A DNA stretch of 64,000 nt from Firmicutes bacterium ASF500. Its GTDB lineage: Bacteria > Bacillota > Clostridia > Oscillospirales > Oscillospiraceae. The position numbers and the translations under genes are program-made. The notes beneath the pieces were generated by a model. That model saw nothing but the letters and a program-made list of their open reading frames with translations. It was not told the origin of the DNA and searched no databases. Shown here one piece after another: positions 1 to 64,000 of the stretch; positions within the stretch are counted from its first letter, which is position 1, and the number at the start of each line of letters is the position of its first letter. Location of the stretch: the NCBI GenBank assembly GCA_000492175.2, contig CP097573.1, positions 2,170,001 to 2,234,000 of the forward strand, written 5' to 3'.

Positions 1-1221
1 CACGATTGGGACGCCGGGAGGATAGGGGGCGATCTGGCAGGCGGAAACCTCCCCCTCGCAGTCCTCCAGAGGCCGCAGGCGGCTGGGGGCGAATAGGGCG
101 CTCCGGGGAGAGCACACCCGCTGAGGGAGAGGGGGCGGCGGGATGGGCGGGCAGTCCCCCATCATCTCCCGCAGCTCCTCCAGCGCCCGGGTCAGGGCGC
201 GGAAGGAAAAGTCCTCATCCTGGCAGGTGCAGATCAGCACCACATGGCCCCCGTCCTCCATCTCGGGGAAAATCCCCCGCCGCTCCAGGGCCCGGGCGAA
301 GGCGGGACCGTCCTTCACCTTCAGCACCAGCCGGGTGGGGTCCAGAGAGAGGCCGGCCTCCAGGCTGGGGAAGCTCCGCCGCAGCTGGGCCACCCGGACC
401 GCCGTCCGCTGATAGTACTCCCCGCCCCAATTCACCATCCAGTCCCGGACCACGTCCAGGCTGACCAGCATGGGATAGGAGGGGCTGGAGGTGCCGAAGA
501 TGGAGGCGGTCCGCCGGACCTGGTCGGGGTGGAAGCCGCTGGCGAAGAGGAGGGCGGTCTGCCCCATAGCGGGGAGGGTCTTATGGGCGGAGACGGTGAC
601 CACATCCGCCCCCCAGAAGGGGGCCAGCCCCAGGAAGGGCAGGTGGGCCCCGTGAGCGCCGTCTACAAAGAGTTTTCCCCCGTGGGCGTGAACAATCCGG
701 GAGATGACCCCGATATTTGACAACACTCCGGCATAGGTGGGCGAGGTAATACAGACTGTTTTGATATCCGGCTGCTCCTCCAGGATTTTATCCACATCCC
801 CCGGGGAGATTGGGCCGATAAGACGTTCAGAAGCCAGCCAGGGCCCCTCCAGCCAGACGGGCTCCAGGTCCAGCAGGGCCAGTGCGTTGAATACCGCCCG
901 GTGACAGCTCCGGTCCATGAGCACCCTGCTCCCCGGGGCGGCGCACAGGGCCAGTCCGGTGTGGATGCCCATGGTGGAGCCCCCGGTGAGGAACTGGCAC
1001 TGATCGAAGCCGAACAGCTCCGCCCACAGGGCCTGGGCGGAGTCGAAGGGCTCCCCGGCCTCGTAGAGGTTGCCCGTCCCGGGCAGCTCGGTCACGTCGA
1101 TGGGGGCCAGCCACTTCAAATCGGCGGGCTGAAAGGGCCGTCCCTTGTGCCCCGGCATGTGGAACCGGATGGGCTCCCGGTCCGCATAGCCGCGAACGGC
1201 GTCGTAAAGAGGGGTTGGCAT
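1..1221 (-). CDS. Orn/Lys/Arg decarboxylase-family PLP enzyme (3' end outside window)
   Basis: The reading frame stays open for 407 codons and leaves the window before its stop. The N-terminus has the RFHMPGHKG motif typical of this fold-type I PLP family. Further in are GGSTMGIHT, the FVDGAHGAH segment whose Asp should hold the PLP ring nitrogen, and SAHKTLPAMGQT, whose Lys should form the PLP Schiff base. GGAGGT precedes the ATG by about seven bases. The size fits the short YaaO/SpeA-like class seen near tmk and holB in Firmicutes. The substrate (lysine, arginine or ornithine) cannot be told from sequence. It lies downstream of jag on the same strand, where mnmE is usual in Firmicutes. Confidence 0.85.
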   Translation of the reverse strand, partial: MPTPLYDAVRGYADREPIRFHMPGHKGRPFQPADLKWLAPIDVTELPGTGNLYEAGEPFDSAQALWAELFGFDQCQFLTGGSTMGIHTGLALCAAPGSRVLMDRSCHRAVFNALALLDLEPVWLEGPWLASERLIGPISPGDVDKILEEQPDIKTVCITSPTYAGVLSNIGVISRIVHAHGGKLFVDGAHGAHLPFLGLAPFWGADVVTVSAHKTLPAMGQTALLFASGFHPDQVRRTASIFGTSSPSYPMLVSLDVVRDWMVNWGGEYYQRTAVRVAQLRRSFPSLEAGLSLDPTRLVLKVKDGPAFARALERRGIFPEMEDGGHVVLICTCQDEDFSFRALTRALEELREMMGDCPPIPPPPLPQRVCSPRSALFAPSRLRPLEDCEGEVSACQIAPYPPGVPIV

Positions 1222-1273
1222 TATGATGACCTCCAAAAAAAAGCGGAAGGGACAACCCTTCCGCCTTTCACGT

Positions 1274-2269
1274 TTATTTCTGATGGGGGGCGTAGGCCAC
1301 CACGGTGCGGCGGTTGGGCTCCACGCCGGTGGAATAAGTAGACACGCCCTTGTAGTCCTGGAGCGCAGTGTGAATCACGTGCCGCTCGTAGGCGTTCATG
1401 GGCTCCAGAGTCATATTCCGGCGGTACTTGACCACCTTCCCGGCCACCTTCACCGCCAGCCGCTGGAGGGACTCCTCCCGCTTGGCCCGGTAGCCCTCGG
1501 CGTCCACATGGACCCGCACCCGCTTGGACTGGCCCCGGTTGATGGAGTAGCTGGTCAGCTGCTGGATGGCGTCCAGGGTCTCCCCCCGCCGTCCGATGAT
1601 CGCGCCCAAATTCTCCCCCTGAAGGACCACCTTATAGCCGCCCTCGCTGGTGGCGAAGATCTCCGGGGAGGCCTGAACCTGCAAGTGCGCCATCAGGCCG
1701 GTGAGGAACTCCCGGATGCGGATGGCCTTCTCGTCGTCCTCAGCCGCCGGCTCATAGGTCACAGGGGCCTTGGGGGCGGGGGCGGGAGAGCCGATGAGCA
1801 CCTCGTCCCCCTCCTGGAGGCGGTTCTCCCGCTGGGGACGGGGCCGGCGCTCCTGACGGGGCTGGCTCCTCTTGGGAGGAGCCATGCCCGGCTTGGCGGC
1901 CAGGATGGTCTCCTCCGCCCCGGGGGCCGGCTCCTTCTTCTCCTCCTTGAGGGCGGGGGAAGCCGGCTTCTTCATGGGGGCGGCGGGCAGGGCGGTCTCC
2001 TCCACGGCGGGCGTCGGGGTCTTGGGGGGCTCCTGCGCCTCCTTCGGCGCTTCCTTCTCGCCCTCCTCCGCCAGGGGACAGGGCTTGCCGTCGATCTCCT
2101 CATAGCTCACCCGAACCTTAGCCGGGTTGCTGCCAAAGCCCAGAAAACCGGACTTGGCCCGTTCAATCACCTCAACGGACACATCATCCCGCTCCAGTCC
2201 CAGCTGGAACAGGGCGGCGGAGATGGCGTCCTGCTCGGAGCGGCCTGTGGTTTCGATCCATTTCAACAT
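1274..2269 (-). CDS. jag: Jag/KhpB (EloR) RNA-binding protein
   Basis: This 331-residue protein has the Jag layout. An N-terminal Jag_N domain (about residues 1-50, with KSGFLGFGS) is followed by a long charged Pro/Ala/Glu/Lys linker. A KH domain follows with GAIIGRRGETLDAIQ, and a C-terminal R3H domain carries the R(x)3H-type MNAYERHVIH. In other Firmicutes Jag binds RNA and affects cell elongation and division. A GTG lies just before the chosen ATG. The ATG sits seven bases after GGAGGG, which overlaps the yidC stop, so the two genes are translationally close. The linker is longer than in many homologues. Confidence 0.93.
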   Translation of the reverse strand: MLKWIETTGRSEQDAISAALFQLGLERDDVSVEVIERAKSGFLGFGSNPAKVRVSYEEIDGKPCPLAEEGEKEAPKEAQEPPKTPTPAVEETALPAAPMKKPASPALKEEKKEPAPGAEETILAAKPGMAPPKRSQPRQERRPRPQRENRLQEGDEVLIGSPAPAPKAPVTYEPAAEDDEKAIRIREFLTGLMAHLQVQASPEIFATSEGGYKVVLQGENLGAIIGRRGETLDAIQQLTSYSINRGQSKRVRVHVDAEGYRAKREESLQRLAVKVAGKVVKYRRNMTLEPMNAYERHVIHTALQDYKGVSTYSTGVEPNRRTVVAYAPHQK

Positions 2270-2272
2270 CAC

Positions 2273-3559
2273 TTAACCCTCCTTATTCTTATCCTTCGCG
2301 GGCTTTTTCTTCTTACCGGCGGCCTCCGCCTCAGCGATGGCCTTAAAGAGCACATTGGGATCGGTGTAGGGGGTCACGCCGCCGTAGCGGCCGGGGATAT
2401 AGGACCGGCCCCGGGCGTGGGCCCGGATGCCCTCCCGGCTGTCGTCTTTGTTGACGCCCTCCTGGTCGGGCTCGTCCTCCTTCTTCTGGCCGGGCTTCTT
2501 CTTGCCCCGGTTCTTCTTCTCCTCCTCAAGGCGGCGCTGGCGCTCCAGCCGGGCCTCCTCCTTGCGGCGCTTTTCCTCCTCCTTCTCCTCGGCCTCCCGC
2601 CGGGCGGAGGCCTCCCGGGCGGCTTCGTAGTCCTTTTTCAGCATTTTGCCGCAGATATACTCCTGGGCCATGGTGACAAAGTACTGGGCGATCCAGTAGA
2701 TGGACAGTCCGGCGGGGACGGTGAAGCCAATCCACAGGGACATAACCGGCATCATCCACAGCATCATTCTGTTGGTGCTGTCCAGCTGGGCATTCTGGGC
2801 CTGATTGTTCATCCGGCTGGTGGCCATCGACACCTTCATGGACAGATAGGACACGCCCACGGAGATAATGGGCAGGATAAACAGGCCGATGTTGTTCAGG
2901 TTCATATCCACCGCCCACAGCTTCCACTGAGGAATCTGGGACAGGTCGATGCCCAGGAAGTTGAAGTTGAGCACGAACAGGCCCTCGGCCCCGGTGGCGG
3001 TCTGGAGGGCGGCCAGATTCTCCGGCTTGACCAGAGACAGCAGATACAGCTGGTTGTAGGCCCCGTTCTGGAACAGGCTGGTGATCTTGCCCTCGGCCAG
3101 CTGCTCTTGGAGCTTATCCAAGGCCCCCTGGTTGAGCCAGCCGTTGGCAAGGGCCACCGTCGGCCAGTCCAGCTCAGCGGCCAGGGTCTCGATCTGCTCC
3201 ATGGACATACTCATAAAATAGGTCAGGGGCTCCCGGATGATGCCGTACAGGGCGATCAGCACAAACATGGGGATCAGGGACCACAGACAGCCCCCCATGG
3301 GGTTGACGTGCTCCTTCTCATAGAGCTTCTGGACCTCTAAATTATACCGTTCCCGGTCCTTGCCATACTGCTTTTGCAGCTTCTGCATCTGCTCGGAGAG
3401 CATAGTGGTCTGAATCATGCTTTTCTTGCTTTTCAGCGTGACCGGGAAAAGGATCAGCTTGATGACGATGGCGAACAGGATCAGGGCGACGCCGTAGCTG
3501 CTGAACAAGTTATAGAAAAACAGCAGCAGCCAGGCAAAGGGCTGCAAAATAATACCCAC
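2273..3559 (-). CDS. yidC: YidC/SpoIIIJ membrane protein insertase
   Basis: The protein has 428 residues. It inserts and folds membrane proteins, alone or with SecYEG. The N-terminal hydrophobic segment, the YGVALILFAIVIKLILFPVT stretch, the KSKKSM loop and several later membrane segments match the YidC/Oxa1/Alb3 family. A large insertion of about 130 residues (roughly 105-235) separates the first helical part from the conserved core. Long insertions here are common in this clostridial lineage. The C-terminus is a highly charged Arg/Glu/Lys coiled region. GTG is the start codon, with GGAGGT six bases before it. The gene sits between yidD and jag in one operon. Confidence 0.93.
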   Translation of the reverse strand: MGIILQPFAWLLLFFYNLFSSYGVALILFAIVIKLILFPVTLKSKKSMIQTTMLSEQMQKLQKQYGKDRERYNLEVQKLYEKEHVNPMGGCLWSLIPMFVLIALYGIIREPLTYFMSMSMEQIETLAAELDWPTVALANGWLNQGALDKLQEQLAEGKITSLFQNGAYNQLYLLSLVKPENLAALQTATGAEGLFVLNFNFLGIDLSQIPQWKLWAVDMNLNNIGLFILPIISVGVSYLSMKVSMATSRMNNQAQNAQLDSTNRMMLWMMPVMSLWIGFTVPAGLSIYWIAQYFVTMAQEYICGKMLKKDYEAAREASARREAEEKEEEKRRKEEARLERQRRLEEEKKNRGKKKPGQKKEDEPDQEGVNKDDSREGIRAHARGRSYIPGRYGGVTPYTDPNVLFKAIAEAEAAGKKKKPAKDKNKEG

Positions 3560-3595
3560 AGTGTTACCTCCGCAAAAATTTTGTGGCAGAAGGGG

Positions 3596-3814
3596 TCATG
3601 GGACCGGGTCATACTCCACGGACCTCTGCCGGTGAAACGGGTGGCACCGCGCCACCCGGCGCAGGGCCAGCCACCCCCCCTTCAGCGCGCCGTATTTCTC
3701 CACCGCCTCCAGGGCATACTCCGAGCAGGTGGGAATAAAGCGGCAGCAGGGGGGACGCAGGGGCGAGATATTGCGCCGGTAGAACCGGATCAGAGACAGG
3801 AACAGGGCTTTCAC
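3596..3814 (-). CDS. yidD: YidD membrane protein insertion efficiency factor
   Basis: This 72-residue protein has the family pattern [18 protein letters not shown] with its conserved cysteines, followed by [14 protein letters not shown]. YidD proteins are small, membrane-associated and thought to help YidC-dependent insertion. The start overlaps the rnpA stop by four bases (ATGA), giving the usual rnpA-yidD-yidC order. Confidence 0.93.
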
Positions 3815-4170
3815 CGGGGCTTGTCCCCCTTCGGGGCGCGGGTGAGCTCCAGCTTTTTTACCAGACGGTCGAAGCTGCGCTCCAGCTCGCCATAGCGGCC
3901 ATAGATCACCCGGGCCCGGGCCACGATCACAATGTCATAGCCGGGGAGCAGCGCCCCCTCGTGGGTGCGGTACAGCTCCCGAATACGGCGGCGGGCCCGG
4001 TTGCGCTTGACGGCGTTGCCCAGCTTCAGCCCGGTGGTAATCCCCAGCCGGCTCACCGGCCGGCCAGTCTTGCGGCAGTAGATGACAAAATAAGGACAGA
4101 CCCCGCTCCTTCCCTTGCTGTACAGCCGGCGGAACTCATGATTCTGTTTCAAAGGCACGGTATGCTTCAT
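3811..4170 (-). CDS. rnpA: Ribonuclease P protein component
   Basis: The product has 119 residues and is the protein subunit of RNase P, which removes tRNA 5' leaders. The RNA-binding signature [17 protein letters not shown] is present, preceded by the family's [10 protein letters not shown] strand. The ATG at 4170 was chosen because GGAGG lies five bases before it. An in-frame GTG four codons upstream overlaps that ribosome-binding site. The gene ends in an ATGA overlap with yidD and follows rpmH by about 140 bases. Confidence 0.93.
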
Positions 4171-4313
4171 GACTTCCTCCACTGCATTTTAGGCAATAAA
4201 GCGGCGTATGCACATATAGGGCGGGGGAATTTCTCCCACGCCCCTGTTTTGTGCGCTTATTTATGTGTCGTCCCGTCTCGTTTTGAGCTCCGGTCCTGTC
4301 TGCCTCACGCTTC

Positions 4314-4448
4314 TCAGTGAGTCAGACGGACACGGCCCTTGGCCCGGCGGCGGGCCAGCACCTTGCGGCCATTGCGGGTAGCCATACGCTTACGGAAGCC
4401 GTGCTCCTTGGAGCGCTGACGCTTTTTGGGCTGATAGGTACGAAGCAT
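4314..4448 (-). CDS. rpmH: 50S ribosomal protein L34
   Basis: This 44-residue, very basic protein begins [20 protein letters not shown] and contains [15 protein letters not shown], a near-textbook bacterial L34. A GGAGG site lies about eight bases upstream of the ATG. It heads the rpmH-rnpA-yidD-yidC-jag block and has its own consensus-like promoter upstream. In most Firmicutes it lies divergently next to dnaA. Here it is about 17 kb from dnaA on the same strand. Confidence 0.96.
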
Positions 4449-4542
4449 GGGGGACACCTCCTCAGTTTAATTTCAAGCCGGCTTGTCCGGCCCAACAACA
4501 GCTCCCGGACGGGAGCTGCGGTCTGCAAAAGATACGACTAAT

Positions 4543-4572
4543 ATTATAGCGGATAACCAGTACCTGTGTCAA
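4543..4572 (-). promoter_or_regulatory. Promoter of the rpmH operon
   Basis: On the minus strand TTGACA is followed after 18 bases by TATAAT, about 95 bases before the rpmH start. Both hexamers are perfect sigma-A consensus. A GC-rich inverted repeat (AGCTCCCG/CGGGAGCT) lies in the leader between promoter and gene. Confidence 0.75.
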
Positions 4573-4686
4573 CCATTTTTTTGCCGTAAAAATTTATTAT
4601 TTTCCCTATTGCAAATATCATAGCGTCTGTAGCATAATGAGGTTTCCGAAATCCAAAAAGGGTATCACCATTTCTTCAGCAAAAAG

Positions 4687-4717
4687 GAATCCCGGAGAGC
4701 TGCAACTCTCCGGGATT
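4687..4717 (-). terminator. Intrinsic terminator after the VWA gene
   Basis: A CCCGGAGAG/CTCTCCGGG stem with a six-base loop starts right at the stop codon of the VWA gene. On the minus strand it is followed by CCTTTTTG. It separates this gene from rpmH transcription. A run of five T also follows the stem on the plus strand. Confidence 0.8.
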
Positions 4718-4718
4718 T

Positions 4719-5918
4719 TTATCGCGTCAACAGCTTTTTCATGCCCTCCTCCAGGCCGTCTACGGTGAGGGGGAACATGGAAAATTCCTTGGCGATGGCG
4801 TCATAGGTCTGGGACCAGTAGGGGCCCCAGTCGGGGCGGGGGCTGGGGTTGAGCCAGACGGTGTGCCGGAAGCGGCCCTTTAAAAGCCGCAGCCAGTCCA
4901 TCCCGCACTGAGGACCGTCCGACCGCTCTCCCCTGCCGTAGTAGCCCCCCATCAGCTCATAGGGGGCCATCTGAGCGTCCCCCACCAAAATCAGCTTGTA
5001 GTCCCCCGGGAGGTTGGACAGCACCCAGTCCGTAGGGATGCTGTTCCGGGACATAAGGGTGGGGTCCTGATAGAGGCGGCTGTAAACGCAGTTGTGAAAG
5101 TAGTAGACCTTCAAATCCTTAAAGTGCCCCGACTTGCTCACCGCCTGGAACAGGGCGGAGCACATCTGGGCGTAGTAGTCCATAGAGCCGCCGGAGTCCA
5201 TGAGCAGGAGTACCTTCACCGTATTCTCCCGGGGCCGCTTATACCGCACCTTGAGCACGCCGCCGTTGTCCGCCGTGTCCTGTATGGTCCTGTCCACGTC
5301 GAACTCGGTGGGCGGCAGGTCCACCAGGCCGGAGAATTGGCGCAGGTGGCGCAGGGCCACCTGAAACTGGCGGGTGTCCAGGGTGTTGTCCCGGCGGAAG
5401 TCCCGGAATTTCCGCTCCCCCGCCACCCGGAAGGCCCGGCGGTACATACTCTGTCCCCCCACCCGGATGCCCTTGGGGGACAGACCGGAGTTGCCGAACA
5501 TGGACATGCCATGGGTGCCCACCCAGTAATTGCCCCCGTTGTGCTCCTCCTTCTGCTCCTCCATCCGCTCCTTCAGCATCCGCTCAATCTCCTCCTCAGA
5601 GAAGCCCATGTTTTTCAGAGCCTGCACCTCGTCCCAGTTGGCGTAGTCAGATAATACTTCTGGTTTATTCAGCCAGTCCAATAACTCTTGAGATACCTCC
5701 TGTTGGAAGGGAACGTCCTTAAAATACTCCAAAAAGGCGCGGTCGAAGGTGTCGAAGTCGGCCTCGCTCTTTACCAGCAGACAGCGGCACAGGTGGTAAA
5801 AGCCGGTAAAGCTGGCGTTGTGGAGATTCTTGTTAAGTCCCTCCATCAGGCCCATCCACTCGGTAAGGGACACCTTCAAGCCGTTGCGCCGGAGCAGATA
5901 CAGAAAATCGGTAAACAT
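4719..5918 (-). CDS. VWA/CoxE-like protein, partner of MoxR ATPase
   Basis: This 399-residue protein has a helical N-terminal half (LLRRNGLKVSLTEWMGLMEG and an EEEIERMLKERMEEQKEE helix). The C-terminal half resembles CoxE/VWA proteins, with LLLMDSGGSMDYYAQMCSA as a MIDAS-type DxSxS variant (DSGGS). The start was set at MFTDF because a GGTGAGG site precedes it; the upstream in-frame ATGs lie inside moxR. MoxR-VWA pairs act as chaperone-like machines that insert metals or mature complexes. The client here is unknown because no substrate gene is adjacent. Confidence 0.75.
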   Translation of the reverse strand: MFTDFLYLLRRNGLKVSLTEWMGLMEGLNKNLHNASFTGFYHLCRCLLVKSEADFDTFDRAFLEYFKDVPFQQEVSQELLDWLNKPEVLSDYANWDEVQALKNMGFSEEEIERMLKERMEEQKEEHNGGNYWVGTHGMSMFGNSGLSPKGIRVGGQSMYRRAFRVAGERKFRDFRRDNTLDTRQFQVALRHLRQFSGLVDLPPTEFDVDRTIQDTADNGGVLKVRYKRPRENTVKVLLLMDSGGSMDYYAQMCSALFQAVSKSGHFKDLKVYYFHNCVYSRLYQDPTLMSRNSIPTDWVLSNLPGDYKLILVGDAQMAPYELMGGYYGRGERSDGPQCGMDWLRLLKGRFRHTVWLNPSPRPDWGPYWSQTYDAIAKEFSMFPLTVDGLEEGMKKLLTR

Positions 5919-5922
5919 GGCC

Positions 5923-6732
5923 TCACCGCCACTGACGGCGCAGGACATCAATGTCCTCGTTCTTTTTCAACAGCACCCCCACATAGGGGACCTCCTTCAC
6001 AATTCGCCGCACATCCACGCCCCCGTGCTGGAGGGCCTGAATCCAGTCGATGATCTCGCTGGTGGAGGGCTTTTTCTTGATCTGGGGGAGATTTCGAATC
6101 TTATAGAAGGCCTCCAGCACCTGGTCCAGCAGCCTTTTGTCGATGTCAGGAAAGTGGACCCGGACGATGTCCTCCATCAGCTCCTTATTGGGGAACTCGA
6201 TATAGTGGAAGACGCACCGGCGCAGGAAGGCGTCGGGCAACTCCTTCTCGGCGTTGGAGGTGATAATCACCACCGGGCGGTGGTTGGCCTTTACAGTGCG
6301 GCCCGTCTCTGGAATGTGGAACTCCATCCGGTCCAGCTCCCACAGCAGGTCGTTGGGGAACTCCAGGTCCGCCTTGTCTATCTCGTCAATGAGGAGGATT
6401 ACCTGTTCATCGTCGGTAAAGGCCTCCCCCAGCTTGCCCAGCTTGACATATTTTTCAATGTCGTCCACTCCCTGGCCCCCAAACTGGCTGTCGTAGAGCC
6501 GCTGGACCACGTCGTAGACATAGAGCCCATCCTGGGCCTTGGTGGTGGACTTAATATTCCAGATGATGAGCTTTTTGCCCAGCGCCTGAGAGATGGCCTC
6601 GGCCAGCATGGTCTTGCCGGTGCCCGGCTCCCCCTTGATGAGCAGGGGTTTTTGCAGCACCATAGCGATGTTGGCCGCTCGGAGCAGCTCCTCCGAGGCC
6701 ACATAATTTTGACTTCCGCGAAATTCCTTCAT
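5923..6732 (-). CDS. MoxR-family AAA+ ATPase
   Basis: The 269-residue protein has Walker A GEPGTGKT (residues 34-41), Walker B VILLIDEIDKA, a sensor-1 strand VVIITSNAEKELP and the arginine-containing FLRRCVFHYIEF segment of the MoxR group. Its stop lies five bases before the VWA start, so the two are co-transcribed and probably form one chaperone pair. The RBS is GGAGGAAAA. A TTGCCT-17-TACAAT promoter is at 6768-6796 on the minus strand. Confidence 0.88.
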   Translation of the reverse strand: MKEFRGSQNYVASEELLRAANIAMVLQKPLLIKGEPGTGKTMLAEAISQALGKKLIIWNIKSTTKAQDGLYVYDVVQRLYDSQFGGQGVDDIEKYVKLGKLGEAFTDDEQVILLIDEIDKADLEFPNDLLWELDRMEFHIPETGRTVKANHRPVVIITSNAEKELPDAFLRRCVFHYIEFPNKELMEDIVRVHFPDIDKRLLDQVLEAFYKIRNLPQIKKKPSTSEIIDWIQALQHGGVDVRRIVKEVPYVGVLLKKNEDIDVLRRQWR

Positions 6733-6767
6733 TCCATTTTCCTCCTGGTCGTGGGGTGTTGTCCCTG

Positions 6768-6796
6768 ATTGTATCCTGTTTTGCCCAAAAAGGCAA
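6768..6796 (-). promoter_or_regulatory. Promoter of moxR-VWA
   Basis: TTGCCT and TACAAT are separated by 17 bases on the minus strand, about 35 bases upstream of the moxR start. Confidence 0.55.
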
Positions 6797-6811
6797 GTCT
6801 ATATTGGAATC

Positions 6812-6957
6812 GGAATCCCCCAGTCACCGCCTGCGGCGGCGCCAGCCCCCTTTGGCAAGGGGGCCTTTGGAGCGGAGACAAGCCGAGCCGCATTTTAAAG
6901 CCCCCCTTGCCAAAGGGGGGAGGGCCGCCGGGCGAAGCCCGGTGGCGGGGGGATTCC
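6812..6957. repeat. Intergenic hairpin repeat, GGAATCCCCC-ended family (copy 1)
   Basis: The element has perfect inverted ends, GGAATCCCCC and GGGGGATTCC. It contains two internal complementary blocks around CCCCCTTTGGCAAGGGGG and CCCCCCTTGCCAAAGGGG. Related sequence occurs at 19869-19996 and 29224-29352. No reading frame is supported. It fills most of the gap between moxR and the next gene. Confidence 0.8.
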
Positions 6958-6981
6958 TGCCAAGTTTCATTGTTTTTCTGA

Positions 6982-7019
6982 CAAGTATACTTGACAACGT
7001 AAAGCCTCTATGCTATGAT
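6982..7019 (+). promoter_or_regulatory. Promoter with overlapping palindrome
   Basis: TTGACA (6991-6996), a 17-base spacer and TATGAT (7014-7019) form a strong promoter for the following two genes. A perfect 12-base palindrome, CAAGTATACTTG (6982-6993), overlaps the start of the -35 box. It is a good candidate operator for the XRE regulator at 7401. Confidence 0.7.
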
Positions 7020-7081
7020 ATCCTCAACGGAGGCGGTCACGGTCGGACCAATGCCGGGAATTTTGAAAGGAAGTCAGTTTT

Positions 7082-7396
7082 ATGGACAAGGACAAAATTC
7101 TGGAAAAAAGCCGCAAAGAAAATGAAAACCGGGACGAGATGGAGCGGACCATCACCATCGAGGGAGAGTCCTTCAGTCTGGCCTTTACCCTGATGGCAGG
7201 CCTTGCGATTGTCGCCTACAATCACTTTCACAACCTGTCCTCTGACAGCGTCATGATTATGTTCTGGACCTCCTGCGTCAGCAGCCGGCTCTACCGCCTC
7301 ACCAAGCGGAAGGATACCTCCGATCTGGTCACCATGATAATTTCCCTTGTGTTTCTGGTGTTCTATGTGGTAAAATACTTCACACAGGGATGGTGA
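7082..7396 (+). CDS. Small membrane protein, DUF6442-like
   Basis: This 104-residue protein has a charged N-terminus (DKDKILEKSRKENENRDEME) and three likely membrane segments, ending VFYVVKYFTQGW. The layout matches the DUF6442 group, which is usually encoded beside a small XRE regulator. That assignment is from memory of the family. Function is unknown. AAAGGAAG precedes the ATG. The downstream XRE gene starts four bases after the stop. Confidence 0.6.
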   Translation: MDKDKILEKSRKENENRDEMERTITIEGESFSLAFTLMAGLAIVAYNHFHNLSSDSVMIMFWTSCVSSRLYRLTKRKDTSDLVTMIISLVFLVFYVVKYFTQGW

Positions 7397-7400
7397 GGGC

Positions 7401-7610
7401 ATGGACGATCAGCTGGTCCTGAAAAATCGGTTAAAGGTGGCCCGGGCGGAAAAATCCCTGTCCCAGGGGGAGCTGGCCAAGCTGGTGGGCGTCTCCCGCC
7501 AGACCATCAGCTCCATTGAGACGGGGCAATTCAACCCCACCGCCAAGCTGGCCCTGGTGCTGTGCGTCGCCCTGGATAAGAAGTTTGAGGAATTATTCTA
7601 TTTCGACTGA
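7401..7610 (+). CDS. XRE-family transcriptional regulator
   Basis: This 69-residue single-domain helix-turn-helix protein has the family core LSQGELAKLVGVSRQTISSI followed by ETGQFNPTAKLALVLCVALD. It is of the YozG/Cro-like minimal type without a sensing domain. It is co-transcribed with the small membrane protein before it and may repress their shared promoter at the CAAGTATACTTG palindrome. Confidence 0.88.
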   Translation: MDDQLVLKNRLKVARAEKSLSQGELAKLVGVSRQTISSIETGQFNPTAKLALVLCVALDKKFEELFYFD

Positions 7611-7624
7611 GAGGAGGCCCGCCT

Positions 7625-7798
7625 GTGGAGCCTTTCGCCATTGGACTGTTCGCCGTGGCCGTCATCGGCATCCCCATCGGCATTCTGCTGTTCAACGACT
7701 ACGGCAAGAAGCGGGGATGCGGCCGGGGCTGCGCCACCTGCGGCAACCGGGATATTTGTTATCGTAACAAGAAGAAAAGCGACAAAAAAGCGCCCTGA
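7625..7798 (+). CDS. FeoB-associated Cys-rich membrane-type small protein
   Basis: This 57-residue product starts with GTG, seven bases after GAGGAGG. One membrane segment (FAIGLFAVAVIGIPIGILLF) is followed by a cysteine motif, RGCGRGCATCGNRDICY, and a lysine-rich tail. This matches small FeoB-associated Cys-rich proteins, normally encoded after feoB. No feoB is in the window. It follows the XRE gene closely and ends in a strong terminator. Confidence 0.65.
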   Translation: MEPFAIGLFAVAVIGIPIGILLFNDYGKKRGCGRGCATCGNRDICYRNKKKSDKKAP

Positions 7799-7811
7799 CG
7801 GGCGCTTTTTT
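7784..7811. terminator. Bidirectional intrinsic terminator
   Basis: AAAAAAGCGCCC, loop TGAC, GGGCGCTTTTTT. The stem overlaps the end of the Cys-rich gene and lies 17 bases from the convergent yegP stop. A and T tracts on both sides allow it to serve both strands. Confidence 0.88.
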
Positions 7812-7827
7812 ACGGTTTCAAAGGGTT

Positions 7828-8208
7828 TTAGTCCTCCTCGGGCTCCTCAATCTTGGCGTCGGGGGCGTTCCTGCCCACCGACGCGATGCCGTTCATACAG
7901 CTGGCCTTGGCCTTGTAGCCCTCGCTCTTGCCGATGTTCCCACCGTTCTTGGCTTTCAGGCGGAACCGGAACTCCCCTGCCTTATCCTGGTAGACCTCGA
8001 ACTTGGGGTGGGTCAGCTTCTCGAAACCCTCCACCGTCTGGTCCTCCACATGGGCCAGGGCGTTCTTCTGTACGGAGGCGATGCCCCCCTGACAGCCGGA
8101 CATGCTGGTGTAGCTCTCGGAGGCGGTGAGGATTACCTCGCCGTTGCCCGCCTTCAGATTAAAGGTAAACTCGCCGTTTTTGGTCTTGGAGATGACAAAC
8201 TTGCCCAT
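7828..8208 (-). CDS. YegP family (DUF1508) protein
   Basis: The 126-residue protein consists of two tandem DUF1508 repeats (about residues 1-52 and 65-115). Each has the pattern GEFxFxLKAxNG...SEGYxxxxxCxxGIASVxxNA. YegP-type proteins are small, stress-linked and of unclear mechanism. It ends in an acidic tail. AAAGG precedes the ATG. Confidence 0.88.
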   Translation of the reverse strand: MGKFVISKTKNGEFTFNLKAGNGEVILTASESYTSMSGCQGGIASVQKNALAHVEDQTVEGFEKLTHPKFEVYQDKAGEFRFRLKAKNGGNIGKSEGYKAKASCMNGIASVGRNAPDAKIEEPEED

Positions 8209-8258
8209 AATATGTGCCTTCTTTCTCTATAATTAAGGCCGTCCCGGCCTCGGAGGAC

Positions 8259-8696
8259 TTATTTATATTTCTGGCTCTCCGCCACCGCCAGCTGGTCACA
8301 GCGGTTGTTGAACTCGTTCTCGGCGTGGCCCTTGACCCAGTGAAGGCTGACGGTGTGCTTCTCGCACAGGTCCAGCAGGCGGCCCCACAGGTCGGGGTTG
8401 AGGGCGGGTTTTTTGTCCGACTTCACCCAGCCCCGGGCCCGCCAGCCCTTGGCCCAGCCCTTGCCCAGACCGTCGATGACGTATTTGCTGTCGGAGTACA
8501 GCTCCACCGCGCAGGGCTCCTTCAGGGCCTCCAGGGCGGCGATGACCCCGGTGAGCTCCATGCGGTTGTTGGTGGTCTGGGCCTCTCCCCCGGACAGCTC
8601 CTTTTTGTGCCCGCCGTACATCAGGATGGCCCCCCAGCCACCAGGGCCTGGGTTGCCGGAACAGGCTCCGTCGGTGTAGATGGTGACAGTTTTCAT
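8259..8696 (-). CDS. rnhA: Ribonuclease HI
   Basis: The 145-residue enzyme cleaves RNA in RNA/DNA hybrids. The catalytic acids are visible as [16 protein letters not shown] (Asp9), NNRMELTG (Glu47), YSDSKYV (Asp69) and NNRCDQLA near the C-terminus. The WVKGHAENE segment carries the conserved His. It has no N-terminal hybrid-binding domain. It lies between yegP and the toxin gene yafQ, all on the minus strand. Confidence 0.95.
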
Positions 8697-8709
8697 AGTC
8701 TCTTCTTCC

Positions 8710-8982
8710 TTAAAATAAATCGCTGTGGGTACCCGTTCGGGTGAGCACTAAAATCAGATGATCCCGGTCAATCCGATAGACCAGCAGCCAATCAGGCGTG
8801 ATGTGACACTCCCGGAATCCAATATAATCTCCAATCAGATCATGGTCCTTGTACTTTTTGGGCAGAGCCTCTCCGGCAGCCAAAATCTTGATTACATTGG
8901 TCAGCAAAGAAATATCATATCCTCGCCACTCAGCCCGTTTGACATCCCGCTGAAATTTTGAGGTCGGTTTTACCGTATACAT
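8710..8982 (-). CDS. YafQ-type mRNA interferase toxin
   Basis: The 90-residue RelE-superfamily toxin has the YafQ active-site pattern: [23 protein letters not shown] with His, Asp and Trp, and TGTHSDLF with the C-terminal catalytic His. Such toxins cleave mRNA on the ribosome. Its start overlaps the antitoxin stop by one base, a usual TA arrangement with the antitoxin first. Confidence 0.88.
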
Positions 8983-9257
8983 CAGTTCAGCAACTCCCTC
9001 ATCATTTCATCAATATCCGTGAAGCTCTTCCCATAGCTCGGGTCCTCCGTCATCCGCCGGGCCTCCTCCATTGCTTCCCGCGTCCCTTCGTTGACAACCT
9101 CCCGGTCTACCTGGAACGGTATCTTATTCTCCCGCACGGCTTTTTTGGCGAACACAGTAAACGCCGTTGTCATGCTCATACCTATATCCGAACAAAATTC
9201 CTCAAACTGACGCTTCAATTCCGCGTCCATACGAATGCTTATATTAGTCTGCGCCAT
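8982..9257 (-). CDS. RelB/DinJ-family antitoxin
   Basis: The product has 91 residues. The N-terminal ribbon-helix-helix part (TNISIRMDAELKRQFEEFC, then MSMTTAFTVFAKKAV) should bind DNA. The C-terminal helix should wrap the toxin. The start MAQTN was chosen because AAAGGGG lies eight bases upstream and the longer frame has no ribosome-binding site. Its promoter lies immediately upstream. Confidence 0.88.
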   Translation of the reverse strand: MAQTNISIRMDAELKRQFEEFCSDIGMSMTTAFTVFAKKAVRENKIPFQVDREVVNEGTREAMEEARRMTEDPSYGKSFTDIDEMMRELLN

Positions 9258-9279
9258 ATCATACACCCCTTTCTGTCTT

Positions 9280-9317
9280 ATACTATGTATCATAAATAAT
9301 TTTCAATACATTGTCAA
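9280..9317 (-). promoter_or_regulatory. TA operon promoter and likely operator
   Basis: On the minus strand TTGACA (9312-9317), a 17-base spacer and TATGAT (9289-9294) form a near-consensus promoter. The imperfect palindrome ATACATAGTAT just downstream of the -10 box (9280-9290) is a plausible ribbon-helix-helix operator for autorepression. Confidence 0.7.
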
Positions 9318-9333
9318 GACATTTCTATACAAA

Positions 9334-9360
9334 AGCCGGACACATTGACTGCGCCCGGCT
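9334..9360 (-). terminator. Possible weak terminator upstream of the TA promoter
   Basis: On the minus strand AGCCGG and CCGGCT, 15 bases apart, are followed by TTTTG. It could end transcripts coming from the DIP1984 gene. The short stem and long loop make it weak. The rest of the 9318-9559 gap holds no supported gene; a tRNA-like T-arm in it is described in the findings. Confidence 0.4.
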
Positions 9361-9559
9361 GTTCCCCAAACCCGCCCGCGTGAAACCGACGTCTGGTAAT
9401 GATAAAAAGCGTCCCGAAAGACATAACGATACAGATGTAACAGTAACGGACCTGATAAAGAGCCGGGATTCGAACCCAGGCGAGGTCCCGCCGCCTCCAT
9501 GAGGCGCCGATGGCTCCGGCGCGGAGCTGACATCCGCCTTTCACGCAACCAAATGTTTT

Positions 9560-10015
9560 TTATAATAGCTCTGTGGTCCAGTTTTTCTCCTGAATGGTCT
9601 CCTCCAGCTGACGGAGGTTCCTGGACAGGCCGTCCACCTGCTTTTGCAACTCCCGGACATTGACGGTGCTCTTCACCTTGATCTCACTGGCGCTGTGGCG
9701 GCGGACCAGGGCGCTGGCATTGCTGAGGAAATTGCGCAGGGCGGACAACTTGCCCTTGAGGCAGTCCCGCCTGGCCAGCAGGTCGGACAGGGTGGCCCCG
9801 TCCTCCAGCCGGGTGGAATTGTTGGTGCGGTTGATGGCGGAGACCAGCTCCTCCAGCCGGGCATAGTCCGCCTCCAGCTCCTCCAACAGCTCCATGGGGT
9901 CCTCGGCGGGCTGTTCCCCTTCCTGAACCTGGGCGTTGTTGTTCAGCCGGACCTCCAGCTGACGAATCCTCGTTTGCAGCTCTGACCGCTGAGACAGAGC
10001 GTTAGCCAATTTCAT
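9560..10015 (-). CDS. DIP1984 family protein
   Basis: The 151-residue, mostly helical protein matches the DIP1984 pattern: MKLANALSQRSELQTRIRQL, NNNAQVQEGEQPAEDP, INRTNNSTRL and a C-terminal IQEKNWTTELL. Coiled-coil segments cover most of it. Function is unknown, although older annotations call relatives septicolysin. The start MKLANAL was chosen because GAAGGGG lies upstream and it matches the family start. It follows the DUF3829 lipoprotein gene by 25 bases. Confidence 0.85.
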   Translation of the reverse strand: MKLANALSQRSELQTRIRQLEVRLNNNAQVQEGEQPAEDPMELLEELEADYARLEELVSAINRTNNSTRLEDGATLSDLLARRDCLKGKLSALRNFLSNASALVRRHSASEIKVKSTVNVRELQKQVDGLSRNLRQLEETIQEKNWTTELL

Positions 10016-10040
10016 AAAAACACCCCTTCGACTATGATGG

Positions 10041-11090
10041 TCAGAGAATATTGTTATAGCTGTCAATCATACTGCCGATGGCGTCGCTGGCGTTGAGCAG
10101 AGCCTCAGCGTAGTCGGTACCGGCCATAAGAGCCTCGGCCAGGGAGCCCATATAGCTGTAGAGGGAGTTCGCCCTGCTGGTGTACAGCTCCAGGGCGCTG
10201 TCCCCTACCCGGCCGGTAAACATTTCCACCTTTTCCCGCTCGGACTCGCTTCCCAAGGCCTGGGTCAGGCTGTCGTGGGAGGTCTGGAGGCTGTCGAACA
10301 GAGGGGAGAGGTTGGTCATGTCGATCTCAGGCAGGACCGTCTCCTCCCCCGTGTTGGCGGCGTCAATCTGGCTCCAGACATCGTTCAGAATATCCTCGCT
10401 GGTCCGGATCAGGCACAGGGAGTGGTAGAGGATCATCTCCTCCTCCTCCAGCAGCTGGTTCAGGCTGTCCTCCTCGCCCTGGCTGGCCAGGATGTCGAAG
10501 GCAGCCAGGAAGGCCTCATAATTGGCGTCATAGACCTGGAGGGCGCTCCACAGCTCGGCGTGAATCTCCCGGGCTTTCGCCAGGTTGTCCTCCTCAAACT
10601 CATCAAAGCGCATGTAGGAGCCCAGGTGGTTCAGGGCCTCCATCACCTTGACGGGACTGTCCCCCAGGTCCCGGAGAGCGGCATCCGCCTCGGGATAGGC
10701 GGGCTCCTCGTCCAGGTAGTCCAGCGCCTTTTCCACAAGGTAGGTGTTGGGGGTGTAGAACTCCACCGCCTCCTTGATGGCGGCGTAATCTCCGGTCACG
10801 GTAAAGCTGGGGTCAAAGCTCACGTTGGAGAAATAGACCTCCAAAATGGGCTCAATCTCCCCGCCGATCTCATCCGCCAAATCCAGATAGGCGTTATATT
10901 TGCTGTAATCCACGGGCTGGCCGCTCTTGTCCGCGGAGGACGCGGAGGAGCTCACATCACTTTTACTCCCGCCGCCGCTGGTGGCACCGCCGCTTTTATC
11001 ACTGCCGCCCTTGCCGCCGCATCCAGTCAGAAGCAGCGCGGCGCTCAAGGCCAAGCAAATCATTCCTGTCCAAAGCTTTTTCTGATTCAT
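10041..11090 (-). CDS. DUF3829-type lipoprotein
   Basis: This 349-residue protein has a lipoprotein signal peptide (MNQKKLWTGM start, LTGC lipobox with Cys24). A Gly/Ser/Lys-rich flexible linker (about residues 25-55) leads to an all-helical acidic domain that resembles DUF3829/YiiG proteins. It should be anchored outside the cell membrane. Its role is unknown. AGAGAGG precedes the ATG. Confidence 0.65.
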   Translation of the reverse strand: MNQKKLWTGMICLALSAALLLTGCGGKGGSDKSGGATSGGGSKSDVSSSASSADKSGQPVDYSKYNAYLDLADEIGGEIEPILEVYFSNVSFDPSFTVTGDYAAIKEAVEFYTPNTYLVEKALDYLDEEPAYPEADAALRDLGDSPVKVMEALNHLGSYMRFDEFEEDNLAKAREIHAELWSALQVYDANYEAFLAAFDILASQGEEDSLNQLLEEEEMILYHSLCLIRTSEDILNDVWSQIDAANTGEETVLPEIDMTNLSPLFDSLQTSHDSLTQALGSESEREKVEMFTGRVGDSALELYTSRANSLYSYMGSLAEALMAGTDYAEALLNASDAIGSMIDSYNNIL

Positions 11091-11111
11091 GACACATAAG
11101 CCTCTCTTTGT

Positions 11112-11417
11112 CTATTTTTTCAAAATTTCTTCCCGCTTCCGCTGAAACTCCCTGCCGTCGATGAGCCCGGCGGACTTTAGGCTTTCCAGCTGCTCCAGCC
11201 GGGCGGAGATAGAAGAAGGGTCTCTCTGGTATCTCTGAGCAGACTGGGAATCCTTCGGTATTTTCCGGATTTTGTCCAGCCAGCGCAGGGGAGGCCACAC
11301 CTTTCCCCGGCTCTTACTCTCCAAATAGGAAAGACCCAGACACAGGATCAAAATAAATGTAAACTGCACATTCCAAGGCATAAACATCGCAAAGGTGGAC
11401 ATCACCATGCTCCCCAT
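11112..11417 (-). CDS. Small membrane protein with C-terminal SHOCT domain
   Basis: The 101-residue product has one hydrophobic N-terminal segment (about residues 5-32) and ends in a SHOCT motif: [31 protein letters not shown] domains often guide oligomer formation in small membrane proteins. The C-terminal 30 residues are nearly identical to those of the next gene upstream, so the pair probably arose by duplication. The start lies two bases from that gene's stop. Confidence 0.65.
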   Translation of the reverse strand: MGSMVMSTFAMFMPWNVQFTFILILCLGLSYLESKSRGKVWPPLRWLDKIRKIPKDSQSAQRYQRDPSSISARLEQLESLKSAGLIDGREFQRKREEILKK

Positions 11418-11418
11418 A

Positions 11419-11892
11419 TCACAGCCCCCTCAGAATCTCCTGCCGCTTTTGTTGATACTCCCGGTCGTTGATGAGTCCGGCGGACTTCAAGCTCTCCAGC
11501 TGCTCCAGCCGGCGGGCAGTACCCCGGTCTCTCCCGGACACGGGGTACTTTTTCAAATACTGCCAGCCTTGCAGAAGGGTAAACATCGCGCCTACCAGCG
11601 TCCAGAAGATTCCAAATCCGCCAGTGACCGGGATCAGCACCAGCAGGCCAAGCAGCGTAAATACACCGCCCCACGCCATGCCCACAATGACCTGTGTCCT
11701 GTTGGGGGGATAAGTGCTGTTCTCCAGCTTCCCGCCGGTCCGCTTCCGCAGCCAGGCCATGGTCCAGTTATAGAGCTTGCCGTAGGCCCCAAGCTCCAGG
11801 CACAGACCAATAAGAGACAAAATCACATAGAGCATGACTTCCGTGTCTCCGCCCGGGTTAATCGCGGCCTCCATGGAAAACATAGGGATCAT
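11419..11892 (-). CDS. SHOCT-domain membrane protein after gyrA
   Basis: This 157-residue protein has two or three membrane segments (about residues 17-38 and 68-105). The C-terminal SHOCT motif is [26 protein letters not shown]. The ATG overlaps the gyrA stop as ATGA, so it is translationally coupled to gyrase. The function is unknown. Coupling to gyrA may only reflect transcriptional read-through. Confidence 0.65.
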
Positions 11893-14402
11893 TCCTCTGC
11901 CGGAGCCTCCTCGGGCTGGACGGTCTCACCGTTCTCCTCCCGCTCAGCCAGGGCCAGAGAGATCACCTTGTCCCCCTCCTCCTTGAAGCGCATGACAATC
12001 ACGCCCTGAGTGGACCGTCCGCACTGCTTGATGGCGTCCACGTGGGTACGGATGAGGATACCCGCCTGGGTGACCACCAGCAGGTCCTCGGAGCCGTCCA
12101 CCACCTTGACCCCCACGATGGGGCCGGTTTTGTCGGTGACCATATAGTTCTTGATGCCCAGGCCACCCCGGTTGGTAATGCGGTATTCCTCCACCGGGGT
12201 CCGTTTGCCGAAGCCCTTCTCGGTGATGGACAGCACCGTTTTGCCCTCCAGAGCCCGGGCGGCGCCCACCACGTAGTCCCCCTCCCGGAGGCGGATGCCC
12301 CGGACGCCCACGGCGTCCCGGCCCATGGGCCGCACGTCGTTCTCGTCGAAACAGACGGCCATACCGTCGTGGGTGGCAATGAGGATTTTTTTGCTTCCGT
12401 CGGTCTCCCGGACAGAGACAAGCTGGTCTCCCTCGTCCAGGCGCAGGGCCCGGATGCCGTTGTTCCGCAGGTTTTTCAGGGTCTGGACAGGCAGACGCTT
12501 CACCGTGCCGTTCCGGGTGACCATGAACAGATACAGTTCCTCGCCCTCGTGCTCCCGGTAGTGGAGCATGGCCTGAACCCGCTCCCCCTGCTCCACCTGG
12601 AGGATGTTAATAATGTTGGTACCCTTGGCGGTTTTGCCGCTCTCGGGAATTTGATAGCCCTTCTTGCGGTAGACTTTGCCGGTGTCGGTGAAGAACAAAA
12701 TATAGTCGTGGGTGGAGGCGGTGAACACATCCACCACATAGTCTTCCTCCCGGGTGGTGATGCCCTTCTTGCCCATGCCCCCCTTGGACTGGGCGGCGTA
12801 CTCGCTCACCGGGGTGCGCTTGATATAGCCCGCCTGGGTGAGGGTGAAGACGCACTGCTCCTCCTCGATCAGGTCCTCAATGTCGATCTCGTCCTCCACG
12901 TCCTGAATCTCGGTGACCCGGTCGTCGCCGTACTTGTCCCGGATGGCGGTAAGCTCGTCCTTCAGGACCCCCCGCAGCATGGTTTCAGAGGCCAACAGCT
13001 CGTTGAAGTAGGCAATCCGCTCCTCCAGCTCCTTGTACTCCGCCTCCAGCTTCTCCCGGTTCAGGCCCTGGAGGGCGATAAGCCGCATGTCGCAGATGGC
13101 CTGAGCCTGAACGTCATCCAGCCCAAAGCGCTCCATCAGCCGCTCCTTGGCGTTGTCGTAGCTGTTGCGGATAATGTGGATAACCTCGTCGATGTTGTCC
13201 TGGGCGATGAGCAGACCCTCCAGCAGATGGGCCCGCTCCTGGGCCTTACGCAGGTCGTACTTGGTCCGCCGGATGATGACCTGCTCCTGATAGGCGATAT
13301 ACTCGTCCAGGATGTGCCGCAGGGACAGGATCCGGGGCTGGAGCTTGCCGTTGACCTCCACCAGGGCCAGCATGTTGATGGCGAAGGTGGTCTGGAGCTG
13401 GGTCTGGGCGAACAGCCGGTTCAGGACCACCTGGGGGTTGGCGTCCCGCTTCAGCTCAATGACGATACGCATGCCGTTGCGGTCGGTCTCGTCCCGGATA
13501 TCGGAGATGCCCTCCAGCCGCTTGTCCTCCACCTGGTCGGCCATGCTCTTGATGAGCATCCGCTTGTTCACCTGGTAGGGAATTTCCGTAATGACGATGC
13601 GGGTGCGGTCCTTGCCGAACTCCTCAAATTCGTGCCTCGCCCGGATGGTCACCCGGCCCCGGCCGGTGGCGTAGGCGGCGCGGATGCCCGACCGGCCCAT
13701 AATGATGGCCCGGGTGGGGAAGTCGGGGCCGTGGATGTGCTCCATCAGGTCGGCCAGGGTGGCCTCGGGGTCGTCCAGCACGCAGATGGCGGCGTTGATC
13801 ACCTCCCGCATGTTGTGGGGCGGGATGTTGGTGGCCATACCCACGGCGATGCCGGAGGACCCGTTCACCAGCAGGTTGGGGAACCGGGAGGGCAAGGTCT
13901 TGGGCTCCTTCCTCGTCTCGTCGAAGTTGGGGTCCCAGTCCACCGTGTCCTTTTCGATGTCCCGAAGCATCTCGTCAGAGAGCTTGGACATACGGGCCTC
14001 GGTGTAACGGTAGGCCGCCGGGGGATCGCCGTCGATGGAGCCGAAGTTGCCGTGGCCATCCACCAGCATGTACCGCATGGAGAAGTCCTGCGCCAGGCGC
14101 ACCAGAGCGTCGTAGACAGACTGGTCCCCGTGGGGATGGTAGCGGCCCAGCACGTCGCCCACGCAAGTGGCCGACTTCTTGAAGGGCTTGTCCGCTGTGA
14201 GGTTGTCCTCATACATAGCGTAGAGGATGCGCCGGTGGACGGGCTTCAACCCGTCCCGCACGTCGGGCAGGGCCCGGCCCACGATGACCGACATGGCGTA
14301 TTCAATGTAGGAATTCTCCATCTCCGGCACTAGAGAAGAGGTGATGATCTTTTGGTCCGGGTAGCGGATTTCCTCGGGGTCGTATTGGGGTTTCTTAGAC
14401 AT
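11889..14402 (-). CDS. gyrA: DNA gyrase subunit A
   Basis: The 837-residue subunit breaks and rejoins DNA during negative supercoiling. The catalytic tyrosine sits in [14 protein letters not shown]. The quinolone-region start is [20 protein letters not shown], with Asp where many bacteria have Ser/Thr-Ala near GDxS. The C-terminal pinwheel carries GyrA-box-like [10 protein letters not shown] and [10 protein letters not shown], and the tail is acidic. Length is typical. It follows gyrB on the minus strand, separated by a 237-base repeat-containing gap. Confidence 0.97.
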
Positions 14403-14449
14403 TTATTGTGTTCCTCCTTGTTAGAGGTATTCTCCAAAGGCTCCTTTTG

Positions 14450-14516
14450 AAAGGAGCTGTCAGCCGCAGGCTGACTGAGGATTGCGTTCGGCGAAGCCGA
14501 ACATACGAAGTAAACA
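14450..14516. repeat. Repeat family D, copy 1 (gyrB-gyrA gap)
   Basis: The block begins AAAGGAGCTGTCAGC and ends in AACATACG.AGTAAAC. It recurs at 17249-17312 with about the same order (GCTGACTGAGGATTGCGTTC is shared). Further downstream in the same gap are stem-loops CCCCAGTTTGCGAACTGGGG and CCTCCTTTCAAAAGGAGG followed by CTTTTTT on the plus strand. No gene lies here. Confidence 0.75.
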
Positions 14517-14639
14517 AAATTTGCAGAAACCTCGTATACTTCGTATATTTTGCTTCGCAAAATGCAATCCTCCGCCCCAGTTTGCGAACTGGGGCACCTC
14601 CTTTCAAAAGGAGGCTTTTTTCGCTTCCCTGGTGAGCTG

Positions 14640-16595
14640 CTAATAGTCCAAATTCACCGCGTACTTGGCGTTGCGCTCGATGAACTCCTTCCGGGGCTCC
14701 ACCTTCTCGCCCATGAGGATGGTAAAGGTCTCGTCGGCCCGGACGGCGTCGTCCAGCTCGATGCGCCGCAGGGTGCGCTTTTCCGGGTCCATGGTGGTCT
14801 CCCAGAGCTCATGGGGGTTCATCTCGCCCAGGCCCTTAAAGCGGTTGATCTCCACCTTGGCGTTGGGGTTGTCCCCCCGCATTTCGGCGGAAATGGCGTC
14901 GCGTTCCTCCTCAGAGAAGGCCAGCCGAGTGGTCTTGCCCCGTGTCAGCTTGAACAGGGGGGGGACGGCGGAGTAGACATAGCCGTTTTCAATGAGCGGC
15001 CGCATAAAGCGGAAGAAGAAGGTAAGCAGCAGGGTGCGGATATGGGCGCCGTCCACGTCGGCGTCGGCCATGATGATAACCTTGTGATAGCGCAGCTTAT
15101 TCAGGTCAAAGTCGTCCCCGATGCCTGCCCCCAGGGCGGTAATCACAGGGGTGAGCTTGTCATTGCCATAGACCTTATCCGCCCGGGCCTTCTCCACGTT
15201 GAGCATCTTGCCCCACAGGGGGAGGATCGCCTGGAAGCGGCTGTCCCGGCCCTGGGTGGCCGAGCCGCCGGCGGAGTCGCCCTCGACGATGTATATTTCT
15301 GTCAGCTCCGGGTTGGCCTCGTTGCAGTCCCGCAGTTTGTCGGGCATGGCCGCGCCCCCCAGGGCGGTTTTTCTGCGGATGGACTCCCTGGCCTTCCGGG
15401 CGGCCTCCCGGGCCCGGTTGGCCATCAGGGCCTTGTCCAGAATGGCCCGGCCCACCGAGGGGTTCTCCTCCAGGAAGGTCTCCAGCTTTTCAGTGACGAT
15501 GGCGTTGACCAGGGTGCGCATTTCGCTGTTGCCCAGCTTGGCCTTGGTCTGGCCCTCGAACTGAGCCTCGGTGAGCTTTACCGAGATAACCACGGTGAGG
15601 CCCTCCCGGCAGTCGTCGCCGGACACCTTCTCGTCATCCTTGAGCATCTTAATTTTCCGCCCGTAGCCGTTGAGCACATTGGTCAGCGCCCGGCGAAAAC
15701 CCTCCTCGTGCATACCGCCCTCGGGGGTGTGGACGTTGTTGGCAAAGGAGACCATGACCTCCTGGTATCCGTCGTTGTACTGCATAGCCACCTCGGCCAT
15801 GGAGTCTTCCCGAGCCCCGGACATATAGATCACGTCGTTATGCAGGGCGTCCTTGTTCTTGTTGATGAAGGTGACAAACTCCCGGATGCCGCCCTCATAG
15901 CACATGTCGTCCTCCTGCTCCTGACCGGGGCGCAGGTCCACCGTCTGGATCCGCAGTCCGGCATTGAGGAAGGCCTCCTCCCGCATGCGGGTATGGAGGG
16001 TGTCGTAGCTGTACTCCAGGGTGTCGAACATCTCCGGGTCGGGCTTGAAGGTGACGGTGGTGCCAGTGTGGTCAGTCTTGCCCACCACCTTCATCTCCTG
16101 GGTGATCTTGCCCCGGGAAAATTTCATTTCGTAAATTTCCCCGTTCTTGTGGACCTGGACCTCCAGCCACTCAGACAACGCGTTGACAACAGACGCGCCC
16201 ACCCCGTGGAGACCGCCGGAGACCTTGTACCCGCCGCCGCCGAATTTGCCGCCGGCGTGGAGGATTGTAAACACCACCTCCAGGGCAGGTTTACCAGTTT
16301 GGGGCTGAATGTCAACCGGAATGCCGCGACCGTTGTCAGTTACGGTGATGGTGTTGCCCGGATTGATGGTGACTGTAATGTCCGTACAGTGTCCGGCAAG
16401 GGCCTCGTCAATGGAGTTGTCCACAATCTCATATACCAGGTGATGCAGGCCGGACTCCGAGGTGGAGCCGATATACATGCCCGGCCGCTTCCGTACCGCC
16501 TCCAGGCCCTCCAGGACCTGGATTTCCGACCCGCCGTACTCGTGATCGGTCTGGGTGGTGTTCAATTCGTTCAGTTCGTTTCGTTCTTCAGACAT
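14640..16595 (-). CDS. gyrB: DNA gyrase subunit B
   Basis: The 651-residue ATPase subunit has GHKL motifs [19 protein letters not shown] and [13 protein letters not shown]. The TOPRIM domain shows EGDSAGGSA and [17 protein letters not shown], and the C-terminus has [10 protein letters not shown]. The start MSEERNEL was chosen because GGAGGT lies four to five bases upstream; the longer frame has no such site. The order recF-remB-gyrB-gyrA matches Firmicutes, apart from the small insertions. Confidence 0.97.
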
Positions 16596-16619
16596 AGTTA
16601 CCTCCGCGATGGAAATTCT

Positions 16620-16699
16620 GTAGGGGCGGGTGATATCCGCCCGCAATTCTATTTCCCGCCGGTTTTATCCGGCGGCGGGCGGCCAAAGGCCGCCCCTAC
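16620..16699. repeat. GTAGGGGCGG repeat family B, copy 1
   Basis: The element starts GTAGGGGCGGGTGATATCCG and ends GGCCGCCCCTAC. Its ends are inverted repeats and it can fold into a long hairpin. It fills the gap between gyrB and the PH-domain gene. Confidence 0.8.
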
Positions 16700-16703
16700 A
16701 AAG

Positions 16704-17114
16704 TCAATCCAATTCCTCGTCATCCAGACCGGCGATGTCATGGTAGTCGTCCTCGCCGCCCTCGCTGCCCACCAACTCGGTGGTGCGCATCCGGCGCTTG
16801 TCCTTGGCTGCCTCCACATGCTTGTGGATCAGCTCCTTGACCTCTCTAGGGCTCTTGACGTTCTTCAGGTCCAGATGAGGAATGCTCTTGTCCGAGGAGA
16901 CCACGCATACCGTCCCCACGCCGAAGATCCGCTGACCCAGCGTCATGTTCAGCTGGAGGTCCCGCACCCGGTAGAGAAGCACCTCGTCGGACTTGATGTT
17001 AAAGAAGCCTGTCTCGCAGAACAGCCGGTCCTCGCTGAGACGGTACCGGGTGAAGGACAGAGGCAGTCCCAAATGACGCTTGCGGTCCTTCCACAGATAT
17101 TCGATGGATTCCAT
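16704..17114 (-). CDS. PH-domain (YdbT-like) protein
   Basis: This 136-residue protein has no membrane segment. The core WKDRKRHLGLPLSFTRYRLS, ETGFFNIKSDEVLLYRVRDL and FGVGTVCVVSSDKS follows the bacterial PH/bPH2 pattern of short beta strands. The C-terminus is acidic (about residues 115-136). It lies just upstream of gyrB in transcription order. Its role is unknown. Confidence 0.65.
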   Translation of the reverse strand: MESIEYLWKDRKRHLGLPLSFTRYRLSEDRLFCETGFFNIKSDEVLLYRVRDLQLNMTLGQRIFGVGTVCVVSSDKSIPHLDLKNVKSPREVKELIHKHVEAAKDKRRMRTTELVGSEGGEDDYHDIAGLDDEELD

Positions 17115-17494
17115 ATATTAACCCTCCTTATTTCTTATGGCTCTCATGGCTTTTAAAACCTTTTCGTCCCCCGCAGGGCAAGGCTCCTTTTCCCCGCAAG
17201 GGGGACGCGATATCCGTAAGCGGCAAAGCCGCTAACGGCTATCCAGTGAAAGGAGCTGTCAGCGAAGCTGACTGAGGATTGCGTTCGGCGAAGCAGAACA
17301 TACGGAGTAAACCCGTGTAGGGCGCGACGACCCCGGCGCGCCGTCTCCCGAGGGCACCCGCTCTCCGTGGACGGCGGGCCGAGTCGTCCCGCCCTACGGC
17401 TCCTGCGGGGGTGCATTGTAGGGGCGGATATTATCCGCCCGCTGGACATCGCCTAGACCTGACGGGCGGATGATATCCGCCCCTACATGAGGCG
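17115..17494. repeat. 380-base gap made of three stacked repeats
   Basis: No reading frame is supported. In order there is family D copy 2 (17249-17312), family A copy 1 with GTAGGGCGCG...GCCCTAC ends (17317-17397), and family B copy 2 with GTAGGGGCGG...CCGCCCCTAC ends (17418-17486). The first part, 17160-17240, holds imperfect GC-rich complementary stretches. Confidence 0.8.
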
Positions 17495-17860
17495 CTAAGA
17501 CCTCGTTTGCTTCGCACATTTCGCCCGCGCTTTCTTCCTAAATGCCAGTGGATACCCGGCCAAAATCCCAATCATAGAGGAGAATGGCAGATAAAAATCC
17601 AATCCCCCTTCATACCAAAAGCCCCAGGTGAAGGACTGAATGCCAACCCACCGGACCAGATAAGGAAACATAACCAAAAATAGGGCAAGCTCGGCCAAAA
17701 TCAAAGGAAGTAAGCATATTATGATACTTTTTTTCCTTCTTCTGACAACTGACCCGGCAAAAAATGCGCCCGCGCCGGACACCAGCAGAACTGGAAGTAT
17801 GATATAAAGATTTTCAGCGGTACACCCCAAAGCAAACTTAATGTCATTCCAATCAATCAT
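17495..17860 (-). CDS. Small membrane protein of unknown function
   Basis: I do not recognise this 121-residue protein. It has three or four predicted membrane segments (about residues 15-38, 44-66 and 88-106) with a basic RRRKKS loop and a basic C-terminus. Its codons are more AT-rich than those of gyrB and dnaN. The start directly follows the stop of a broken recF 3' fragment, which also provides the GGGAGG ribosome-binding site. This suggests it arrived linked to a recF end. Confidence 0.55.
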   Translation of the reverse strand: MIDWNDIKFALGCTAENLYIILPVLLVSGAGAFFAGSVVRRRKKSIIICLLPLILAELALFLVMFPYLVRWVGIQSFTWGFWYEGGLDFYLPFSSMIGILAGYPLAFRKKARAKCAKQTRS

Positions 17861-17912
17861 CTATATCAACCTCCCGTTTTGAATGTGAAAGGTCCTGCCG
17901 CTTGGGGTCCAG
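17861..17912 (-). pseudogene. Remnant of the recF 3' end
   Basis: Read on the minus strand, this segment holds the recF stretch for LDPKRQ. It then jumps to a frame reading GRTFHIQNGRLI and stop, which parallels the intact RecF end [12 protein letters not shown] and stop. The junction falls on GGCAGG. That hexamer occurs at both corresponding places in intact recF (within 18541-18680), so an internal deletion between short repeats explains it. Confidence 0.75.
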
Positions 17913-17940
17913 TTGTCTGCGGACGCTTCGTGAAGCGTCC

Positions 17941-18204
17941 CTACTCCAACCCGCCTCGCTCCGCCCGGTGGGCCAAGGTGGCGGAGGACAGCGGGGAGAT
18001 GTAAACCACCGGCTCGCCCCAGCGGCTGTCAGCCAGGATGAAGGAACGGGGCAAATCCTCAGTGAGCCAGATCGTCCGCCCCTCCTCCTCCGCCCGCTCC
18101 AGCAGCTCCCGGGTCTTAAAGGCCCAGCTGGCGTTGTCCAGGTCGAAGATGCCTAAAATATCCCGGTGGGGGATGACAACCGATTGGCCGAGATGCAAAT
18201 ACAT
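17941..18204 (-). CDS. remB: RemB (YaaB) extracellular matrix regulator family protein
   Basis: This 87-residue protein starts MYLHLGQSVVIPHRDILGIF, then DLDNAS, RSFILAD and VYISPLSSATL, matching YaaB/RemB. In Bacillus subtilis RemA/RemB influence matrix gene expression, and yaaB lies between recF and gyrB, as here. The C-terminal HRAERGGLE tail is short and charged. Confidence 0.85.
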   Translation of the reverse strand: MYLHLGQSVVIPHRDILGIFDLDNASWAFKTRELLERAEEEGRTIWLTEDLPRSFILADSRWGEPVVYISPLSSATLAHRAERGGLE

Positions 18205-18209
18205 GTAGC

Positions 18210-18530
18210 TTATTCCTCGCTCTCTTCTTTGTTCTCTTCCTTACTGTCAGACTTTTTGAGGGATACAAGCCACCCTACGGAAATTCCGATAAAAAGAGAT
18301 ATACATATTCCGCTTACAAAAAATGCGGCAATACCTGCCCCTGTGGAGCAGCCTCTCGGTTCCTCCGGCAGTTGGCTTTGAGGCGCAAGAAACCAAAACA
18401 GAAAACAAAAAGCGGCAATGGTTGGAATCAGCTTCACCACCATATATTTGCACCGACAGAACAGATATTGTATAGCAAAAATCACGAGTGTAGGAACTGA
18501 AAAGTAAATAAGAAACATGAGAAATGTCAT
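18210..18530 (-). CDS. Small membrane protein inserted between recF and remB
   Basis: I do not recognise this 106-residue protein. It has three membrane segments (about 4-24, 32-50 and 64-88) and an acidic C-terminus, SKEENKEESEE. The gene is clearly more AT-rich than its neighbours. It starts nine bases after the recF stop with TAGGAGG overlapping that stop, which mirrors the other small membrane gene behind the recF remnant. A recently acquired insertion is likely. Confidence 0.6.
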   Translation of the reverse strand: MTFLMFLIYFSVPTLVIFAIQYLFCRCKYMVVKLIPTIAAFCFLFWFLAPQSQLPEEPRGCSTGAGIAAFFVSGICISLFIGISVGWLVSLKKSDSKEENKEESEE

Positions 18531-18539
18531 ATTTTCCTC

Positions 18540-19643
18540 CTATACCAGCTTCCCATCGTGGATATGAAACGCCCTGCCTCCCTCCAAACCCTCCAGCTTC
18601 TCCTCCTCGCAGCAGGTAATGAACACCTGACCCCCCCGGATGCGGTTGAGGACGAAGGCCTGCCGCTTGGGGTCCAGCTCAGAGAGCACGTCGTCCAGCA
18701 AGAGGACGGGCCACTCCCCGGTTTCCTCCTGAAAAATCTCCCGCTGAGCCAGCTTGAGGGACAGGGCGGCGGTGCGGGTCTGTCCCTGGGAGGCGTAGGT
18801 CTTGGCGTTTTTCCCGCCAATCATCACGGTCAGGTCGTCCTTGTGGGGCCCGGACAGGCACTGATGGGAATCAATCTCCGCCTTGCGGTGCTTCTCTTGG
18901 TGTTCCAGCAGGAGGGGCAGCAGCTCCCGGGGGCTTGCCTGGGGGTCGTCTATGCCGGAGACCGTCTCATACCCCAGCTCCAGACCCTCCCGGCCCCCGG
19001 AGAAGTCGGCGTGGATGGCGGGGGCCCGCTCCCGGAGGCGCTTGACAAAGTGTGCCCGGTAGTGAATGACGATAGCCCCGGTCTGAGCCATGCGGAGGTT
19101 GAAGTCGTCCAGGGTCTGGAGCAGGTCGGGCCGCTCCGGCCAGTCCCGGAGGATGCGGGTCTTGTGGTCGTAGAGCCGGTGATACTCCGCCAGGGCCTGA
19201 GCGTACCGGGGCCGCAGCTGACAGATAGCCCCGTCTAAAAACCTCCGCCGCTCCGCCCCGCCCGCCCGGATCAGGGACAGGTCCTCGGGACAGAAGAGCA
19301 CCGTATTCAAAATCCCCGCCAGCTCCCCGGCGGTTTTCAGCTTCACCCCGTTGGAGAACAGTTGCCGGCCCCGGCCTCGGAACAGCTTGGCCTCCAGGAC
19401 GAAATCCCGGTCCCGGCTGAACACCGTCCCCTTTACAAAGGCAGAGTCGATGTCCAGCATAATCATCTCCCGGTCCCATCTGGCCCGGTGGGACCGGGCG
19501 GCGGACAGATAGGCGACGGCCTCCAGCAGGTTGGTCTTGCCCTGGGCGTTGTCGCCATAAATCAGGTTGACCCGGGGGTCAAAGTCCGCCGCCAGATGGG
19601 CGTAGTTGCGGAAAAAGTCCAGCTCCAGCCCCTTGACGATCAC
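18540..19643 (-). CDS. recF: DNA replication and repair protein RecF
   Basis: The 367-residue SMC-like ATPase loads or stabilises RecA at gaps. Walker A is [13 protein letters not shown], the signature LSLKLAQ lies in the C-terminal half, and Walker B is [15 protein letters not shown]. The start is GTG, overlapping the S4 gene stop as GTGA. The usual dnaN-S4-recF order is kept. A broken copy of its 3' end is at 17861-17912. Confidence 0.95.
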
Positions 19644-19855
19644 GTGACGACCAGCTCCGTCCCGCCGTCTATGACCGCCCTATCCCCGGGGCGCAACTTC
19701 TTCCCCCGCATGGTACACGGCTCGCCGTTGACCGCCACCCGGCCCTCCTGGATGATGAGCTTGGCGTCCCCGCCCGTCTCCACCGCCCCAGCGAATTTGA
19801 GCAGGTCCTGGAGCTTGATAAATTCGGTGTGTATTTTGATTTTGTGGGTTTCCAT
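19640..19855 (-). CDS. S4-domain RNA-binding protein (YaaA/RlbA type)
   Basis: The 71-residue protein is essentially one S4 domain: [20 protein letters not shown], then [20 protein letters not shown]. It lies between dnaN and recF, as yaaA does in Bacillus, where it is linked to ribosome assembly. Two adjacent ATGs exist; the second is five bases from GAGGAGG and was chosen. The stop overlaps the recF start. Confidence 0.9.
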
Positions 19856-19868
19856 CATATCCTCCTCT

Positions 19869-19996
19869 AAAGGCCCCCTTGCCAAAGGGGGCTGGCGCCG
19901 CCGCAGGCGGCGACTGGGGGATTCCGTTCTGCTGAGCCATGTCTAGAAGAATCCCCCCGCCACTTCGTGGCCCTCCCCCCTTTCACAAGGGGGCTT
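19869..19996. repeat. Intergenic hairpin repeat, GGAATCCCCC-ended family (copy 2)
   Basis: Two half elements meet here: AAGGCCCCCTTGCC...GGGGGATTCC and GAATCCCCCC...CAAGGGGGCTTTT. Each can form hairpins. It separates dnaN from the S4 gene and may act as a partial terminator for dnaN, with CTTTTG only on the plus strand. Confidence 0.75.
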
Positions 19997-20001
19997 TTGC
20001 T

Positions 20002-21108
20002 TTAATTCGCCTTCAGCCGCACAGGCAGTACCATATAGGTAAAATTCTCCTCCCCCTCGGCGGGCAGGATGACGCAGGGAGCCACGCCGGAGGTAAACTC
20101 CATACGCAGCTTGTCTGCCGGGGCAGCTTTCAGAGCGTCCATGAGGTACTTATTGTTAAAGCCGATCTCCAGCCCACTGCCGTCTCCGTTGATAACGCAC
20201 TGGTCGGCGGCGTCGCCGATGGCGGTCTTGGTGGTGATATCTACCATTCCGTCCCCAAAGACACAGCGCAGGGGGGACTTAAGCTTCTCGCTGATGATGA
20301 GGGACACCCGGTCGATGGAGGAGAGCAGAGCCCGGGCCTCCACCTCCACCTTGATGGAGTTGTTCCGGGGGATAGCGTTGCGGTAGGCCAAAAAGTCGCC
20401 CTCCAGCCGGCGGCAGACCAGAACGGTGTCCCCCGTCTGGAACATGACGTGGCGGGCGCCCTGGGTGATGGTGACCTCCTCCTCCCCGGAGCAGATCTTT
20501 TCCACCTCGTTCAGCGCCGAGCCGGGCACCACAAAGGAGAAGGCGTCCGCCCCCTTCTTCTCCTCCACCGCCTCGTGGCGCAGAGCCAGGCGGTAGCCGT
20601 CCACCGACACCACAGTGAGGCCGGTATCGTCCACCTCAAAGAGGGAGCCGGTGTGGATGGGGCGGCTCTCATTGTCGCTGACGGCAAATAGGGTCTGGGC
20701 GATCATGGAGCGCAGGACGGGCTGTTTCATGGTCAGGGCGTTCTGCTGGTCCACGCTGGGCAGCTCAGGGAACTCCTCCGGGTCGGTGCCCAGGATGTTG
20801 AACTCGGACAGTCCGCACCTGATGTTGACGGTGTACCCCTGAGCGGAGAACACCACCACGTCGTCGGGCATCTTCCGGACAATCTCCCCAAAGAGCCGGG
20901 CGGAGAGGACCAGAGACCCCCCCTCCCCGATCTCGGCGGGAACAGTGGCCTGAATACCCGTCTCCAGATTATAGCCGGTGAGGCGCAGGGTGTTCCCCGC
21001 CTCGATGAGGATGCCCTCCATAGCGGGGATGGAGCTCTTAGCGGCCACAGCCCGGGAGGTGACGGATACCGCCGCGGACAGCAGTGCCTTCTCACAGGAG
21101 AACTTCAT
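20002..21108 (-). CDS. dnaN: DNA polymerase III beta sliding clamp
   Basis: The product has 368 residues and forms the processivity clamp. The start MKFSCEKALLSAAVSVTSRA and the end GEENFTYMVLPVRLKAN are typical, with three clamp domains over the normal length. Conserved segments include DTGLTVVSVDGYRLALR and NNKYLMDALKA. GAGGAACC lies upstream of the chosen ATG. It lies downstream of dnaA across the box-containing gap. Confidence 0.97.
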   Translation of the reverse strand: MKFSCEKALLSAAVSVTSRAVAAKSSIPAMEGILIEAGNTLRLTGYNLETGIQATVPAEIGEGGSLVLSARLFGEIVRKMPDDVVVFSAQGYTVNIRCGLSEFNILGTDPEEFPELPSVDQQNALTMKQPVLRSMIAQTLFAVSDNESRPIHTGSLFEVDDTGLTVVSVDGYRLALRHEAVEEKKGADAFSFVVPGSALNEVEKICSGEEEVTITQGARHVMFQTGDTVLVCRRLEGDFLAYRNAIPRNNSIKVEVEARALLSSIDRVSLIISEKLKSPLRCVFGDGMVDITTKTAIGDAADQCVINGDGSGLEIGFNNKYLMDALKAAPADKLRMEFTSGVAPCVILPAEGEENFTYMVLPVRLKAN

Positions 21109-21331
21109 AACAGGTTCCTCCAATCTCGTTCTCTCTCCGCCATAGGAGGAGAGGATGAAAATTTTAGTAACAGTAGTCCGTAGGCAAAAATAATGTGGAA
21201 AACAGGGCGAAAGCCTTGTGGCTCTAAGGAAAATTCCTCAACAGGGGGTGTGGAGCGAAAACGGGCGTTTTCCACAGGGCCGATTTTTCCCCACATTCCT
21301 CCACAAACATTGCACAATTAGGTGTGGAAAC
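21109..21331. other. Candidate oriC part 1: DnaA-box cluster between dnaN and dnaA
   Basis: The gap holds several nine-base sites near the DnaA consensus. TGTGGAAAA (21194-21202) and TTTTCCACA (21268-21276) each have one mismatch. TTCCCCACA (21287-21295), TCCTCCACA (21297-21305) and TGTGGAAAC (21323-21331) have about two. They lie on both strands within 140 bases. No gene is present. Confidence 0.7.
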
Positions 21332-22648
21332 TCACTCGTACCGGGCGTTGATGTTGGTGGTGATGTCCTTGACAATCTCCGCCTTTTCCGGGTCGGTTTT
21401 CACCAGGTTCTCAATGCGGTTCAGGGCGTTGAGGACGGTGCTGTGGTCCCTTCCGCCGAACTCCTGGCCGATCTCCTTCAGGGACAGGTTGGTCATGCGG
21501 CGGATCTGGTAGATGGCGATCTGACGGGCCAGGGAGATGTCCTTGGAGCGGCCCTGCCCCCGGAGGATGTCCGGCTCGATATTGTAGAACTTGCAGACCT
21601 CCTCAATGATAACGTCGGCGGTGGGCAGGATGTCGGATTTCTCCTTAAAGATATCCTTCACCGCCCGGATGACCGTGTTTTTATCTACAGTATCCCCAAT
21701 CAGGTCCTGATAGGCCATGATTTTGTTGACGGTGCCCTCAATCTGCCGCACGTTGGCGGTGATGTTCTCGGCGATAAGCTGGATCAGAAAGTCGGGCAGC
21801 TCCATTCCCATACGGATGGACTTGTTGCGGATGATGGCCATCCGGGTCTCGTAGTCCGGGGGGATGATATCGGCCAGCAAGCCCCACTCGAAGCGGGTCT
21901 TTAGCCGGTCCTCCAGGCGAAGCATTTCCTTGGGGGGGCGGTCGGAGGTGAAGACGATCTGTTTTTTCAGCTCGTACAGGGTATTGAAGGTGTGGAACAT
22001 CTCCTCCTGGGTGGAGTCCCGGCCGGCGATAAACTGCACGTCGTCCATGAGGAATACGTCGGCCCCCCGGTACTTGTCCCGGAACTCCTGGTTGCGCCCC
22101 TCCCGGATGGCGGAGATCAGCTCGTTGGTGAAGGCGTCGCCCTTGACATAGATCACCTTGTAGTTCGGGTGGTTGGCGTGGATGGTGTGGGCGATGGAGT
22201 AGAGCAGATGGGTCTTGCCCAGGCCGGAGTTTCCAAAGATGAACAGAGGGTTATAGCTCTCCCCCGGATTGTCGGCTACCTTCCGGGCGGCGGCGTGGGC
22301 GAACTTGTTGGAGGAGCCCACCACAAAGCGGTCGAAGGTATACTCCTCCGTCCCCGGGAGGAATACCCCCTGCTTGGCCGCCTCCTGGAATCCGCTCTTC
22401 TCGTCCTCCGTCAGGACGGTCACCTGAAAGTCGGCGGAGAACAGCTCGTGAAGGGCGTTCTGGATCGGGGTGAGATAGCGGGCGGCGATGATATCCCGCT
22501 TGAAGCGGGTGGGTGTGTAGAGCACAAAGCGGCTCTCCTCCAGGGCCACCGCCTCAGCGTCGTCAAACCAGGTATTCAGGGTGGTCGCGGTCATTTCAGC
22601 TCCCATCAGAGCCTTCACTTTTTCCCATACTTCCGCAGCGGGATTCAT
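21332..22648 (-). CDS. dnaA: Chromosomal replication initiator DnaA
   Basis: The 438-residue protein has domain I (about 1-80), a short linker, the AAA+ core with Walker A GNSGLGKTHLLYS and Walker B VFLMDDVQFIAG, and the DNA-binding domain IV with RGQGRSKDISLARQIAIY and GGRDHSTVLNALNRIE. The start MNPAAE was chosen because GAGGAGG lies six bases upstream. It is the first gene of the leftward replichore and has its own promoter at 22711-22739. Confidence 0.97.
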   Translation of the reverse strand: MNPAAEVWEKVKALMGAEMTATTLNTWFDDAEAVALEESRFVLYTPTRFKRDIIAARYLTPIQNALHELFSADFQVTVLTEDEKSGFQEAAKQGVFLPGTEEYTFDRFVVGSSNKFAHAAARKVADNPGESYNPLFIFGNSGLGKTHLLYSIAHTIHANHPNYKVIYVKGDAFTNELISAIREGRNQEFRDKYRGADVFLMDDVQFIAGRDSTQEEMFHTFNTLYELKKQIVFTSDRPPKEMLRLEDRLKTRFEWGLLADIIPPDYETRMAIIRNKSIRMGMELPDFLIQLIAENITANVRQIEGTVNKIMAYQDLIGDTVDKNTVIRAVKDIFKEKSDILPTADVIIEEVCKFYNIEPDILRGQGRSKDISLARQIAIYQIRRMTNLSLKEIGQEFGGRDHSTVLNALNRIENLVKTDPEKAEIVKDITTNINARYE

Positions 22649-22865
22649 AAAAGTCCTCCTCACGGTGACAAAACGTCAAAACGCGCAAAACGTTATTTTC
22701 ATAGCATTTTATTATACCAAAAAATAGGTTAAAGGGCAAGGTTTTTCCACATTTTTTATTGAAGATCCATAGGTATTCTCCGGTCTGAGCGAAAAGGATG
22801 GACGCGGGGCCGATTTTGTTGTAGAATAGGGGATACACGATTTTCAGGAGAGGGGGTGGTGACAG
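22649..22865. other. Candidate oriC part 2: AT-rich divergent gap with a DnaA box
   Basis: The gap between divergent dnaA and dnaD has an AT-rich core (about 22690-22762). It also has one DnaA-like box, TTTTCCACA (22743-22751), followed directly by TTTTTTATT. This is the only strand switch between the two conserved replication gene sets. It suits a duplex-unwinding element, although the true site is not proved. Confidence 0.6.
22711..22739 (-). promoter_or_regulatory. dnaA promoter
   Basis: On the minus strand TTGCCC, 17 bases and TATAAT lie about 60 bases before the dnaA start. A DnaA-like box is four bases upstream of the -35 element, which would permit autoregulation. Confidence 0.65.
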
Positions 22866-23816
22866 GTGCCGCAGGGATTTCTGCCCGGTCAGGTGCTGGC
22901 TATGACGGCTCAGACGGCGGACCGGCTGCTCAAGCTGGACAGCGGCGACGCGGCTCTGCTCTACCTCCAGCTGCTGCGCCACGACGGCGTAACCGGGTTG
23001 AAATGGCCGGAGGACCGGATTCAGGGGGCGCTGGAGCAGCTGCGGAGCCAGGGCCTGGCCCCCAGTCAGCCCCTGACTGCCCCTGAGCCCCCGGTCCAGG
23101 AGGCCCCGCCCCCCGAGTATTCCACCGAGGACATCACCCAGGCCCTGGCGGACGGCGCATCCACCTTCCCGGTCCTGGTGGGCGAGGTGGAGCGGCGGCT
23201 GGGCAAGCGGCTGTCGGTCTCCGATCTGAAATCCCTCTATACCCTTTATGACCACCTGGCCCTCCCCGCCGAGGTAATCCTCATGCTGGTGGGTTGGTGT
23301 GGCGAGGAGACGGAGCGGAAATACGGCTCAGGCCGGCGTCCCTTTCTGTCCCAGATTAAGCGGGAGGGCTTCGCCTGGGCCCGCCGGGGTGTGGATACCA
23401 TGGAGCGGGCGGAGGAGCATGTGAAAAAGCTCACCCGCTTGCGCGGCCGGGAGACGGAGGTGCTCCGCCTGCTGGATATCAGCCCCCGCCCCCTGGTGGA
23501 GCGGGAGAAGACCTATATTGCCGCCTGGGACGACATGGGCTTTGACAACGACGCCCTCCGGCTGGCCTATGAGCGGACCGTTTTGAAGAAGCAGTCCATG
23601 GACTGGGGATATATGAACGGCATCCTCCGCCGCTGGCACGAGAAGGGGCTGCACACCGCCGCCGCCGTCCAGGCGGGGGACCGGGACCCCCGGCCCATCC
23701 AGGCGGGGGGCGGGCCAAGACCGCCGGCTCCTCCCGCCGCCCAGGAGCAGCGGGGCCGGGAGGACCTGGAGCGGATGCGCCGCCTGATGGAGCAGATGAA
23801 ACAGGAGGAAGGATAA
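22866..23816 (+). CDS. DnaD-domain primosome protein
   Basis: The 316-residue protein begins with GTG, the first possible start after an in-frame stop. It has a DnaD/DnaB C-terminal fold: GEVERRLGKRLSVSDLKSLY, then ILMLVGWCGEETERKYG and a second helical unit with DNDALRLAYERTVLKK and YMNGILRRWHEKG. These proteins help load the replicative helicase. A weak TGGACG-17-TAGAAT promoter lies at 22799-22827. It is directly followed by the DnaI-like loader. Confidence 0.88.
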   Translation: MPQGFLPGQVLAMTAQTADRLLKLDSGDAALLYLQLLRHDGVTGLKWPEDRIQGALEQLRSQGLAPSQPLTAPEPPVQEAPPPEYSTEDITQALADGASTFPVLVGEVERRLGKRLSVSDLKSLYTLYDHLALPAEVILMLVGWCGEETERKYGSGRRPFLSQIKREGFAWARRGVDTMERAEEHVKKLTRLRGRETEVLRLLDISPRPLVEREKTYIAAWDDMGFDNDALRLAYERTVLKKQSMDWGYMNGILRRWHEKGLHTAAAVQAGDRDPRPIQAGGGPRPPAPPAAQEQRGREDLERMRRLMEQMKQEEG

Positions 23817-24821
23817 ATGGCATACGACGCCAACGTACAGCGGCGGGCCGTGGAGCGGCTAGAGCGGGAGCGCCGGGAGCGCCGGGAGCGGACCGAGCGT
23901 CTGCGGCTGGAGGCCTATGAGCGGGAGCCCCGCCTGGAGCGTCTGGACCGGCGGATTCAGGGCACTATGGCCGGACTGGTAGCCGCCGCCCTGCGCCAGG
24001 GGACCGACCCGGTGAAGGCCGTCCGGTCGGTCCGGGAGGAGAATCAGGAGCTCCAGCGGGAGCGGGCCGTCCTTCTGGGCGGTCTGGGCCTGCCCGAGGA
24101 CGCTCTGGACGACCGCCCCGCCTGCCCCCTCTGCGGGGACACCGGCTGGCAGGGGGCCAAAATGTGCCGCTGTCTCCGGGAGCTGTGTACTCAGGAGCAG
24201 ATCAAGGAGCTGTCCAAGCTGCTGGATCTGGGGGGGCAGTCCTTCGACACCTTCCGCATGGACTACTACAGCCAGACCCCCTACCCCGGCTGGGGGACCT
24301 CCCCCAGGGGAAATATGGAGCTGATTTATGACGTATGCCTGAACTACGCCGCCAAATTTGGCCGGTTCGGCATGAAGAATCTGTTTCTCTCCGGCCCGCC
24401 GGGGCTGGGCAAGACCTTTCTGTCCGCCTGCATCGCCCGCACCGTGTCGGAGGGGGGCTTTTCCGTGGTCTACGACACCGCTGGGACTGTATTCGCCCAG
24501 TTTGAGGCCCGGAAGTTTCTCCGGGACAGCCCCGACGGCCTGGACGCCCGGGACGAGACCCGCCGCTATCTCCACTGCGACCTGCTCATTCTGGACGACC
24601 TGGGCAGCGAGCTGACCACCCAGTTCACCCAGTCCGCCCTCTACGACCTGATTAACACCCGCCTGGTGGCGGGCCGGCACACCGTCATCTCCTCCAACCT
24701 GTCTATGGAGGATGTGGCCCGCCGCTACGCCCCTCAAATCGCCTCCCGCCTGGACGGAGAATACCACGTCCTCCCCTTCTTCGGCGACGATATCCGCCTG
24801 CTGAAAAAGAACCGGCTGTGA
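23817..24821 (+). CDS. DnaI/DnaC-type helicase loader ATPase
   Basis: The 334-residue protein has an Arg/Glu-rich helical N-terminus, a zinc-binding pattern CPLCGDTGW...CRC (about residues 101-123) and an AAA+ domain with Walker A SGPPGLGKTFLSA and Walker B LLILDDLGSE. The C-terminal ISSNLSMEDVARRYAPQIAS is typical. With the DnaD gene immediately upstream (TAA then ATG) it should load DnaB-type helicase at the nearby origin. Confidence 0.92.
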   Translation: MAYDANVQRRAVERLERERRERRERTERLRLEAYEREPRLERLDRRIQGTMAGLVAAALRQGTDPVKAVRSVREENQELQRERAVLLGGLGLPEDALDDRPACPLCGDTGWQGAKMCRCLRELCTQEQIKELSKLLDLGGQSFDTFRMDYYSQTPYPGWGTSPRGNMELIYDVCLNYAAKFGRFGMKNLFLSGPPGLGKTFLSACIARTVSEGGFSVVYDTAGTVFAQFEARKFLRDSPDGLDARDETRRYLHCDLLILDDLGSELTTQFTQSALYDLINTRLVAGRHTVISSNLSMEDVARRYAPQIASRLDGEYHVLPFFGDDIRLLKKNRL

Positions 24822-24879
24822 GGAAGCTGATTTTATTATCCTAGAGCAATTCCGAGAAATAACGAGAAGGCTTCTTTCT

Positions 24880-24957
24880 GTAGGGGCGGATACTATCCGC
24901 CCGCAGAACGCCAACCAACCTTATTGATAACGGCGGGCGGGTGATACCCGCCCCTAC
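24880..24957. repeat. GTAGGGGCGG repeat family B, copy 3
   Basis: The ends are GTAGGGGCGGATACTATCCG and GGGTGATACCCGCCCCTAC. The outer arms are complementary, giving a long hairpin. It lies between the helicase-loader gene and lspA. Confidence 0.8.
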
Positions 24958-25046
24958 AGGAGTGGCTTCAGCATTTTTGAGAATTGCCCTAAGATAAACG
25001 CCGAAGCCCTCATCAATTAATGCTCTTGACTAACGGAGGAATTTCC

Positions 25047-25538
25047 ATGATTTACGCAATCATCGCCGCGGCCCTGGTGGCTGTGGACCAGCTGGTAAAA
25101 TACCTGGTGATGACCAACATCCCTTTTGGGGAGCACGTCCCCCTCATCCCTTATATTCTGGACCTGACCTATGTGACTAACACCGGAGCGGCCTTCTCCA
25201 GCTTCTCGGAGCACACCTGGGCCCTGTCCCTAGTGTCGCTGGTCATGTCGGTCCTGCTGGCCCTGGCCCTGTGGAAGGGGCTGTTTAAGCACCCCTTCGG
25301 CAAGCTGGCCCTTACCCTGCTGCTGGCGGGGGCGGTGGGCAACCTGATCGACCGGGTCTTCCGAAAATTCGTGGTAGATATGTTTAATGTGCTGTTCATG
25401 AATTTCGCCGTGTTCAATGTGGCGGACATCTGCGTGGTAGTGGGGGGCATCGCCGCCGGGATCTACTATCTGTTCCTGATGGACAAGCTGGAAAAGGGCG
25501 GGGAGAAGGCCGATGACAACGCTGACGCTGACCGCTGA
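25047..25538 (+). CDS. lspA: Lipoprotein signal peptidase (SPase II)
   Basis: The 163-residue membrane protease has four hydrophobic segments. The catalytic-region motifs are TNTGAAFSSF, AVGNLIDRVF and FAVFNVADICV, containing the two active Asp residues. It cleaves lipobox signals like those of the lipoproteins in this window. The start MIYAI follows GGAGGAATTTCC. The 3' end overlaps the rluD-like gene by 26 bases. Confidence 0.96.
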   Translation: MIYAIIAAALVAVDQLVKYLVMTNIPFGEHVPLIPYILDLTYVTNTGAAFSSFSEHTWALSLVSLVMSVLLALALWKGLFKHPFGKLALTLLLAGAVGNLIDRVFRKFVVDMFNVLFMNFAVFNVADICVVVGGIAAGIYYLFLMDKLEKGGEKADDNADADR

Positions 25539-26427
25539 CCGGGACGGCGAGCGGGCGGACGCCTTTCTGGCCCGGTCGGTCCCGGAGCTGACCCGGTCCG
25601 CCGCCCAGAGGCTGCTGGAGCGGGGGGCGGTCCTTCTGGACGGGAGGGCGGTCAAAAAAAATGACCGCCTCTCCCCTGGCGCTGAACTGAGCCTTACCCT
25701 CCCCGACCCGGAGCCGGTTGACGTGCGGCCCCAGGACATCCCCCTGGACGTGGTATATGAGGACGGGGACGTAATTGTGGTCAACAAGCCGGTGGGTCTG
25801 GTGGTCCACCCCGCCCCGGGGCATCCGGACGGGACGCTGGTCAACGCTCTGTTATATCACTGCGGGACTTCACTATCTGGAATCAACGGCCAGCTGCGCC
25901 CCGGCATTGTCCACCGCATCGACCGGGACACCTCCGGCCTGATTATTGCCGCCAAGCATGACGGAGCCCACCTGGCCCTAGCCGCTCAGCTCCAGGACCA
26001 CTCCCTGGCCCGGACCTATGAGGCGGTGGCGGTGGGGAGCCTCAAGGAGGACAGCGGCACGGTCAGCGCCCCCATCGGGCGGCACCCGGTGGACCGGAAA
26101 AGGATGGCTGTCGATCCCAAAAATGGCCGGGAGGCGGTGACCCACTGGTCCGTCCTAGCCCGGTACCCCGGCTACACCCATGTGGAATGCCGCCTGGAGA
26201 CAGGCCGTACCCACCAAATTCGGGTGCATCTGGCCTCCACGGGGCACCCCCTGCTGGGGGATACGGTATATGGAGCGAAAAAGCCCGTCTCCGGTCTGGC
26301 GGGCCAGTGCCTCCACGCCCGGCGGCTGAAATTTGTCCACCCCTCCACGGGAGAACCGGTGGAGCTGGAGTGTCCCCTGCCCCCGTGGTTTCAAGCTGTT
26401 TTGGAAAAATTAGCGGCCCACTCCTGA
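25513..26427 (+). CDS. RluD-family 23S rRNA pseudouridine synthase
   Basis: The 304-residue protein has an N-terminal S4 domain (about 10-70) and a pseudouridine synthase domain with the active-site motif PGIVHRIDRDTSGLIIAAK and TGRTHQIRVHLASTGHPLLG. The pairing with lspA is very common in Firmicutes. The 26-base overlap suggests translational coupling. Confidence 0.93.
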   Translation: MTTLTLTADRDGERADAFLARSVPELTRSAAQRLLERGAVLLDGRAVKKNDRLSPGAELSLTLPDPEPVDVRPQDIPLDVVYEDGDVIVVNKPVGLVVHPAPGHPDGTLVNALLYHCGTSLSGINGQLRPGIVHRIDRDTSGLIIAAKHDGAHLALAAQLQDHSLARTYEAVAVGSLKEDSGTVSAPIGRHPVDRKRMAVDPKNGREAVTHWSVLARYPGYTHVECRLETGRTHQIRVHLASTGHPLLGDTVYGAKKPVSGLAGQCLHARRLKFVHPSTGEPVELECPLPPWFQAVLEKLAAHS

Positions 26428-26451
26428 GAGCGGGCCGTGTTCTGTCCTGAT

Positions 26452-27702
26452 TTATCTGCGGACCCACTTGCCGAAGAGGGTCTTTTTGAATTTCAGCATT
26501 GCCTCCTGAGCGGGGGCGTAATTTTTGCACTTTTGAAAATATTCCACGCCTTTTTTGATGTCCTGGGGTACCCCCAGGCCCTCGCTGTAGATGGTACCCA
26601 GGCCGTAGTTTAAGAGGTCGGTGCTGTAGTCCACCTCCTGGAAGAGCATCAGGGCTCTCTGGGGGTCCTTCTGACAGCCGTGGCCGAAGAGGTAGCAGAT
26701 GCCAAGCATATCGTTGCCCCAGGTGTTTTTGAGGCCGTGGGCCCGCTCGAAGAGCTGGACCGCCCGGGCGTAGTCCTGAGAAATGCCGTCCTTGCCCTGG
26801 AAAAACAGCTCGCCGGCCTTGTTGGCGCAGCCGATCTGTCCCGGGTCCTGGAGGCCCAGCTCATAGCACCGCATAGCCTTCACGCAGTCCTTGGCCACCA
26901 GCTTGCCCTCCTGATGGGTCTTGCCGATGTAATACCAGCTGGACAGCTGGCCCTGCTTGGCGGCGGCGGTGTACAGGTCCAGGGCCTCCTGGGCCCGGCC
27001 CTCCCGGTTCAGGAGGAAGCCGGCGTACCGCTCCTGCCAGTCGGGGTAGCCTAGCTCAGCGCCCCGGCGGGCGATGGCCTCCGCCTTGGACTTGTCGGCG
27101 GCCATGACCCCCTCCTCCCCGTCGTAGTACAGGTTGTACATATTCCGCCCAGCGAAGCCCATGCCCCCCTCAAAGGCCTTTTCGAACCAGGGCAGGCACT
27201 TGAGCTCGTTTTCCCGCAGCCACTGGCCGAAAGCCGCCTTGCTGGGGAAGTCCTCGGCGCTCCGGTTCTCAATGCGGACGATGTCCAGCCAGAAATAGGT
27301 GTTGCCGATCATGTTCATAGCGAACAGACAGCCCGCCTGGGCCTTTTCATACACCGCGTTCCAGACCTCCCGGAGGCTGGGATAGTGGGCCTTCATAGCC
27401 TGCTCCATCTCGGGGGTGAGCATCCCGCACCGCATCGCCCCCAGCACCCCCATGGCGCTGCCGTTGAGGATGCTCTGACGGATCAGCTGCTCAGTGGTGT
27501 CGTCGTCAGGCTGGAAGGGGTGGTAGTCCCAGCTGTACTGAGGCCCGGAGGTACAGCGGGACAGGATATAGGCTGCGTCCCCGTCCCCCGCGTTGGCCGC
27601 GTCGGCCAGGGGCTGAAGCACGGAGGCGGCCCGCTCCTGGTCATAGGTGTAATAGATGGCCTCAATGGCATTGTCTACCACGTCGCTGAAATACTTGCCC
27701 AT
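26452..27702 (-). CDS. Sel1-like/TPR repeat protein
   Basis: The 416-residue protein carries several Sel1-type repeats from about residue 200 on: KAEAIARRGAELGYPDWQER, ALDLYTAAAKQGQLSSWYYI, AMRCYELGLQDPG, AVQLFERAHGLKNTWG and GVEYFQKCKNYAPAQ. No signal peptide is visible, so it is probably cytoplasmic. Such proteins act as adaptors. No partner can be named. It converges on rluD and follows a membrane-protein gene on the same strand. Confidence 0.8.
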   Translation of the reverse strand: MGKYFSDVVDNAIEAIYYTYDQERAASVLQPLADAANAGDGDAAYILSRCTSGPQYSWDYHPFQPDDDTTEQLIRQSILNGSAMGVLGAMRCGMLTPEMEQAMKAHYPSLREVWNAVYEKAQAGCLFAMNMIGNTYFWLDIVRIENRSAEDFPSKAAFGQWLRENELKCLPWFEKAFEGGMGFAGRNMYNLYYDGEEGVMAADKSKAEAIARRGAELGYPDWQERYAGFLLNREGRAQEALDLYTAAAKQGQLSSWYYIGKTHQEGKLVAKDCVKAMRCYELGLQDPGQIGCANKAGELFFQGKDGISQDYARAVQLFERAHGLKNTWGNDMLGICYLFGHGCQKDPQRALMLFQEVDYSTDLLNYGLGTIYSEGLGVPQDIKKGVEYFQKCKNYAPAQEAMLKFKKTLFGKWVRR

Positions 27703-27717
27703 GATAATCCACTCCTT

Positions 27718-28683
27718 TTATTTCTTTGTATTTTTCCAAATCTTTGCGATATCCTGGCGGGGGACGCTCGCCGGCAGCGGGTCGGGGGTGTAGCCGCCCC
27801 TGGTCTGTCCCTCGGCCTGAGCCAGCCGCTGGTCCCGGCGGCGGCAGAAGTCCCGTTCCATGGCCTGCCACTCCTCCTCGGTCTGGCTGGTGAATGCGGA
27901 CATACTCTCATACCCGGCAAAGCGGGCCTCCGGGACCCGGAGGCGCAGGCAGGTCACCGCCATTTTCAGCTCCCCGGGGTTCCGCATAGCGGTGAGCTGA
28001 ACCTGTTTGCGGTCGTCCACAATGTACAGCTCGATCACGCGGGTGGACTGCCGCCGGCCATTGGAGTACCTGACCTTGATCTCATCCCGGGAAAAGACCC
28101 CCCGGATGCGGGAGATGGCGCTGGCCTCGTCCCCCAGGACCCACTCCTTCCCGATGGCTACCCGGTCAAACCACTGGCCGTTGGCCTCAATGTCCCTGTC
28201 CACCATGGCGAAGAGCTCCCCCACCGGGGGGGCCTCGTCGGGGTAGGGCAGCTGGGAGCGGATGGACCTGGCCAGCCGGCTTTTGGCGGGAAAGAAGGCG
28301 TCCCGCAGGTCGGTATAGGTCTCATACAGGAAGCACCCGGCGAAGAGGAGGAACGCGCCCCCGCTGACAATCCAGACGGCCCAGTCGGCGATTTCGTCCT
28401 TTTCCTCCCCAAGGCCGACAAAAAAGACCACGCCGCAGGCGCCGGCCAGCAGGAGATAGAAAAGGGACCACACCAGCCGGGCCAGCCGCTTCCGGGTCCG
28501 GTCCAGGCAGTAGCCCCCCTGGGGTACCGCGTCCGGGTGGCGCTTTTTTTGCCACCACAGGAACAGCGCCGCCAGCAGGAGACTGAATATGCCGATCAAA
28601 TACCACGCGGCCACCACAAATACGCCGCAGACCACCCAGTTCCAAGGCCACTTCAGACGGAATCCGCCGTTTCCCCGGTCCAT
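27718..28683 (-). CDS. Membrane protein of unknown function
   Basis: I do not recognise this 321-residue protein. The N-terminal half has four hydrophobic segments in two pairs (WVVCGVFVVAAWYLIGIFSL and relatives, to about residue 135). The soluble C-terminal half has RVAIGKEWVLGDEASAISRI and a PH-like strand pattern. The start at 28683 was chosen because AAAGGAG lies ten bases upstream; an in-frame ATG 15 codons earlier has no ribosome-binding site. It probably forms an operon with the Sel1-repeat gene. Confidence 0.6.
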   Translation of the reverse strand: MDRGNGGFRLKWPWNWVVCGVFVVAAWYLIGIFSLLLAALFLWWQKKRHPDAVPQGGYCLDRTRKRLARLVWSLFYLLLAGACGVVFFVGLGEEKDEIADWAVWIVSGGAFLLFAGCFLYETYTDLRDAFFPAKSRLARSIRSQLPYPDEAPPVGELFAMVDRDIEANGQWFDRVAIGKEWVLGDEASAISRIRGVFSRDEIKVRYSNGRRQSTRVIELYIVDDRKQVQLTAMRNPGELKMAVTCLRLRVPEARFAGYESMSAFTSQTEEEWQAMERDFCRRRDQRLAQAEGQTRGGYTPDPLPASVPRQDIAKIWKNTKK

Positions 28684-28785
28684 TCCCCGCACACTCCTTT
28701 TTTCGGCCATAAGTCCGACTGTTTTCATCCATAGTTTAGCACTACAGGCCCGTCAAATCAATACCTTCTTGCCCCATCAAAAGAC

Positions 28786-28809
28786 AAAAAAGCCGCCCGG
28801 CCGGGCGGC
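28786..28809 (-). terminator. Intrinsic terminator for a minus-strand RNA
   Basis: The 18-base perfect palindrome GCCGCCCGGCCGGGCGGC is followed on the minus strand by TTTTTT. The nearest upstream minus-strand start signal is the consensus promoter at 29130-29158, with no minus-strand gene between, so it probably ends an antisense RNA. Confidence 0.85.
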
Positions 28810-28814
28810 AGTTA

Positions 28815-28844
28815 TTGACAAAATACGGCGTGCAGAGTTATGAT
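28815..28844 (+). promoter_or_regulatory. Promoter of the small hydrophobic peptide gene
   Basis: TTGACA (28815-28820), an 18-base spacer and TATGAT (28839-28844) give a near-consensus promoter. The predicted RNA has a leader of about 105 bases before the ATG. Confidence 0.65.
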
Positions 28845-28895
28845 ATCGATGCCAAACCGAAAGGGATGGCCAGAAGGACGCTTGCTGCATATAAG

Positions 28896-29102
28896 GCGGT
28901 CAGTCCACCGTTATTACCCCTGCGCAAAACCCAAATGGGGGGAGGTGGAAGCGGATGTGGAAAAAATGGATCTTCAAAACGGTCTGTTTTCTGGCGGGTA
29001 TCGCAATACTTATGTACCTGTCAGCCATAAATGCTTGTTGACCGCCCGGCCCCTACCCGAGCGGTCAACGGTTCTCGTTGATCATTAAGGTGGACTGACC
29101 GC
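28896..29102. repeat. 14-base perfect inverted repeat framing the peptide gene
   Basis: GCGGTCAGTCCACC (28896-28909) and GGTGGACTGACCGC (29089-29102) are perfectly complementary and frame the small gene. In its RNA they would pair the 5' leader with the 3' end. The TCCACC part can alternatively pair with GGTGGA at 28944-28949, next to the ribosome-binding site. Confidence 0.8.
28955..29041 (+). CDS. 28-residue hydrophobic peptide, candidate type I toxin
   Basis: ATG follows GGAGGTGG by seven to nine bases. The peptide has a basic, aromatic N-terminus (MWKKWIFK), a single membrane-length hydrophobic stretch (VCFLAGIAILMYLSAI) and a short NAC end. Size and layout resemble membrane-acting type I toxins, although I recognise no named family. 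A stem TTGACCGC/GCGGTCAA (29038-29068) includes the stop codon. It has its own promoter and is overlapped by a candidate antisense RNA. Expression is not proved. Confidence 0.55.
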   Translation: MWKKWIFKTVCFLAGIAILMYLSAINAC

Positions 29103-29129
29103 AAAAGCAGTAAGTGCCCTTCTGTTTTT

Positions 29130-29158
29130 ATTATACCTGCCCGCCCCTGCCTTGTCAA
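29130..29158 (-). promoter_or_regulatory. Perfect consensus promoter driving the antisense strand
   Basis: On the minus strand TTGACA, exactly 17 bases and TATAAT. No minus-strand gene follows for 440 bases, only the terminator at 28786-28809. Confidence 0.75.
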
Positions 29159-29223
29159 GACAATGAGACAGGGGATCAGGGAAATCAATTTTGCGCCCTA
29201 CACCCTACGTCCCCCGCAGGACA

Positions 29224-29352
29224 AAGCCTCCCTTGCGAAAGGGAGGGGGACCGCCGCCGAAGGCGGTGGTGGAGGGATTCCACCGGAGCACCATCGTTCA
29301 TACGGAATCCCCCCGCCGCTTCGCGGCCCTCCCCCCTTTGGCAAGGGGGGCT
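29224..29352. repeat. Intergenic hairpin repeat, GGAATCCCCC-ended family (copy 3)
   Basis: Two hairpin halves, AAGCCTCCCTTGCGAAAGGG and GGAATCCCCCCGCC...GGCAAGGGGGGCT, match copies at 6812 and 19869. No gene lies between 29159 and 29376. Confidence 0.78.
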
Positions 29353-29376
29353 CATCGCCTGCGGGCGGGACGGGGG

Positions 29377-29586
29377 TTATGGCGTATCCGTCCGGCCAGC
29401 CAGGTAGTCGATGGAGACGCCGTAAAAATCCGCGATTCTGACAGCTATCGACAGTTTAGGTTCCGCTTCCTCGTATTCGTATTTTTGATAAGCACGGGAA
29501 GAAATATTTAGTTCTTTTGCCGCAAAGGTCTGTGAAACGCCCTTCTCTTTGCGAAGCAGAACTAAGCGCTCAGAAAAAACAGACAT
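29377..29586 (-). CDS. XRE-family repressor
   Basis: The 69-residue helix-turn-helix protein reads RLVLLRKEKGVSQTFAAKEL, NISSRAYQKYEYEEAEPKLS and ends FYGVSIDYLAGRTDTP, typical of SinR-like regulators. The start MSVFSER was chosen because the longer frame lacks a ribosome-binding site. It is divergent from the 85-residue gene at 29674, and matched inverted repeats lie between them. Confidence 0.85.
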   Translation of the reverse strand: MSVFSERLVLLRKEKGVSQTFAAKELNISSRAYQKYEYEEAEPKLSIAVRIADFYGVSIDYLAGRTDTP

Positions 29587-29601
29587 TTTAACAACAGCTC
29601 C

Positions 29602-29657
29602 TTGACAACGTACTAAGATACGTATATAATGAAAATAGAAACGTACTAAAGTACGCT
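29602..29657 (+). promoter_or_regulatory. Promoter with two repressor-type inverted repeats
   Basis: TTGACA (29602-29607), 17 bases and TATAAT (29625-29630) form a perfect promoter. ACGTA-6-TACGT (29608-29623) fills the spacer and CGTAC-4-GTACG (29642-29655) lies just after the start site. Both share AACGTACTAA. They are the likely operators of the adjacent XRE protein. Confidence 0.75.
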
Positions 29658-29673
29658 GCATGGAGGAATCACT

Positions 29674-29931
29674 ATGACAACCTTAATGGATGTCCTGGCG
29701 CAATACGCAGAAGAAAATCTGGTCTCCCGCCTTTTGCTGGAGACCGGGCCTCAGTTCTCAGAGGCAGAGGTCCGGGTGGAGGAGCTGACCGCCCAGATAA
29801 AGGCGATCAGTCCCGAGGCGGAGGGCCATGTCAGGCGGCTGACCTTTGAGCAGGACACAGTCTCCATCTGCCGGGAACGGGCGTTCCTCCTGTCCGGCAT
29901 CTCCATCGGCCTGGAGCTGGGGCGGCTTTAG
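29674..29931 (+). CDS. Small conserved-looking helical protein, function unknown
   Basis: This 85-residue protein is acidic and mostly helical, ending CRERAFLLSGISIGLELGRL. I do not recognise its family with certainty. GGAGG lies seven bases before the ATG. It is driven by the strongest promoter type in the window and probably repressed by the divergent XRE protein. Its stop overlaps the convergent glycosyltransferase stop by four bases. Confidence 0.65.
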   Translation: MTTLMDVLAQYAEENLVSRLLLETGPQFSEAEVRVEELTAQIKAISPEAEGHVRRLTFEQDTVSICRERAFLLSGISIGLELGRL

Positions 29932-30956
29932 TTGAATTTGTAAATCTTCCGGGCCATGCGGTACAGGCCCACCGACAGCTTCCGGCCCGGAAGGGTGGGC
30001 AGGTTGGTGGCAGCGGGGATGGAGAAATAGCGCATTTTGGTATAGAGCCCCTTGTCCACCGTCCGCAGATACTCCCACAGCGCCGTCCGCTTGCCCAGGG
30101 ATTCCGGACTGCCCTCCATGGTGAGGAAGATGGAGGAGATGGTCATCATGATGGCTAAATAGTTGTACATATATTTCGCCAGCCGCTTGTCCTTCTTCGC
30201 CACCTCACGCAGGTCCCAACAGTCGATCATGTGATAATTCACTCGCAGCTGCTGGTCCACCCGGCCCATCATTACGCTCTCGTTCACGCTCTGGTCCGCC
30301 CGGCCAATGAAATAGCGGTACAGGTCCACGTCCAGATAGTAAATGTTCCGCACCAGAGGCAGAGGCTCATACACAAAGATATTGTCCACATAGAAGGTGT
30401 GCTTGGGCAGCTCCAGCTGGCAGTCCCGCAGAATCTGGGTGCGGTAAATGACGCTGTGCATCAAGAGGTACTGCCCCGGTTTGAAGTGGCCGATGTGCTT
30501 CCAGTTGAACACCCGGCCCACAGGGAACACGTTGCGGTAGTTCACCGCCCGCTGGGTGTTGTCCTCCACATGCTCATAGACATAGTTGGCAATCATCAGA
30601 TCGACGGGCTTGCCGTCCCGGGTGAACTGGCGCAGCTTGTCCAAAACCTGATGGAGCGCATCCACATCCACCCAGTCGTCGGAGTCCACCACCTTGTAGT
30701 AGATACCCCGGGCGTTGCGGATGCCCTGGTTGACCCCCTCGCCGTGGCCGCCGTTCTCCTGGTGGATGGCCCGGACGATGTTGGGGTACTGCTCGGCGTA
30801 CCGGTCGCAGATGGCGGGGGTGTCGTCCTTGGTGGAGCCGTCGTCCACCAGAATGATCTCAATGTCGTCCCCACCCTGAAGGAGCGTGTCCACACAGTGC
30901 TCCATATACGCCGCCGAGTTGTAGCAGGGTACGGCAAAGGTAATCAGCTTTTCCAT
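29928..30956 (-). CDS. GT2-family glycosyltransferase
   Basis: The 342-residue enzyme starts FAVPCYNSAAYMEHCVDTLL with a GT-A fold. It has LVDDGSTKDDT, ENGGHGEGVNQGIRNA and the nucleotide-sugar metal motif KVVDSDDWVDV. No membrane segments are evident. It lies downstream of glf on the same strand, so it may transfer galactofuranose or another sugar to a surface polymer. That role is inference. Confidence 0.85.
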   Translation of the reverse strand: MEKLITFAVPCYNSAAYMEHCVDTLLQGGDDIEIILVDDGSTKDDTPAICDRYAEQYPNIVRAIHQENGGHGEGVNQGIRNARGIYYKVVDSDDWVDVDALHQVLDKLRQFTRDGKPVDLMIANYVYEHVEDNTQRAVNYRNVFPVGRVFNWKHIGHFKPGQYLLMHSVIYRTQILRDCQLELPKHTFYVDNIFVYEPLPLVRNIYYLDVDLYRYFIGRADQSVNESVMMGRVDQQLRVNYHMIDCWDLREVAKKDKRLAKYMYNYLAIMMTISSIFLTMEGSPESLGKRTALWEYLRTVDKGLYTKMRYFSIPAATNLPTLPGRKLSVGLYRMARKIYKFN

Positions 30957-30996
30957 TGGTTTGATTCTCCTATTCTATTGCTTTTGGGTCCGCCCT

Positions 30997-31073
30997 GTAG
31001 GGCAAGGGCTCTGCCCTTGCCTTTTCACAGAGGCAAAATCTATCTTGAGGCAAGGGCAGAGCCCTTGCCCTAC
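30997..31073. repeat. Hairpin repeat with GTAGGGCAAGGG/CCCTTGCCCTAC ends
   Basis: An almost perfect 25-base inverted repeat (GGCAAGGGCAGAGCCCTTGC is one arm core) flanks an AT-richer loop. It has the same GTAGGG...CCCTAC ends as families A and B but a different interior. Confidence 0.8.
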
Positions 31074-31103
31074 ACAACGAGAGATTGCAGGCTGTGCTTT
31101 TCT

Positions 31104-31184
31104 GTAGGGCGGGACGACCCGGCCCGCCGTCCACGGAGAATGCGTGCCCTCGGGGGACGGCGCGCCGGGGTCGTCGCGCCCTAC
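31104..31184. repeat. GTAGGGCGGGACGAC repeat family A, copy 2
   Basis: GTAGGGCGGGACGACCCGGC opens and GGGGTCGTCGCGCCCTAC closes the element; the arms are complementary. Copies are at 17317, 37280, 54277 and 55849. Confidence 0.82.
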
Positions 31185-31196
31185 ACATGTCCTCAA

Positions 31197-32402
31197 TTAC
31201 AGCCCCTCCGCCAATTCCAGAGCCCGTGCGGCGATGGCGTCCATGTTGTAGTATTTGTACTCCGCCAGCCGGCCCAGCAGGTAAAGGCTGGGTCTTTTGT
31301 CCGCTTCCGCCTTGTATTTGGCGTAGAGGGCGTTGTTTTCCGGGTTGATAATGGCGTAGTAGGGGGTCTCCCCCTCCGCCCCGGTGTAGGCCCGGGAGTA
31401 CTCCTTCACGATGGTGGTCACCCCGGGCAGGTCCTGGCCGGTGAGGTGCTTGAACTCGGTGATCCGGGTGTAGTCCCGGTCCACCGTGTAGTTAACGGTG
31501 CCGTGGGTCTGGTAGAAGCCGCCGCCCCGGAGGGGGTGGTCCGGATCGGGATAGGGCATACCGGGGGCACTGTAGTCCCGGTCCTGCCAGGTCTCAAAGC
31601 GGAAGTCCAGGGTCCGATAGGGCAGAGGGCCGAACTTAAAATCGAAGAGCTCGTCCACCTGGCCGGTGTAGATGATGGGTCCTTCCGCCTCTTTCAAAAT
31701 GGGCCGGGCGTCCACCCCCAGCCGGACCTCGATATTGGGGTGGTCCAGCATTTTTTCGAACATCCTGGTGTAGCCCTCTAAGGGCATCCCCTGGTAGGTA
31801 TCCTGAAAATAGCGGTCGTCCCGGGAGAGGAACACAGGCACCCGGGCGGTGGTGTTGGGGTCGATCTCCTCCGGCTTCTGTCCCCACTGCTTCATGGTGT
31901 AGTGAACAAAGACGTGCTCATAGACGTAATCCGCCAGAGCGGCGATTTCTGGGTCCGGGTTCTGCCGGAGCTCCAGGATGGTGACCTTCTTCTCCGCTCC
32001 ATAGGCGGCGATGAGCTTGTCCCCCAGTTTTTTGCCCTCTTCCTTGCCGAAGGCCTCCTCCAGAGAGGTGAGGTTGAAGGGGACGGGGTATTGCAGCCGC
32101 CAGCCGGGCTTTCCGCCGCCAGCCGGGTCGGGGATGTTGGCGACAACACGGTGCTGATAGTCCCTCCACTCCGTAAACCGGGACAGGAAGTCAAACACCT
32201 TTTTATCGTTGGTATGGAAGATGTGGGGGCCGTATTTGTGGATGAGCACCCCGTGGCCGTCCAGACAGTCGTAGGCGTTGCCGCCGATGTGGTCCCGGCG
32301 CTCCAGCACCAGCACGCTTTTTCCCTTTTCCGCCAAAGCCCGGGCGGCCACCGCGCCGGCGTAGCCCGCGCCCGCCACCCAGACATCGTAATGCTTCTCC
32401 AA
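31197..32402 (-). CDS. glf: UDP-galactopyranose mutase
   Basis: The 401-residue flavoenzyme converts UDP-galactopyranose to UDP-galactofuranose. The FAD-binding start is VAGAGYAGAVAARALAEKGK, followed by ERRDHIGGNAYD and IHKYGPHIFHTN, all hallmarks of Glf. PLPYRTLDFRFE and NYTVDRDYTRITEFKHLTG are conserved later. The start codon is TTG with AAAGGATG upstream. Galf is a common surface sugar, and a GT2 gene follows. Confidence 0.95.
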   Translation of the reverse strand: MEKHYDVWVAGAGYAGAVAARALAEKGKSVLVLERRDHIGGNAYDCLDGHGVLIHKYGPHIFHTNDKKVFDFLSRFTEWRDYQHRVVANIPDPAGGGKPGWRLQYPVPFNLTSLEEAFGKEEGKKLGDKLIAAYGAEKKVTILELRQNPDPEIAALADYVYEHVFVHYTMKQWGQKPEEIDPNTTARVPVFLSRDDRYFQDTYQGMPLEGYTRMFEKMLDHPNIEVRLGVDARPILKEAEGPIIYTGQVDELFDFKFGPLPYRTLDFRFETWQDRDYSAPGMPYPDPDHPLRGGGFYQTHGTVNYTVDRDYTRITEFKHLTGQDLPGVTTIVKEYSRAYTGAEGETPYYAIINPENNALYAKYKAEADKRPSLYLLGRLAEYKYYNMDAIAARALELAEGL

Positions 32403-32522
32403 AATTCAGACATCCTTTCCCGTGGAAAATGTTCCGTTCTATCCGTATAGTATAGCACAATTTTCCAAGAAAACAAATTAAACTTTCATGAACCTTTTCC
32501 TAAGATCCTCTGAAATAAAGGC

Positions 32523-32549
32523 GGACCGGCGTCCCGAGGACGCCGGTCC
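32523..32549 (-). terminator. Terminator of the PilZ/GGDEF operon
   Basis: GGACCGGCGTCC, loop CGA, GGACGCCGGTCC is followed on the minus strand by GCCTTTATTT. It lies 20 bases past the PilZ stop. Confidence 0.7.
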
Positions 32550-32569
32550 AAAGCTGTGGACGGTCCGAT

Positions 32570-33262
32570 TTAATAGCGGTTTCGCTGCTGACGCTGGACG
32601 GTGAAGATATTTTGGGTGATTTTGGTCTCGTCCTCCTCGGTCAGCTCCAGGAAGCGGCAGCCGTATTCCACCTTGTCCTTGCCCTTGTGAATGATGCGCA
32701 TGACCTCGCTGTAGATAACCGATTCCGGCCGGTCGGCCAGCAGCTTGACCTTCAGCAGGAATTTGTCCCCCTCGTGGTACGGGGTCTCCGAGGTGATGCA
32801 GGCCCCGCCCACGCTGATATTCAGCAGCTTGCAGGGCCGCTCCCCCATGCTCAGGCCGCTGAACATGGTGGCGGTGGCGTCCAGGTTGGTCTCAAGGCGG
32901 AAGAAAGCCCGGTCGTTGCCCACCCGGCGGACGACCAGCTCCTCCACCTTCCAGATATTCTGGGGCATGGGGGAGATGACCCCCTCCATATAGACGGCCT
33001 TTCGATTGCGGTCGTTGTATCCGCGGATGCAGGCGGGAAGGGGCTCGCTGTCCGGGGGAAGGGCGGACTCTGAGTACAGATACAGCTCTGCCCCGTTTTC
33101 CCGCAGGTGCCGCAGCTGAGCCACAAACAGCAGCCGTCCGTCGGGGGCGGTCACCTCCACCCGCATTCCGGAATAAATTTGAAGCTCCTTTTCCTCTTCA
33201 TGCTCCTCCTGGGGCGGCTGTTCCTTTTGCCGCCTGCCAAATAGATCAAACAGCTTCATCAT
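32570..33262 (-). CDS. PilZ-domain c-di-GMP effector, YcgR-like
   Basis: This 230-residue protein has an N-terminal YcgR_2-like beta domain (about 30-115). The PilZ domain follows, with RAFFR as the RxxxR motif and NISVGG as the [D/N]xSxxG motif that bind c-di-GMP. It lies 19 bases downstream of a REC-GGDEF gene, so maker and reader of the signal are co-transcribed. No flagellar gene is in the window. Confidence 0.85.
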   Translation of the reverse strand: MMKLFDLFGRRQKEQPPQEEHEEEKELQIYSGMRVEVTAPDGRLLFVAQLRHLRENGAELYLYSESALPPDSEPLPACIRGYNDRNRKAVYMEGVISPMPQNIWKVEELVVRRVGNDRAFFRLETNLDATATMFSGLSMGERPCKLLNISVGGACITSETPYHEGDKFLLKVKLLADRPESVIYSEVMRIIHKGKDKVEYGCRFLELTEEDETKITQNIFTVQRQQRNRY

Positions 33263-33281
33263 TCATGACCCCCATTCAAGC

Positions 33282-34199
33282 TTATTTTTCCCAGAGCTGT
33301 CTCATCTGCTCGTCGGCCCAGACCACCTGGTTCCGGCCGCGCCGCTTCGCGTCATACAGCATGGTGTCCGCGATTTTTAAGTAGACGGAGCAGGGGTTCT
33401 CCGCCGTGGGGACGACGGTGACGCCCCCGACGCTGATGGTGACCCACTCAGAGGCCAGCGGGCTGTGGGGGATATGCAGGTCCTCCACGGCCTGCCGGAT
33501 TTTTTGCAGATGGGCAAAGATTTTTTCCGACTGGTCCCCCAGCACGATGGCTACGAACTCCTCCCCGCCGTAGCGGGCTACAAAGTCGGTGCTGCGGTTC
33601 AGGCGGGCGGCGGCGGTTTTCGCCACCGCCGCGATCACCTTGTCTCCGGCGGGATGTCCAAAGGTGTCGTTGTACATCTTAAAATTGTCGATGTCGAAGA
33701 TACAGACGGAAAAGGGGGTCTGGAGCCGGGTGGCCTCCTGCCACTTGACCTCGCTGTACCGGTCGTACCGCCGCCGGTTGGCGATCCCCGTCAGCTGGTC
33801 GGTCATGGACTGATGCTCCACCTGCCTGCGGTAGTTGTACAGCTTGACGTGGGTGTTGACCCTGGCCTTGACGATCATAGAGTTAAAGGGTTTTGTGATA
33901 TAGTCCACCGCCCCCAGAATCAGGCCGTACTGCTCGTGCTCCACGTCGGACAGGCTGGTGATCAGAATGACCGGGACGCTCTGGGTGACGATCTCCTCCT
34001 GCAATTTTTTCAGCAGGGTGAAGCCGTCCATCCCCGGCATCACCACGTCCAGGAGAATCAGGGAATAGTTCTCATTGCTGGCCCGACGCAGTCCCTCCTC
34101 CGCGGTACACGCGGTGGTCACGCTGTATTCGTCCTCCAGGATAGACTTTAGCTGGGCCGTCTGTACTACGCTGTCGTCCACAATTAAAATTTTTTCCAT
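33282..34199 (-). CDS. Response regulator diguanylate cyclase (REC-GGDEF)
   Basis: The 305-residue protein has a receiver domain with acidic DDS near residues 8-10 and phospho-acceptor Asp51 in LILLDVVMPG. The C-terminal cyclase domain has active-site GGEEF. RSTD lies five residues upstream and fits the inhibitory I-site RxxD. It should make c-di-GMP when phosphorylated. The partner kinase is not adjacent. Confidence 0.92.
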   Translation of the reverse strand: MEKILIVDDSVVQTAQLKSILEDEYSVTTACTAEEGLRRASNENYSLILLDVVMPGMDGFTLLKKLQEEIVTQSVPVILITSLSDVEHEQYGLILGAVDYITKPFNSMIVKARVNTHVKLYNYRRQVEHQSMTDQLTGIANRRRYDRYSEVKWQEATRLQTPFSVCIFDIDNFKMYNDTFGHPAGDKVIAAVAKTAAARLNRSTDFVARYGGEEFVAIVLGDQSEKIFAHLQKIRQAVEDLHIPHSPLASEWVTISVGGVTVVPTAENPCSVYLKIADTMLYDAKRRGRNQVVWADEQMRQLWEK

Positions 34200-34309
34200 G
34201 ATGACACTCCCCCAAATATTTGCCGCGGGCTCTTGCAGTTGACGATAAGAATTTTAATAAATAAATGTTCACTTACCCGAAGAAAACACACACCACCCCC
34301 TGGTGTATG

Positions 34310-34975
34310 TTACTCCCCTCCGCTCTTTTTGGGCTTCTCCGGCTTCAAATAGCCGCTCAGACCGGTGGAGAGCAGCTGGAATACGGTGTCCTCAGTCTCC
34401 TCATTGTTGGGGAGGGTGCCCTCCACCACATACTTGGCGTACATCACGGTGGAGGTAAGAACGTGGTGCCACAACAGGTCCTGGTTAATCCTCTCCAACG
34501 CGGGAAACGTCTTCATAAAGAGCTGGACCATTCTGGCGAATGTTTTAAAATAAGTAAAATCCCGGGTCTTGTCATACTTTGGGAAAAAGGCGCTGTCGCG
34601 GAAGCGGTGATAAAAGACGGTCTCATCCGGGTGCGCCGTCCAGAACCGGAAATAGGGCAGCCACAGGCCTTTTACCGCGCCCATAGGGTCGGTGAGCATG
34701 GTAAAAGGGTTGAGCTTCAAATGGTCGAAGATAGCCGCCGCCTGCTTGTCCACGTAGGTGAAGCACTCCTCGATCATCTGGTCCTTACTCTCGAAATGGC
34801 GGTACAGCGCCCCGGGGGAAATCCCCGCCAGCTCGCTGACGTTCTGGATGCGCACACCCTCAAGGCCGTATTGGCGTACAGCCTTGATTGCCGCCATAAT
34901 GATCCTCGTTTTGGTGTCGTCCAGGATAACCACTTCCCTCCAGGCGCCGCCTCCGGTGTCGTTCCGGACACACAT
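34310..34975 (-). CDS. TetR/AcrR-family regulator
   Basis: The 221-residue protein has a TetR DNA-binding domain: AAIKAVRQYGLEGVRIQNVS and GISPGALYRHFESKDQMIEE. The ligand domain is helical and ends in a basic KPEKPKKSGGE tail. The start is uncertain. A TTGTCA-17-TATAAT promoter (-10 at 34974-34979) overlaps the first ATG, so the true start may be a few codons later. It is divergent from ydcF. Confidence 0.85.
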   Translation of the reverse strand: MCVRNDTGGGAWREVVILDDTKTRIIMAAIKAVRQYGLEGVRIQNVSELAGISPGALYRHFESKDQMIEECFTYVDKQAAAIFDHLKLNPFTMLTDPMGAVKGLWLPYFRFWTAHPDETVFYHRFRDSAFFPKYDKTRDFTYFKTFARMVQLFMKTFPALERINQDLLWHHVLTSTVMYAKYVVEGTLPNNEETEDTVFQLLSTGLSGYLKPEKPKKSGGE

Positions 34976-35067
34976 TATACACTACTCCATTTCTCTTGAC
35001 AATACTTTTTTCTATAGTTTGGAGTGTGATATAATATCCTTTAAAAGCGTAAAGAAAGGAGCAGAGT

Positions 35068-35724
35068 ATGGAGCTTGAAAACAGGACCCTGGAGGACGCC
35101 CGGCGTCTCTTTGACTTCCTATCGGAGGGGGATGAGGGGCCGGAGACAGTAGATATCGTGCTGGCTATGGGCGGTCAGGATTTGGAGGTGGCGGACACGG
35201 CGGCGGCGGCTTTTTTTGACAAAAAAGCCCAGCTTCTCATTTGCAGCGGAGGCTTCGGCAAGGACACCTCCGCCCTCTTCCGGGAGGAGGAGGCGGTGCT
35301 GTATGGCCGGCGGTGTCTGGAGCTGGGGGTGCCGGAGGACCGGCTCGTTCTGGAGCGGTCGGCTGCGAACTCCGGGGAAAACTTTCGCTTCACCCGGGAG
35401 CTGCTGGCCCGGCGGGGCGTGTTCCCCAGGACCGGCGTGGTGGCCTGCAAGCCCTATATGGCCCGGCGGGCCTGGGCCACGGGGGCGAAGCAGTGGCCCG
35501 AGGTGAGCTGGAGCGTGGCCCGGCCCCGGTGCGGGCTTTTGGAGTATGTGGACCGGGGTCGGGACATGAGGACCGTCCTGGAGCTGATGGTGGGCGACCT
35601 CCAGCGCCTGCGGGTCTACGGCGGGCGCTTCCAGGCCCCGGTGGAGGTCCCGGAGAACATCTGGGCCGCCTATGAACGGCTGGCGGCGGAGGGCTTTGAC
35701 CGGTATGTCATCAGGGAAATCTGA
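35068..35724 (+). CDS. YdcF/ElyC-family (DUF218) protein
   Basis: The 218-residue protein has DIVLAMGGQD, LLICSGGFGKDTSALFREEE, the LERSAANSGENFRFTRELLA motif and VVACKPYMARRAW, which fit the DUF218 fold with its conserved acidic and Asn residues. It has no membrane anchor and is therefore the soluble YdcF type. AAGGAG precedes the ATG. Its target is unknown. Confidence 0.82.
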   Translation: MELENRTLEDARRLFDFLSEGDEGPETVDIVLAMGGQDLEVADTAAAAFFDKKAQLLICSGGFGKDTSALFREEEAVLYGRRCLELGVPEDRLVLERSAANSGENFRFTRELLARRGVFPRTGVVACKPYMARRAWATGAKQWPEVSWSVARPRCGLLEYVDRGRDMRTVLELMVGDLQRLRVYGGRFQAPVEVPENIWAAYERLAAEGFDRYVIREI

Positions 35725-35793
35725 ACTTTCTTCCGCGGGTTGGTGAAAATCGTCCGCATTTTGGATTCTGCGCCCATAATCGTCAGCTTGGGA

Positions 35794-35822
35794 TTGCACA
35801 TTGCACAAATCTATGATACAAT
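35794..35822 (+). promoter_or_regulatory. Promoter of the sialic-acid-type cluster
   Basis: TTGCAC, 17 bases and TACAAT. The direct repeat TTGCACATTGCACA covers the -35 box and could be a regulator site, perhaps for the RpiR protein. Confidence 0.5.
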
Positions 35823-35884
35823 TCCACTGTAAAGCACCCTGGTTGTACAATTTTTTATGGATATGCTTTAAGGAGGAACCGTTT

Positions 35885-37258
35885 ATGAACAGATTTGGAA
35901 TCCAAGTGGAGCTGAAGAATGTCCCCTCTCTGGACCCGGAGTTTATCCCCCTGATGCGCTTTAACCACGCCTTTTTGGAGGGCGCCAAAAAGCCTGTGGG
36001 CATCGCCGTGGAGCGGGCCGGCGGTCAGATGGCCGTCCGACACACCTTCATTCACGGCACCCCCGAAATGGCCGAGGCGGACCTGTATTATGTGGAGCGG
36101 CTGATCAAGACCATGCTCTGGATGTATGGCGGCTACTGCGTCCAGATCACCGACCGGGACCTGTGCGAACGGCTGAACCAGCTCTATGGGCCGGAGGGTC
36201 CCCAGTGGTTCGATGCGGATTTCATGCACAATGTGTTTGAGGCTCCTTTTATGATCGTCTATGTGGACGAGATCCCCGAGGAGAAGAACAGCCCCAAGGC
36301 CATCGGCGGCCACCTGGACGGCTGCCGCATCGGCTTCGACGCCGGCGGCTCCGACCGGAAGGTGTCCGCCGTGGTGGATGGGGAAACCGTCTTCTCCGAA
36401 GAGGTGGTCTGGTTCCCCAAAATCAACGCCGACCCGGATTACCACTATGAGGGCATCGTGGCCGCGCTGAAATCGGCCGCAGAGCATATGCCCCGGGTGG
36501 ACGCGGTAGGGGTCAGCTCTGCCGGCGTGTTTATCAACGACCGGACCATGCGGGCCTCCCTCTTTCTCCAGGTCCCCCCCGACCTCTATGACGCCAAGGT
36601 GAAGGATATCTACATCCGCGCCATCCGGGACACCTTTGGCGGCGTGCCCTACGCCGTCATCAACGACGGCGACGTGTCCGCCCTGGCGGGGGCCATGAGC
36701 CTGGAGGACAACAACGTGCTGGGCATCGCCATGGGCACCAGCGAGGCGGTGGGCTATGTGGACGAAGAGGGCCGCATCACCGGCTGGCTCAACGAACTGG
36801 CCTTCGTCCCCGTGGACGCCAACCCCGACGCTATGCGGGACGAGTGGAGCGGCGACATCGGCTGCGGCGTGAAATACTTCTCCCAGGACGGCGTCATCAA
36901 GCTGGCTCCCCGTGCGGGCATCGAGCTGGACGAGAGCCTCAGTCCCGCCGAGAAGCTGAAGGTGGTCCAGAAGCTGATGGCGGAGGACGACCCCCGGGCC
37001 GCTAAGGTCTATGAGTCCATCGGCATCTACCTGGGCCACACCCTGGCCTACTACCACGAGCTCTACGGCTGCCGCCATGTCCTCCTTCTGGGCCGGGTCA
37101 TGAGCGGCAAGGGCGGCGACCTGATTCTGGACACCGCCAAGAAGGTGCTGGCCGAGGAGTACCCCGAGGCGGCGAAGATGGTCCCCGAGCTGCCCGACGA
37201 GAAGTTCCGCCGTGTGGGCCAGTCCATGGCCGCGGCCAGCCTGCCGGAGATCGTGTAG
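35885..37258 (+). CDS. ROK-family sugar kinase, atypical
   Basis: The 457-residue protein is longer than usual ROK kinases (about 300). A roughly 140-residue N-terminal part of unknown fold precedes the phosphate-binding start IGFDAGGSDRKVSAVVDGE. VINDGDVSALAGA holds the likely catalytic Asp, and GIAMGTSEAVGYVDEEG the second phosphate loop. The usual Cys-rich zinc motif CxCGxxGCxE is absent. In this cluster it may phosphorylate N-acetylmannosamine or N-acetylglucosamine. AAGGAGGAACC precedes the ATG. Confidence 0.7.
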   Translation: MNRFGIQVELKNVPSLDPEFIPLMRFNHAFLEGAKKPVGIAVERAGGQMAVRHTFIHGTPEMAEADLYYVERLIKTMLWMYGGYCVQITDRDLCERLNQLYGPEGPQWFDADFMHNVFEAPFMIVYVDEIPEEKNSPKAIGGHLDGCRIGFDAGGSDRKVSAVVDGETVFSEEVVWFPKINADPDYHYEGIVAALKSAAEHMPRVDAVGVSSAGVFINDRTMRASLFLQVPPDLYDAKVKDIYIRAIRDTFGGVPYAVINDGDVSALAGAMSLEDNNVLGIAMGTSEAVGYVDEEGRITGWLNELAFVPVDANPDAMRDEWSGDIGCGVKYFSQDGVIKLAPRAGIELDESLSPAEKLKVVQKLMAEDDPRAAKVYESIGIYLGHTLAYYHELYGCRHVLLLGRVMSGKGGDLILDTAKKVLAEEYPEAAKMVPELPDEKFRRVGQSMAAASLPEIV

Positions 37259-37279
37259 GGGAACGCCACCGCGGGCCCT

Positions 37280-37361
37280 GTAGGGCGGGACGACTCGGCC
37301 CGCCGTCCCCGGAGAGCGGTATGCCCTCGGGAGACGGCGCGCCGGGGTCGTCGCGCCCTAC
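37280..37361. repeat. GTAGGGCGGGACGAC repeat family A, copy 3
   Basis: GTAGGGCGGGACGACTCGGC to GGGGTCGTCGCGCCCTAC, between the ROK and epimerase genes. Confidence 0.82.
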
Positions 37362-37426
37362 ACAAAAGGAGCCTGACCGCCTGCGGCGGGGAGGCATAAA
37401 TATCAAAACAAGAAAAGAGGTCAACT

Positions 37427-38632
37427 ATGGACCGTCAAGCGTTACAGAATGCCCAGTCCTGGGTGAAGAGCGAGCTGGAGCGCTCCGCTCAGTTCTGGCT
37501 GGACCACGGCATGGACAAGGAACACGGCGGGGTGTACACCTGCCTGGACCGGAAGGGCGAAATTTACTCCACCGACAAGAGCGTGTGGATGCAGGGCCGG
37601 TGCGGCTGGATCTACGCCTTCCTGTGCCACCACTACGGAGTGCGCCAGGAGTGGCTGGACGCCTCCAAGAGCTGTCTGGACTTTATGGAACAGTACTGCT
37701 TCAACCACGCGGCGGGGGACCGGATGTACTTTACCGTCACAGAGGACGGCAAGCCCCTGCGCCAGCGGCGGTACTACTTCTCCGAGGCCTTCTGCGCCAT
37801 CGCCAACGCGGAGTACTACGGCGTCACCGGGGACAAGGCCCGGCTGGAGCGGGCCCGCCAGTGCTACGACCTGTACTGGGACCTGAGCCAGGGCAAGCCC
37901 GACCCGGTGGGCATGGGCCCCAAGACCATCCCCGAGACCCGGTCTGGCCGGGCTTTCGGCGCGCCCATGATTATCCTCAACGTCACCGGCGTGATGCTGC
38001 GCACCGACCCAGAGCGGAAGACCCTCTATGAGGAGCGGGCCCAGCAGTGCGTGGACGACATCTTCAAGTACCACGTCAAGCCCGAGCTGAAATGCACCCT
38101 GGAGAACGTGGACGTGGACGGTACCCCCCGGCTGTACTACACCGAGGGCCGCACCGTCAACCCCGGTCACGACGTCGAGGGCGTCTGGTTCCTGCTGGAG
38201 CATGCCCAGCGCACCGGGGACAAGGAGTTGGTGGCCAAGGCGGCTCAGATGTTTGACTGGGCCATTGAGGCCGGATGGGATGACGAATACGGCGGACTGC
38301 TCTACTTCACCGACTGCCTGGGCAAGCCCCCCGAGGCCTACGAGCACGACATGAAGCTGTGGTGGCCCCACAACGAGATTCTGATTGCCTCCATGATGCT
38401 CTACCGGGACACCGGCGAGGAAAAGTATCTGGACTGGTTCTATAAGACCCTGGACTACTGCAAGGAGCACTTCGCCGACCCCGAGTTCGGCGAGTGGTAC
38501 GGCTACCTCCGCCGGGACGGCCTGCCCACACAGCCCAGCACCAAGGGCAGTACCTTCAAGGGCCCCTTCCATATGCCCCGGAGCATGATTCTGGTGGATA
38601 AGATGATCGGCGAGATTCTGGACCGGGCCTGA
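37427..38632 (+). CDS. N-acylglucosamine 2-epimerase family protein (AGE)
   Basis: The 401-residue protein has the (alpha/alpha)6-barrel layout of AGE/RenBP enzymes: WLDHGMDKEHGGVYTCLD, MQGRCGWIYAFLCHHYG, YYTEGRTVNPGHDVEGVWFL and AIEAGWDDEYGGLLYFTD. These interconvert N-acetylmannosamine and N-acetylglucosamine or epimerise other sugars. With the lyase homologue downstream, ManNAc is the likely substrate. A family A repeat separates it from the kinase. Confidence 0.88.
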   Translation: MDRQALQNAQSWVKSELERSAQFWLDHGMDKEHGGVYTCLDRKGEIYSTDKSVWMQGRCGWIYAFLCHHYGVRQEWLDASKSCLDFMEQYCFNHAAGDRMYFTVTEDGKPLRQRRYYFSEAFCAIANAEYYGVTGDKARLERARQCYDLYWDLSQGKPDPVGMGPKTIPETRSGRAFGAPMIILNVTGVMLRTDPERKTLYEERAQQCVDDIFKYHVKPELKCTLENVDVDGTPRLYYTEGRTVNPGHDVEGVWFLLEHAQRTGDKELVAKAAQMFDWAIEAGWDDEYGGLLYFTDCLGKPPEAYEHDMKLWWPHNEILIASMMLYRDTGEEKYLDWFYKTLDYCKEHFADPEFGEWYGYLRRDGLPTQPSTKGSTFKGPFHMPRSMILVDKMIGEILDRA

Positions 38633-38656
38633 CGGCCCTCTGATTGGAGGCGCACC

Positions 38657-39505
38657 GTGGAGAAAAATATTCTGGCCCAGATGCTCCAGGAGTATGAGAG
38701 CTTCACCCGCTCCGAGCGGAAGATCGCCGACTATGTGCTGGAGCACCAGAAGGAGACCCAGTATATCAGCATCACCGATCTGAGCAACCAGTGCGAGGTG
38801 GCTGTGTCCACGGTGTCGCTGTTCTGCCGGAAGCTGAAGTTGGCCGGGTTCAACGACTTTAAGCTGGAGCTGGCCCGGGCGGCCTCCCCCGCCGGCGGGG
38901 CGGGAATCGGGTCGGGGGGCCGGGGGGCCTCCACCCCCACCGCCGTGAAGGACAAGGTCCTCCGGGAGGCCCAGGACGCCCTGACCAATGCCTACCATAT
39001 GCTGGCCGAGCGGGAGGTGGCCCGGGCGGCCGACCTGCTGCGGGACGCGGGCCAGGTGATCTGCCTGGGCCAGGGAAACCATTCGGTGGTTGCCCTGGCG
39101 GCCTGGGCGCAGTTCTCCACAACCTCCTCCAAGTTCAAGACCATTCAGGACTCCCATATGCAGATGGTGACCCTGTCCACCCTGTCCAAGACGGATGTGG
39201 TCCTCTACTTCTCCTACTCCGGGGCCACCCATGAGGTGCTGTCGGCGGCGGAGGTGATCCGGAACCGGGGGGCCAGGCTGATTCTGGTGACCCGGTATCT
39301 CAACTCCCCGGCCAGCGCCTACGCCGACGTGGTCCTGCTGTGCGGGCCCAACGAGCTGCCCTTTCAGTTCGGCTCCTCCGCCGCGCTGGTCGCCCAGCTC
39401 TATGTGGTGGAGGTCCTCCTCAGCGAGTTCGTCCGCCGGGACCCGGAGCGGGCGGAGGCCAACCGCCAGTCGGTGGGCAAGGCGCTGACCCAGAAGTGCG
39501 TATAA
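38657..39505 (+). CDS. MurR/RpiR-family transcriptional regulator
   Basis: The 282-residue protein has an N-terminal RpiR helix-turn-helix (LQEYESFTRSERKIADYVLE, then TDLSNQCEVAVSTVSLFCRK). A Gly/Ala-rich linker and a C-terminal SIS sugar-phosphate-sensing domain (VICLGQGNHSVVALAAW, YFSYSGATHEVLSAAE) follow. It probably senses an amino-sugar phosphate and controls this cluster. The start is GTG after TTGGAGG. Confidence 0.9.
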   Translation: MEKNILAQMLQEYESFTRSERKIADYVLEHQKETQYISITDLSNQCEVAVSTVSLFCRKLKLAGFNDFKLELARAASPAGGAGIGSGGRGASTPTAVKDKVLREAQDALTNAYHMLAEREVARAADLLRDAGQVICLGQGNHSVVALAAWAQFSTTSSKFKTIQDSHMQMVTLSTLSKTDVVLYFSYSGATHEVLSAAEVIRNRGARLILVTRYLNSPASAYADVVLLCGPNELPFQFGSSAALVAQLYVVEVLLSEFVRRDPERAEANRQSVGKALTQKCV

Positions 39506-39546
39506 GCCCGGGGCCGACGGCCTCTTGATAGAAAGGAAGCGCGATT

Positions 39547-40176
39547 TTGGGCGGATTTTTTAACCCGGAAAAGGGAATATGGGCCTGGCTCAGCACCATG
39601 GTGGATGTGTGCGGGCTGTCCATTGTGTGGATTTTTCTGTGCCTGCCGGTGGTGACCATCGGCCCGGCCACGGCGGCGCTGTATTACACTGTGGTCAAGT
39701 GCGTCCGGGGCCGGGAGAGCGGGGCCTTTGGATACTATTTCCGCTCCTTCCTGAGCGGCTTCAAGACCGGACTCCTGGCGACCCTGGCCGTCCTTCCGGC
39801 GGCTCTGCTGCTGTGGATGGGGCACGACGTGGTGCGCTGGTACGGAACAAACCTGGGCGGAGCGGCCTATATCCTCTACGTGGCCTACTACTTCGCCCTG
39901 ATTGTCCCCGGAGGGGTGCTGTGCTGGCTGTTCCCCCTCCTGGGCCGGTTTGAATACAGCCTGAAGGACCTGTTCCGCACTGCCCTCCAGCTTTCCATCG
40001 CCCACCTGCCCAGCACGGTGGTGGTGGTGCTCCTCACCGCCCAGACAGCCGTGTTCTGCCTCGAGCGCTGGTGGCCGGTGCTGTTTATGCCCTCGGTGGC
40101 CATGCTGCTGGTTTCCCTGTTCACCGAGCGGATTTTTGCGAAATACTCCCCGGAGCTGTCCCCCGAGGAGGAGTAA
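39547..40176 (+). CDS. YesL family (DUF624) membrane protein
   Basis: This 209-residue protein has about five membrane segments and the YesL signature FLCLPVVTIGPATAALYYTV. YesL proteins accompany carbohydrate ABC transporters in Firmicutes, with unknown function. The start codon is TTG, preceded by GAAAGGAAG. It is the last plus-strand gene before a convergent pair. Confidence 0.88.
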   Translation: MGGFFNPEKGIWAWLSTMVDVCGLSIVWIFLCLPVVTIGPATAALYYTVVKCVRGRESGAFGYYFRSFLSGFKTGLLATLAVLPAALLLWMGHDVVRWYGTNLGGAAYILYVAYYFALIVPGGVLCWLFPLLGRFEYSLKDLFRTALQLSIAHLPSTVVVVLLTAQTAVFCLERWWPVLFMPSVAMLLVSLFTERIFAKYSPELSPEEE

Positions 40177-40181
40177 AAAAA

Positions 40182-40207
40182 AGTCTGCCCCACGGGCAGA
40201 CTTTTTT
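40182..40207. terminator. Bidirectional terminator
   Basis: AGTCTGCCC, loop CAC, GGGCAGACT with A and T tracts on the two sides, placed between the convergent yesL-type and DUF4261-type genes. Confidence 0.9.
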
Positions 40208-40214
40208 AGTCCAG

Positions 40215-41057
40215 TCAAACGCCGCCGCCCACAATGAACAGCGCGCCCTTCAGCTCCTTGAACACCGACGGATTCCCCGGTGTAAACGCAATGGTGTCCG
40301 TATCCCGATAGAGCTCCCGCCCGGTGATCTGGAACATGGACATAAGATACAGCTTCTCGTGGAGCTCCGGCCAGGGGGATTTGGCGTCCAGGAACCACAG
40401 CTCCAGAAAGCCGAACTGTCTCAGGCCCCAGGTGCCCACCATAGGGACCTCCCCCTTCTGGCCGCTGCGGATGCTGATCCACAGGGGGACGGGGAAGTAC
40501 TCCGGGTCCTCCCAGTTTTTCTCCAGAATGGCGGCGTGGTAGAGATAGACCCTCCGGCTGATGAGCAGCTCGGCGCTGGTGAGAAAGAGGCCCGCGGCCC
40601 TGTCCAGTCCGACCAGCGCCCCGGCCAGCCGGGTGAACAGGCGGCAGACCCGGCGCTTTTCCGCCAGCGAGGTCCCGCCTCCCTTCTGGGCCAGCACCAG
40701 GAAGGCCCTGTGGGACAGAAGCTCCTCCCGTTCCTGGGGGGAGAACAGCCCCTCCTGGAGGGAGGAGAGGTCGTAGACCTCCGCCGGGTGAGGCATAGCC
40801 AGATAGCTGCAAAAGAACTCCACACCCTCCAGCCGGATTGTCATGGCGGGGGCGTTGGGGGCGCTGTTGTCCGTGGAGACCAGGGCCTGAGCGCCGAACC
40901 GCTCCTCCACCGCCTTAGTCACGGCGGCCCACCCTACGTCTTCCCCCAGCAGGATTACGGCGGCGGTGTCGGGCTCCGGAGCGGAGCCGGGTCCTGCGGG
41001 GGGCTTCGGGGCTGGGGCCGGCTCTTTTTTGCCCTTGAAGCGATCAAAAAACCCCAT
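40215..41057 (-). CDS. DUF4261-like protein of unknown function
   Basis: The 280-residue protein has a basic N-terminus and a Pro/Ala linker. The alpha/beta body has CSYLAMPHPAEVYDLSSLQE and VPLWISIRSGQKGEVPMVGT, TWGLRQFGFLELWFLDA, which resembles DUF4261 proteins. No membrane segment is seen. The ATG at 41057 lies six bases after GGAGGG. It sits with the SGNH hydrolase on the minus strand, inside but opposite to the sugar cluster. Confidence 0.6.
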   Translation of the reverse strand: MGFFDRFKGKKEPAPAPKPPAGPGSAPEPDTAAVILLGEDVGWAAVTKAVEERFGAQALVSTDNSAPNAPAMTIRLEGVEFFCSYLAMPHPAEVYDLSSLQEGLFSPQEREELLSHRAFLVLAQKGGGTSLAEKRRVCRLFTRLAGALVGLDRAAGLFLTSAELLISRRVYLYHAAILEKNWEDPEYFPVPLWISIRSGQKGEVPMVGTWGLRQFGFLELWFLDAKSPWPELHEKLYLMSMFQITGRELYRDTDTIAFTPGNPSVFKELKGALFIVGGGV

Positions 41058-41078
41058 CAAAATCCCTCCAGACGCCGG

Positions 41079-41732
41079 TCAGGGCAGCAGCCCCGGGACC
41101 AGCTCCGCCAGGAGCGCGGCCAGCTGGGCGTGGCCCTTTTTGGTCAGGTGCATCCCGTCCACGGAGTTGAATTCGCAGCTCTTGGCGTCCATGTAGTGGG
41201 CCCCCACCAATTTGGCGGTCTTTTGATAGTACTGGGGCAGCTCCCGGGATTTTTCCAGACAGCCCTTTCCCATGGGCACGCCGCACTCGTTGGACTCCAT
41301 CTCCGGGCGGATGGGGGGCGGGCAGACGATGAGGATGTTGGGGGCGTGGTCCCCCCAGCAGTCCACGCTCTGGGCCTTGCGGACCAGCCGCTCCATGCCG
41401 ATGCCGATGCAGGCGGCGTTGGCCCCCAGCCGCTCCTTGGTGTCGTTGGTGCCCAGCATGATCACCAGCAGGTCAATCACCTCGTGGCTTTTCAGCAGGG
41501 AGTAAATCACCGTCAGGGCGTCCATGGTCTCGTGGAGGGGGTCGGGGAAGACGGTGGTCCGACCGGACAGGCCCTCCTCCGTCACCAGAAAGTCCGGGCC
41601 CAGGGCCTTTTGCAGCAGACAGGTCCAACGCTCGTCCTCGTTGAAGCGGATGCCGCCGTCAGCGCAGTCGGCAGGGTCGGCGCAGTAGCCGTGCGTGTTG
41701 GAATCGCCCAGGCAGAGAATGTGTTTTTTCAT
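41079..41732 (-). CDS. SGNH/GDSL-family hydrolase
   Basis: The 217-residue esterase has block I ILCLGDSNTHGY (nucleophile Ser), block III IMLGTNDTK and block V DGMHLTKKGH (catalytic Asp and His). No signal peptide is present, so it is probably cytoplasmic. Within a sialic-acid-like cluster it could remove O-acetyl groups, but this is only inference from position. Confidence 0.88.
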   Translation of the reverse strand: MKKHILCLGDSNTHGYCADPADCADGGIRFNEDERWTCLLQKALGPDFLVTEEGLSGRTTVFPDPLHETMDALTVIYSLLKSHEVIDLLVIMLGTNDTKERLGANAACIGIGMERLVRKAQSVDCWGDHAPNILIVCPPPIRPEMESNECGVPMGKGCLEKSRELPQYYQKTAKLVGAHYMDAKSCEFNSVDGMHLTKKGHAQLAALLAELVPGLLP

Positions 41733-41917
41733 AAGCTGTCATCCTTTCTGAACGGAACGCATATAGTTCGGATATCATAAGGCTAGCAGTTTTTTTCTGT
41801 TTGTCAAGGGAGAGCGAACAATTTTTTATTTCCATGATGCAGGTTGCACAAAAATCGAAATTATTTTTGTAATTTCCCATGAATTACGGTTTTTTACAAA
41901 AATTTTTTCGATTTTGA

Positions 41918-41946
41918 TTGACAGAGCGGAAAGATACTTGTATAAT
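41918..41946 (+). promoter_or_regulatory. Perfect promoter of the ABC transporter operon
   Basis: TTGACA, 17 bases and TATAAT lie 60 bases before the binding-protein gene. The upstream 41760-41917 stretch is AT-rich and holds no supported gene. Confidence 0.8.
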
Positions 41947-42005
41947 TTACACATTGACCCCAGCCTTGCGTCTAAATTTTTTGTGAAATTAAAGGAGGAA
42001 CCGCA

Positions 42006-43400
42006 ATGAAGATGAAAAAACTGATCGCGGCCGCGCTGGCCATGTCCATGACCCTGGCCTTAGCTGCCTGTGGAGGCGGCGGAACCGCCTCCAGCAATCC
42101 TTCCTCTGGCAGCCAGCCCGCTGGCAGCACCCCCGCCGCCAGCAGCCAGCCCGCCGCCAGCAACCCCGCCCCCTCCGGCGCGTCGGAGATCACCCTGTGG
42201 ACCTACCCCATCGGCAACTGGAAGGATGAGAACGAGGTCAAGAAGCTGACCGACGCCTTCACCGCCGAGACCGGCGTGGCCGTCAAGGTGGAGTATCTGG
42301 ACTACACCGCCGGCGACGACCGCGTGAACACCGCCATCACCGCCAAGGGTACCCCCGACCTGATTATGGAGGGTCCCGAGCGCCTGGTCGCCAACTGGGG
42401 CGCCAACGGCCACATGGTGGACCTGAAGGACATGTTTGACGAGACCGACCTGGCCGAGATCAACGGCGTCAACGAGGGCGTCATGAAGGCCTGCACCCAC
42501 ACCAACGGCGCTGTGTATGAGTATCCTCTGGTTATGACCGCTCACTGCATGGCCATCAACAAGAACGCCTTTGAGGAGGCCGGCGCTCTCCAGTATGTGG
42601 ATCTGGAGAACCACACCTGGACCACCGAGAACTTCATCAAGGCAGTTGAGGCTCTGTCCGGCAAGTTCGACGGCACCGTGGGCGCTGTCTTCTGCGCTGG
42701 CCAGGGCGGCGACCAGGGCACCCGCGCCCTCGTCAACAACCTCTACGGCGGCACCTTCACCAACGCCGAGCACACCAAGTACCTGTGGAACGACCCCAAC
42801 AACGTCAAGGCTCTGGAGCAGCTGAAGGGCATGAAGGGCATCGCCTTTGACCCCTCTCTGGATGGCGGCAAGGAGATCACCGCTTTCTATCAGGGCATCC
42901 TGAAGATGGCATTCTGCTGGAACATCGCCCAGCAGCTGGACCCCAACGGCGCTGGCACCGGCGCTGAGAAGACCATCACCGGCGACGACATCGTGTTCAT
43001 GAGCTTCCCCTCTGAGAACGGCGAGTCTCAGCTGTGCGGCGGCATCTGGGGCTTCGGCATTTTCGACAACGGCGACCAGGCCCGCATCGACGCCTCCAAG
43101 CAGTTCATCAAGTTCATGTGCGACTCCGCCCACACTGTGGATGCCGTGAAGACCGCCAACTACTTCGCCGTCCGCACTGCCGCCGAGGGCACCGACCTGT
43201 CCAGCATCTGGGCCGACAACCCCATCATGGCCGAGTACACCAAGCTGATGCCTTACCTGGGCGACTACTACCAGGTCACCACCGGCTGGGCCGCCGCTCG
43301 TACCGAGTGGTGGAACATGCTCCAGGAGGTCGGCACCGGCGCTGACGTTGCCACCGTGCTGGAGGCCCACGAGGCCGCCGCCAACTCAGCCGCGGGCTGA
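42006..43400 (+). CDS. Sugar ABC transporter substrate-binding lipoprotein
   Basis: This 464-residue family 1 binding protein has a lipoprotein signal (MKMKK start, LAAC lipobox, Cys22). A Ser/Pro/Ala/Gly linker (about 27-60) leads to a mature domain beginning ITLWTYPIGNWKDENEVKKL. The MalE-like fold is clear. With the two permeases and the lyase homologue downstream, the ligand may be sialic acid or a related glycan. A strong hairpin follows the gene and may keep its expression above that of the permeases. Confidence 0.9.
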   Translation: MKMKKLIAAALAMSMTLALAACGGGGTASSNPSSGSQPAGSTPAASSQPAASNPAPSGASEITLWTYPIGNWKDENEVKKLTDAFTAETGVAVKVEYLDYTAGDDRVNTAITAKGTPDLIMEGPERLVANWGANGHMVDLKDMFDETDLAEINGVNEGVMKACTHTNGAVYEYPLVMTAHCMAINKNAFEEAGALQYVDLENHTWTTENFIKAVEALSGKFDGTVGAVFCAGQGGDQGTRALVNNLYGGTFTNAEHTKYLWNDPNNVKALEQLKGMKGIAFDPSLDGGKEITAFYQGILKMAFCWNIAQQLDPNGAGTGAEKTITGDDIVFMSFPSENGESQLCGGIWGFGIFDNGDQARIDASKQFIKFMCDSAHTVDAVKTANYFAVRTAAEGTDLSSIWADNPIMAEYTKLMPYLGDYYQVTTGWAAARTEWWNMLQEVGTGADVATVLEAHEAAANSAAG

Positions 43401-43429
43401 TTTCGGAACCTAACATAATAAGGGCTTCG

Positions 43430-43467
43430 CGCGCCCCCTCTCCGCTTCCGCGCGGGGAGGGGGCGCG
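43430..43467 (+). terminator. Strong hairpin between binding protein and permeases
   Basis: CGCGCCCCCTCTCCGC and GCGGGGAGGGGGCGCG pair with one wobble and are followed by TCTAGTTTT. It probably acts as a partial terminator or an RNA-end stabiliser. Confidence 0.7.
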
Positions 43468-43514
43468 TCTAGTTTTCCAGTAATTGAGAGATTTGAGAGA
43501 AAGGGGTGTCTACC

Positions 43515-44435
43515 TTGGCAAAATCGTCGGCGCCTATGAGCCGGGCGCTCCAGCGGCGGGAGGACGTGGCGGGCTACCTGTTCATGCTTCCCAGCCTGAT
43601 CTTCTTTGTGGGGTTCGTCATCATCCCCATGTTCATCTGTATCTTCACCAGCCTGACGGCCAGCAACATGAACGACACCACCATGTTCGGCCAGTTTGTG
43701 GGACTGAAAAACTTCGCCAAGCTCTTTGAGGACAAGGTGTTCCAGAAGGGGCTTGTGAACACCTTCATCATCGTGATTGTCAGCGTGCCCACCGTCTGTG
43801 CCTTCTCCCTGTGGGTGGGCTCCGCTATCTATAAGCTGAACAACGTCGCCCTGTCCGCTTTCCGGTGCATCTTCTATCTGCCCGTGGTCACCGGCTCCGT
43901 GGCGGTCACCGTGGTGTGGCGCTGGATGTATGACAACTACACCGGTATCCTGAACACGGCCCTGAAGGGCGCGGGGCTGATCGAGCAGAATATCAACTGG
44001 CTGGGCGACCCCAAGACGGCCCTGGGCTGTATCATTGTGATCCTGTTCACCACCTCCGTGGGCCAGCCCATCGTGCTCTACGTCTCTGCCCTGGGCAACG
44101 TGGACACCACCCTTGTCGAGGCCGCCGAGGTAGACGGCGCCACCGATATGCAGGTTTTCTGGCAGGTGAAGTGGCCCCAGATGATGCCTACCACTCTGTA
44201 CATCCTGGTCATAACCACCATCAACTCCTTCCAGTGCTTCGCCCTGATCCAGCTGCTGACCCAGGGCGGACCCAGCCACGCCACCGATACGGTGATGTAC
44301 TACATCTACTACACCGCCTTCAAGCTCACCGAGCAGGCCGGCCACTTCGGCTACGCCAACGCCATGGGCGTGGTACTGGCCATCTTCATTGGAATCATGT
44401 CCGCCATCCAGTTCCGTCTGGCGAAAGAAAAGTAA
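43515..44435 (+). CDS. Sugar ABC transporter permease (MalF type)
   Basis: The 306-residue protein has six membrane segments and the EAA loop VEAAEVDGATDMQVFWQVKW. A TTG start at 43515 fits AAAGGGGTG upstream. A GTG three codons earlier lies too close to the ribosome-binding site. It pairs with the next permease. No ATPase gene is in this cluster, so a shared MsmX-type ATPase elsewhere must serve it. Confidence 0.9.
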   Translation: MAKSSAPMSRALQRREDVAGYLFMLPSLIFFVGFVIIPMFICIFTSLTASNMNDTTMFGQFVGLKNFAKLFEDKVFQKGLVNTFIIVIVSVPTVCAFSLWVGSAIYKLNNVALSAFRCIFYLPVVTGSVAVTVVWRWMYDNYTGILNTALKGAGLIEQNINWLGDPKTALGCIIVILFTTSVGQPIVLYVSALGNVDTTLVEAAEVDGATDMQVFWQVKWPQMMPTTLYILVITTINSFQCFALIQLLTQGGPSHATDTVMYYIYYTAFKLTEQAGHFGYANAMGVVLAIFIGIMSAIQFRLAKEK

Positions 44436-44447
44436 GGGGGGAGAAAC

Positions 44448-45383
44448 ATGCTGACAGCAAACGAAGCCGCGCGCAAAAAAGCGTACAAAGTTATTTCCGT
44501 TATTGTGCTGGTCATTCTGGCATTCCTGTTCCTCTTCCCGCTGTACTGGATTCTCACCGGCGCGTTCAAGCCCGCCGTGGATATCTACAACCCCAAGCCG
44601 GTGTGGTGGCCCACGGAGTGGGTCAAGACCAACTTCGACGACCTGTTCAACAAGCGCACCGCCCCCCTGTGGGAACTGGCGGTACCCTTCAGCCAGTTCT
44701 TTACCGACGACCACAAGCCGCTGATCTGGTCCACGGGTCCGGTGTTCCCCGCCGCCTTCCGCTGGCTGATTAACACCGTGTTCATGTCGGTGGCGGCGAT
44801 GCTCCTCACCTGCCTCACCGCCGCGATGGCCGGCTACGCCCTGGCAAAGAAGCGCTTCCGCGGCCGGGCGATCGTCTTCTCCCTCATCGTGTGCGCGATG
44901 GCTTTGCCCAAGCAGGTCATTCTCATCCCGCTGCTGAAGGAGATGGCCGGCCTGTATATGTATGACACCCTCTGGGCGGTCATCCTGCCCACGGTGGGCT
45001 GGCCCTTCGGCGTGTTCCTGATGAAGCAGTTCTCCGAGAGCATCCCGGGAGAGATCCTGGAGGCCGCCCGGGTGGACGGCTCCAGCGAGTTCCGGACCTT
45101 CTCCACCATCGTGATTCCCATGGTCAAGCCGGGCATCGGCGCGCTGGCTATCTTCACCTTCATCAACGCCTGGAACGACTACTTTATGCAGCTGGTCATG
45201 CTGCCCAGCGGAAGCAACAATACCATCTCCTTGGGTATCGCCACCCTGCAAAACGACACCACCGTCAATATGGGTCTGCTGATGGCGGGCGCCGCGCTGG
45301 CCGCTGTGCCCATTATCATCGTATTCCTGATCTTCCAGAAGTACTTCACCCAGGGCATTACCATGGGCGCGGTCAAGGGATAA
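44448..45383 (+). CDS. Sugar ABC transporter permease (MalG type)
   Basis: The 311-residue protein has six membrane segments and the EAA loop LEAARVDGSSEFRTFSTIVI. A periplasmic-side insertion of about 60 residues follows segment 1 (DIYNPKPVWWPTEWVKTNFD and on). GGGGGAG precedes the ATG. It is encoded 12 bases after the first permease. Confidence 0.9.
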   Translation: MLTANEAARKKAYKVISVIVLVILAFLFLFPLYWILTGAFKPAVDIYNPKPVWWPTEWVKTNFDDLFNKRTAPLWELAVPFSQFFTDDHKPLIWSTGPVFPAAFRWLINTVFMSVAAMLLTCLTAAMAGYALAKKRFRGRAIVFSLIVCAMALPKQVILIPLLKEMAGLYMYDTLWAVILPTVGWPFGVFLMKQFSESIPGEILEAARVDGSSEFRTFSTIVIPMVKPGIGALAIFTFINAWNDYFMQLVMLPSGSNNTISLGIATLQNDTTVNMGLLMAGAALAAVPIIIVFLIFQKYFTQGITMGAVKG

Positions 45384-45422
45384 AAACCTGTCCGCTGACG
45401 GACGGGAAAAGGAGTAAGAAGC

Positions 45423-46334
45423 ATGAAAGATTTTTCCAAATACCAGGGGATTATCCCCGCGTTTTACGCCTGCTATGACAAGGACGGCAAGGTGGACGGC
45501 CAGGCCGTCCGGGCCTTGGCGAGGTATCTGCTGGACAAGGGAGTCAAGGGCCTGTATGTGGGCGGCTCCTCCGGCGAGTGCATCTATCAGAGCGTGGCCG
45601 AGCGGAAGGAGACCCTGGAGCAGGTCATGGCCGAGGTGGGCGGCAAGCTGACTGTCATCGCCCACGTGGCCTGCAACAACACCGCCGACAGCCGGGAACT
45701 GGCCGCCCACGCCGAGAGCCTGGGCGTGGACGCCATCGCCTCCATCCCCCCCATCTACTTCCACCTGCCCCCCAAGGGCATTGCCAAGTACTGGAACGAC
45801 ATCTCCGCCGCCGCCCCCAACACCGACTTCATCATCTACAACATCCCCCAGCTGGCCGGGGTGGCCCTGTCTGTCCCCCTGCTCCAGGAGATGCTGAAAA
45901 ATCCCAGGGTGATCGGGGTCAAGAACTCCTCCATGCCCGTTCAGGACATCCAGATGTGGCGTGACGAGGGGGCCGTGGTCTTTAACGGTCCTGACGAGCA
46001 GCTTCTCTCCGGCCTGGCCGCCGGGGCCATTGGCGGCATCGGCGGCACCTACGCCGCCATGCCTGAGCTGTATCTGGAGATCCTCCGCTGCTTCCAGACC
46101 GGCGAGCTGGAGAAGGGCCGGGAGGTCCAGAATGAGTGCTGCCGCATCATTTACAAGATGTGCTCCGCTCGGGGCAACATGTACGCCGTCATCAAGGAGA
46201 TCATCCGTCTCCAGGGCGGGCCGGACATTGGAAGCGTCCGCGCGCCCCTGCTGGAGCTGGCCGACAGCGACCAGCCCGTAATCGTCGAGGCCCACGAGAT
46301 GATTAAGGCCGCTCTGTCCAAATACTGCGGCTGA
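45423..46334 (+). CDS. nanA: N-acetylneuraminate lyase homologue
   Basis: The 303-residue (beta/alpha)8 aldolase has VKGLYVGGSSGECIYQS, very close to the sialic acid lyase version of the GSTGE motif. Tyr139 is in IIYNIPQLAGV and the Schiff-base lysine Lys167 in VIGVKNSS, and GGIGGTYAAMPELY follows. The alignment with NanA runs along the whole length. The expected reaction splits N-acetylneuraminate into pyruvate and N-acetylmannosamine. A dihydrodipicolinate-synthase-like relative with another substrate cannot be excluded. Confidence 0.8.
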   Translation: MKDFSKYQGIIPAFYACYDKDGKVDGQAVRALARYLLDKGVKGLYVGGSSGECIYQSVAERKETLEQVMAEVGGKLTVIAHVACNNTADSRELAAHAESLGVDAIASIPPIYFHLPPKGIAKYWNDISAAAPNTDFIIYNIPQLAGVALSVPLLQEMLKNPRVIGVKNSSMPVQDIQMWRDEGAVVFNGPDEQLLSGLAAGAIGGIGGTYAAMPELYLEILRCFQTGELEKGREVQNECCRIIYKMCSARGNMYAVIKEIIRLQGGPDIGSVRAPLLELADSDQPVIVEAHEMIKAALSKYCG

Positions 46335-46348
46335 ATCAAAGCTGAAAA

Positions 46349-46384
46349 CCCCCGCTGGAACCAACCGGTTCCAGCGGGGGTTTT
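46349..46384. terminator. Terminator between nanA and the AraR-type gene
   Basis: CCCCCGCTGGAACC, four-base loop, GGTTCCAGCGGGGG then TTTTACC; AAAA precedes the stem, so it can work for both convergent genes. Confidence 0.9.
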
Positions 46385-46394
46385 ACCGTTTTGA

Positions 46395-47462
46395 CTAGCC
46401 GCTCTCCTTCTCCACCAGCTGCCAGGGGACGACCTCCGACTGGTGGGCCTCCCCCCGGAGCAGACGGAGCATCAGGCTGGCGGACAGCTCCCCTAAATTC
46501 TGGAGACCGTGGGACAGAGAGGTGATACGCACCGGGGACAGCTCGCTATAAGGGCTGTTGTCGAAGCTGACCACCGCCATTTCCTCCGGGATACGGGTCC
46601 CTCGCTTTTTCAGCTGGGAGACAACGCGGATGGCTACCTCGTCGTTGTAGCACACAATGGCCGAACAGTCTCGGAACCCCTCCAGCGCGGAGTCCACAAA
46701 GGCCTCCGACCGGAAGGACTTCCGGCCCTCTGTGTTGTACCACAGGACCTGCTCGTCCTCAAAGGGCAGGCCCAGGTCCCGGATGGCCTCCATGTAGCCA
46801 GAGTAGCGCAGTGTCCCCTGCATATCGTCGTTTTTGAAGATACCGGCGATGTGCTGGTGTCCCTTTTGGGCCAAATACTCCACCAGCATCCGCCCGCCGC
46901 CGTAGTTGTCCGCCAGGACGGAGGGGATGGCGGACAGCTCCGGATAACAGCCGTTGATGAACACCAGCCGGACCCCCCGGTCCAGCAGCTTCCGGTACAG
47001 GTCCAGGTTGGGACAGGGCAGGGCGGTCTTGCTCCCCTCCACCAGAACGCCGTCCAGGGGCTTCATGGTGAGGAGGGTCTGGAGAATCTTCCGCTCGGTG
47101 GAGATCTGGTTCTGGGTTGCGAAGAGGAGAGGGGCGCTGCTGTTGGCGGTGAGGACGGACTCCATGCCCTGGAGGATGTTGGGGAAGATATAGTCGTTGA
47201 TGTAGGTGGTCACCACTGCCACGGTGCAGTTGAGGGGGGCGGTCTCCTCCGTCCGCTCCCGCAGATGGGAGCCGCTGCCCTGACGGCGGGTAATCAGCCC
47301 CTCCTCCTCCAGCACGGACAGGGCCCGGCGGATGGTCTGGCGGCTGATTTGAAAGCGCTGGCACAGCAGCTGCTCGGTGGGAAGCAGCTGCTTGCTGCTG
47401 TACTGGCCGTTTTCAATCTCCGAGCGGAGGGAATCGGCAATGAATTGGTATTTCGGGGCCAT
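46395..47462 (-). CDS. araR: AraR-type repressor (GntR DNA-binding plus sugar-binding domain)
   Basis: The 355-residue protein has a GntR-type winged helix (IADSLRSEIENGQYSSKQLL, PTEQLLCQRFQISRQTIRRA and EEGLITRRQGSGSHL). A LacI-type effector domain follows, with ADNYGGGRMLVEYLAQKGHQ, CYNDEVAIRVVSQLKKRGTR and VVSFDNSPYSELSPVRITSL. This hybrid layout is that of AraR. It is divergent from the arabinose operon. The start follows AAGGAGG. It probably releases DNA on binding L-arabinose. Confidence 0.85.
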   Translation of the reverse strand: MAPKYQFIADSLRSEIENGQYSSKQLLPTEQLLCQRFQISRQTIRRALSVLEEEGLITRRQGSGSHLRERTEETAPLNCTVAVVTTYINDYIFPNILQGMESVLTANSSAPLLFATQNQISTERKILQTLLTMKPLDGVLVEGSKTALPCPNLDLYRKLLDRGVRLVFINGCYPELSAIPSVLADNYGGGRMLVEYLAQKGHQHIAGIFKNDDMQGTLRYSGYMEAIRDLGLPFEDEQVLWYNTEGRKSFRSEAFVDSALEGFRDCSAIVCYNDEVAIRVVSQLKKRGTRIPEEMAVVSFDNSPYSELSPVRITSLSHGLQNLGELSASLMLRLLRGEAHQSEVVPWQLVEKESG

Positions 47463-47501
47463 AGGCTGCGCCTCCTTGAGGAACAAGTCATTTTTTCAGA
47501 C

Positions 47502-47538
47502 ATTATAGCACAACAGGGAAATTTGTACAACAACAAAT
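47502..47538 (-). promoter_or_regulatory. araR promoter and overlapping AraR-like operator
   Basis: On the minus strand TTGTAC, 17 bases and TATAAT (47502-47530). The site ATTTGTACAACAACAAAT (47521-47538) covers the -35 box and resembles Bacillus AraR operators (ATTTGTAC...). Autorepression is likely. Confidence 0.6.
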
Positions 47539-47700
47539 TGATTCCCCGGCACGGCTTATGCAGTTTGACGGGAAGCTTTGGCCCAGAGGGGCGGAAAAAT
47601 GGCAAAACAACCTGAAAGAAATATTATGATAATGGTCCGCAAATAGGGAAAAATCATCACCTTTTAAAGAAAAGGCAATAATTTGTTCCTCGCTAAAATG

Positions 47701-47790
47701 AAATGTACCATAAATTTGTATTGTCTAAATCCCAGAAATGCAAATAATTAGGTACAAATTATTGACGAAAAGAAATACAACTGCTATACT
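47701..47790 (+). promoter_or_regulatory. Arabinose operon promoter with two AraR-like sites
   Basis: TTGACG (47762-47767), 17 bases and TATACT (47785-47790) form the promoter. Upstream, AATGTACCATAAATTTGTAT (47702-47721) and the inverted repeat AATAATT-7-AATTATT with GGTACAAAT inside (47743-47763) resemble AraR half-sites. The second touches the -35 box. The rest of the 378-base gap holds no gene. Confidence 0.6.
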
Positions 47791-47840
47791 GAACTCAGCT
47801 TCACACCCCAGTACAAAATTTCAGAAAGCGAGGAAATGAA

Positions 47841-48902
47841 ATGAAAAAGGTACTTAGTCTTGCTCTGGCCGCGGCCATGTCTCTGAGTCTGGTCGCCTGC
47901 GGCGGAGGCGGAGCCGCCTCCAGTAAGCCCGCTGGCAGCACCCCCGCAGGCAGCACGCCCGCCGGGAGCACCCCCGCCGCCAGCAGCCAGCCCGCCGCCA
48001 GCACTCCCGCCGCCAGCGGCGAGCCCATCACCGTGGGCGTCATCAACAACGACCCCAACGAGTCCGGCTACCGCACCGCCAACGACGCGGCGATGCGCGC
48101 CACCTTCACCGAGGAAAACGGCTATAAGGCCACCTTCTACAACAACAACGACGCGGCCCAGCAGATTGCCACCGCTCAGCAGATGATCCAGGACGAGGTG
48201 GACTTCCTCCTCCTCTCCCCCGCCTCCACCACCGGCTGGGACACCGTCCTCCAGGACGCCCAGACCGCCGGCACCCAGATCATCCTCTTTGACCGCATGC
48301 TGGAGGCCGACGAGAGCATGTACGCCGCCGCCGTGGTGTCCGACATGCCCGCCGAGGGTAAGACCGCTGTGGACTGGCTGGCCGCCCAGGGTCTGGACGA
48401 GTACAACATCATCCACATCCAGGGCCACATGGGCTCCGACGCCCAGCTGGGCCGCACCGGCGCTCTGGACGAGAAGGTGAACGCCGAGTCCAGCTGGAAC
48501 TATGTCACCCAGCAGACCGCCGACTGGGACGAGGCCACCGCCCGCAACATCGTTCAGTCCGTCATCGACTCCGGCAAGCCCTTCAACGTGATTTATGCTG
48601 AGAACAACGGCATGGCCCGGGGCGCTGTGGCCGCTCTGGACGCCGCCGGCATCACCCACGGCAAGGACGGCGACGTGATCGTCATGGGCTTCGACAGCGA
48701 CAAGTGGGCCATGGAAGCGGTTCTGAGCGGCAGCTGGAACTACATGGGCCTGTGCAACCCCATGCAGGCTGAGACCGTTGACGGCATCATCAAGGACCTG
48801 ATGGCCGGCAAGGCGCCCGCCGAGAAGAAGATCTTCACCCCCGAGCGGGGCTTCGACGCCGCCACCATCACCCAGGAGGATGTGGACACCTACGGCACCT
48901 GA
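47841..48902 (+). CDS. Sugar-binding lipoprotein, YtfQ-like
   Basis: The 353-residue protein has a lipobox LVAC (Cys20) and an imperfect GSTPA-type repeat linker (about 27-58). The periplasmic-binding domain starts ITVGVINNDPNESGYRTAND. It carries NNNDAAQQIATAQQMIQDEV and LLLSPASTTGWDTVLQDAQ, like YtfQ (galactofuranose binding). In this context L-arabinose, perhaps in furanose form, is the likely ligand. Confidence 0.85.
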   Translation: MKKVLSLALAAAMSLSLVACGGGGAASSKPAGSTPAGSTPAGSTPAASSQPAASTPAASGEPITVGVINNDPNESGYRTANDAAMRATFTEENGYKATFYNNNDAAQQIATAQQMIQDEVDFLLLSPASTTGWDTVLQDAQTAGTQIILFDRMLEADESMYAAAVVSDMPAEGKTAVDWLAAQGLDEYNIIHIQGHMGSDAQLGRTGALDEKVNAESSWNYVTQQTADWDEATARNIVQSVIDSGKPFNVIYAENNGMARGAVAALDAAGITHGKDGDVIVMGFDSDKWAMEAVLSGSWNYMGLCNPMQAETVDGIIKDLMAGKAPAEKKIFTPERGFDAATITQEDVDTYGT

Positions 48903-48941
48903 TCTCAGCGCGTAAGTAAACAGCAGGTATTACGTGACCCG

Positions 48942-48975
48942 ACACGCGGCGCGGCATGTCAGCCGCGCCGCGTGT
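48942..48975 (+). terminator. Hairpin after the binding-protein gene
   Basis: ACACGCGGCGCGGC, loop ATGTCA, GCCGCGCCGCGTGT followed by TTCAATTT. It is probably a partial terminator or RNA stabiliser before the ATPase gene. Confidence 0.75.
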
Positions 48976-49006
48976 TTCAATTTAAAAGGAATGGAGGCGT
49001 ATCCCT

Positions 49007-50524
49007 ATGCAGGAAGGCGTTGTATTGGAAATGCGGGGCATCTGCAAGTACTTCCCGGGTGTGCGCGCCCTCCAGGACGTGGACTTCACCCTGAGGGAGG
49101 GAGAAATCCACGCTCTGATGGGAGAGAACGGCGCGGGCAAGTCCACCCTGATCAAGGTGCTCACCGGCGTGTACCCCAAGGATGGGGGCGAGGTCCGCAT
49201 CAAGGGCGTCGAGGGCGCGGCGGTCATCCGCTCCCCTCAGGACGCCCAGAACGCGGGCATCAGCACCGTCTATCAGGAGATCACCCTGTGCCCCAACCTG
49301 ACGGTGGCGGAGAATATGTACATCGGCCGCACCAAGGGGGCCGTGACCAACTGGCGGGCCATGAACAGCGGCGCGGGCAAAATTTTGCAGTCCCTGGGCA
49401 TCCCCGCCAGCCCCAAGCAGCAGCTGGGCTCCTGCTCCATTGCGGTACAGCAGATGGTTGCCATTGCCCGGGCGGTGGACATGGAGTGCAAGGTGCTCAT
49501 CCTGGATGAGCCCACCTCCTCTCTGGACGAGCAGGAGGTGATTAAGCTCTTCGGCCTGATGCGGGACCTGCGGGCCAAGGGGGTGGGCATCATCTTTGTC
49601 ACCCACTTCCTGGAGCAGGTTTACGAGGTCTGCGACCGGATCACCGTCCTCCGGGACGGCCAGCTGGTGGGAGAGTATGTCATTGAGGACCTGCCTCGGG
49701 TCCAGCTGGTCAGCAAGATGCTGGGCAAGGAGCTGGACGATATGGCCGATATCAAGGGCGAGTCCGGCGGCGCGGCCGTCAGCATGGAGGGCGCCCCCGT
49801 TCTGGAGGCCCAGGGCCTGTGCAGCAGCGCGGGTATCAAGCCCTTCGACTTCTCCATCCGCAAGGGGGAGGTCACCGGCTTCACCGGTCTGCTGGGCTCC
49901 GGACGCAGCGAGTGCGTCCGGGCCATCTTCGGGGCCGACCACGTGACCGCCGGGGCCGTCAAGGTGGACGGCAAGGAGGTCAAGATCCATAAGCCCATCG
50001 ACGCCATGAAGTGCGGCATCGGCTATCTCCCCGAGGACCGGAAGGGGGACGGCATCGTGGGCGACCTGTCGGTCCGGGAGAACATCATTCTGGCCCTCCA
50101 GGTGATGAAGGGCTTCTTCCGCCCCTTCTCCCGCGCCCAGGCGGAGGCCTTCGCCGACGAGTACATCAAGCTGCTGGAGATCAAGACCGCCTCGGCGGAT
50201 ACCCCCATCAAATCCCTGTCCGGCGGCAATCAGCAAAAGTGCATCCTGGCCCGCTGGCTGCTCACCGACCCCAAATACCTGATTCTGGACGAGCCCACCC
50301 GGGGCATCGACATCGGCACCAAGATTGAGATTCAAAAGCTGGTCCTCAAGCTGGCCGCAGAGGGCAAGAGCGTCACCTTCATCTCCTCGGAGATTGACGA
50401 GATGCTGCGCACCTGCTCCCGGCTCATCGTCATGCGGGACCGGAAGGCCGTGGGCGAGCTCAACGGCGAGGACCTGACCCAGAGCAAGATCATGGCGACT
50501 ATCGCAGGAGGTGATGAGGCATGA
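49007..50524 (+). CDS. Sugar ABC transporter ATPase, YtfR-like (two ABC domains)
   Basis: The 505-residue protein has two nucleotide-binding domains. The first has Walker A GENGAGKSTLIKV, signature-region LGSCSIAVQQMVAIARAV and Walker B LILDEPTSSLDEQE. The second has GLLGSGRSECVRA, LSGGNQQKCILARWL and LILDEPTRGIDIGTK. This RbsA/MglA/YtfR layout energises monosaccharide import. The stop overlaps the next start (ATGA). Confidence 0.93.
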   Translation: MQEGVVLEMRGICKYFPGVRALQDVDFTLREGEIHALMGENGAGKSTLIKVLTGVYPKDGGEVRIKGVEGAAVIRSPQDAQNAGISTVYQEITLCPNLTVAENMYIGRTKGAVTNWRAMNSGAGKILQSLGIPASPKQQLGSCSIAVQQMVAIARAVDMECKVLILDEPTSSLDEQEVIKLFGLMRDLRAKGVGIIFVTHFLEQVYEVCDRITVLRDGQLVGEYVIEDLPRVQLVSKMLGKELDDMADIKGESGGAAVSMEGAPVLEAQGLCSSAGIKPFDFSIRKGEVTGFTGLLGSGRSECVRAIFGADHVTAGAVKVDGKEVKIHKPIDAMKCGIGYLPEDRKGDGIVGDLSVRENIILALQVMKGFFRPFSRAQAEAFADEYIKLLEIKTASADTPIKSLSGGNQQKCILARWLLTDPKYLILDEPTRGIDIGTKIEIQKLVLKLAAEGKSVTFISSEIDEMLRTCSRLIVMRDRKAVGELNGEDLTQSKIMATIAGGDEA

Positions 50525-51630
50525 CGACCCCCGTGAAGACCCCTGAGACCCAGGTAAAGCGGCCCGACGAGCCCCTCTTCAAGCGGCTCACCCGGCACCA
50601 GATGTTTATCCCCGTGGCGGCGCTGGTCCTGCTGGTGCTGTTCAACCTGATCGCCGACCCCTCCTTCTTCGCGGTCTCGGTGAAGGAGAACAGCCTGGGC
50701 AATCCGGTGCTCAGCGGCAATATCGTCTCCGTGCTGGACAACGCCTCTGAGCTGGTCATCCTGGCGATTGGCATGACGCTGGTCACCGCCTCCTCCGGCG
50801 GGCAGGACATCAGCGTGGGCGCCACCATGGCTATCGCCGGCAGCGTTATCCTCCGGATGGTCTGCGGCGGCCAGGTCACCGCCGACACCATGCAGATGAA
50901 CCTGATTCTGGCCGTCCTCATCGGCATCGCCGTGACCGCCCTCTTCGGCGCGTTCAACGGCGCTCTGGTGGCCTACTTCAAAATCCAGCCCATGGTAGCC
51001 ACCCTGATTATGTTCACCGCCGGCCGCTCCATTGCGGCCTGGATCAACAACAACCAGCTGCCCATTATCAACGACCTTGCCTTCAAGTACGCCGGGACCT
51101 TCCTCCCCGGTATCCCAGTGCCCACGCCTATTTTCATCACCGCCGCCGTGATTCTGGCCTTTTGGCTGGTGCTGAAGCGGACCAACCTGGGGCTGTATAC
51201 CCAGTCGGTGGGCATTAACGCCAACTCCTCCCGCCTCAACGGCCTGGACCCCAAGATGATTAAGCTGCTCACCTATGTGATTCTGGGGGTGTGCGTGGCG
51301 GTGGCCGGCTTCATCCGGGTCAGCCGCAGCGGCTCCATCAACTACTCCCGCATCGCCGAGAACATCGAGATGGACGCCATCCTGGCGGTGGCCCTGGGGG
51401 GCAACGCCCTGTCCGGCGGCAAGTTCAACATCTACGGCTCCATCCTGGGGGCCTATGTGATTCAATTCCTCACCACCACTCTCTACAAGTACGACGTACC
51501 CTCCACCGCTCTGCCCGCCTATAAGGCGGTGGTGGTCATTCTGCTGGTGGTGCTCAGCGCCCCGGTGGTGCGGGAGAAGCTGGCCAGCGTGAAAAAGGCC
51601 CCGGCCAAGGCCGCGAAGGGGGTGTCCTGA
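50521..51630 (+). CDS. Sugar ABC transporter permease, YtfT-like
   Basis: The 369-residue protein of the RbsC family has about nine hydrophobic segments. Typical motifs are GGQDISVGATMAIAGSVILR, FGAFNGALVAYFKIQPMVAT and LGGNALSGGKFNIYGSILGA. It is coupled to the ATPase gene by a four-base overlap, and the next permease starts directly after its stop. Two different permeases beside one ATPase is the YtfQRT-YjfF arrangement. Confidence 0.9.
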   Translation: MTTPVKTPETQVKRPDEPLFKRLTRHQMFIPVAALVLLVLFNLIADPSFFAVSVKENSLGNPVLSGNIVSVLDNASELVILAIGMTLVTASSGGQDISVGATMAIAGSVILRMVCGGQVTADTMQMNLILAVLIGIAVTALFGAFNGALVAYFKIQPMVATLIMFTAGRSIAAWINNNQLPIINDLAFKYAGTFLPGIPVPTPIFITAAVILAFWLVLKRTNLGLYTQSVGINANSSRLNGLDPKMIKLLTYVILGVCVAVAGFIRVSRSGSINYSRIAENIEMDAILAVALGGNALSGGKFNIYGSILGAYVIQFLTTTLYKYDVPSTALPAYKAVVVILLVVLSAPVVREKLASVKKAPAKAAKGVS

Positions 51631-52677
51631 ATGCCAAAGGGAATCGCAGTTGACAGTCAGGGCCGCCTCAAGGAGCGGGCCGCCATCAGCGACACCAACC
51701 TTCTGCTCACCATCACAGTGGTGGTATTCTTCATCCTGTATCTCTCCGCCGTATTTTTCCTGGGCGGCGGCTTCGCCAAGCCCCAGAACTTCCTCAACAT
51801 TCTGAATAACAACGCCTCCCTCATTGTGCTGTCCTGCGGCATGAGCATCGTCATGATTACCGGCGGCATCGACATCAGCGTGGGCGCGGTCACCTGTCTG
51901 GTGTGCATGACCTGCGCGGTGAACCTGGAGCGGCAGGGCGGCAGCGTCTTGACCGTCATCCTCATTGGACTGGGCATCGGCCTGGCCTTCGGGGCGGTCC
52001 AGGGCTTCCTGGTGGCCCACCTGGGTATTCAGCCCTTTATCGTCTCGCTGGCGGGCATGTTCTTCGCCAAGGGCATGACCACCATCGTCAGCAAGGAGCC
52101 CGTCCGCGTGACCAACGAGGCCTTCCTGGCGGTGAAGGAGACCCGGATCATCGTCCCCGGCCTGGGCTCCAACAACAAGCTGGGCCAGTATGTCCCCGCC
52201 TATGTGGAGGTGGGCGTGATCATCGCGCTGGCGGTGGTGGTCCTGCTGTTCTGCCTGCTGCGCTGGACCAGGCTGGGCCGCGGCTTCTACGCCGTGGGCG
52301 GCAACAGCCAGAGCGCCAACATGCTGGGCATCAACGTCCGCCGGACCAAGTTCCTGGCCCATGTGCTGTGCGGCCTGCTGGCCGGCCTGGGCGGCATCCT
52401 CTACTTCCTCCACGTGGGCAGCGGCGACGTGGCCAACGGCGCGGGGGACGAGATGAACGCCATTGCCTCCTCCATCATCGGCGGCACCCTGCTCACCGGA
52501 GGCGTGGGCAACGTAATCGGCACCTTCTTCGGCGTGCTGAGCCTGAACACCATCAAGCGTATCGTCTCCTCCCTGGGCTTTGACGAGGCCTGGTGGTCCA
52601 ACATCACCGTGGCCGGTATGCTCTGCCTGTTCCTGGTGGTCCAGAGCATCGTGCTGCTGCGGAAGAACAAGAAGTAA
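51631..52677 (+). CDS. Sugar ABC transporter permease, YjfF-like
   Basis: The 348-residue RbsC-family protein has GGIDISVGAVTCLVCMTCAV, FGAVQGFLVAHLGIQPFIVS, VGGNSQSANMLGINVRRTKF and GGTLLTGGVGNVIGTFFGVL. It starts right after the TGA of the first permease. The pair should form a heterodimeric channel. Confidence 0.9.
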   Translation: MPKGIAVDSQGRLKERAAISDTNLLLTITVVVFFILYLSAVFFLGGGFAKPQNFLNILNNNASLIVLSCGMSIVMITGGIDISVGAVTCLVCMTCAVNLERQGGSVLTVILIGLGIGLAFGAVQGFLVAHLGIQPFIVSLAGMFFAKGMTTIVSKEPVRVTNEAFLAVKETRIIVPGLGSNNKLGQYVPAYVEVGVIIALAVVVLLFCLLRWTRLGRGFYAVGGNSQSANMLGINVRRTKFLAHVLCGLLAGLGGILYFLHVGSGDVANGAGDEMNAIASSIIGGTLLTGGVGNVIGTFFGVLSLNTIKRIVSSLGFDEAWWSNITVAGMLCLFLVVQSIVLLRKNKK

Positions 52678-52689
52678 GGAGGGCGCGCC

Positions 52690-54216
52690 ATGAAAACCTG
52701 TTTAGGCATCGAGCTGGGCTCCACCCGCATCAAGGCCGTCGCCATCGACGGCCGGTTCAAGCCCGTCTCCTCCGGGGACTACACCTGGGCCTCCCGCTAT
52801 GAGAACGGCGTGTGGACCTACCCCTTAGAGGAGGTGTGGATCGGTCTGAAAACCGCCCTGCTCCAGGTGAAGGACCGGGAGGATATCGCCGCCGTGGGGG
52901 TGTCCGCCATGATGCACGGCTATCTGGCCTTTGACAAGGACTGGAACCTGCTCACCCCCTTCCGCACCTGGCAGAACACCATCACCGGCCAGGCCGCGGC
53001 GGAGCTGACCGAGCTGTTCGGCTTCAACATCCCCCAGCGGTGGTCCATCGCCCACCTGTATCAGGCGGTGCTCAACGGCGAGGAGCACGTCTCCCGGATC
53101 GCCCACCTCACCACCCTGGCGGGGTACATCCACTATAAGCTCACCGGGGTCCACGCCGTGGGCGTCGGCGAGGCGTCGGGCATGTTCCCCATCGACAGCG
53201 AAAAATTGGACTATGACGCGGCCATGATGGCAAAGTTCAACGCCCTGCCAGCCGTCCAGGCCCTGCCCTGGCGTCTGGAGGACCTGCTCCCCAAGGTGCT
53301 GGCGGCGGGCCAGGACGCCGGAGCCCTCACCGAGACGGGGGCGGCGATGCTGGACGGCCTGCTCCCCCCGGGGGTAGTCTTCGCCCCCGCCGAGGGGGAC
53401 GCGGGCACCGGCATGACCGCCACCAACGCCGTGGCCCCCCGGACGGGCAACGTGTCCGCCGGGACCTCCATCTTCTCCATGGTGGTGCTGGAGCGCCCCC
53501 TGGAGCGAGTCTATGAGGAGATCGACTTAGTGACAACCCCCACCGGGGCCCCGGTGGCCATGGTCCACTGCAACAACTGCACCAACGACACCAACGCCTG
53601 GGTCGGCGTTCTGGGGGAGACCGCCCGCCTCTTCGGAGGGTCGCCCGACGCCGGGGAGCTGTACACCAAGCTCTATGAGAAGAGCCTGGAGGGCGACCCG
53701 GACTGCGGCGGCGTGCTGGTGTGCAACTACCTGGCGGGCGAGGGGGTCACCCACATGGACGCCGGCCGTCCTATGGTGGTCCGCACCCCGGAGAGCAAAT
53801 TTACCCTGGCAAACCTCTTCCGGGCTCAGCTCTACGCCACCATGTCCACCCTGAAAATCGGCATGGACATCCTGGCGGAGGAGGGGGTGGCCATCGACTC
53901 CCTCACCGGCCACGGCGGGCTGTTCAAAACCCCCGTGGTGGGCCAGAGCTATATGGCCGCCGCCTGCAACGCCCCCGTCACCTGCATGGAGACCGCCGGG
54001 GAGGGCGGGCCCTACGGTATGGCCCTGCTGGCCTCCTTCCTGATGAACAGGGAGGAGGGGGAGCGCCTGGAGGACTTCCTGAGCAAACGGGTCTTTGCCG
54101 GGGCTTCCGGCTCCACCGTTTTGCCCGACCCCGCCTGCGCGGAGGGCTTCAACGCCTATATCCGGCGGTACAGGGCTCTGCTGGAGGTAGAGAAGACCGC
54201 TGTATCTGTTTTGTAA
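52690..54216 (+). CDS. FGGY-family carbohydrate kinase, probable L-ribulokinase
   Basis: The 508-residue kinase has CLGIELGSTRIKAVAIDG at the N-terminus, VGVSAMMHGYLAFD, GNVSAGTSIFSMVVLE and, in domain II, LTGHGGLFKTPVVGQSYMAA. This is the clostridial FGGY type found in arabinose clusters, differing from enterobacterial AraB. The expected reaction makes L-ribulose 5-phosphate. AAGGAGGGC precedes the ATG. It is separated from araA by repeats. Confidence 0.82.
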   Translation: MKTCLGIELGSTRIKAVAIDGRFKPVSSGDYTWASRYENGVWTYPLEEVWIGLKTALLQVKDREDIAAVGVSAMMHGYLAFDKDWNLLTPFRTWQNTITGQAAAELTELFGFNIPQRWSIAHLYQAVLNGEEHVSRIAHLTTLAGYIHYKLTGVHAVGVGEASGMFPIDSEKLDYDAAMMAKFNALPAVQALPWRLEDLLPKVLAAGQDAGALTETGAAMLDGLLPPGVVFAPAEGDAGTGMTATNAVAPRTGNVSAGTSIFSMVVLERPLERVYEEIDLVTTPTGAPVAMVHCNNCTNDTNAWVGVLGETARLFGGSPDAGELYTKLYEKSLEGDPDCGGVLVCNYLAGEGVTHMDAGRPMVVRTPESKFTLANLFRAQLYATMSTLKIGMDILAEEGVAIDSLTGHGGLFKTPVVGQSYMAAACNAPVTCMETAGEGGPYGMALLASFLMNREEGERLEDFLSKRVFAGASGSTVLPDPACAEGFNAYIRRYRALLEVEKTAVSVL

Positions 54217-54376
54217 AACGGCGCCTGTAGGGGCGGATATGATCCGCCCGCCGGGCAGGCTCCTAATCTTAGGGGCGGCGCGCCGGGGTCGTCGCGCCCT
54301 ACAGGATACGTGTGTAGGGGCCGACGACCCGGCGGCCCGCTCTCCCAGATTCCAAAAATATGAGGAGGAACATCCA
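54217..54376. repeat. Composite repeats between kinase and araA
   Basis: A family B half (GTAGGGGCGGATATGATCCG, 54227-54251) is followed by two family A halves in reversed order: GGGGTCGTCGCGCCCTAC (up to 54302), then GTAGGGGCCGACGACCCGGC (from 54313). No gene lies here. The araA ribosome-binding site GAGGAGG follows. Confidence 0.78.
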
Positions 54377-55843
54377 ATGAACAAATATTCGTTCTGGTTC
54401 GTGGTAGGCAGTCAATTCCTGTACGGCCCCGAGGTGCTGGAGACGGTGGCTGACCGGGCCCGGGAGATGGCCGGCGAGCTCAGCAAGGCCCTGCCTTTTC
54501 CCCTGATCTACAAGGTGACCGCCAAGACCAACCAGGAGATCGCCGACGTGGTGAAGGAGGCCAACTATGACGACTCCTGCGCCGGAATTATCACCTGGTG
54601 CCACACCTTCTCCCCCAGCAAGATGTGGATCAACGGCCTGACCAGCCTCCAGAAGCCCTGGTGCCACTTCGCCACCCAGTATAACCGAGAGATCCCCAAC
54701 GAGGAGATCGACATGGACTTCATGAACCTGAACCAGGCCGCCCACGGCGACCGGGAGCACGGCTTCATCGGGGCCCGTCTCCGGGCCCCCCGGAAGGTCA
54801 TCGCCGGGTACTGGAAGGACGAGGCCGTCCAGGGGCGCGTCGCCAGCTGGATGAAGGCCGCCGTGGGCGCGGCGGTGTCCAGATCCATGAAGGTCATGCG
54901 CTTTGGCGATAATATGAGAGAGGTGGCCGTCACCGAGGGCGACAAGGTGGAGGTCCAGGCCAAGCTGGGCTGGCAGGTGAACACCTGGGCGGTGGGCGAC
55001 CTGGTGAAGGTGATGAACGCCGTCACCGAGGAGGAGATCGACGCCCTGATGGAGACCTATAAGGCCAGCTATGACATCGCTACCGACAAGATCGACCACA
55101 TCCGCTATCAGGCCCGGGAAGAGATCGCCATGAAGAAGATGCTGGACGCCGAGGGCTGCAAGGCCTTCTCCAACACCTTCCAGGACCTGTACGGTATGGA
55201 ACAGCTCCCCGGACTGGCTTCCCAGCACCTGATGGCCCAGGGCTACGGCTACGGCGGCGAGGGCGACTGGAAGGTGTCCGCCATGACCGCCATCATGAAG
55301 GCCATGGGCGAGAATGGCAACGGCTGCTCCCTGTTCATGGAGGATTACACCTATAACCTGGAGCCGGGGAAGGAGTACTCCCTGGGGGCCCACATGCTGG
55401 AGGTCTGCCCCTGCTGCGCCGCCGGGAAGCCCCGCATTGAGACCCACCACCTGGGGATCGGCATGAACGAGAAGGACCCCGCCCGCCTGGTCTTTGAGGG
55501 CAAGGAGGGGGACGCCATCGTGGTCTCTCTCATCGACATGGGGGGACGGCTCCGCCTGATCTGCCAGGACATCCACTGCGTCAAGCCCATCCTGCCCATG
55601 CCCAACCTGCCCGTGGCCCGGGTGATGTGGCAGGCCGAGCCCTCCCTCACCACCGGGGTGGAGTGCTGGATTACCGCCGGCGGCGCCCACCACACCGTCC
55701 TCAGCTACGACGTCACCGCCGAGCAGATGAAGGACTGGTGTACCATGATGGACATCGAGTTTGTCCACATCGGGAAGGACACCACCCTGGAGAGCCTGGA
55801 GCACGACCTGTTCCTGTCCGATCTGGCCTGGAGATTGAAGTAA
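54377..55843 (+). CDS. araA: L-arabinose isomerase
   Basis: The 488-residue enzyme converts L-arabinose to L-ribulose. The start FWFVVGSQFLYGPEVLETV, then ITWCHTFSPSKMWINGL, ATQYNREIPNEEIDMDFMNL, EDYTYNLEPGKEYSLGAHML and the C-terminal ITAGGAHHTVLSYDV match AraA, including the metal-binding Glu and His residues. Length is typical. MNKYSF was chosen because GAGGAGG precedes it. Confidence 0.97.
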   Translation: MNKYSFWFVVGSQFLYGPEVLETVADRAREMAGELSKALPFPLIYKVTAKTNQEIADVVKEANYDDSCAGIITWCHTFSPSKMWINGLTSLQKPWCHFATQYNREIPNEEIDMDFMNLNQAAHGDREHGFIGARLRAPRKVIAGYWKDEAVQGRVASWMKAAVGAAVSRSMKVMRFGDNMREVAVTEGDKVEVQAKLGWQVNTWAVGDLVKVMNAVTEEEIDALMETYKASYDIATDKIDHIRYQAREEIAMKKMLDAEGCKAFSNTFQDLYGMEQLPGLASQHLMAQGYGYGGEGDWKVSAMTAIMKAMGENGNGCSLFMEDYTYNLEPGKEYSLGAHMLEVCPCCAAGKPRIETHHLGIGMNEKDPARLVFEGKEGDAIVVSLIDMGGRLRLICQDIHCVKPILPMPNLPVARVMWQAEPSLTTGVECWITAGGAHHTVLSYDVTAEQMKDWCTMMDIEFVHIGKDTTLESLEHDLFLSDLAWRLK

Positions 55844-55848
55844 ACCCT

Positions 55849-56012
55849 GTAGGGGCCGACGACCCGGCGGCCCGCTCTGTTCCGCTGCGGCGGGGAGCGG
55901 CGCGCCGGGGTCGTCGCGCCCTACATGACCCGTTGTTCTGTAGGGGCGGATTTCATCCGCCCGTATGAGAATAAGGCGGCATAAAAAACGGGCGGGTAAT
56001 ACCCGCCCCTAC
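55849..56012. repeat. Family A copy 5 and family B copy 5 between araA and araD
   Basis: GTAGGGGCCGACGACCCGGC to GGGGTCGTCGCGCCCTAC (55849-55924) is followed by GTAGGGGCGGATTTCATCCG to GGGTAATACCCGCCCCTAC (55940-56012). Both fold into hairpins. No gene lies here. Confidence 0.8.
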
Positions 56013-56033
56013 ACACGGAAAAGAGGTGCAAAT

Positions 56034-56732
56034 ATGTTAGAAGCGCTCAAGCAAGCGGTTTTGGAGGCCAACCTCCTCCTGCCCAAATACGGCCTGGTTA
56101 CCTTCACCTGGGGCAACGTGTCCGGGATAGACCGGGAGAAGGGGCTGATCGTCATCAAGCCCTCCGGGGTGGAGTACGACGGTATGACCGTGGAGGATAT
56201 GGTGGTGGTGAGCCTGGAGACCGGCCAGGTGACGGAGGGCAAATGGAAGCCCTCCAGCGACACCAAGACCCACCTGGAGCTGTACAAGGCATTCCCTGGC
56301 GTGGGCGGCATCGTCCACACCCACAGCCCCAACGCCGTGGCCTGGGCCCAGGCCGGGGAGGACATCCCCTGCTTCGGCACCACCCACGCCGACTACTTCT
56401 ACGGCTCCGTCCCCTGTGCCCGCCACCTGACCCAGGGGGAGCTGGAGGAGGACTATGAGCGGAACACCGGAAGGATCATTGTGGATACCTTCCGGGAGCG
56501 GTGCATCGAGCCCACCGCCGTCCCCGGCGTGATCTGCGCCAGTCACGGACCCTTTACCTGGGGTAAGGACCCGGCTCAGGCGGTGTACCACGGGGTGGTG
56601 CTGGAGGAGGTAGCCAAAATGGCCATCCTCACCCGGCAGGTCCGGCCCTCTGCGGGGGCGGCTCCCCAGCGCTATCAGGACAAGCACTATTTCCGCAAGC
56701 ACGGCCCCGGCGCCTACTACGGTCAGGGCTGA
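56034..56732 (+). CDS. araD: L-ribulose-5-phosphate 4-epimerase
   Basis: The 232-residue class II aldolase-like enzyme makes D-xylulose 5-phosphate. Motifs are LVTFTWGNVSGIDREKGLIV, IKPSGVEYDGMTVEDMVVV and the zinc site GGIVHTHSPNAVAWAQAGED with CFGTTHADYFYGS. The C-terminal ASHGPFTWGKDPAQAVYHGV and KHYFRKHGPGAYYGQ follow. AAGAGGTG precedes the ATG. It completes the araB-like/araA/araD route. Confidence 0.96.
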   Translation: MLEALKQAVLEANLLLPKYGLVTFTWGNVSGIDREKGLIVIKPSGVEYDGMTVEDMVVVSLETGQVTEGKWKPSSDTKTHLELYKAFPGVGGIVHTHSPNAVAWAQAGEDIPCFGTTHADYFYGSVPCARHLTQGELEEDYERNTGRIIVDTFRERCIEPTAVPGVICASHGPFTWGKDPAQAVYHGVVLEEVAKMAILTRQVRPSAGAAPQRYQDKHYFRKHGPGAYYGQG

Positions 56733-56743
56733 ATAAACGGGAA

Positions 56744-56774
56744 GCTCCCCGGAGGCAGGCCGCCTCCGGGGAGC
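56744..56774. terminator. Terminator after araD
   Basis: GCTCCCCGGAGGC, five-base loop, GCCTCCGGGGAGC followed by GCTTTC. It lies between convergent araD and the P-type ATPase gene. Confidence 0.8.
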
Positions 56775-56778
56775 GCTT

Positions 56779-59424
56779 TCATCTCTGCTTTGCCGTGACC
56801 GCCTCCTCCGGTGTGCTCCGGGGGAGGGACATCGCCTTAGCCGCCTCGCAGATGGGGATGGGGGCCATCGCCAGGGCCAGGACGGTACACCACTGGGGGG
56901 CGTTCATGGGGGTGACGGAAAATACCCCCTGGAGGGGCGGGACCAGCAGGACGGAGAGCTGCATAGCCAGCCCCGCCAGAAAGGCCCGGTTCATCGCCGG
57001 GTTGGACAGCGCCCCCTGGACGAAGAGGGAGCGGTCCTCGCTGCGGATATTGAAGGCGTGGAACAGCTGGCACAGGGTCAGGGTGGCGAAGGCCATGGTG
57101 TTTGCCGCCGCCCCCTCCATCCCCGGGGCCCCCAGCCGGGTGAAGCCCAGGAAGTAGGCCGCCAGGGTAAGCCCCCCCACCATCAGGCCCTGCCAGGCCA
57201 GCCGGAAGGAGAATCGTTTGTCAAAGAGCCCGGCGGAGGCGTCCCGGGGCTCCTCCTCCATGACCCCCTCCTCCACCGGCTCCACCCCCAGGGCCAGGGC
57301 GGGGAGGGAGTCGGTCACTAAATTGAGCCACAGCAGCTGTACCGGTACCAGGGGCATTTGGCCGAAGCCCAGCAGTGTGGCGGCAAAGATCGTGAAAATT
57401 TCCCCGATGTTGCAGGAGAGGAGATAGTGGATGGCCTTGCGGATGTTGGAATAGATGCCCCGGCCCTCCTCAATGGCGGAGACGATGGTGGAAAAGTTGT
57501 CGTCAGTGAGGATCATGTCGGCGGCGCCCTTGGCTACGTCGGTGCCCACCACCCCCATGGCGCAGCCGATGTCGGCGGCCTTCAGGGCGGGGGCGTCGTT
57601 GACCCCGTCCCCGGTCATAGCCACCACCCGGCCCCGGTTCTGCCAGGCCTGGACGATGCGCATTTTGTGCTCCGGGGATACCCGGGCGAAGACGGCGAAT
57701 TTTTCAATGTCGGCCTCCAGCAGCTCCTGGGGCATGAAGTCCAGCTCCGCCCCCGTCACCGTCCAGTCGCCGGGGCGGGCGATGTCCAGCGCCTGAGCCA
57801 CGGCCAGGGCGGTGGCCCGGTGGTCACCGGTAATCATCACCGGGCGCACCCCCGCCAGGTGGCACTTGGCCACCGCCGCCCGCACCTCGGGCCGGGGCGG
57901 GTCCATCAGGCCGAAGAGGCCCAAAAAGGTGAGCTCCCGTTCCACCTGACCCGGCTCCGGATTTCGGGGCAGGCGGTCCAGCTCCCTGCGGGCCACGGCG
58001 ATCACGCGCAGGGCCTTGCCCGCCATCTCCTCGTTGGCGGACAGCGCCCGGGCCCGGTCGGCCTGGGTCATGGGTCCTCTGGGCGTGGCGGAGCACCGCT
58101 CCAGGAGCACGTCGGGAGCCCCCTTCACAAAGGCGGTCCAGCCCCCCTCCTCCCGGCTATGTATGGTGGTCATCAGCTTTCGGTTGGAGTCAAAGGGGAT
58201 GTCCGCCTCCCGGGGGAAGCGCTCCAGCTCCCGGAGCTGGTCCACCCCGTCCCGGGCGGCGGCGGTCACCAGCGCCCCCTCGGTGGGGTCGCCGGAGGCG
58301 GAGGGGGCCCCGGAGTGCCAGGTGAGCCGGGCGTCGGAGCACAGGGTCCCGGCCAGCAGGGCCTCCCGCCGCTGAGCCCCGGGGGTGAGCCAGATTTGCT
58401 GCACGGTCATTCTGTTCTGGGTGAGCGTGCCCGTCTTGTCGGAGCAGATCACGCCGGCGCAGCCCAGGGTCTCCACCGCGGGGAGCTTTTTCACAATGGC
58501 GTTTTTGTCCGCCAGCCGCTGGACCCCCAGGGCCAGGACGATGGTGACAATGGCGGGCAGGCCCTCCGGGATAGCGGCCACCGCCAGGGAGACGGCGGTG
58601 AGGAACATATCCAGAAGCCCCTTCCCCTGAAACAGCCCCACCCCGAACATGACCGCACACACCGACAGGCACAGGAAGGACAGGGATTTTGAAATCTCAG
58701 CCATCCGCTTTTGCAGGGGGGTGTCCCCGGACTGGCTCTCCAGAAGGAGACCGGCGATCTGGCCCATTTGGGTGTCCATCCCGGTGGATACCACCAGGGC
58801 GGACCCCCGTCCGGCGGTGATAAGGGTGCCGGAGATGAGCATGTTCACCCGGTCCCCCAGGGGCGTGTCCGGGGGGAGGGATTCCCTGGCCGACTTCTCC
58901 ACCGGGACGGACTCCCCCGTCATGGCCGACTCGTCGGCCTGGAGGCGGCTGCACTCCAAAATACGGGCGTCGGCGGGGACCTGGTCCCCGGCCTCCAGAA
59001 GAATCACGTCCCCCGGCACCAGGGCGGCGGCGGCCACCCGGCGGGGCTCGCCGTCCCGCAGGGCGCTGGCCTGGGGGGAGGACATCCGGCGCAGCTCCTC
59101 CAGGGCCTGCTGGGCGTGGTCCTCCTGGGTGATGGAGATCACCCCGTTGACCACCACGATGACCAGGATAATGACCCCGTCCAGCCAGTCCCGCCCGCCG
59201 CTTGCCGCCAGGGACAGCCCCGCCGCCGCCAGAAGGACCAGAATCATAGGGTCCTTCAGCTGACCCAGGATGCGGGACAGAAGGCTGGGCGGGTCCGGCT
59301 GGGCCAGCTGGTTGGGGCCGTACCGCTCCAGCCGCCCCGCCGCCTCCCGGCCCGTCAGGCCCTGGGGCCGGGACTCCAGGTCCTTCATGATTTGTGATAC
59401 GCTCCGGCTGTGCCAGCCGCCCAT
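56779..59424 (-). CDS. P-type cation-transporting ATPase, calcium type
   Basis: The 881-residue P2-type pump has the actuator motif AMTGESVPVEK, phosphorylation motif CSDKTGTLTQNRMTV, MITGDHRATALAVAQ and MTGDGVNDAPALKAADIGCA. Membrane segment 4 has AAIPEGLPAIVTIVLALG (PEGLP), typical of SERCA/PMCA-like bacterial calcium pumps. The start MGGWHSRS was chosen because GGAGGG lies eight bases upstream. Ca2+ is the likely ion, not proved. Confidence 0.93.
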   Translation of the reverse strand: MGGWHSRSVSQIMKDLESRPQGLTGREAAGRLERYGPNQLAQPDPPSLLSRILGQLKDPMILVLLAAAGLSLAASGGRDWLDGVIILVIVVVNGVISITQEDHAQQALEELRRMSSPQASALRDGEPRRVAAAALVPGDVILLEAGDQVPADARILECSRLQADESAMTGESVPVEKSARESLPPDTPLGDRVNMLISGTLITAGRGSALVVSTGMDTQMGQIAGLLLESQSGDTPLQKRMAEISKSLSFLCLSVCAVMFGVGLFQGKGLLDMFLTAVSLAVAAIPEGLPAIVTIVLALGVQRLADKNAIVKKLPAVETLGCAGVICSDKTGTLTQNRMTVQQIWLTPGAQRREALLAGTLCSDARLTWHSGAPSASGDPTEGALVTAAARDGVDQLRELERFPREADIPFDSNRKLMTTIHSREEGGWTAFVKGAPDVLLERCSATPRGPMTQADRARALSANEEMAGKALRVIAVARRELDRLPRNPEPGQVERELTFLGLFGLMDPPRPEVRAAVAKCHLAGVRPVMITGDHRATALAVAQALDIARPGDWTVTGAELDFMPQELLEADIEKFAVFARVSPEHKMRIVQAWQNRGRVVAMTGDGVNDAPALKAADIGCAMGVVGTDVAKGAADMILTDDNFSTIVSAIEEGRGIYSNIRKAIHYLLSCNIGEIFTIFAATLLGFGQMPLVPVQLLWLNLVTDSLPALALGVEPVEEGVMEEEPRDASAGLFDKRFSFRLAWQGLMVGGLTLAAYFLGFTRLGAPGMEGAAANTMAFATLTLCQLFHAFNIRSEDRSLFVQGALSNPAMNRAFLAGLAMQLSVLLVPPLQGVFSVTPMNAPQWCTVLALAMAPIPICEAAKAMSLPRSTPEEAVTAKQR

Positions 59425-59672
59425 AGAATCACCCTCCGAAACCATTTTTTTCCAAGTATACCCGGAGCCTGTCCACTTTTTGAGGGAAAGGCGTCGAGAG
59501 AGAAAAAACATCCCGCCGGGACGTACCCGATGGGATGCTCGTCAAAAGGAGGCTGGCCCTGCGGGGGACGTTGGGTGTAGGGGGGCGACCCCGTCCCGCC
59601 TGCGGGCAAAGTTGTTGCCATTTAGATGCCAGAACGGTGTATACTAAGCAAAAGACTATGGAGGGATCTGCC

Positions 59673-60332
59673 TTGATACATATTCTGGTCGTGGAGGATG
59701 AAAAGCCCATCTCAGACTTGATCCGCCTCAGCCTGTCCAAAGGGAAATTTCACTGCACCTGCGCGTTTGACGGCGCGGAGGCGGCCAATCTGCTGGAGAA
59801 AAACCGGTATGACCTGATCCTGCTGGACGTGATGCTCCCGGAGATCGACGGCTTTGAGCTGATGGAGTATATTCGCCCCTTGGAGATTCCTGTGATTTTT
59901 CTGACGGCGAAATCCGCGGTCCAGGACCGGGTAAAGGGGCTGAGGCTGGGGGCGGAGGACTACATTGTCAAACCCTTCGAGGTGGTGGAGCTGCTGGCCC
60001 GTATTGACGTGGTCCTCCGCCGGTACCGGAAAACGGATATGGTGCTGGAAATCAACGGGCTGAAAATTGATACGTCCTCCATGCGGGTGTGGCGGGCCGG
60101 CCAGGAGGTCAGCCTGACAAAGACGGAGTATGAGCTCCTGCTCCTCTTCGCCCGGAACCCCCGCCGCGCGATGTACCGGGAGACCATCTACGAGCATGTC
60201 TGGGGGGAGGAGTACCCCTTCGGCAGCAAGGCGGTGGACCTCCACGTCCAGCGCCTGCGGAAAAAGGCGGGGTGGGAGCGCTGTCTACAGGCCGTCAACC
60301 GGGTGGGCTACCGGCTGGAGGTGGAGGAGTGA
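59673..60332 (+). CDS. OmpR/PhoB-family response regulator
   Basis: The 219-residue protein has a receiver domain with acidic VEDE near residues 7-10, phospho-acceptor Asp52 in LILLDVMLP and Lys in YIVKPFE. The winged-helix DNA-binding domain has LTKTEYELLLLFARNPRRAM and SKAVDLHVQRLRKKAG. The TTG start lies seven bases after GGAGGG; an ATG five codons upstream has a poor site. The upstream gap (59425-59672) holds no gene. Confidence 0.9.
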   Translation: MIHILVVEDEKPISDLIRLSLSKGKFHCTCAFDGAEAANLLEKNRYDLILLDVMLPEIDGFELMEYIRPLEIPVIFLTAKSAVQDRVKGLRLGAEDYIVKPFEVVELLARIDVVLRRYRKTDMVLEINGLKIDTSSMRVWRAGQEVSLTKTEYELLLLFARNPRRAMYRETIYEHVWGEEYPFGSKAVDLHVQRLRKKAGWERCLQAVNRVGYRLEVEE

Positions 60333-61735
60333 GGTTTTACCAGAAAATGACCCTGTCCATGCTGGCGCTGCTGTCCCTCCTCTTTGGAATCGGGGGCAGT
60401 CTGCTGATCTCCAGCTCCTTCCAGGACTCCCTGGAGCGGGAGAAGGTCGCCGCCTTTGGGGATTACCGCATGGCCTGGGGCACGCTTCAGATTGTCAACA
60501 GCCGGGACCCCTATTTGGACCGGGAGGCCATCGCCCGGGTCATGGAGCAGCTGTACCAGCAGAACAGCACCGCCTGGACCAGCCTGCGGCTGTCCACGGA
60601 GGGGCGGGTCCTCTGCGAGATGGGGGAGGGCCGTTCCTCCCTTCTTCGGGACAGCGGGGAGCCGGGCCCCGGGGGATGCCTGTTCCGGATCGCGGACGGG
60701 CCGGATGGGCGGCGCTACCTGACCTTTTCCGGGGCGGTGGAGACCGGCGGCGAAATTCTGTATCTGGCCACCAGCCACGACATCACCGCCCTCTATACCG
60801 CCCGGCAGGCCCAGCAGCGCACCTATTTGCAGGTCTTTCTGGTGATGTGCCTGCTGTGCGCCGTCCTGTCTTACATGGTGTCCCGGGTGCTTACCGCCCC
60901 GCTGGAGGGACTGTCCCGGGCCTCCAGGGACATCACCTCGGGCAGCTACGCCAGCCGGGTCCAGGTGCGGTCCTCCGACGAGATCGGGATGGTGTCTCAG
61001 GATTTCAACACCATGGCGGACCAGCTGGAGCGGCAGATTCTGGAGCTGCGCCAGTCGGTGGAGCGGCAGGAGCGCTTTGTGGGCAGCTTTGCCCACGAGG
61101 TAAAGACCCCCATGACCTCTCTCATCGGCTACGCGGAGCTGATTCGCAGCGGTATGCTGACCGCCGAGGAGCAGACTGAGGCGGCGGGCTATCTCTACAC
61201 CGAGGGAAAGCGGCTGGAGAGCCTGTCCCGGAAGCTGCTGGAGCTGCTGGTCGTCCAGCGGCGGGATATGCCTCTCGCGGAGGTCAGCCCCAGGGACCTG
61301 GTGGAGGAATTGGCCCGGCGGCTGGTCCCGGCCTGTCAGGCAAAGGGGATCTCCGTTGCCTGTGACTGTGAGGACGGCCGCTGCCTTCTGGAACCGGACC
61401 TGACCTGGTCTCTGCTGCTGAACCTGGCGGACAATGCCCAGAAGGCCATGGAGGGCGGCGGAGCGCTCCAGCTCCGCCAGCGGATGCTGGAGGACGGCTG
61501 TCTCATTCAGGTGCTGGACAGCGGCCGGGGCATCCCGCCCCAGGCGCTGGGCCACCTGACGGAGGCCTTCTACCGGGCGGACAAGGCCCGCTCCCGAAAG
61601 CAGGGGGGCTTCGGCCTGGGACTGGCGCTGTGCCACGAGATCGCCGCCCTCCATCACGGGAGCATCCGGTTTGAAAACCGCCCGGAGGGGGGCGCATGCG
61701 TCACAGTGGAGCTGAGAGGAGGGAGGACGCAATGA
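60329..61735 (+). CDS. Sensor histidine kinase
   Basis: The 468-residue kinase starts with GTG overlapping the regulator stop. Two membrane segments (about 7-27 and 160-185) flank an extracellular sensor of about 130 residues. HAMP follows, then the H-box SFAHEVKTPMTSLIGYAEL, N-box LLNLADNAQKAM, G1 DSGRGIPPQ and G2 GGFGLGLALCHEIAALH. The stimulus is unknown. A cell-wall peptidase gene in the same run suggests an envelope signal. Confidence 0.93.
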   Translation: MRFYQKMTLSMLALLSLLFGIGGSLLISSSFQDSLEREKVAAFGDYRMAWGTLQIVNSRDPYLDREAIARVMEQLYQQNSTAWTSLRLSTEGRVLCEMGEGRSSLLRDSGEPGPGGCLFRIADGPDGRRYLTFSGAVETGGEILYLATSHDITALYTARQAQQRTYLQVFLVMCLLCAVLSYMVSRVLTAPLEGLSRASRDITSGSYASRVQVRSSDEIGMVSQDFNTMADQLERQILELRQSVERQERFVGSFAHEVKTPMTSLIGYAELIRSGMLTAEEQTEAAGYLYTEGKRLESLSRKLLELLVVQRRDMPLAEVSPRDLVEELARRLVPACQAKGISVACDCEDGRCLLEPDLTWSLLLNLADNAQKAMEGGGALQLRQRMLEDGCLIQVLDSGRGIPPQALGHLTEAFYRADKARSRKQGGFGLGLALCHEIAALHHGSIRFENRPEGGACVTVELRGGRTQ

Positions 61736-62496
61736 AGCATGACCTGAAGCGGTATTTGCCGCTCCTGTTTGCCCTGCCCCCTGTCGCTCTGGGAGCGGTG
61801 ATGCCCTGGCTGTCCGCCGCGTTTCAGGACGCCCGGATGGGAAATTCTCAGGAGAGTCTGGAGCTGAACGCGGTCAGCCTGACCTTGCTGCAAGACGACG
61901 GAGTGGAGCAGGCGCTGCGGATCATTTCGTCAAAATTTGCCGCAATCCCCTGGACGGGCGGAACCGCCCTGTCAAAGACGCAGGCCCTGCGGGCGGCGGA
62001 GGATGTGCTGGATGAAATGCGCTCCTTTGGCCTGCTTTCCAGTGAGGACCGGCACATTCTGAGCAAGGTGGGCGGGACCGCGGAGCCCTGCTTGATCGTG
62101 GCGGGAGATGGCAGCTCCGCGCTGGTGTGGAACTGCCGCTGGGATGTGGGGGAATGGGCCTCCTCTTGTTCTATTACGGTGGATGATGTCAGCGGAAAGG
62201 CTGTGCGGATCTCGACGGCCAGTTTGGTAAACGTGTATGGAGAATCAGCAAAAGCCGGCAGCGTACAGGCGGACAGCGCGGAGTTAAGAGAGGAGTACTA
62301 TATCCTGCTGGACCTGTGGTGCTGCTTTTTGACGAATTATTATGATGCTGATGTGTTAACGATAACGGAGCCCGAGGATATCTCAGAGGAAGGCGCGAAA
62401 TTTTTGCTGGATCTGGAGCTTCACCCGGACAAGGCCCCCCAGACCTGCCGCCTGCCCTTGGAGCTGAATTACAATGAGGCGCGCTTCAATTTTTGA
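61732..62496 (+). CDS. Membrane-anchored protein of unknown function
   Basis: I do not recognise this 254-residue protein. One N-terminal hydrophobic segment (YLPLLFALPPVALGAVMPWL) may be a signal anchor. The exported part is acidic with no clear motif; SALVWNCRWDVGEWASSCSI gives a beta-rich impression. The start overlaps the kinase stop (ATGA), so it belongs to the two-component operon and may be an accessory sensor. Confidence 0.65.
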   Translation: MKHDLKRYLPLLFALPPVALGAVMPWLSAAFQDARMGNSQESLELNAVSLTLLQDDGVEQALRIISSKFAAIPWTGGTALSKTQALRAAEDVLDEMRSFGLLSSEDRHILSKVGGTAEPCLIVAGDGSSALVWNCRWDVGEWASSCSITVDDVSGKAVRISTASLVNVYGESAKAGSVQADSAELREEYYILLDLWCCFLTNYYDADVLTITEPEDISEEGAKFLLDLELHPDKAPQTCRLPLELNYNEARFNF

Positions 62497-62590
62497 CCGA
62501 TGATGCCAATCCGATGGTAAAACGATGACATTCGGAGGAAGCGCCTTGCTATGCTGAAACCATCTTCAGCACAGCGAGGTGTTTTGACGG

Positions 62591-63430
62591 ATGTACAGAC
62601 GAAAAAAATTTGCCCCTGTCCGCTGGCGCGCTGGACGGCGGCGCAGGCGGAACAGGGTGCTTGAGGATCTGCTGTCCATAACGATTCTTTTGTGCTCAGC
62701 GGCCCTTCTCATCACGGTGCTGGTCCCCTGGGAGGAGGGCAGCGCATATTCAGCCGGACAGAGTACCGGCGCCTGCTGGCCGGAGCCCCCGCTCCCGGAG
62801 AATCGGGGAGAGCCCCTTCCGGCGGAGCCCGCCCCCGTGGACAGCTGGCAGTTGCTCCTGGTGAACCGCTGGCATTCGCTGCCCGAGGACTATTCCGTCC
62901 AGCTGGTGGAGCTTAGGAACGGCTTCCAGGTGGACGAGCGGTGTTATCCGGACCTCCAGGCCATGATGGGCGCCTGCCGGGCGGAGGGGCTGTCCCCTGT
63001 CATCTGCTCCGCCTACCGGACCTGGGAGTATCAGGAGCGGCTGTATCGGGCCGAGACCGAACGCTGGCTGGCCCGGGGCTATTCTCAGGACAGCGCCGGG
63101 ACGGAGGCGGGAAAATCCGTCGCGGTACCCGGGACCAGCGAGCATCAGCTGGGTCTGGCGGTGGACATCGTGGATATCAGCTACCAGCATTTGGACGAGT
63201 TCCAGGAGAATACCGCCGTACAGAAATGGCTCATGGAGCACAGCTGGGAATATGGCTTTATCCTCCGCTATCCCAATGACAAAAGCGAGATCACCGGCAT
63301 CATCTATGAGCCCTGGCATTACCGCTATGTGGGACGCGAATACGCGGAGGAGCTCCATAGGCTGGGGCTCTGCCTGGAGGAGTATTTAGAGCGGAGGGCG
63401 CGGCCTGACTTGAATGACCCTGCCCAGTGA
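62591..63430 (+). CDS. D-alanyl-D-alanine carboxypeptidase, VanY/M15B type
   Basis: The 279-residue protein has a very basic cytoplasmic start (RRKKFAPVRWRAGRRRRRNR), one membrane anchor (about 30-46) and a Pro-rich linker. The peptidase domain has the zinc motif GTSEHQLGLAVDIVD and the catalytic/zinc segment IYEPWHYRYVG. It should trim the terminal D-Ala of peptidoglycan stems. It follows the two-component genes after a 94-base gap, resembling vanRS-vanY contexts. Confidence 0.9.
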   Translation: MYRRKKFAPVRWRAGRRRRRNRVLEDLLSITILLCSAALLITVLVPWEEGSAYSAGQSTGACWPEPPLPENRGEPLPAEPAPVDSWQLLLVNRWHSLPEDYSVQLVELRNGFQVDERCYPDLQAMMGACRAEGLSPVICSAYRTWEYQERLYRAETERWLARGYSQDSAGTEAGKSVAVPGTSEHQLGLAVDIVDISYQHLDEFQENTAVQKWLMEHSWEYGFILRYPNDKSEITGIIYEPWHYRYVGREYAEELHRLGLCLEEYLERRARPDLNDPAQ

Positions 63431-63447
63431 TAACAAACAAAAGCAGA

Positions 63448-63494
63448 GCCGCCTCATTCCAACAAATGGCTGTTGCCTGTTGGGATGAGGCGGC
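63448..63494. terminator. Convergent terminator, VanY-type gene and spoIIP
   Basis: GCCGCCTCATTCCAACA and TGTTGGGATGAGGCGGC are perfectly complementary with a 13-base loop, followed by GTTATTTTTC on the plus strand. ATCACTGG-side A-rich sequence precedes the stem. Confidence 0.88.
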
Positions 63495-63503
63495 GTTATT
63501 TTT

Positions 63504-64000
63504 CTATTTCATCTCCAGAAGTGTCCGCGCCACATTGTCGGCCCACAGCCGGCCGCCGGCGATGGCCTCGGTGAGGGTGTTGCCGTGGCCGCCCACCTCC
63601 ACCAGGATGGAACCGGGGCACAGCTGCTGATTGTACCGGCTTTTCCGCAGGACGGTGGGCCGGGCCAGGCTGGTGTAGCCCCGGACCAGATTGCGCTGAA
63701 GCTTTAGGGCGAAGGCCATGTTGTCCCGCCACCGGGGGTGCTCCGCGCCGCCGGCGTCGGTGCCCAGGACCATCATCACCTGGGCCACCTTCTCCCCGGC
63801 CTCGGTGGACACCATCTTGTAAATCTCCCCGTCGCCGCCCACCAGGGCGTCCCGGTGAACGTCCAGCACCACCTTGATGGTGGGGTACTGGGCCAGCCAC
63901 TGCTCCACCACCGCCTGGGACCGGCTGTAGGCCCCGTTATAGGCGGGGTAGTCGCACAGGGTGGTGTCGTGGATGACCTGGAAGCCGTAGGCCCGGAAGA
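63504..64000 (-). CDS. spoIIP: Stage II sporulation protein P (5' end outside window)
   Basis: The C-terminal 165 residues are present and the start lies beyond the window. VIHDTTLCDYPAYNGAYSRS, VVLDVHRDALVG and SILVEVGGHGNTLTEA are characteristic of SpoIIP, an amidase and endopeptidase for septal peptidoglycan during engulfment. It is evidence that the organism has the endospore programme. The catalytic His of the LDVHRD segment is visible. Confidence 0.9.
   Translation of the reverse strand, partial: FRAYGFQVIHDTTLCDYPAYNGAYSRSQAVVEQWLAQYPTIKVVLDVHRDALVGGDGEIYKMVSTEAGEKVAQVMMVLGTDAGGAEHPRWRDNMAFALKLQRNLVRGYTSLARPTVLRKSRYNQQLCPGSILVEVGGHGNTLTEAIAGGRLWADNVARTLLEMK

What the first reader, a model, noticed from the sequence alone, without database searches (positions are those of the whole stretch)
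28786..29158. Candidate undescribed type I toxin-antitoxin locus
Seen: a 28-residue basic-hydrophobic peptide gene (28955-29041) with a good ribosome-binding site and promoter (28815-28844). It is fully overlapped by a minus-strand unit with a perfect TTGACA-17-TATAAT promoter (29130-29158) and a GC-rich, T6-ended terminator (28786-28809). No other minus-strand gene explains these signals. Known: short membrane peptides under antisense RNA control define type I systems. Inference: this is such a system; I recognise no named toxin family in it.
Basis: partly seen in the sequence, partly recalled or inferred. Interest (0 to 1): 0.82.

Follow-up and report, generated by a model that had tools for sequence, protein, structure and literature searches.

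The report
Widespread antisense-controlled membrane peptide family
The spot is one copy of a large, apparently undescribed family of tiny membrane-peptide genes, each overlapped by its own opposing RNA, found in many gut bacteria of the Oscillospiraceae and their kin and very probably working as self-restrained toxin switches.

Summary
The window's genome holds six intact and two truncated copies. Of 234 hairpin hits, 144 carry a peptide (one duplicate, one spurious). Three findings carry the case. (1) Substitutions are of coding type, clearly in the 28-mers, weakly in the 31-mers. (2) The stop codon lies inside a hairpin stem: TGA, TAG and TAA each occur with the matching partner, 144 of 144. 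(3) Wobble pairs show which strand folds: the post-stop hairpin has 147 G-U pairs in the antisense RNA and none in the sense RNA; the stem joining the mRNA's ends has 172 in sense and 9 in antisense. So two opposite RNAs appear selected. The antisense promoter is a perfect consensus in 126 of 142 copies. Near-identical paralogues in one genome differ most in the antisense recognition region. No Pfam, NCBIfam, PADLOC, PHROG or Rfam family fits. Antisense units that have lost the peptide start also exist. Toxicity, RNA ends and mechanism need experiments.

The parts
28815..28844 (+). sense (toxin mRNA) promoter TTGACA-18-TATGAT; start of RNA inferred near 28851
   Evidence: in the family 90 of 139 copies score 10 or more of 12 in this region
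28871..28888 (+). 5' outer arm of the long-range closing stem of the sense RNA
   Evidence: outer pairs in the 24-copy alignment
28896..28909 (+). 5' inner arm (GCGGTCAGTCCACC) of the closing stem
   Evidence: wobble sense 172: antisense 9 over 117 of 139 copies
28937..28948 (+). Shine-Dalgarno region; in many relatives the 3' side of a hairpin that masks it
   Evidence: in the window copy itself the hairpin scores only 9
28955..29041 (+). 28-aa basic-hydrophobic peptide gene, inferred toxin
29037..29069 (-). hairpin that contains the stop codon; a 13-pair hairpin in the antisense RNA with a 7-nt loop, inferred recognition element
   Evidence: -24.4 antisense, -19.0 kcal/mol sense
29089..29102 (+). 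3' inner arm of the closing stem
29107..29124 (+). 3' outer arm; also a possible local hairpin before TTTTTATTAT (sense RNA end uncertain)
29130..29158 (-). antisense promoter TTGACA-17-TATAAT
   Evidence: 12 of 12 in 126 of 142 copies
28786..29123 (-). inferred antisense (antitoxin) RNA, about 338 nt, covering the whole sense unit
   Evidence: start inferred from the -10 box, end from the terminator
28786..28809 (-). terminator of the antisense RNA
   Evidence: antisense-strand terminators scoring 10 or more upstream of the start in 91 of 137 copies, 26 on the other strand

Best explanation
It is a type I toxin-antitoxin locus of a family with no name that I could find, seen so far only in Oscillospiraceae, Butyricicoccaceae and their kin. 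A sense promoter makes an mRNA of about 280 nt for a membrane peptide of mostly 27, 28 or 31 residues; its two ends pair and, in many relatives, the ribosome-binding site sits in a hairpin. A stronger opposite promoter makes an antisense RNA covering the whole unit. Near its 5' end this RNA folds a stable hairpin whose stem includes the complement of the toxin's stop codon and whose loop differs between copies; I infer that the loop starts pairing with its own mRNA, leading to a duplex that blocks translation or is cut. Shown by sequence: coding-type substitution, two strand-specific folds, both promoter sites, many copies. Inferred: transcription, RNA ends, pairing route, toxicity, membrane target, addiction or stress role.
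For: Six intact copies in the own genome. DNA matches in 25 of 64 same-genus genomes, own included. Peptide-profile matches in 43 of 400 family genomes, 28 of 106 genera (four of the weakest lie inside frames of over 300 aa and are probably chance). Stop codon against partner: GA-TC 74, AG-CT 63, AA-TT 7, none mismatched of 144, although the search pattern left the letters free within purines and pyrimidines. Post-stop hairpin wobble: 147 antisense, 0 sense; antisense fold more stable in 108 of 108 distinct hairpins. Closing stem: 172 sense, 9 antisense; sense more stable in 59 of 70 distinct arm pairs, antisense in 5. Opposite directions at one locus argue against a general mutation bias. pN/pS 0.32 in frame for 28-mers, 0.73 and 1.34 in the other frames. 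Hydrophobic segment (15-residue mean hydropathy above 1.6) in 141 of 142; positive net charge over the first nine plus last six residues in 140 of 142. Antisense promoter 12 of 12 in 126 of 142. Same-genome near-identical paralogues: coding identity 0.97, post-stop region 0.69, n=9 pairs. Copies lie beside phage tail genes (L219) and a terminase gene (L217), two of four viral loci examined.
Against: No RNA or toxicity data. Antisense units without a peptide start exist, including the G055 locus. For 31-mers pN/pS is 0.64, hardly below the +1 frame at 0.67. Loop identity within versus between genomes is not significant. In folding, cutting off the 3' end does not free the ribosome site, so hok-like activation has no support here. 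The sense promoter scores below 10 in 49 of 139 copies. The G051 locus has a changed ribosome site. An unanchored scan of the closing stem gives a weaker strand bias, 228 to 147. Sixteen hairpin hits have neither a peptide nor an antisense promoter of 10 or more on either strand.
Confidence: 0.83

Rival explanations
1. A small membrane peptide with a physiological, non-toxic role (regulator of a membrane protein, or a signal) kept low by an antisense RNA.
For: Toxicity untested; the peptide is conserved in character and no partner gene is obvious in the window.
Against: Tandem, multicopy and phage-borne occurrence, fast change of the antisense recognition region, and antisense units without a peptide fit addiction-type modules better than one cellular regulator.
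Confidence: 0.11
2. A structured non-coding or mobile palindromic repeat in which the reading frame is incidental.
For: Many copies, inverted ends, strong hairpin, truncated copies lacking the frame.
Against: The ribosome site GGGGAGGTG is invariant in the 24 aligned copies (my collection rule for other copies requires such a site). Lengths are 27, 28 or 31 aa in 138 of 144 (my start choice preferred these, but only 10 copies had more than one eligible start, and without the preference it is 137 or 129 of 144). Substitution is of coding type in the 28-mers. The stop position is TGA, TAG or TAA in all 144 peptide copies while its stem partner changes with it; one peptide-less remnant, L031, has TGG there.
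Confidence: 0.03
3. The antisense RNA is chiefly a trans-acting regulator of other genes or of other copies, with the cis peptide secondary (not fully exclusive of the best explanation, so the odds need not sum to one).
For: Truncated units keep promoter and hairpin (L011, L012, G055).
Against: Peptide-bearing copies outnumber peptide-less ones with a promoter, 144 to 32, a few of the 32 being intact frames missed by my rule; closely related copies in one genome differ in the recognition region.
Confidence: 0.06

Closest known systems
aapA/IsoA (Helicobacter; passages of PMC6733600 read)
   Same: Multicopy chromosomal family, tiny toxin, pairing of the two mRNA ends, and ribosome-site hairpins.
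   Different: Peptide likeness to AapA not tested directly; in folding, removal of the 3' end does not open the ribosome site here; here the antisense covers the whole unit and its hairpin includes the stop codon.
hok/Sok (passages of PMC6733600 and PMC4147584 read; peptide features recalled)
   Same: Short basic-hydrophobic peptide, closed mRNA, strong antisense promoter (recalled for Sok).
   Different: No Hok-type match among the Pfam families found for any of 60 members (that Pfam holds a Hok model is recalled); an overlapping leader frame was not looked for; Hok is longer (recalled).
bsrG/SR4 and txpA/RatA (Bacillus; section 3 of PMC6563280 and passages of PMC4147584 read)
   Same: Firmicutes type I loci, several on prophages; SR4 acts far from the translation start (passage), at the mRNA 3' region (recalled).
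   Different: No match to any named toxin family; here the antisense spans the whole mRNA.
Clostridioides difficile type I modules (section 3 of PMC6563280 read; PMC7699646 start of abstract in a listing only)
   Same: Same class, small hydrophobic toxins, prophage association.
   Different: That review gives toxins of 34-59 aa without homology to other groups; this family was found in no other genome of a 391-genome class sample except one chance-like hit.
Fst/par (Enterococcus; PMC7472228 seen as a listing, passages of PMC4147584 read)
   Same: Type I peptide of about 30 residues.
   Different: No Fst/Ldr match (that the libraries hold such models is recalled); par RNAs converge, here the units overlap fully.

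Membership tests
Type I toxin-antitoxin systems (class) | short hydrophobic peptide gene under coding selection | tested here: met
   (weak margin for the 31-mers)
Type I toxin-antitoxin systems (class) | antisense RNA gene with its own promoter, complementary to the toxin mRNA | tested here: met
   promoter site 141 of 142 at 10 or more; antisense-specific hairpin; by sequence only, transcription not tested
Type I toxin-antitoxin systems (class) | peptide is toxic when expressed | not testable with these tools
   needs an expression assay
Type I toxin-antitoxin systems (class) | antisense RNA represses the peptide without coding for a protein | not testable with these tools
   needs removal and complementation
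Hok/Gef family | match to the Hok family profile | tested here: not met
   not among the 17 Pfam families matched by any of 60 members at E<=1
Fst/Ldr family | match to its profile | tested here: not met
   not among the 17 Pfam or 11 NCBIfam families matched by any of 60 members
aapA/IsoA-like control | long-range pairing of mRNA ends | tested here: met
aapA/IsoA-like control | 3' truncation opens the ribosome site | tested here: not met
   77 copies folded: more open in 4, less open in 13; prediction only
Known RNA families (Rfam) | match at gathering score | tested here: not met
   0 in the window; two weak hits (E 0.64 and 0.82), far below gathering score, in 28700-29200

The most novel reading that the evidence does not exclude
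A large type I toxin-antitoxin family spread through the Oscillospiraceae and their kin in which the toxin's stop codon is built into the antitoxin's recognition hairpin, so that the end of the toxin gene and the antitoxin's specificity evolve together; copies in one genome, including phage-borne ones, diversify this hairpin and become mutually non-cross-reacting, while orphan antitoxin units act as anti-addiction genes.
Probability: 0.45. Interest if true: 0.82.

Novelty: new variant of a known kind. Interest (0 to 1): 0.72.

Why it matters
Type I systems are hard to find because the peptides are tiny and the RNAs diverge. This family turns up in about a tenth of the Oscillospiraceae genomes sampled (43 of 400), a group common in the gut, and matches no model in the libraries searched here. 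Its wobble pairs give strand-by-strand evidence for two functional RNAs. The same test could screen other overlapping sense-antisense loci without RNA data. If the loop does set specificity, the family offers many natural copies to work out how antisense RNAs tell near-identical targets apart.

Tried and rejected
First test for a hairpin masking the ribosome site (fixed 11-nt window) gave no clear excess (11 of 104 at 12 or more, 5 shuffled). Redesigned with free stem length, on the collected copies plus 16 of the 21 members shown, it gave 59 of 157 at 16 or more against 9 shuffled, with 143 sense to 29 antisense wobbles in stems at 12 or more; the window copy itself scores only 9. I report both.

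Activation by loss of the mRNA 3' end (hok/aapA style): not supported by folding.

Loop avoidance between copies of one genome: not significant (2 of 11 same-genome pairs identical against 7 of 22; two of the 11 pairs, one of them identical, involve a copy held in two records; 0 of 37 against 26 of 824). Only the region comparison is suggestive; its pairs are not independent, so its p-value of 0.001 is indicative.

An unanchored scan of the closing stem gave a weaker strand bias (sense 228, antisense 147) than the anchored one (172 to 9); arms mispaired between copies also pair well (344 of 414 at 20 or more, against 130 of 139 true pairs and 21 of 139 shuffled), because the arm sequence itself is conserved.

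An outer-stem count found no rows, I think because its pattern was faulty. An own-genome pattern for an alternative hairpin was badly written and found nothing.

C-terminal cysteine as a conserved functional residue: rejected. My hairpin patterns force it, and members found by peptide profile also end in Gly, Arg, Lys or Met.

Named phages and plasmids: only chance-level hits, one query peptide each. Class-wide search: own genome plus one hit inside a 573-aa frame, at a stricter limit of E<=0.0001 that could miss distant members.

Full report
Observation.

Copies. DNA search of the own chromosome (3.67 Mb, one contig) found six places and the peptide three; a profile of 27 related peptides (A1) raised the peptide copies to six. 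Two are in tandem, and two further places keep only the C-terminal tail and the antisense half. Of 64 same-genus genomes, own included, 25 have DNA matches at E<=0.001, some of them short. With A1, 43 of 400 genomes of the family (28 of 106 genera, E<=0.01) match; four of the weakest (G103, G284, G356, G412) lie inside frames of over 300 aa and are probably chance. In the order, 10 of 394 match at E<=0.001, in families f1 and f13 only. In a class-wide sample with a wider profile (A3, 60 peptides; limit E<=0.0001) 2 of 391 match, the own genome and one hit within a 573-aa frame that I take as chance.

Titles name Oscillibacter, Lawsonibacter, Flintibacter, Pseudoflavonifractor, Flavonifractor, Colidextribacter, Agathobaculum, Butyricicoccus, Anaerotruncus, Acutalibacter, Ruminiclostridium and others; many are uncultured bins named only to a broader rank. 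I looked up three: Oscillibacter and Ruminiclostridium stand in Oscillospiraceae, Agathobaculum in Butyricicoccaceae. That these make up one order Oscillospirales is GTDB usage, recalled. At least one viral record (L220) has the length of a named genome contig (L166), so the viral counts are not separate evidence. Beside two of four viral copies whose neighbours I examined lie phage genes: tail genes (L219) and a terminase gene (L217); ten proteins scanned. Named phage and plasmid collections gave chance-level hits only for one query peptide.

Data set. From 259 loci held at that time I collected 234 distinct hairpin hits, 144 with a peptide of 22-40 aa behind a ribosome site. The set includes one copy held in two records (L208 with L019) and one spurious peptide (L181); both were dropped but are in the counts. 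The hits are related by descent, so counts are of sequences, not events. Of the 90 hits without a peptide, 32 have an antisense promoter of 10 or more, 42 are the near-palindrome read from the other strand, where the promoter lies, and 16 have neither. Among the 32, a few have intact frames missed by my ribosome-site rule (L133, L155, L168, L190, L200), and many are 5'-truncated.

The peptide looks coding. Excluding the start and last two codons, pN/pS is 0.32 for 28-mers with nucleotide distance under 0.25 (123 pairs), against 0.73 and 1.34 when read in the other frames; for 31-mers it is 0.64 (163 pairs), against 0.67 and 1.29. Second codon positions change least in both groups. Of 142 peptides, 141 have a hydrophobic stretch and 140 a positive net charge over the first nine plus last six residues. 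Lengths are 27, 28 or 31 in 138 of 144; my start rule preferred these, but only 10 copies had a choice. The last residue is cysteine in all 144 because my pattern requires it; unbiased profile hits also end in Gly, Arg, Lys or Met, and by eye the stem still forms.

The stop codon sits in a stem. In the hairpin just after the gene, the stop codon's last two letters pair with two later bases. The pattern left both free within purines and pyrimidines; the result is GA-TC 74, AG-CT 63, AA-TT 7 and nothing else. One peptide-less remnant, L031, has TGG there. This shows in one place that the position is kept as a stop and that the stem is kept.

Which strand folds. A G-U pair in one RNA is an A-C mismatch in its complement, so wobbles show which strand's fold is kept. 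In the post-stop hairpin there are 147 antisense wobbles and 0 sense ones; over 108 distinct hairpins 111 and 0, with the antisense fold more stable in all 108. In the long-range stem, 117 of 139 copies with both anchors give 172 sense and 9 antisense; over 70 distinct arm pairs with at least 7 Watson-Crick pairs, 104 and 9, sense more stable in 59 and antisense in 5. An unanchored scan is less clear-cut (228 to 147). RNAalifold of 24 same-genus copies (A2; two of 26 copies, with an unrelated 5' region, left out) gives 41 pairs, 17 with changes on both sides. Opposite biases at one locus are hard to explain by a general mutation bias. I conclude that a sense RNA with joined ends and an antisense RNA with a recognition hairpin are both maintained.

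Promoters and ends. The antisense promoter is 12 of 12 in 126 of 142 copies and 10 or more in 141; the same stretch on the other strand reaches 10 in 5 and never more. The sense promoter is 10 or more in 90 of 139, against 9 of 139 on the other strand. Antisense-strand terminators scoring 10 or more lie upstream of the start in 91 of 137, against 26 for the other strand. In the window the terminator lies beyond the sense promoter, so the inferred antisense RNA, 29123 to 28786, covers the whole unit. The sense end is uncertain.

Ribosome site. A first fixed-window test was negative. With free stem length, 59 of 157 copies have a masking hairpin scoring 16 or more, against 9 shuffled, and stems of 12 or more have 143 sense and 29 antisense wobbles. 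Many relatives share a nine-pair hairpin closed by a four-base loop. The window copy scores only 9. Predicted access to the site is low (0.21, against 0.28 with a shuffled leader) and is not raised by removing the 3' end (0.18; 77 copies).

Recognition region. In nine same-genome pairs with coding identity of 0.9 or more, mean identity is 0.97 in the gene, 0.85 in the leader and 0.69 in the 53 nt after the stop codon; in 22 different-genome pairs it is 0.94, 0.84 and 0.79. Loop identity alone does not separate the groups. The likely orthologue in G056 differs from the window in the hairpin loop while the adjoining spacer is identical. This fits diversification of antitoxin specificity but does not prove it.

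Against the reading. The likely orthologue in G055 has an internal deletion that removes the arm, ribosome site and peptide start while keeping the antisense unit, and G051 has a changed ribosome site with an intact frame; orthology rests on sequence likeness, and gene order was not mapped. Orphan antitoxins and decayed copies are expected of such modules, and peptide-bearing copies are the majority of the hits, so I do not take it as refutation.

Comparison with the known. No Pfam, NCBIfam, PADLOC or PHROG family fits three single peptides beyond weak hits, nor Pfam or NCBIfam any of 60 members beyond scattered weak hits (best E 0.0047 and 0.021); Rfam has no match. Literature searches of the held library list no paper that I recognise as describing such a family in Oscillospiraceae; the only paper with both 'type I toxin' and 'Oscillospiraceae' is a riboswitch review (listing only). 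Most subscription papers are not held, so priority is not established. Section 3 of PMC6563280 reports C. difficile toxins of 34-59 aa without homology to other groups. Passages of PMC6733600 describe pairing of mRNA ends and masking hairpins in aapA, the closest in architecture. Neighbours in the window (Sel1 repeats, a protein without a family, a helix-turn-helix regulator, a protein without a family, a glycosyltransferase) do not suggest another role.

Verdict. A real, widespread family of sense-antisense peptide loci, most likely type I toxin-antitoxin modules. It looks built like that class; full membership waits for transcription, toxicity and repression assays.

Noticed in passing
29196-29365: Palindromic repeat (GGGAGG...GCCGCCGAAGGCGGTGGTGGAGGGATTCC) next to the locus; its core occurs 25 times in the own genome with up to 3 mismatches, 0 for the reversed control.
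   Followed up: partly
29377-29931: Helix-turn-helix gene (minus, HTH_3) divergent from an 85-aa gene without a family; a perfect TTGACA-17-TATAAT plus promoter at 29602-29630 lies among ACGTACTAA-type repeats, perhaps an autoregulated pair.
   Followed up: partly
L019:1032-1305 and L025:1420-1693: Two copies with intact frames share an unrelated 5' region in place of the usual arm, as if the leader had been exchanged (by eye).
   Followed up: no
L012:800-990: Truncated copy in the own genome that keeps only the tail of the peptide but, by eye, has another antisense terminator close by; looks like a free-standing antitoxin RNA.
   Followed up: no
L070, L071, L292: A different stem version of the post-stop hairpin (GCTGACTGC...GCAGTCAGC) that the scan pattern misses, so the family is larger than counted.
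   Followed up: partly
L283, L284, L286, L289: Copies from another family of the order (f13) with shorter peptides ending in arginine, e.g. MRKKAFQLFVCAVILLYIFCIKAR in L289.
   Followed up: no
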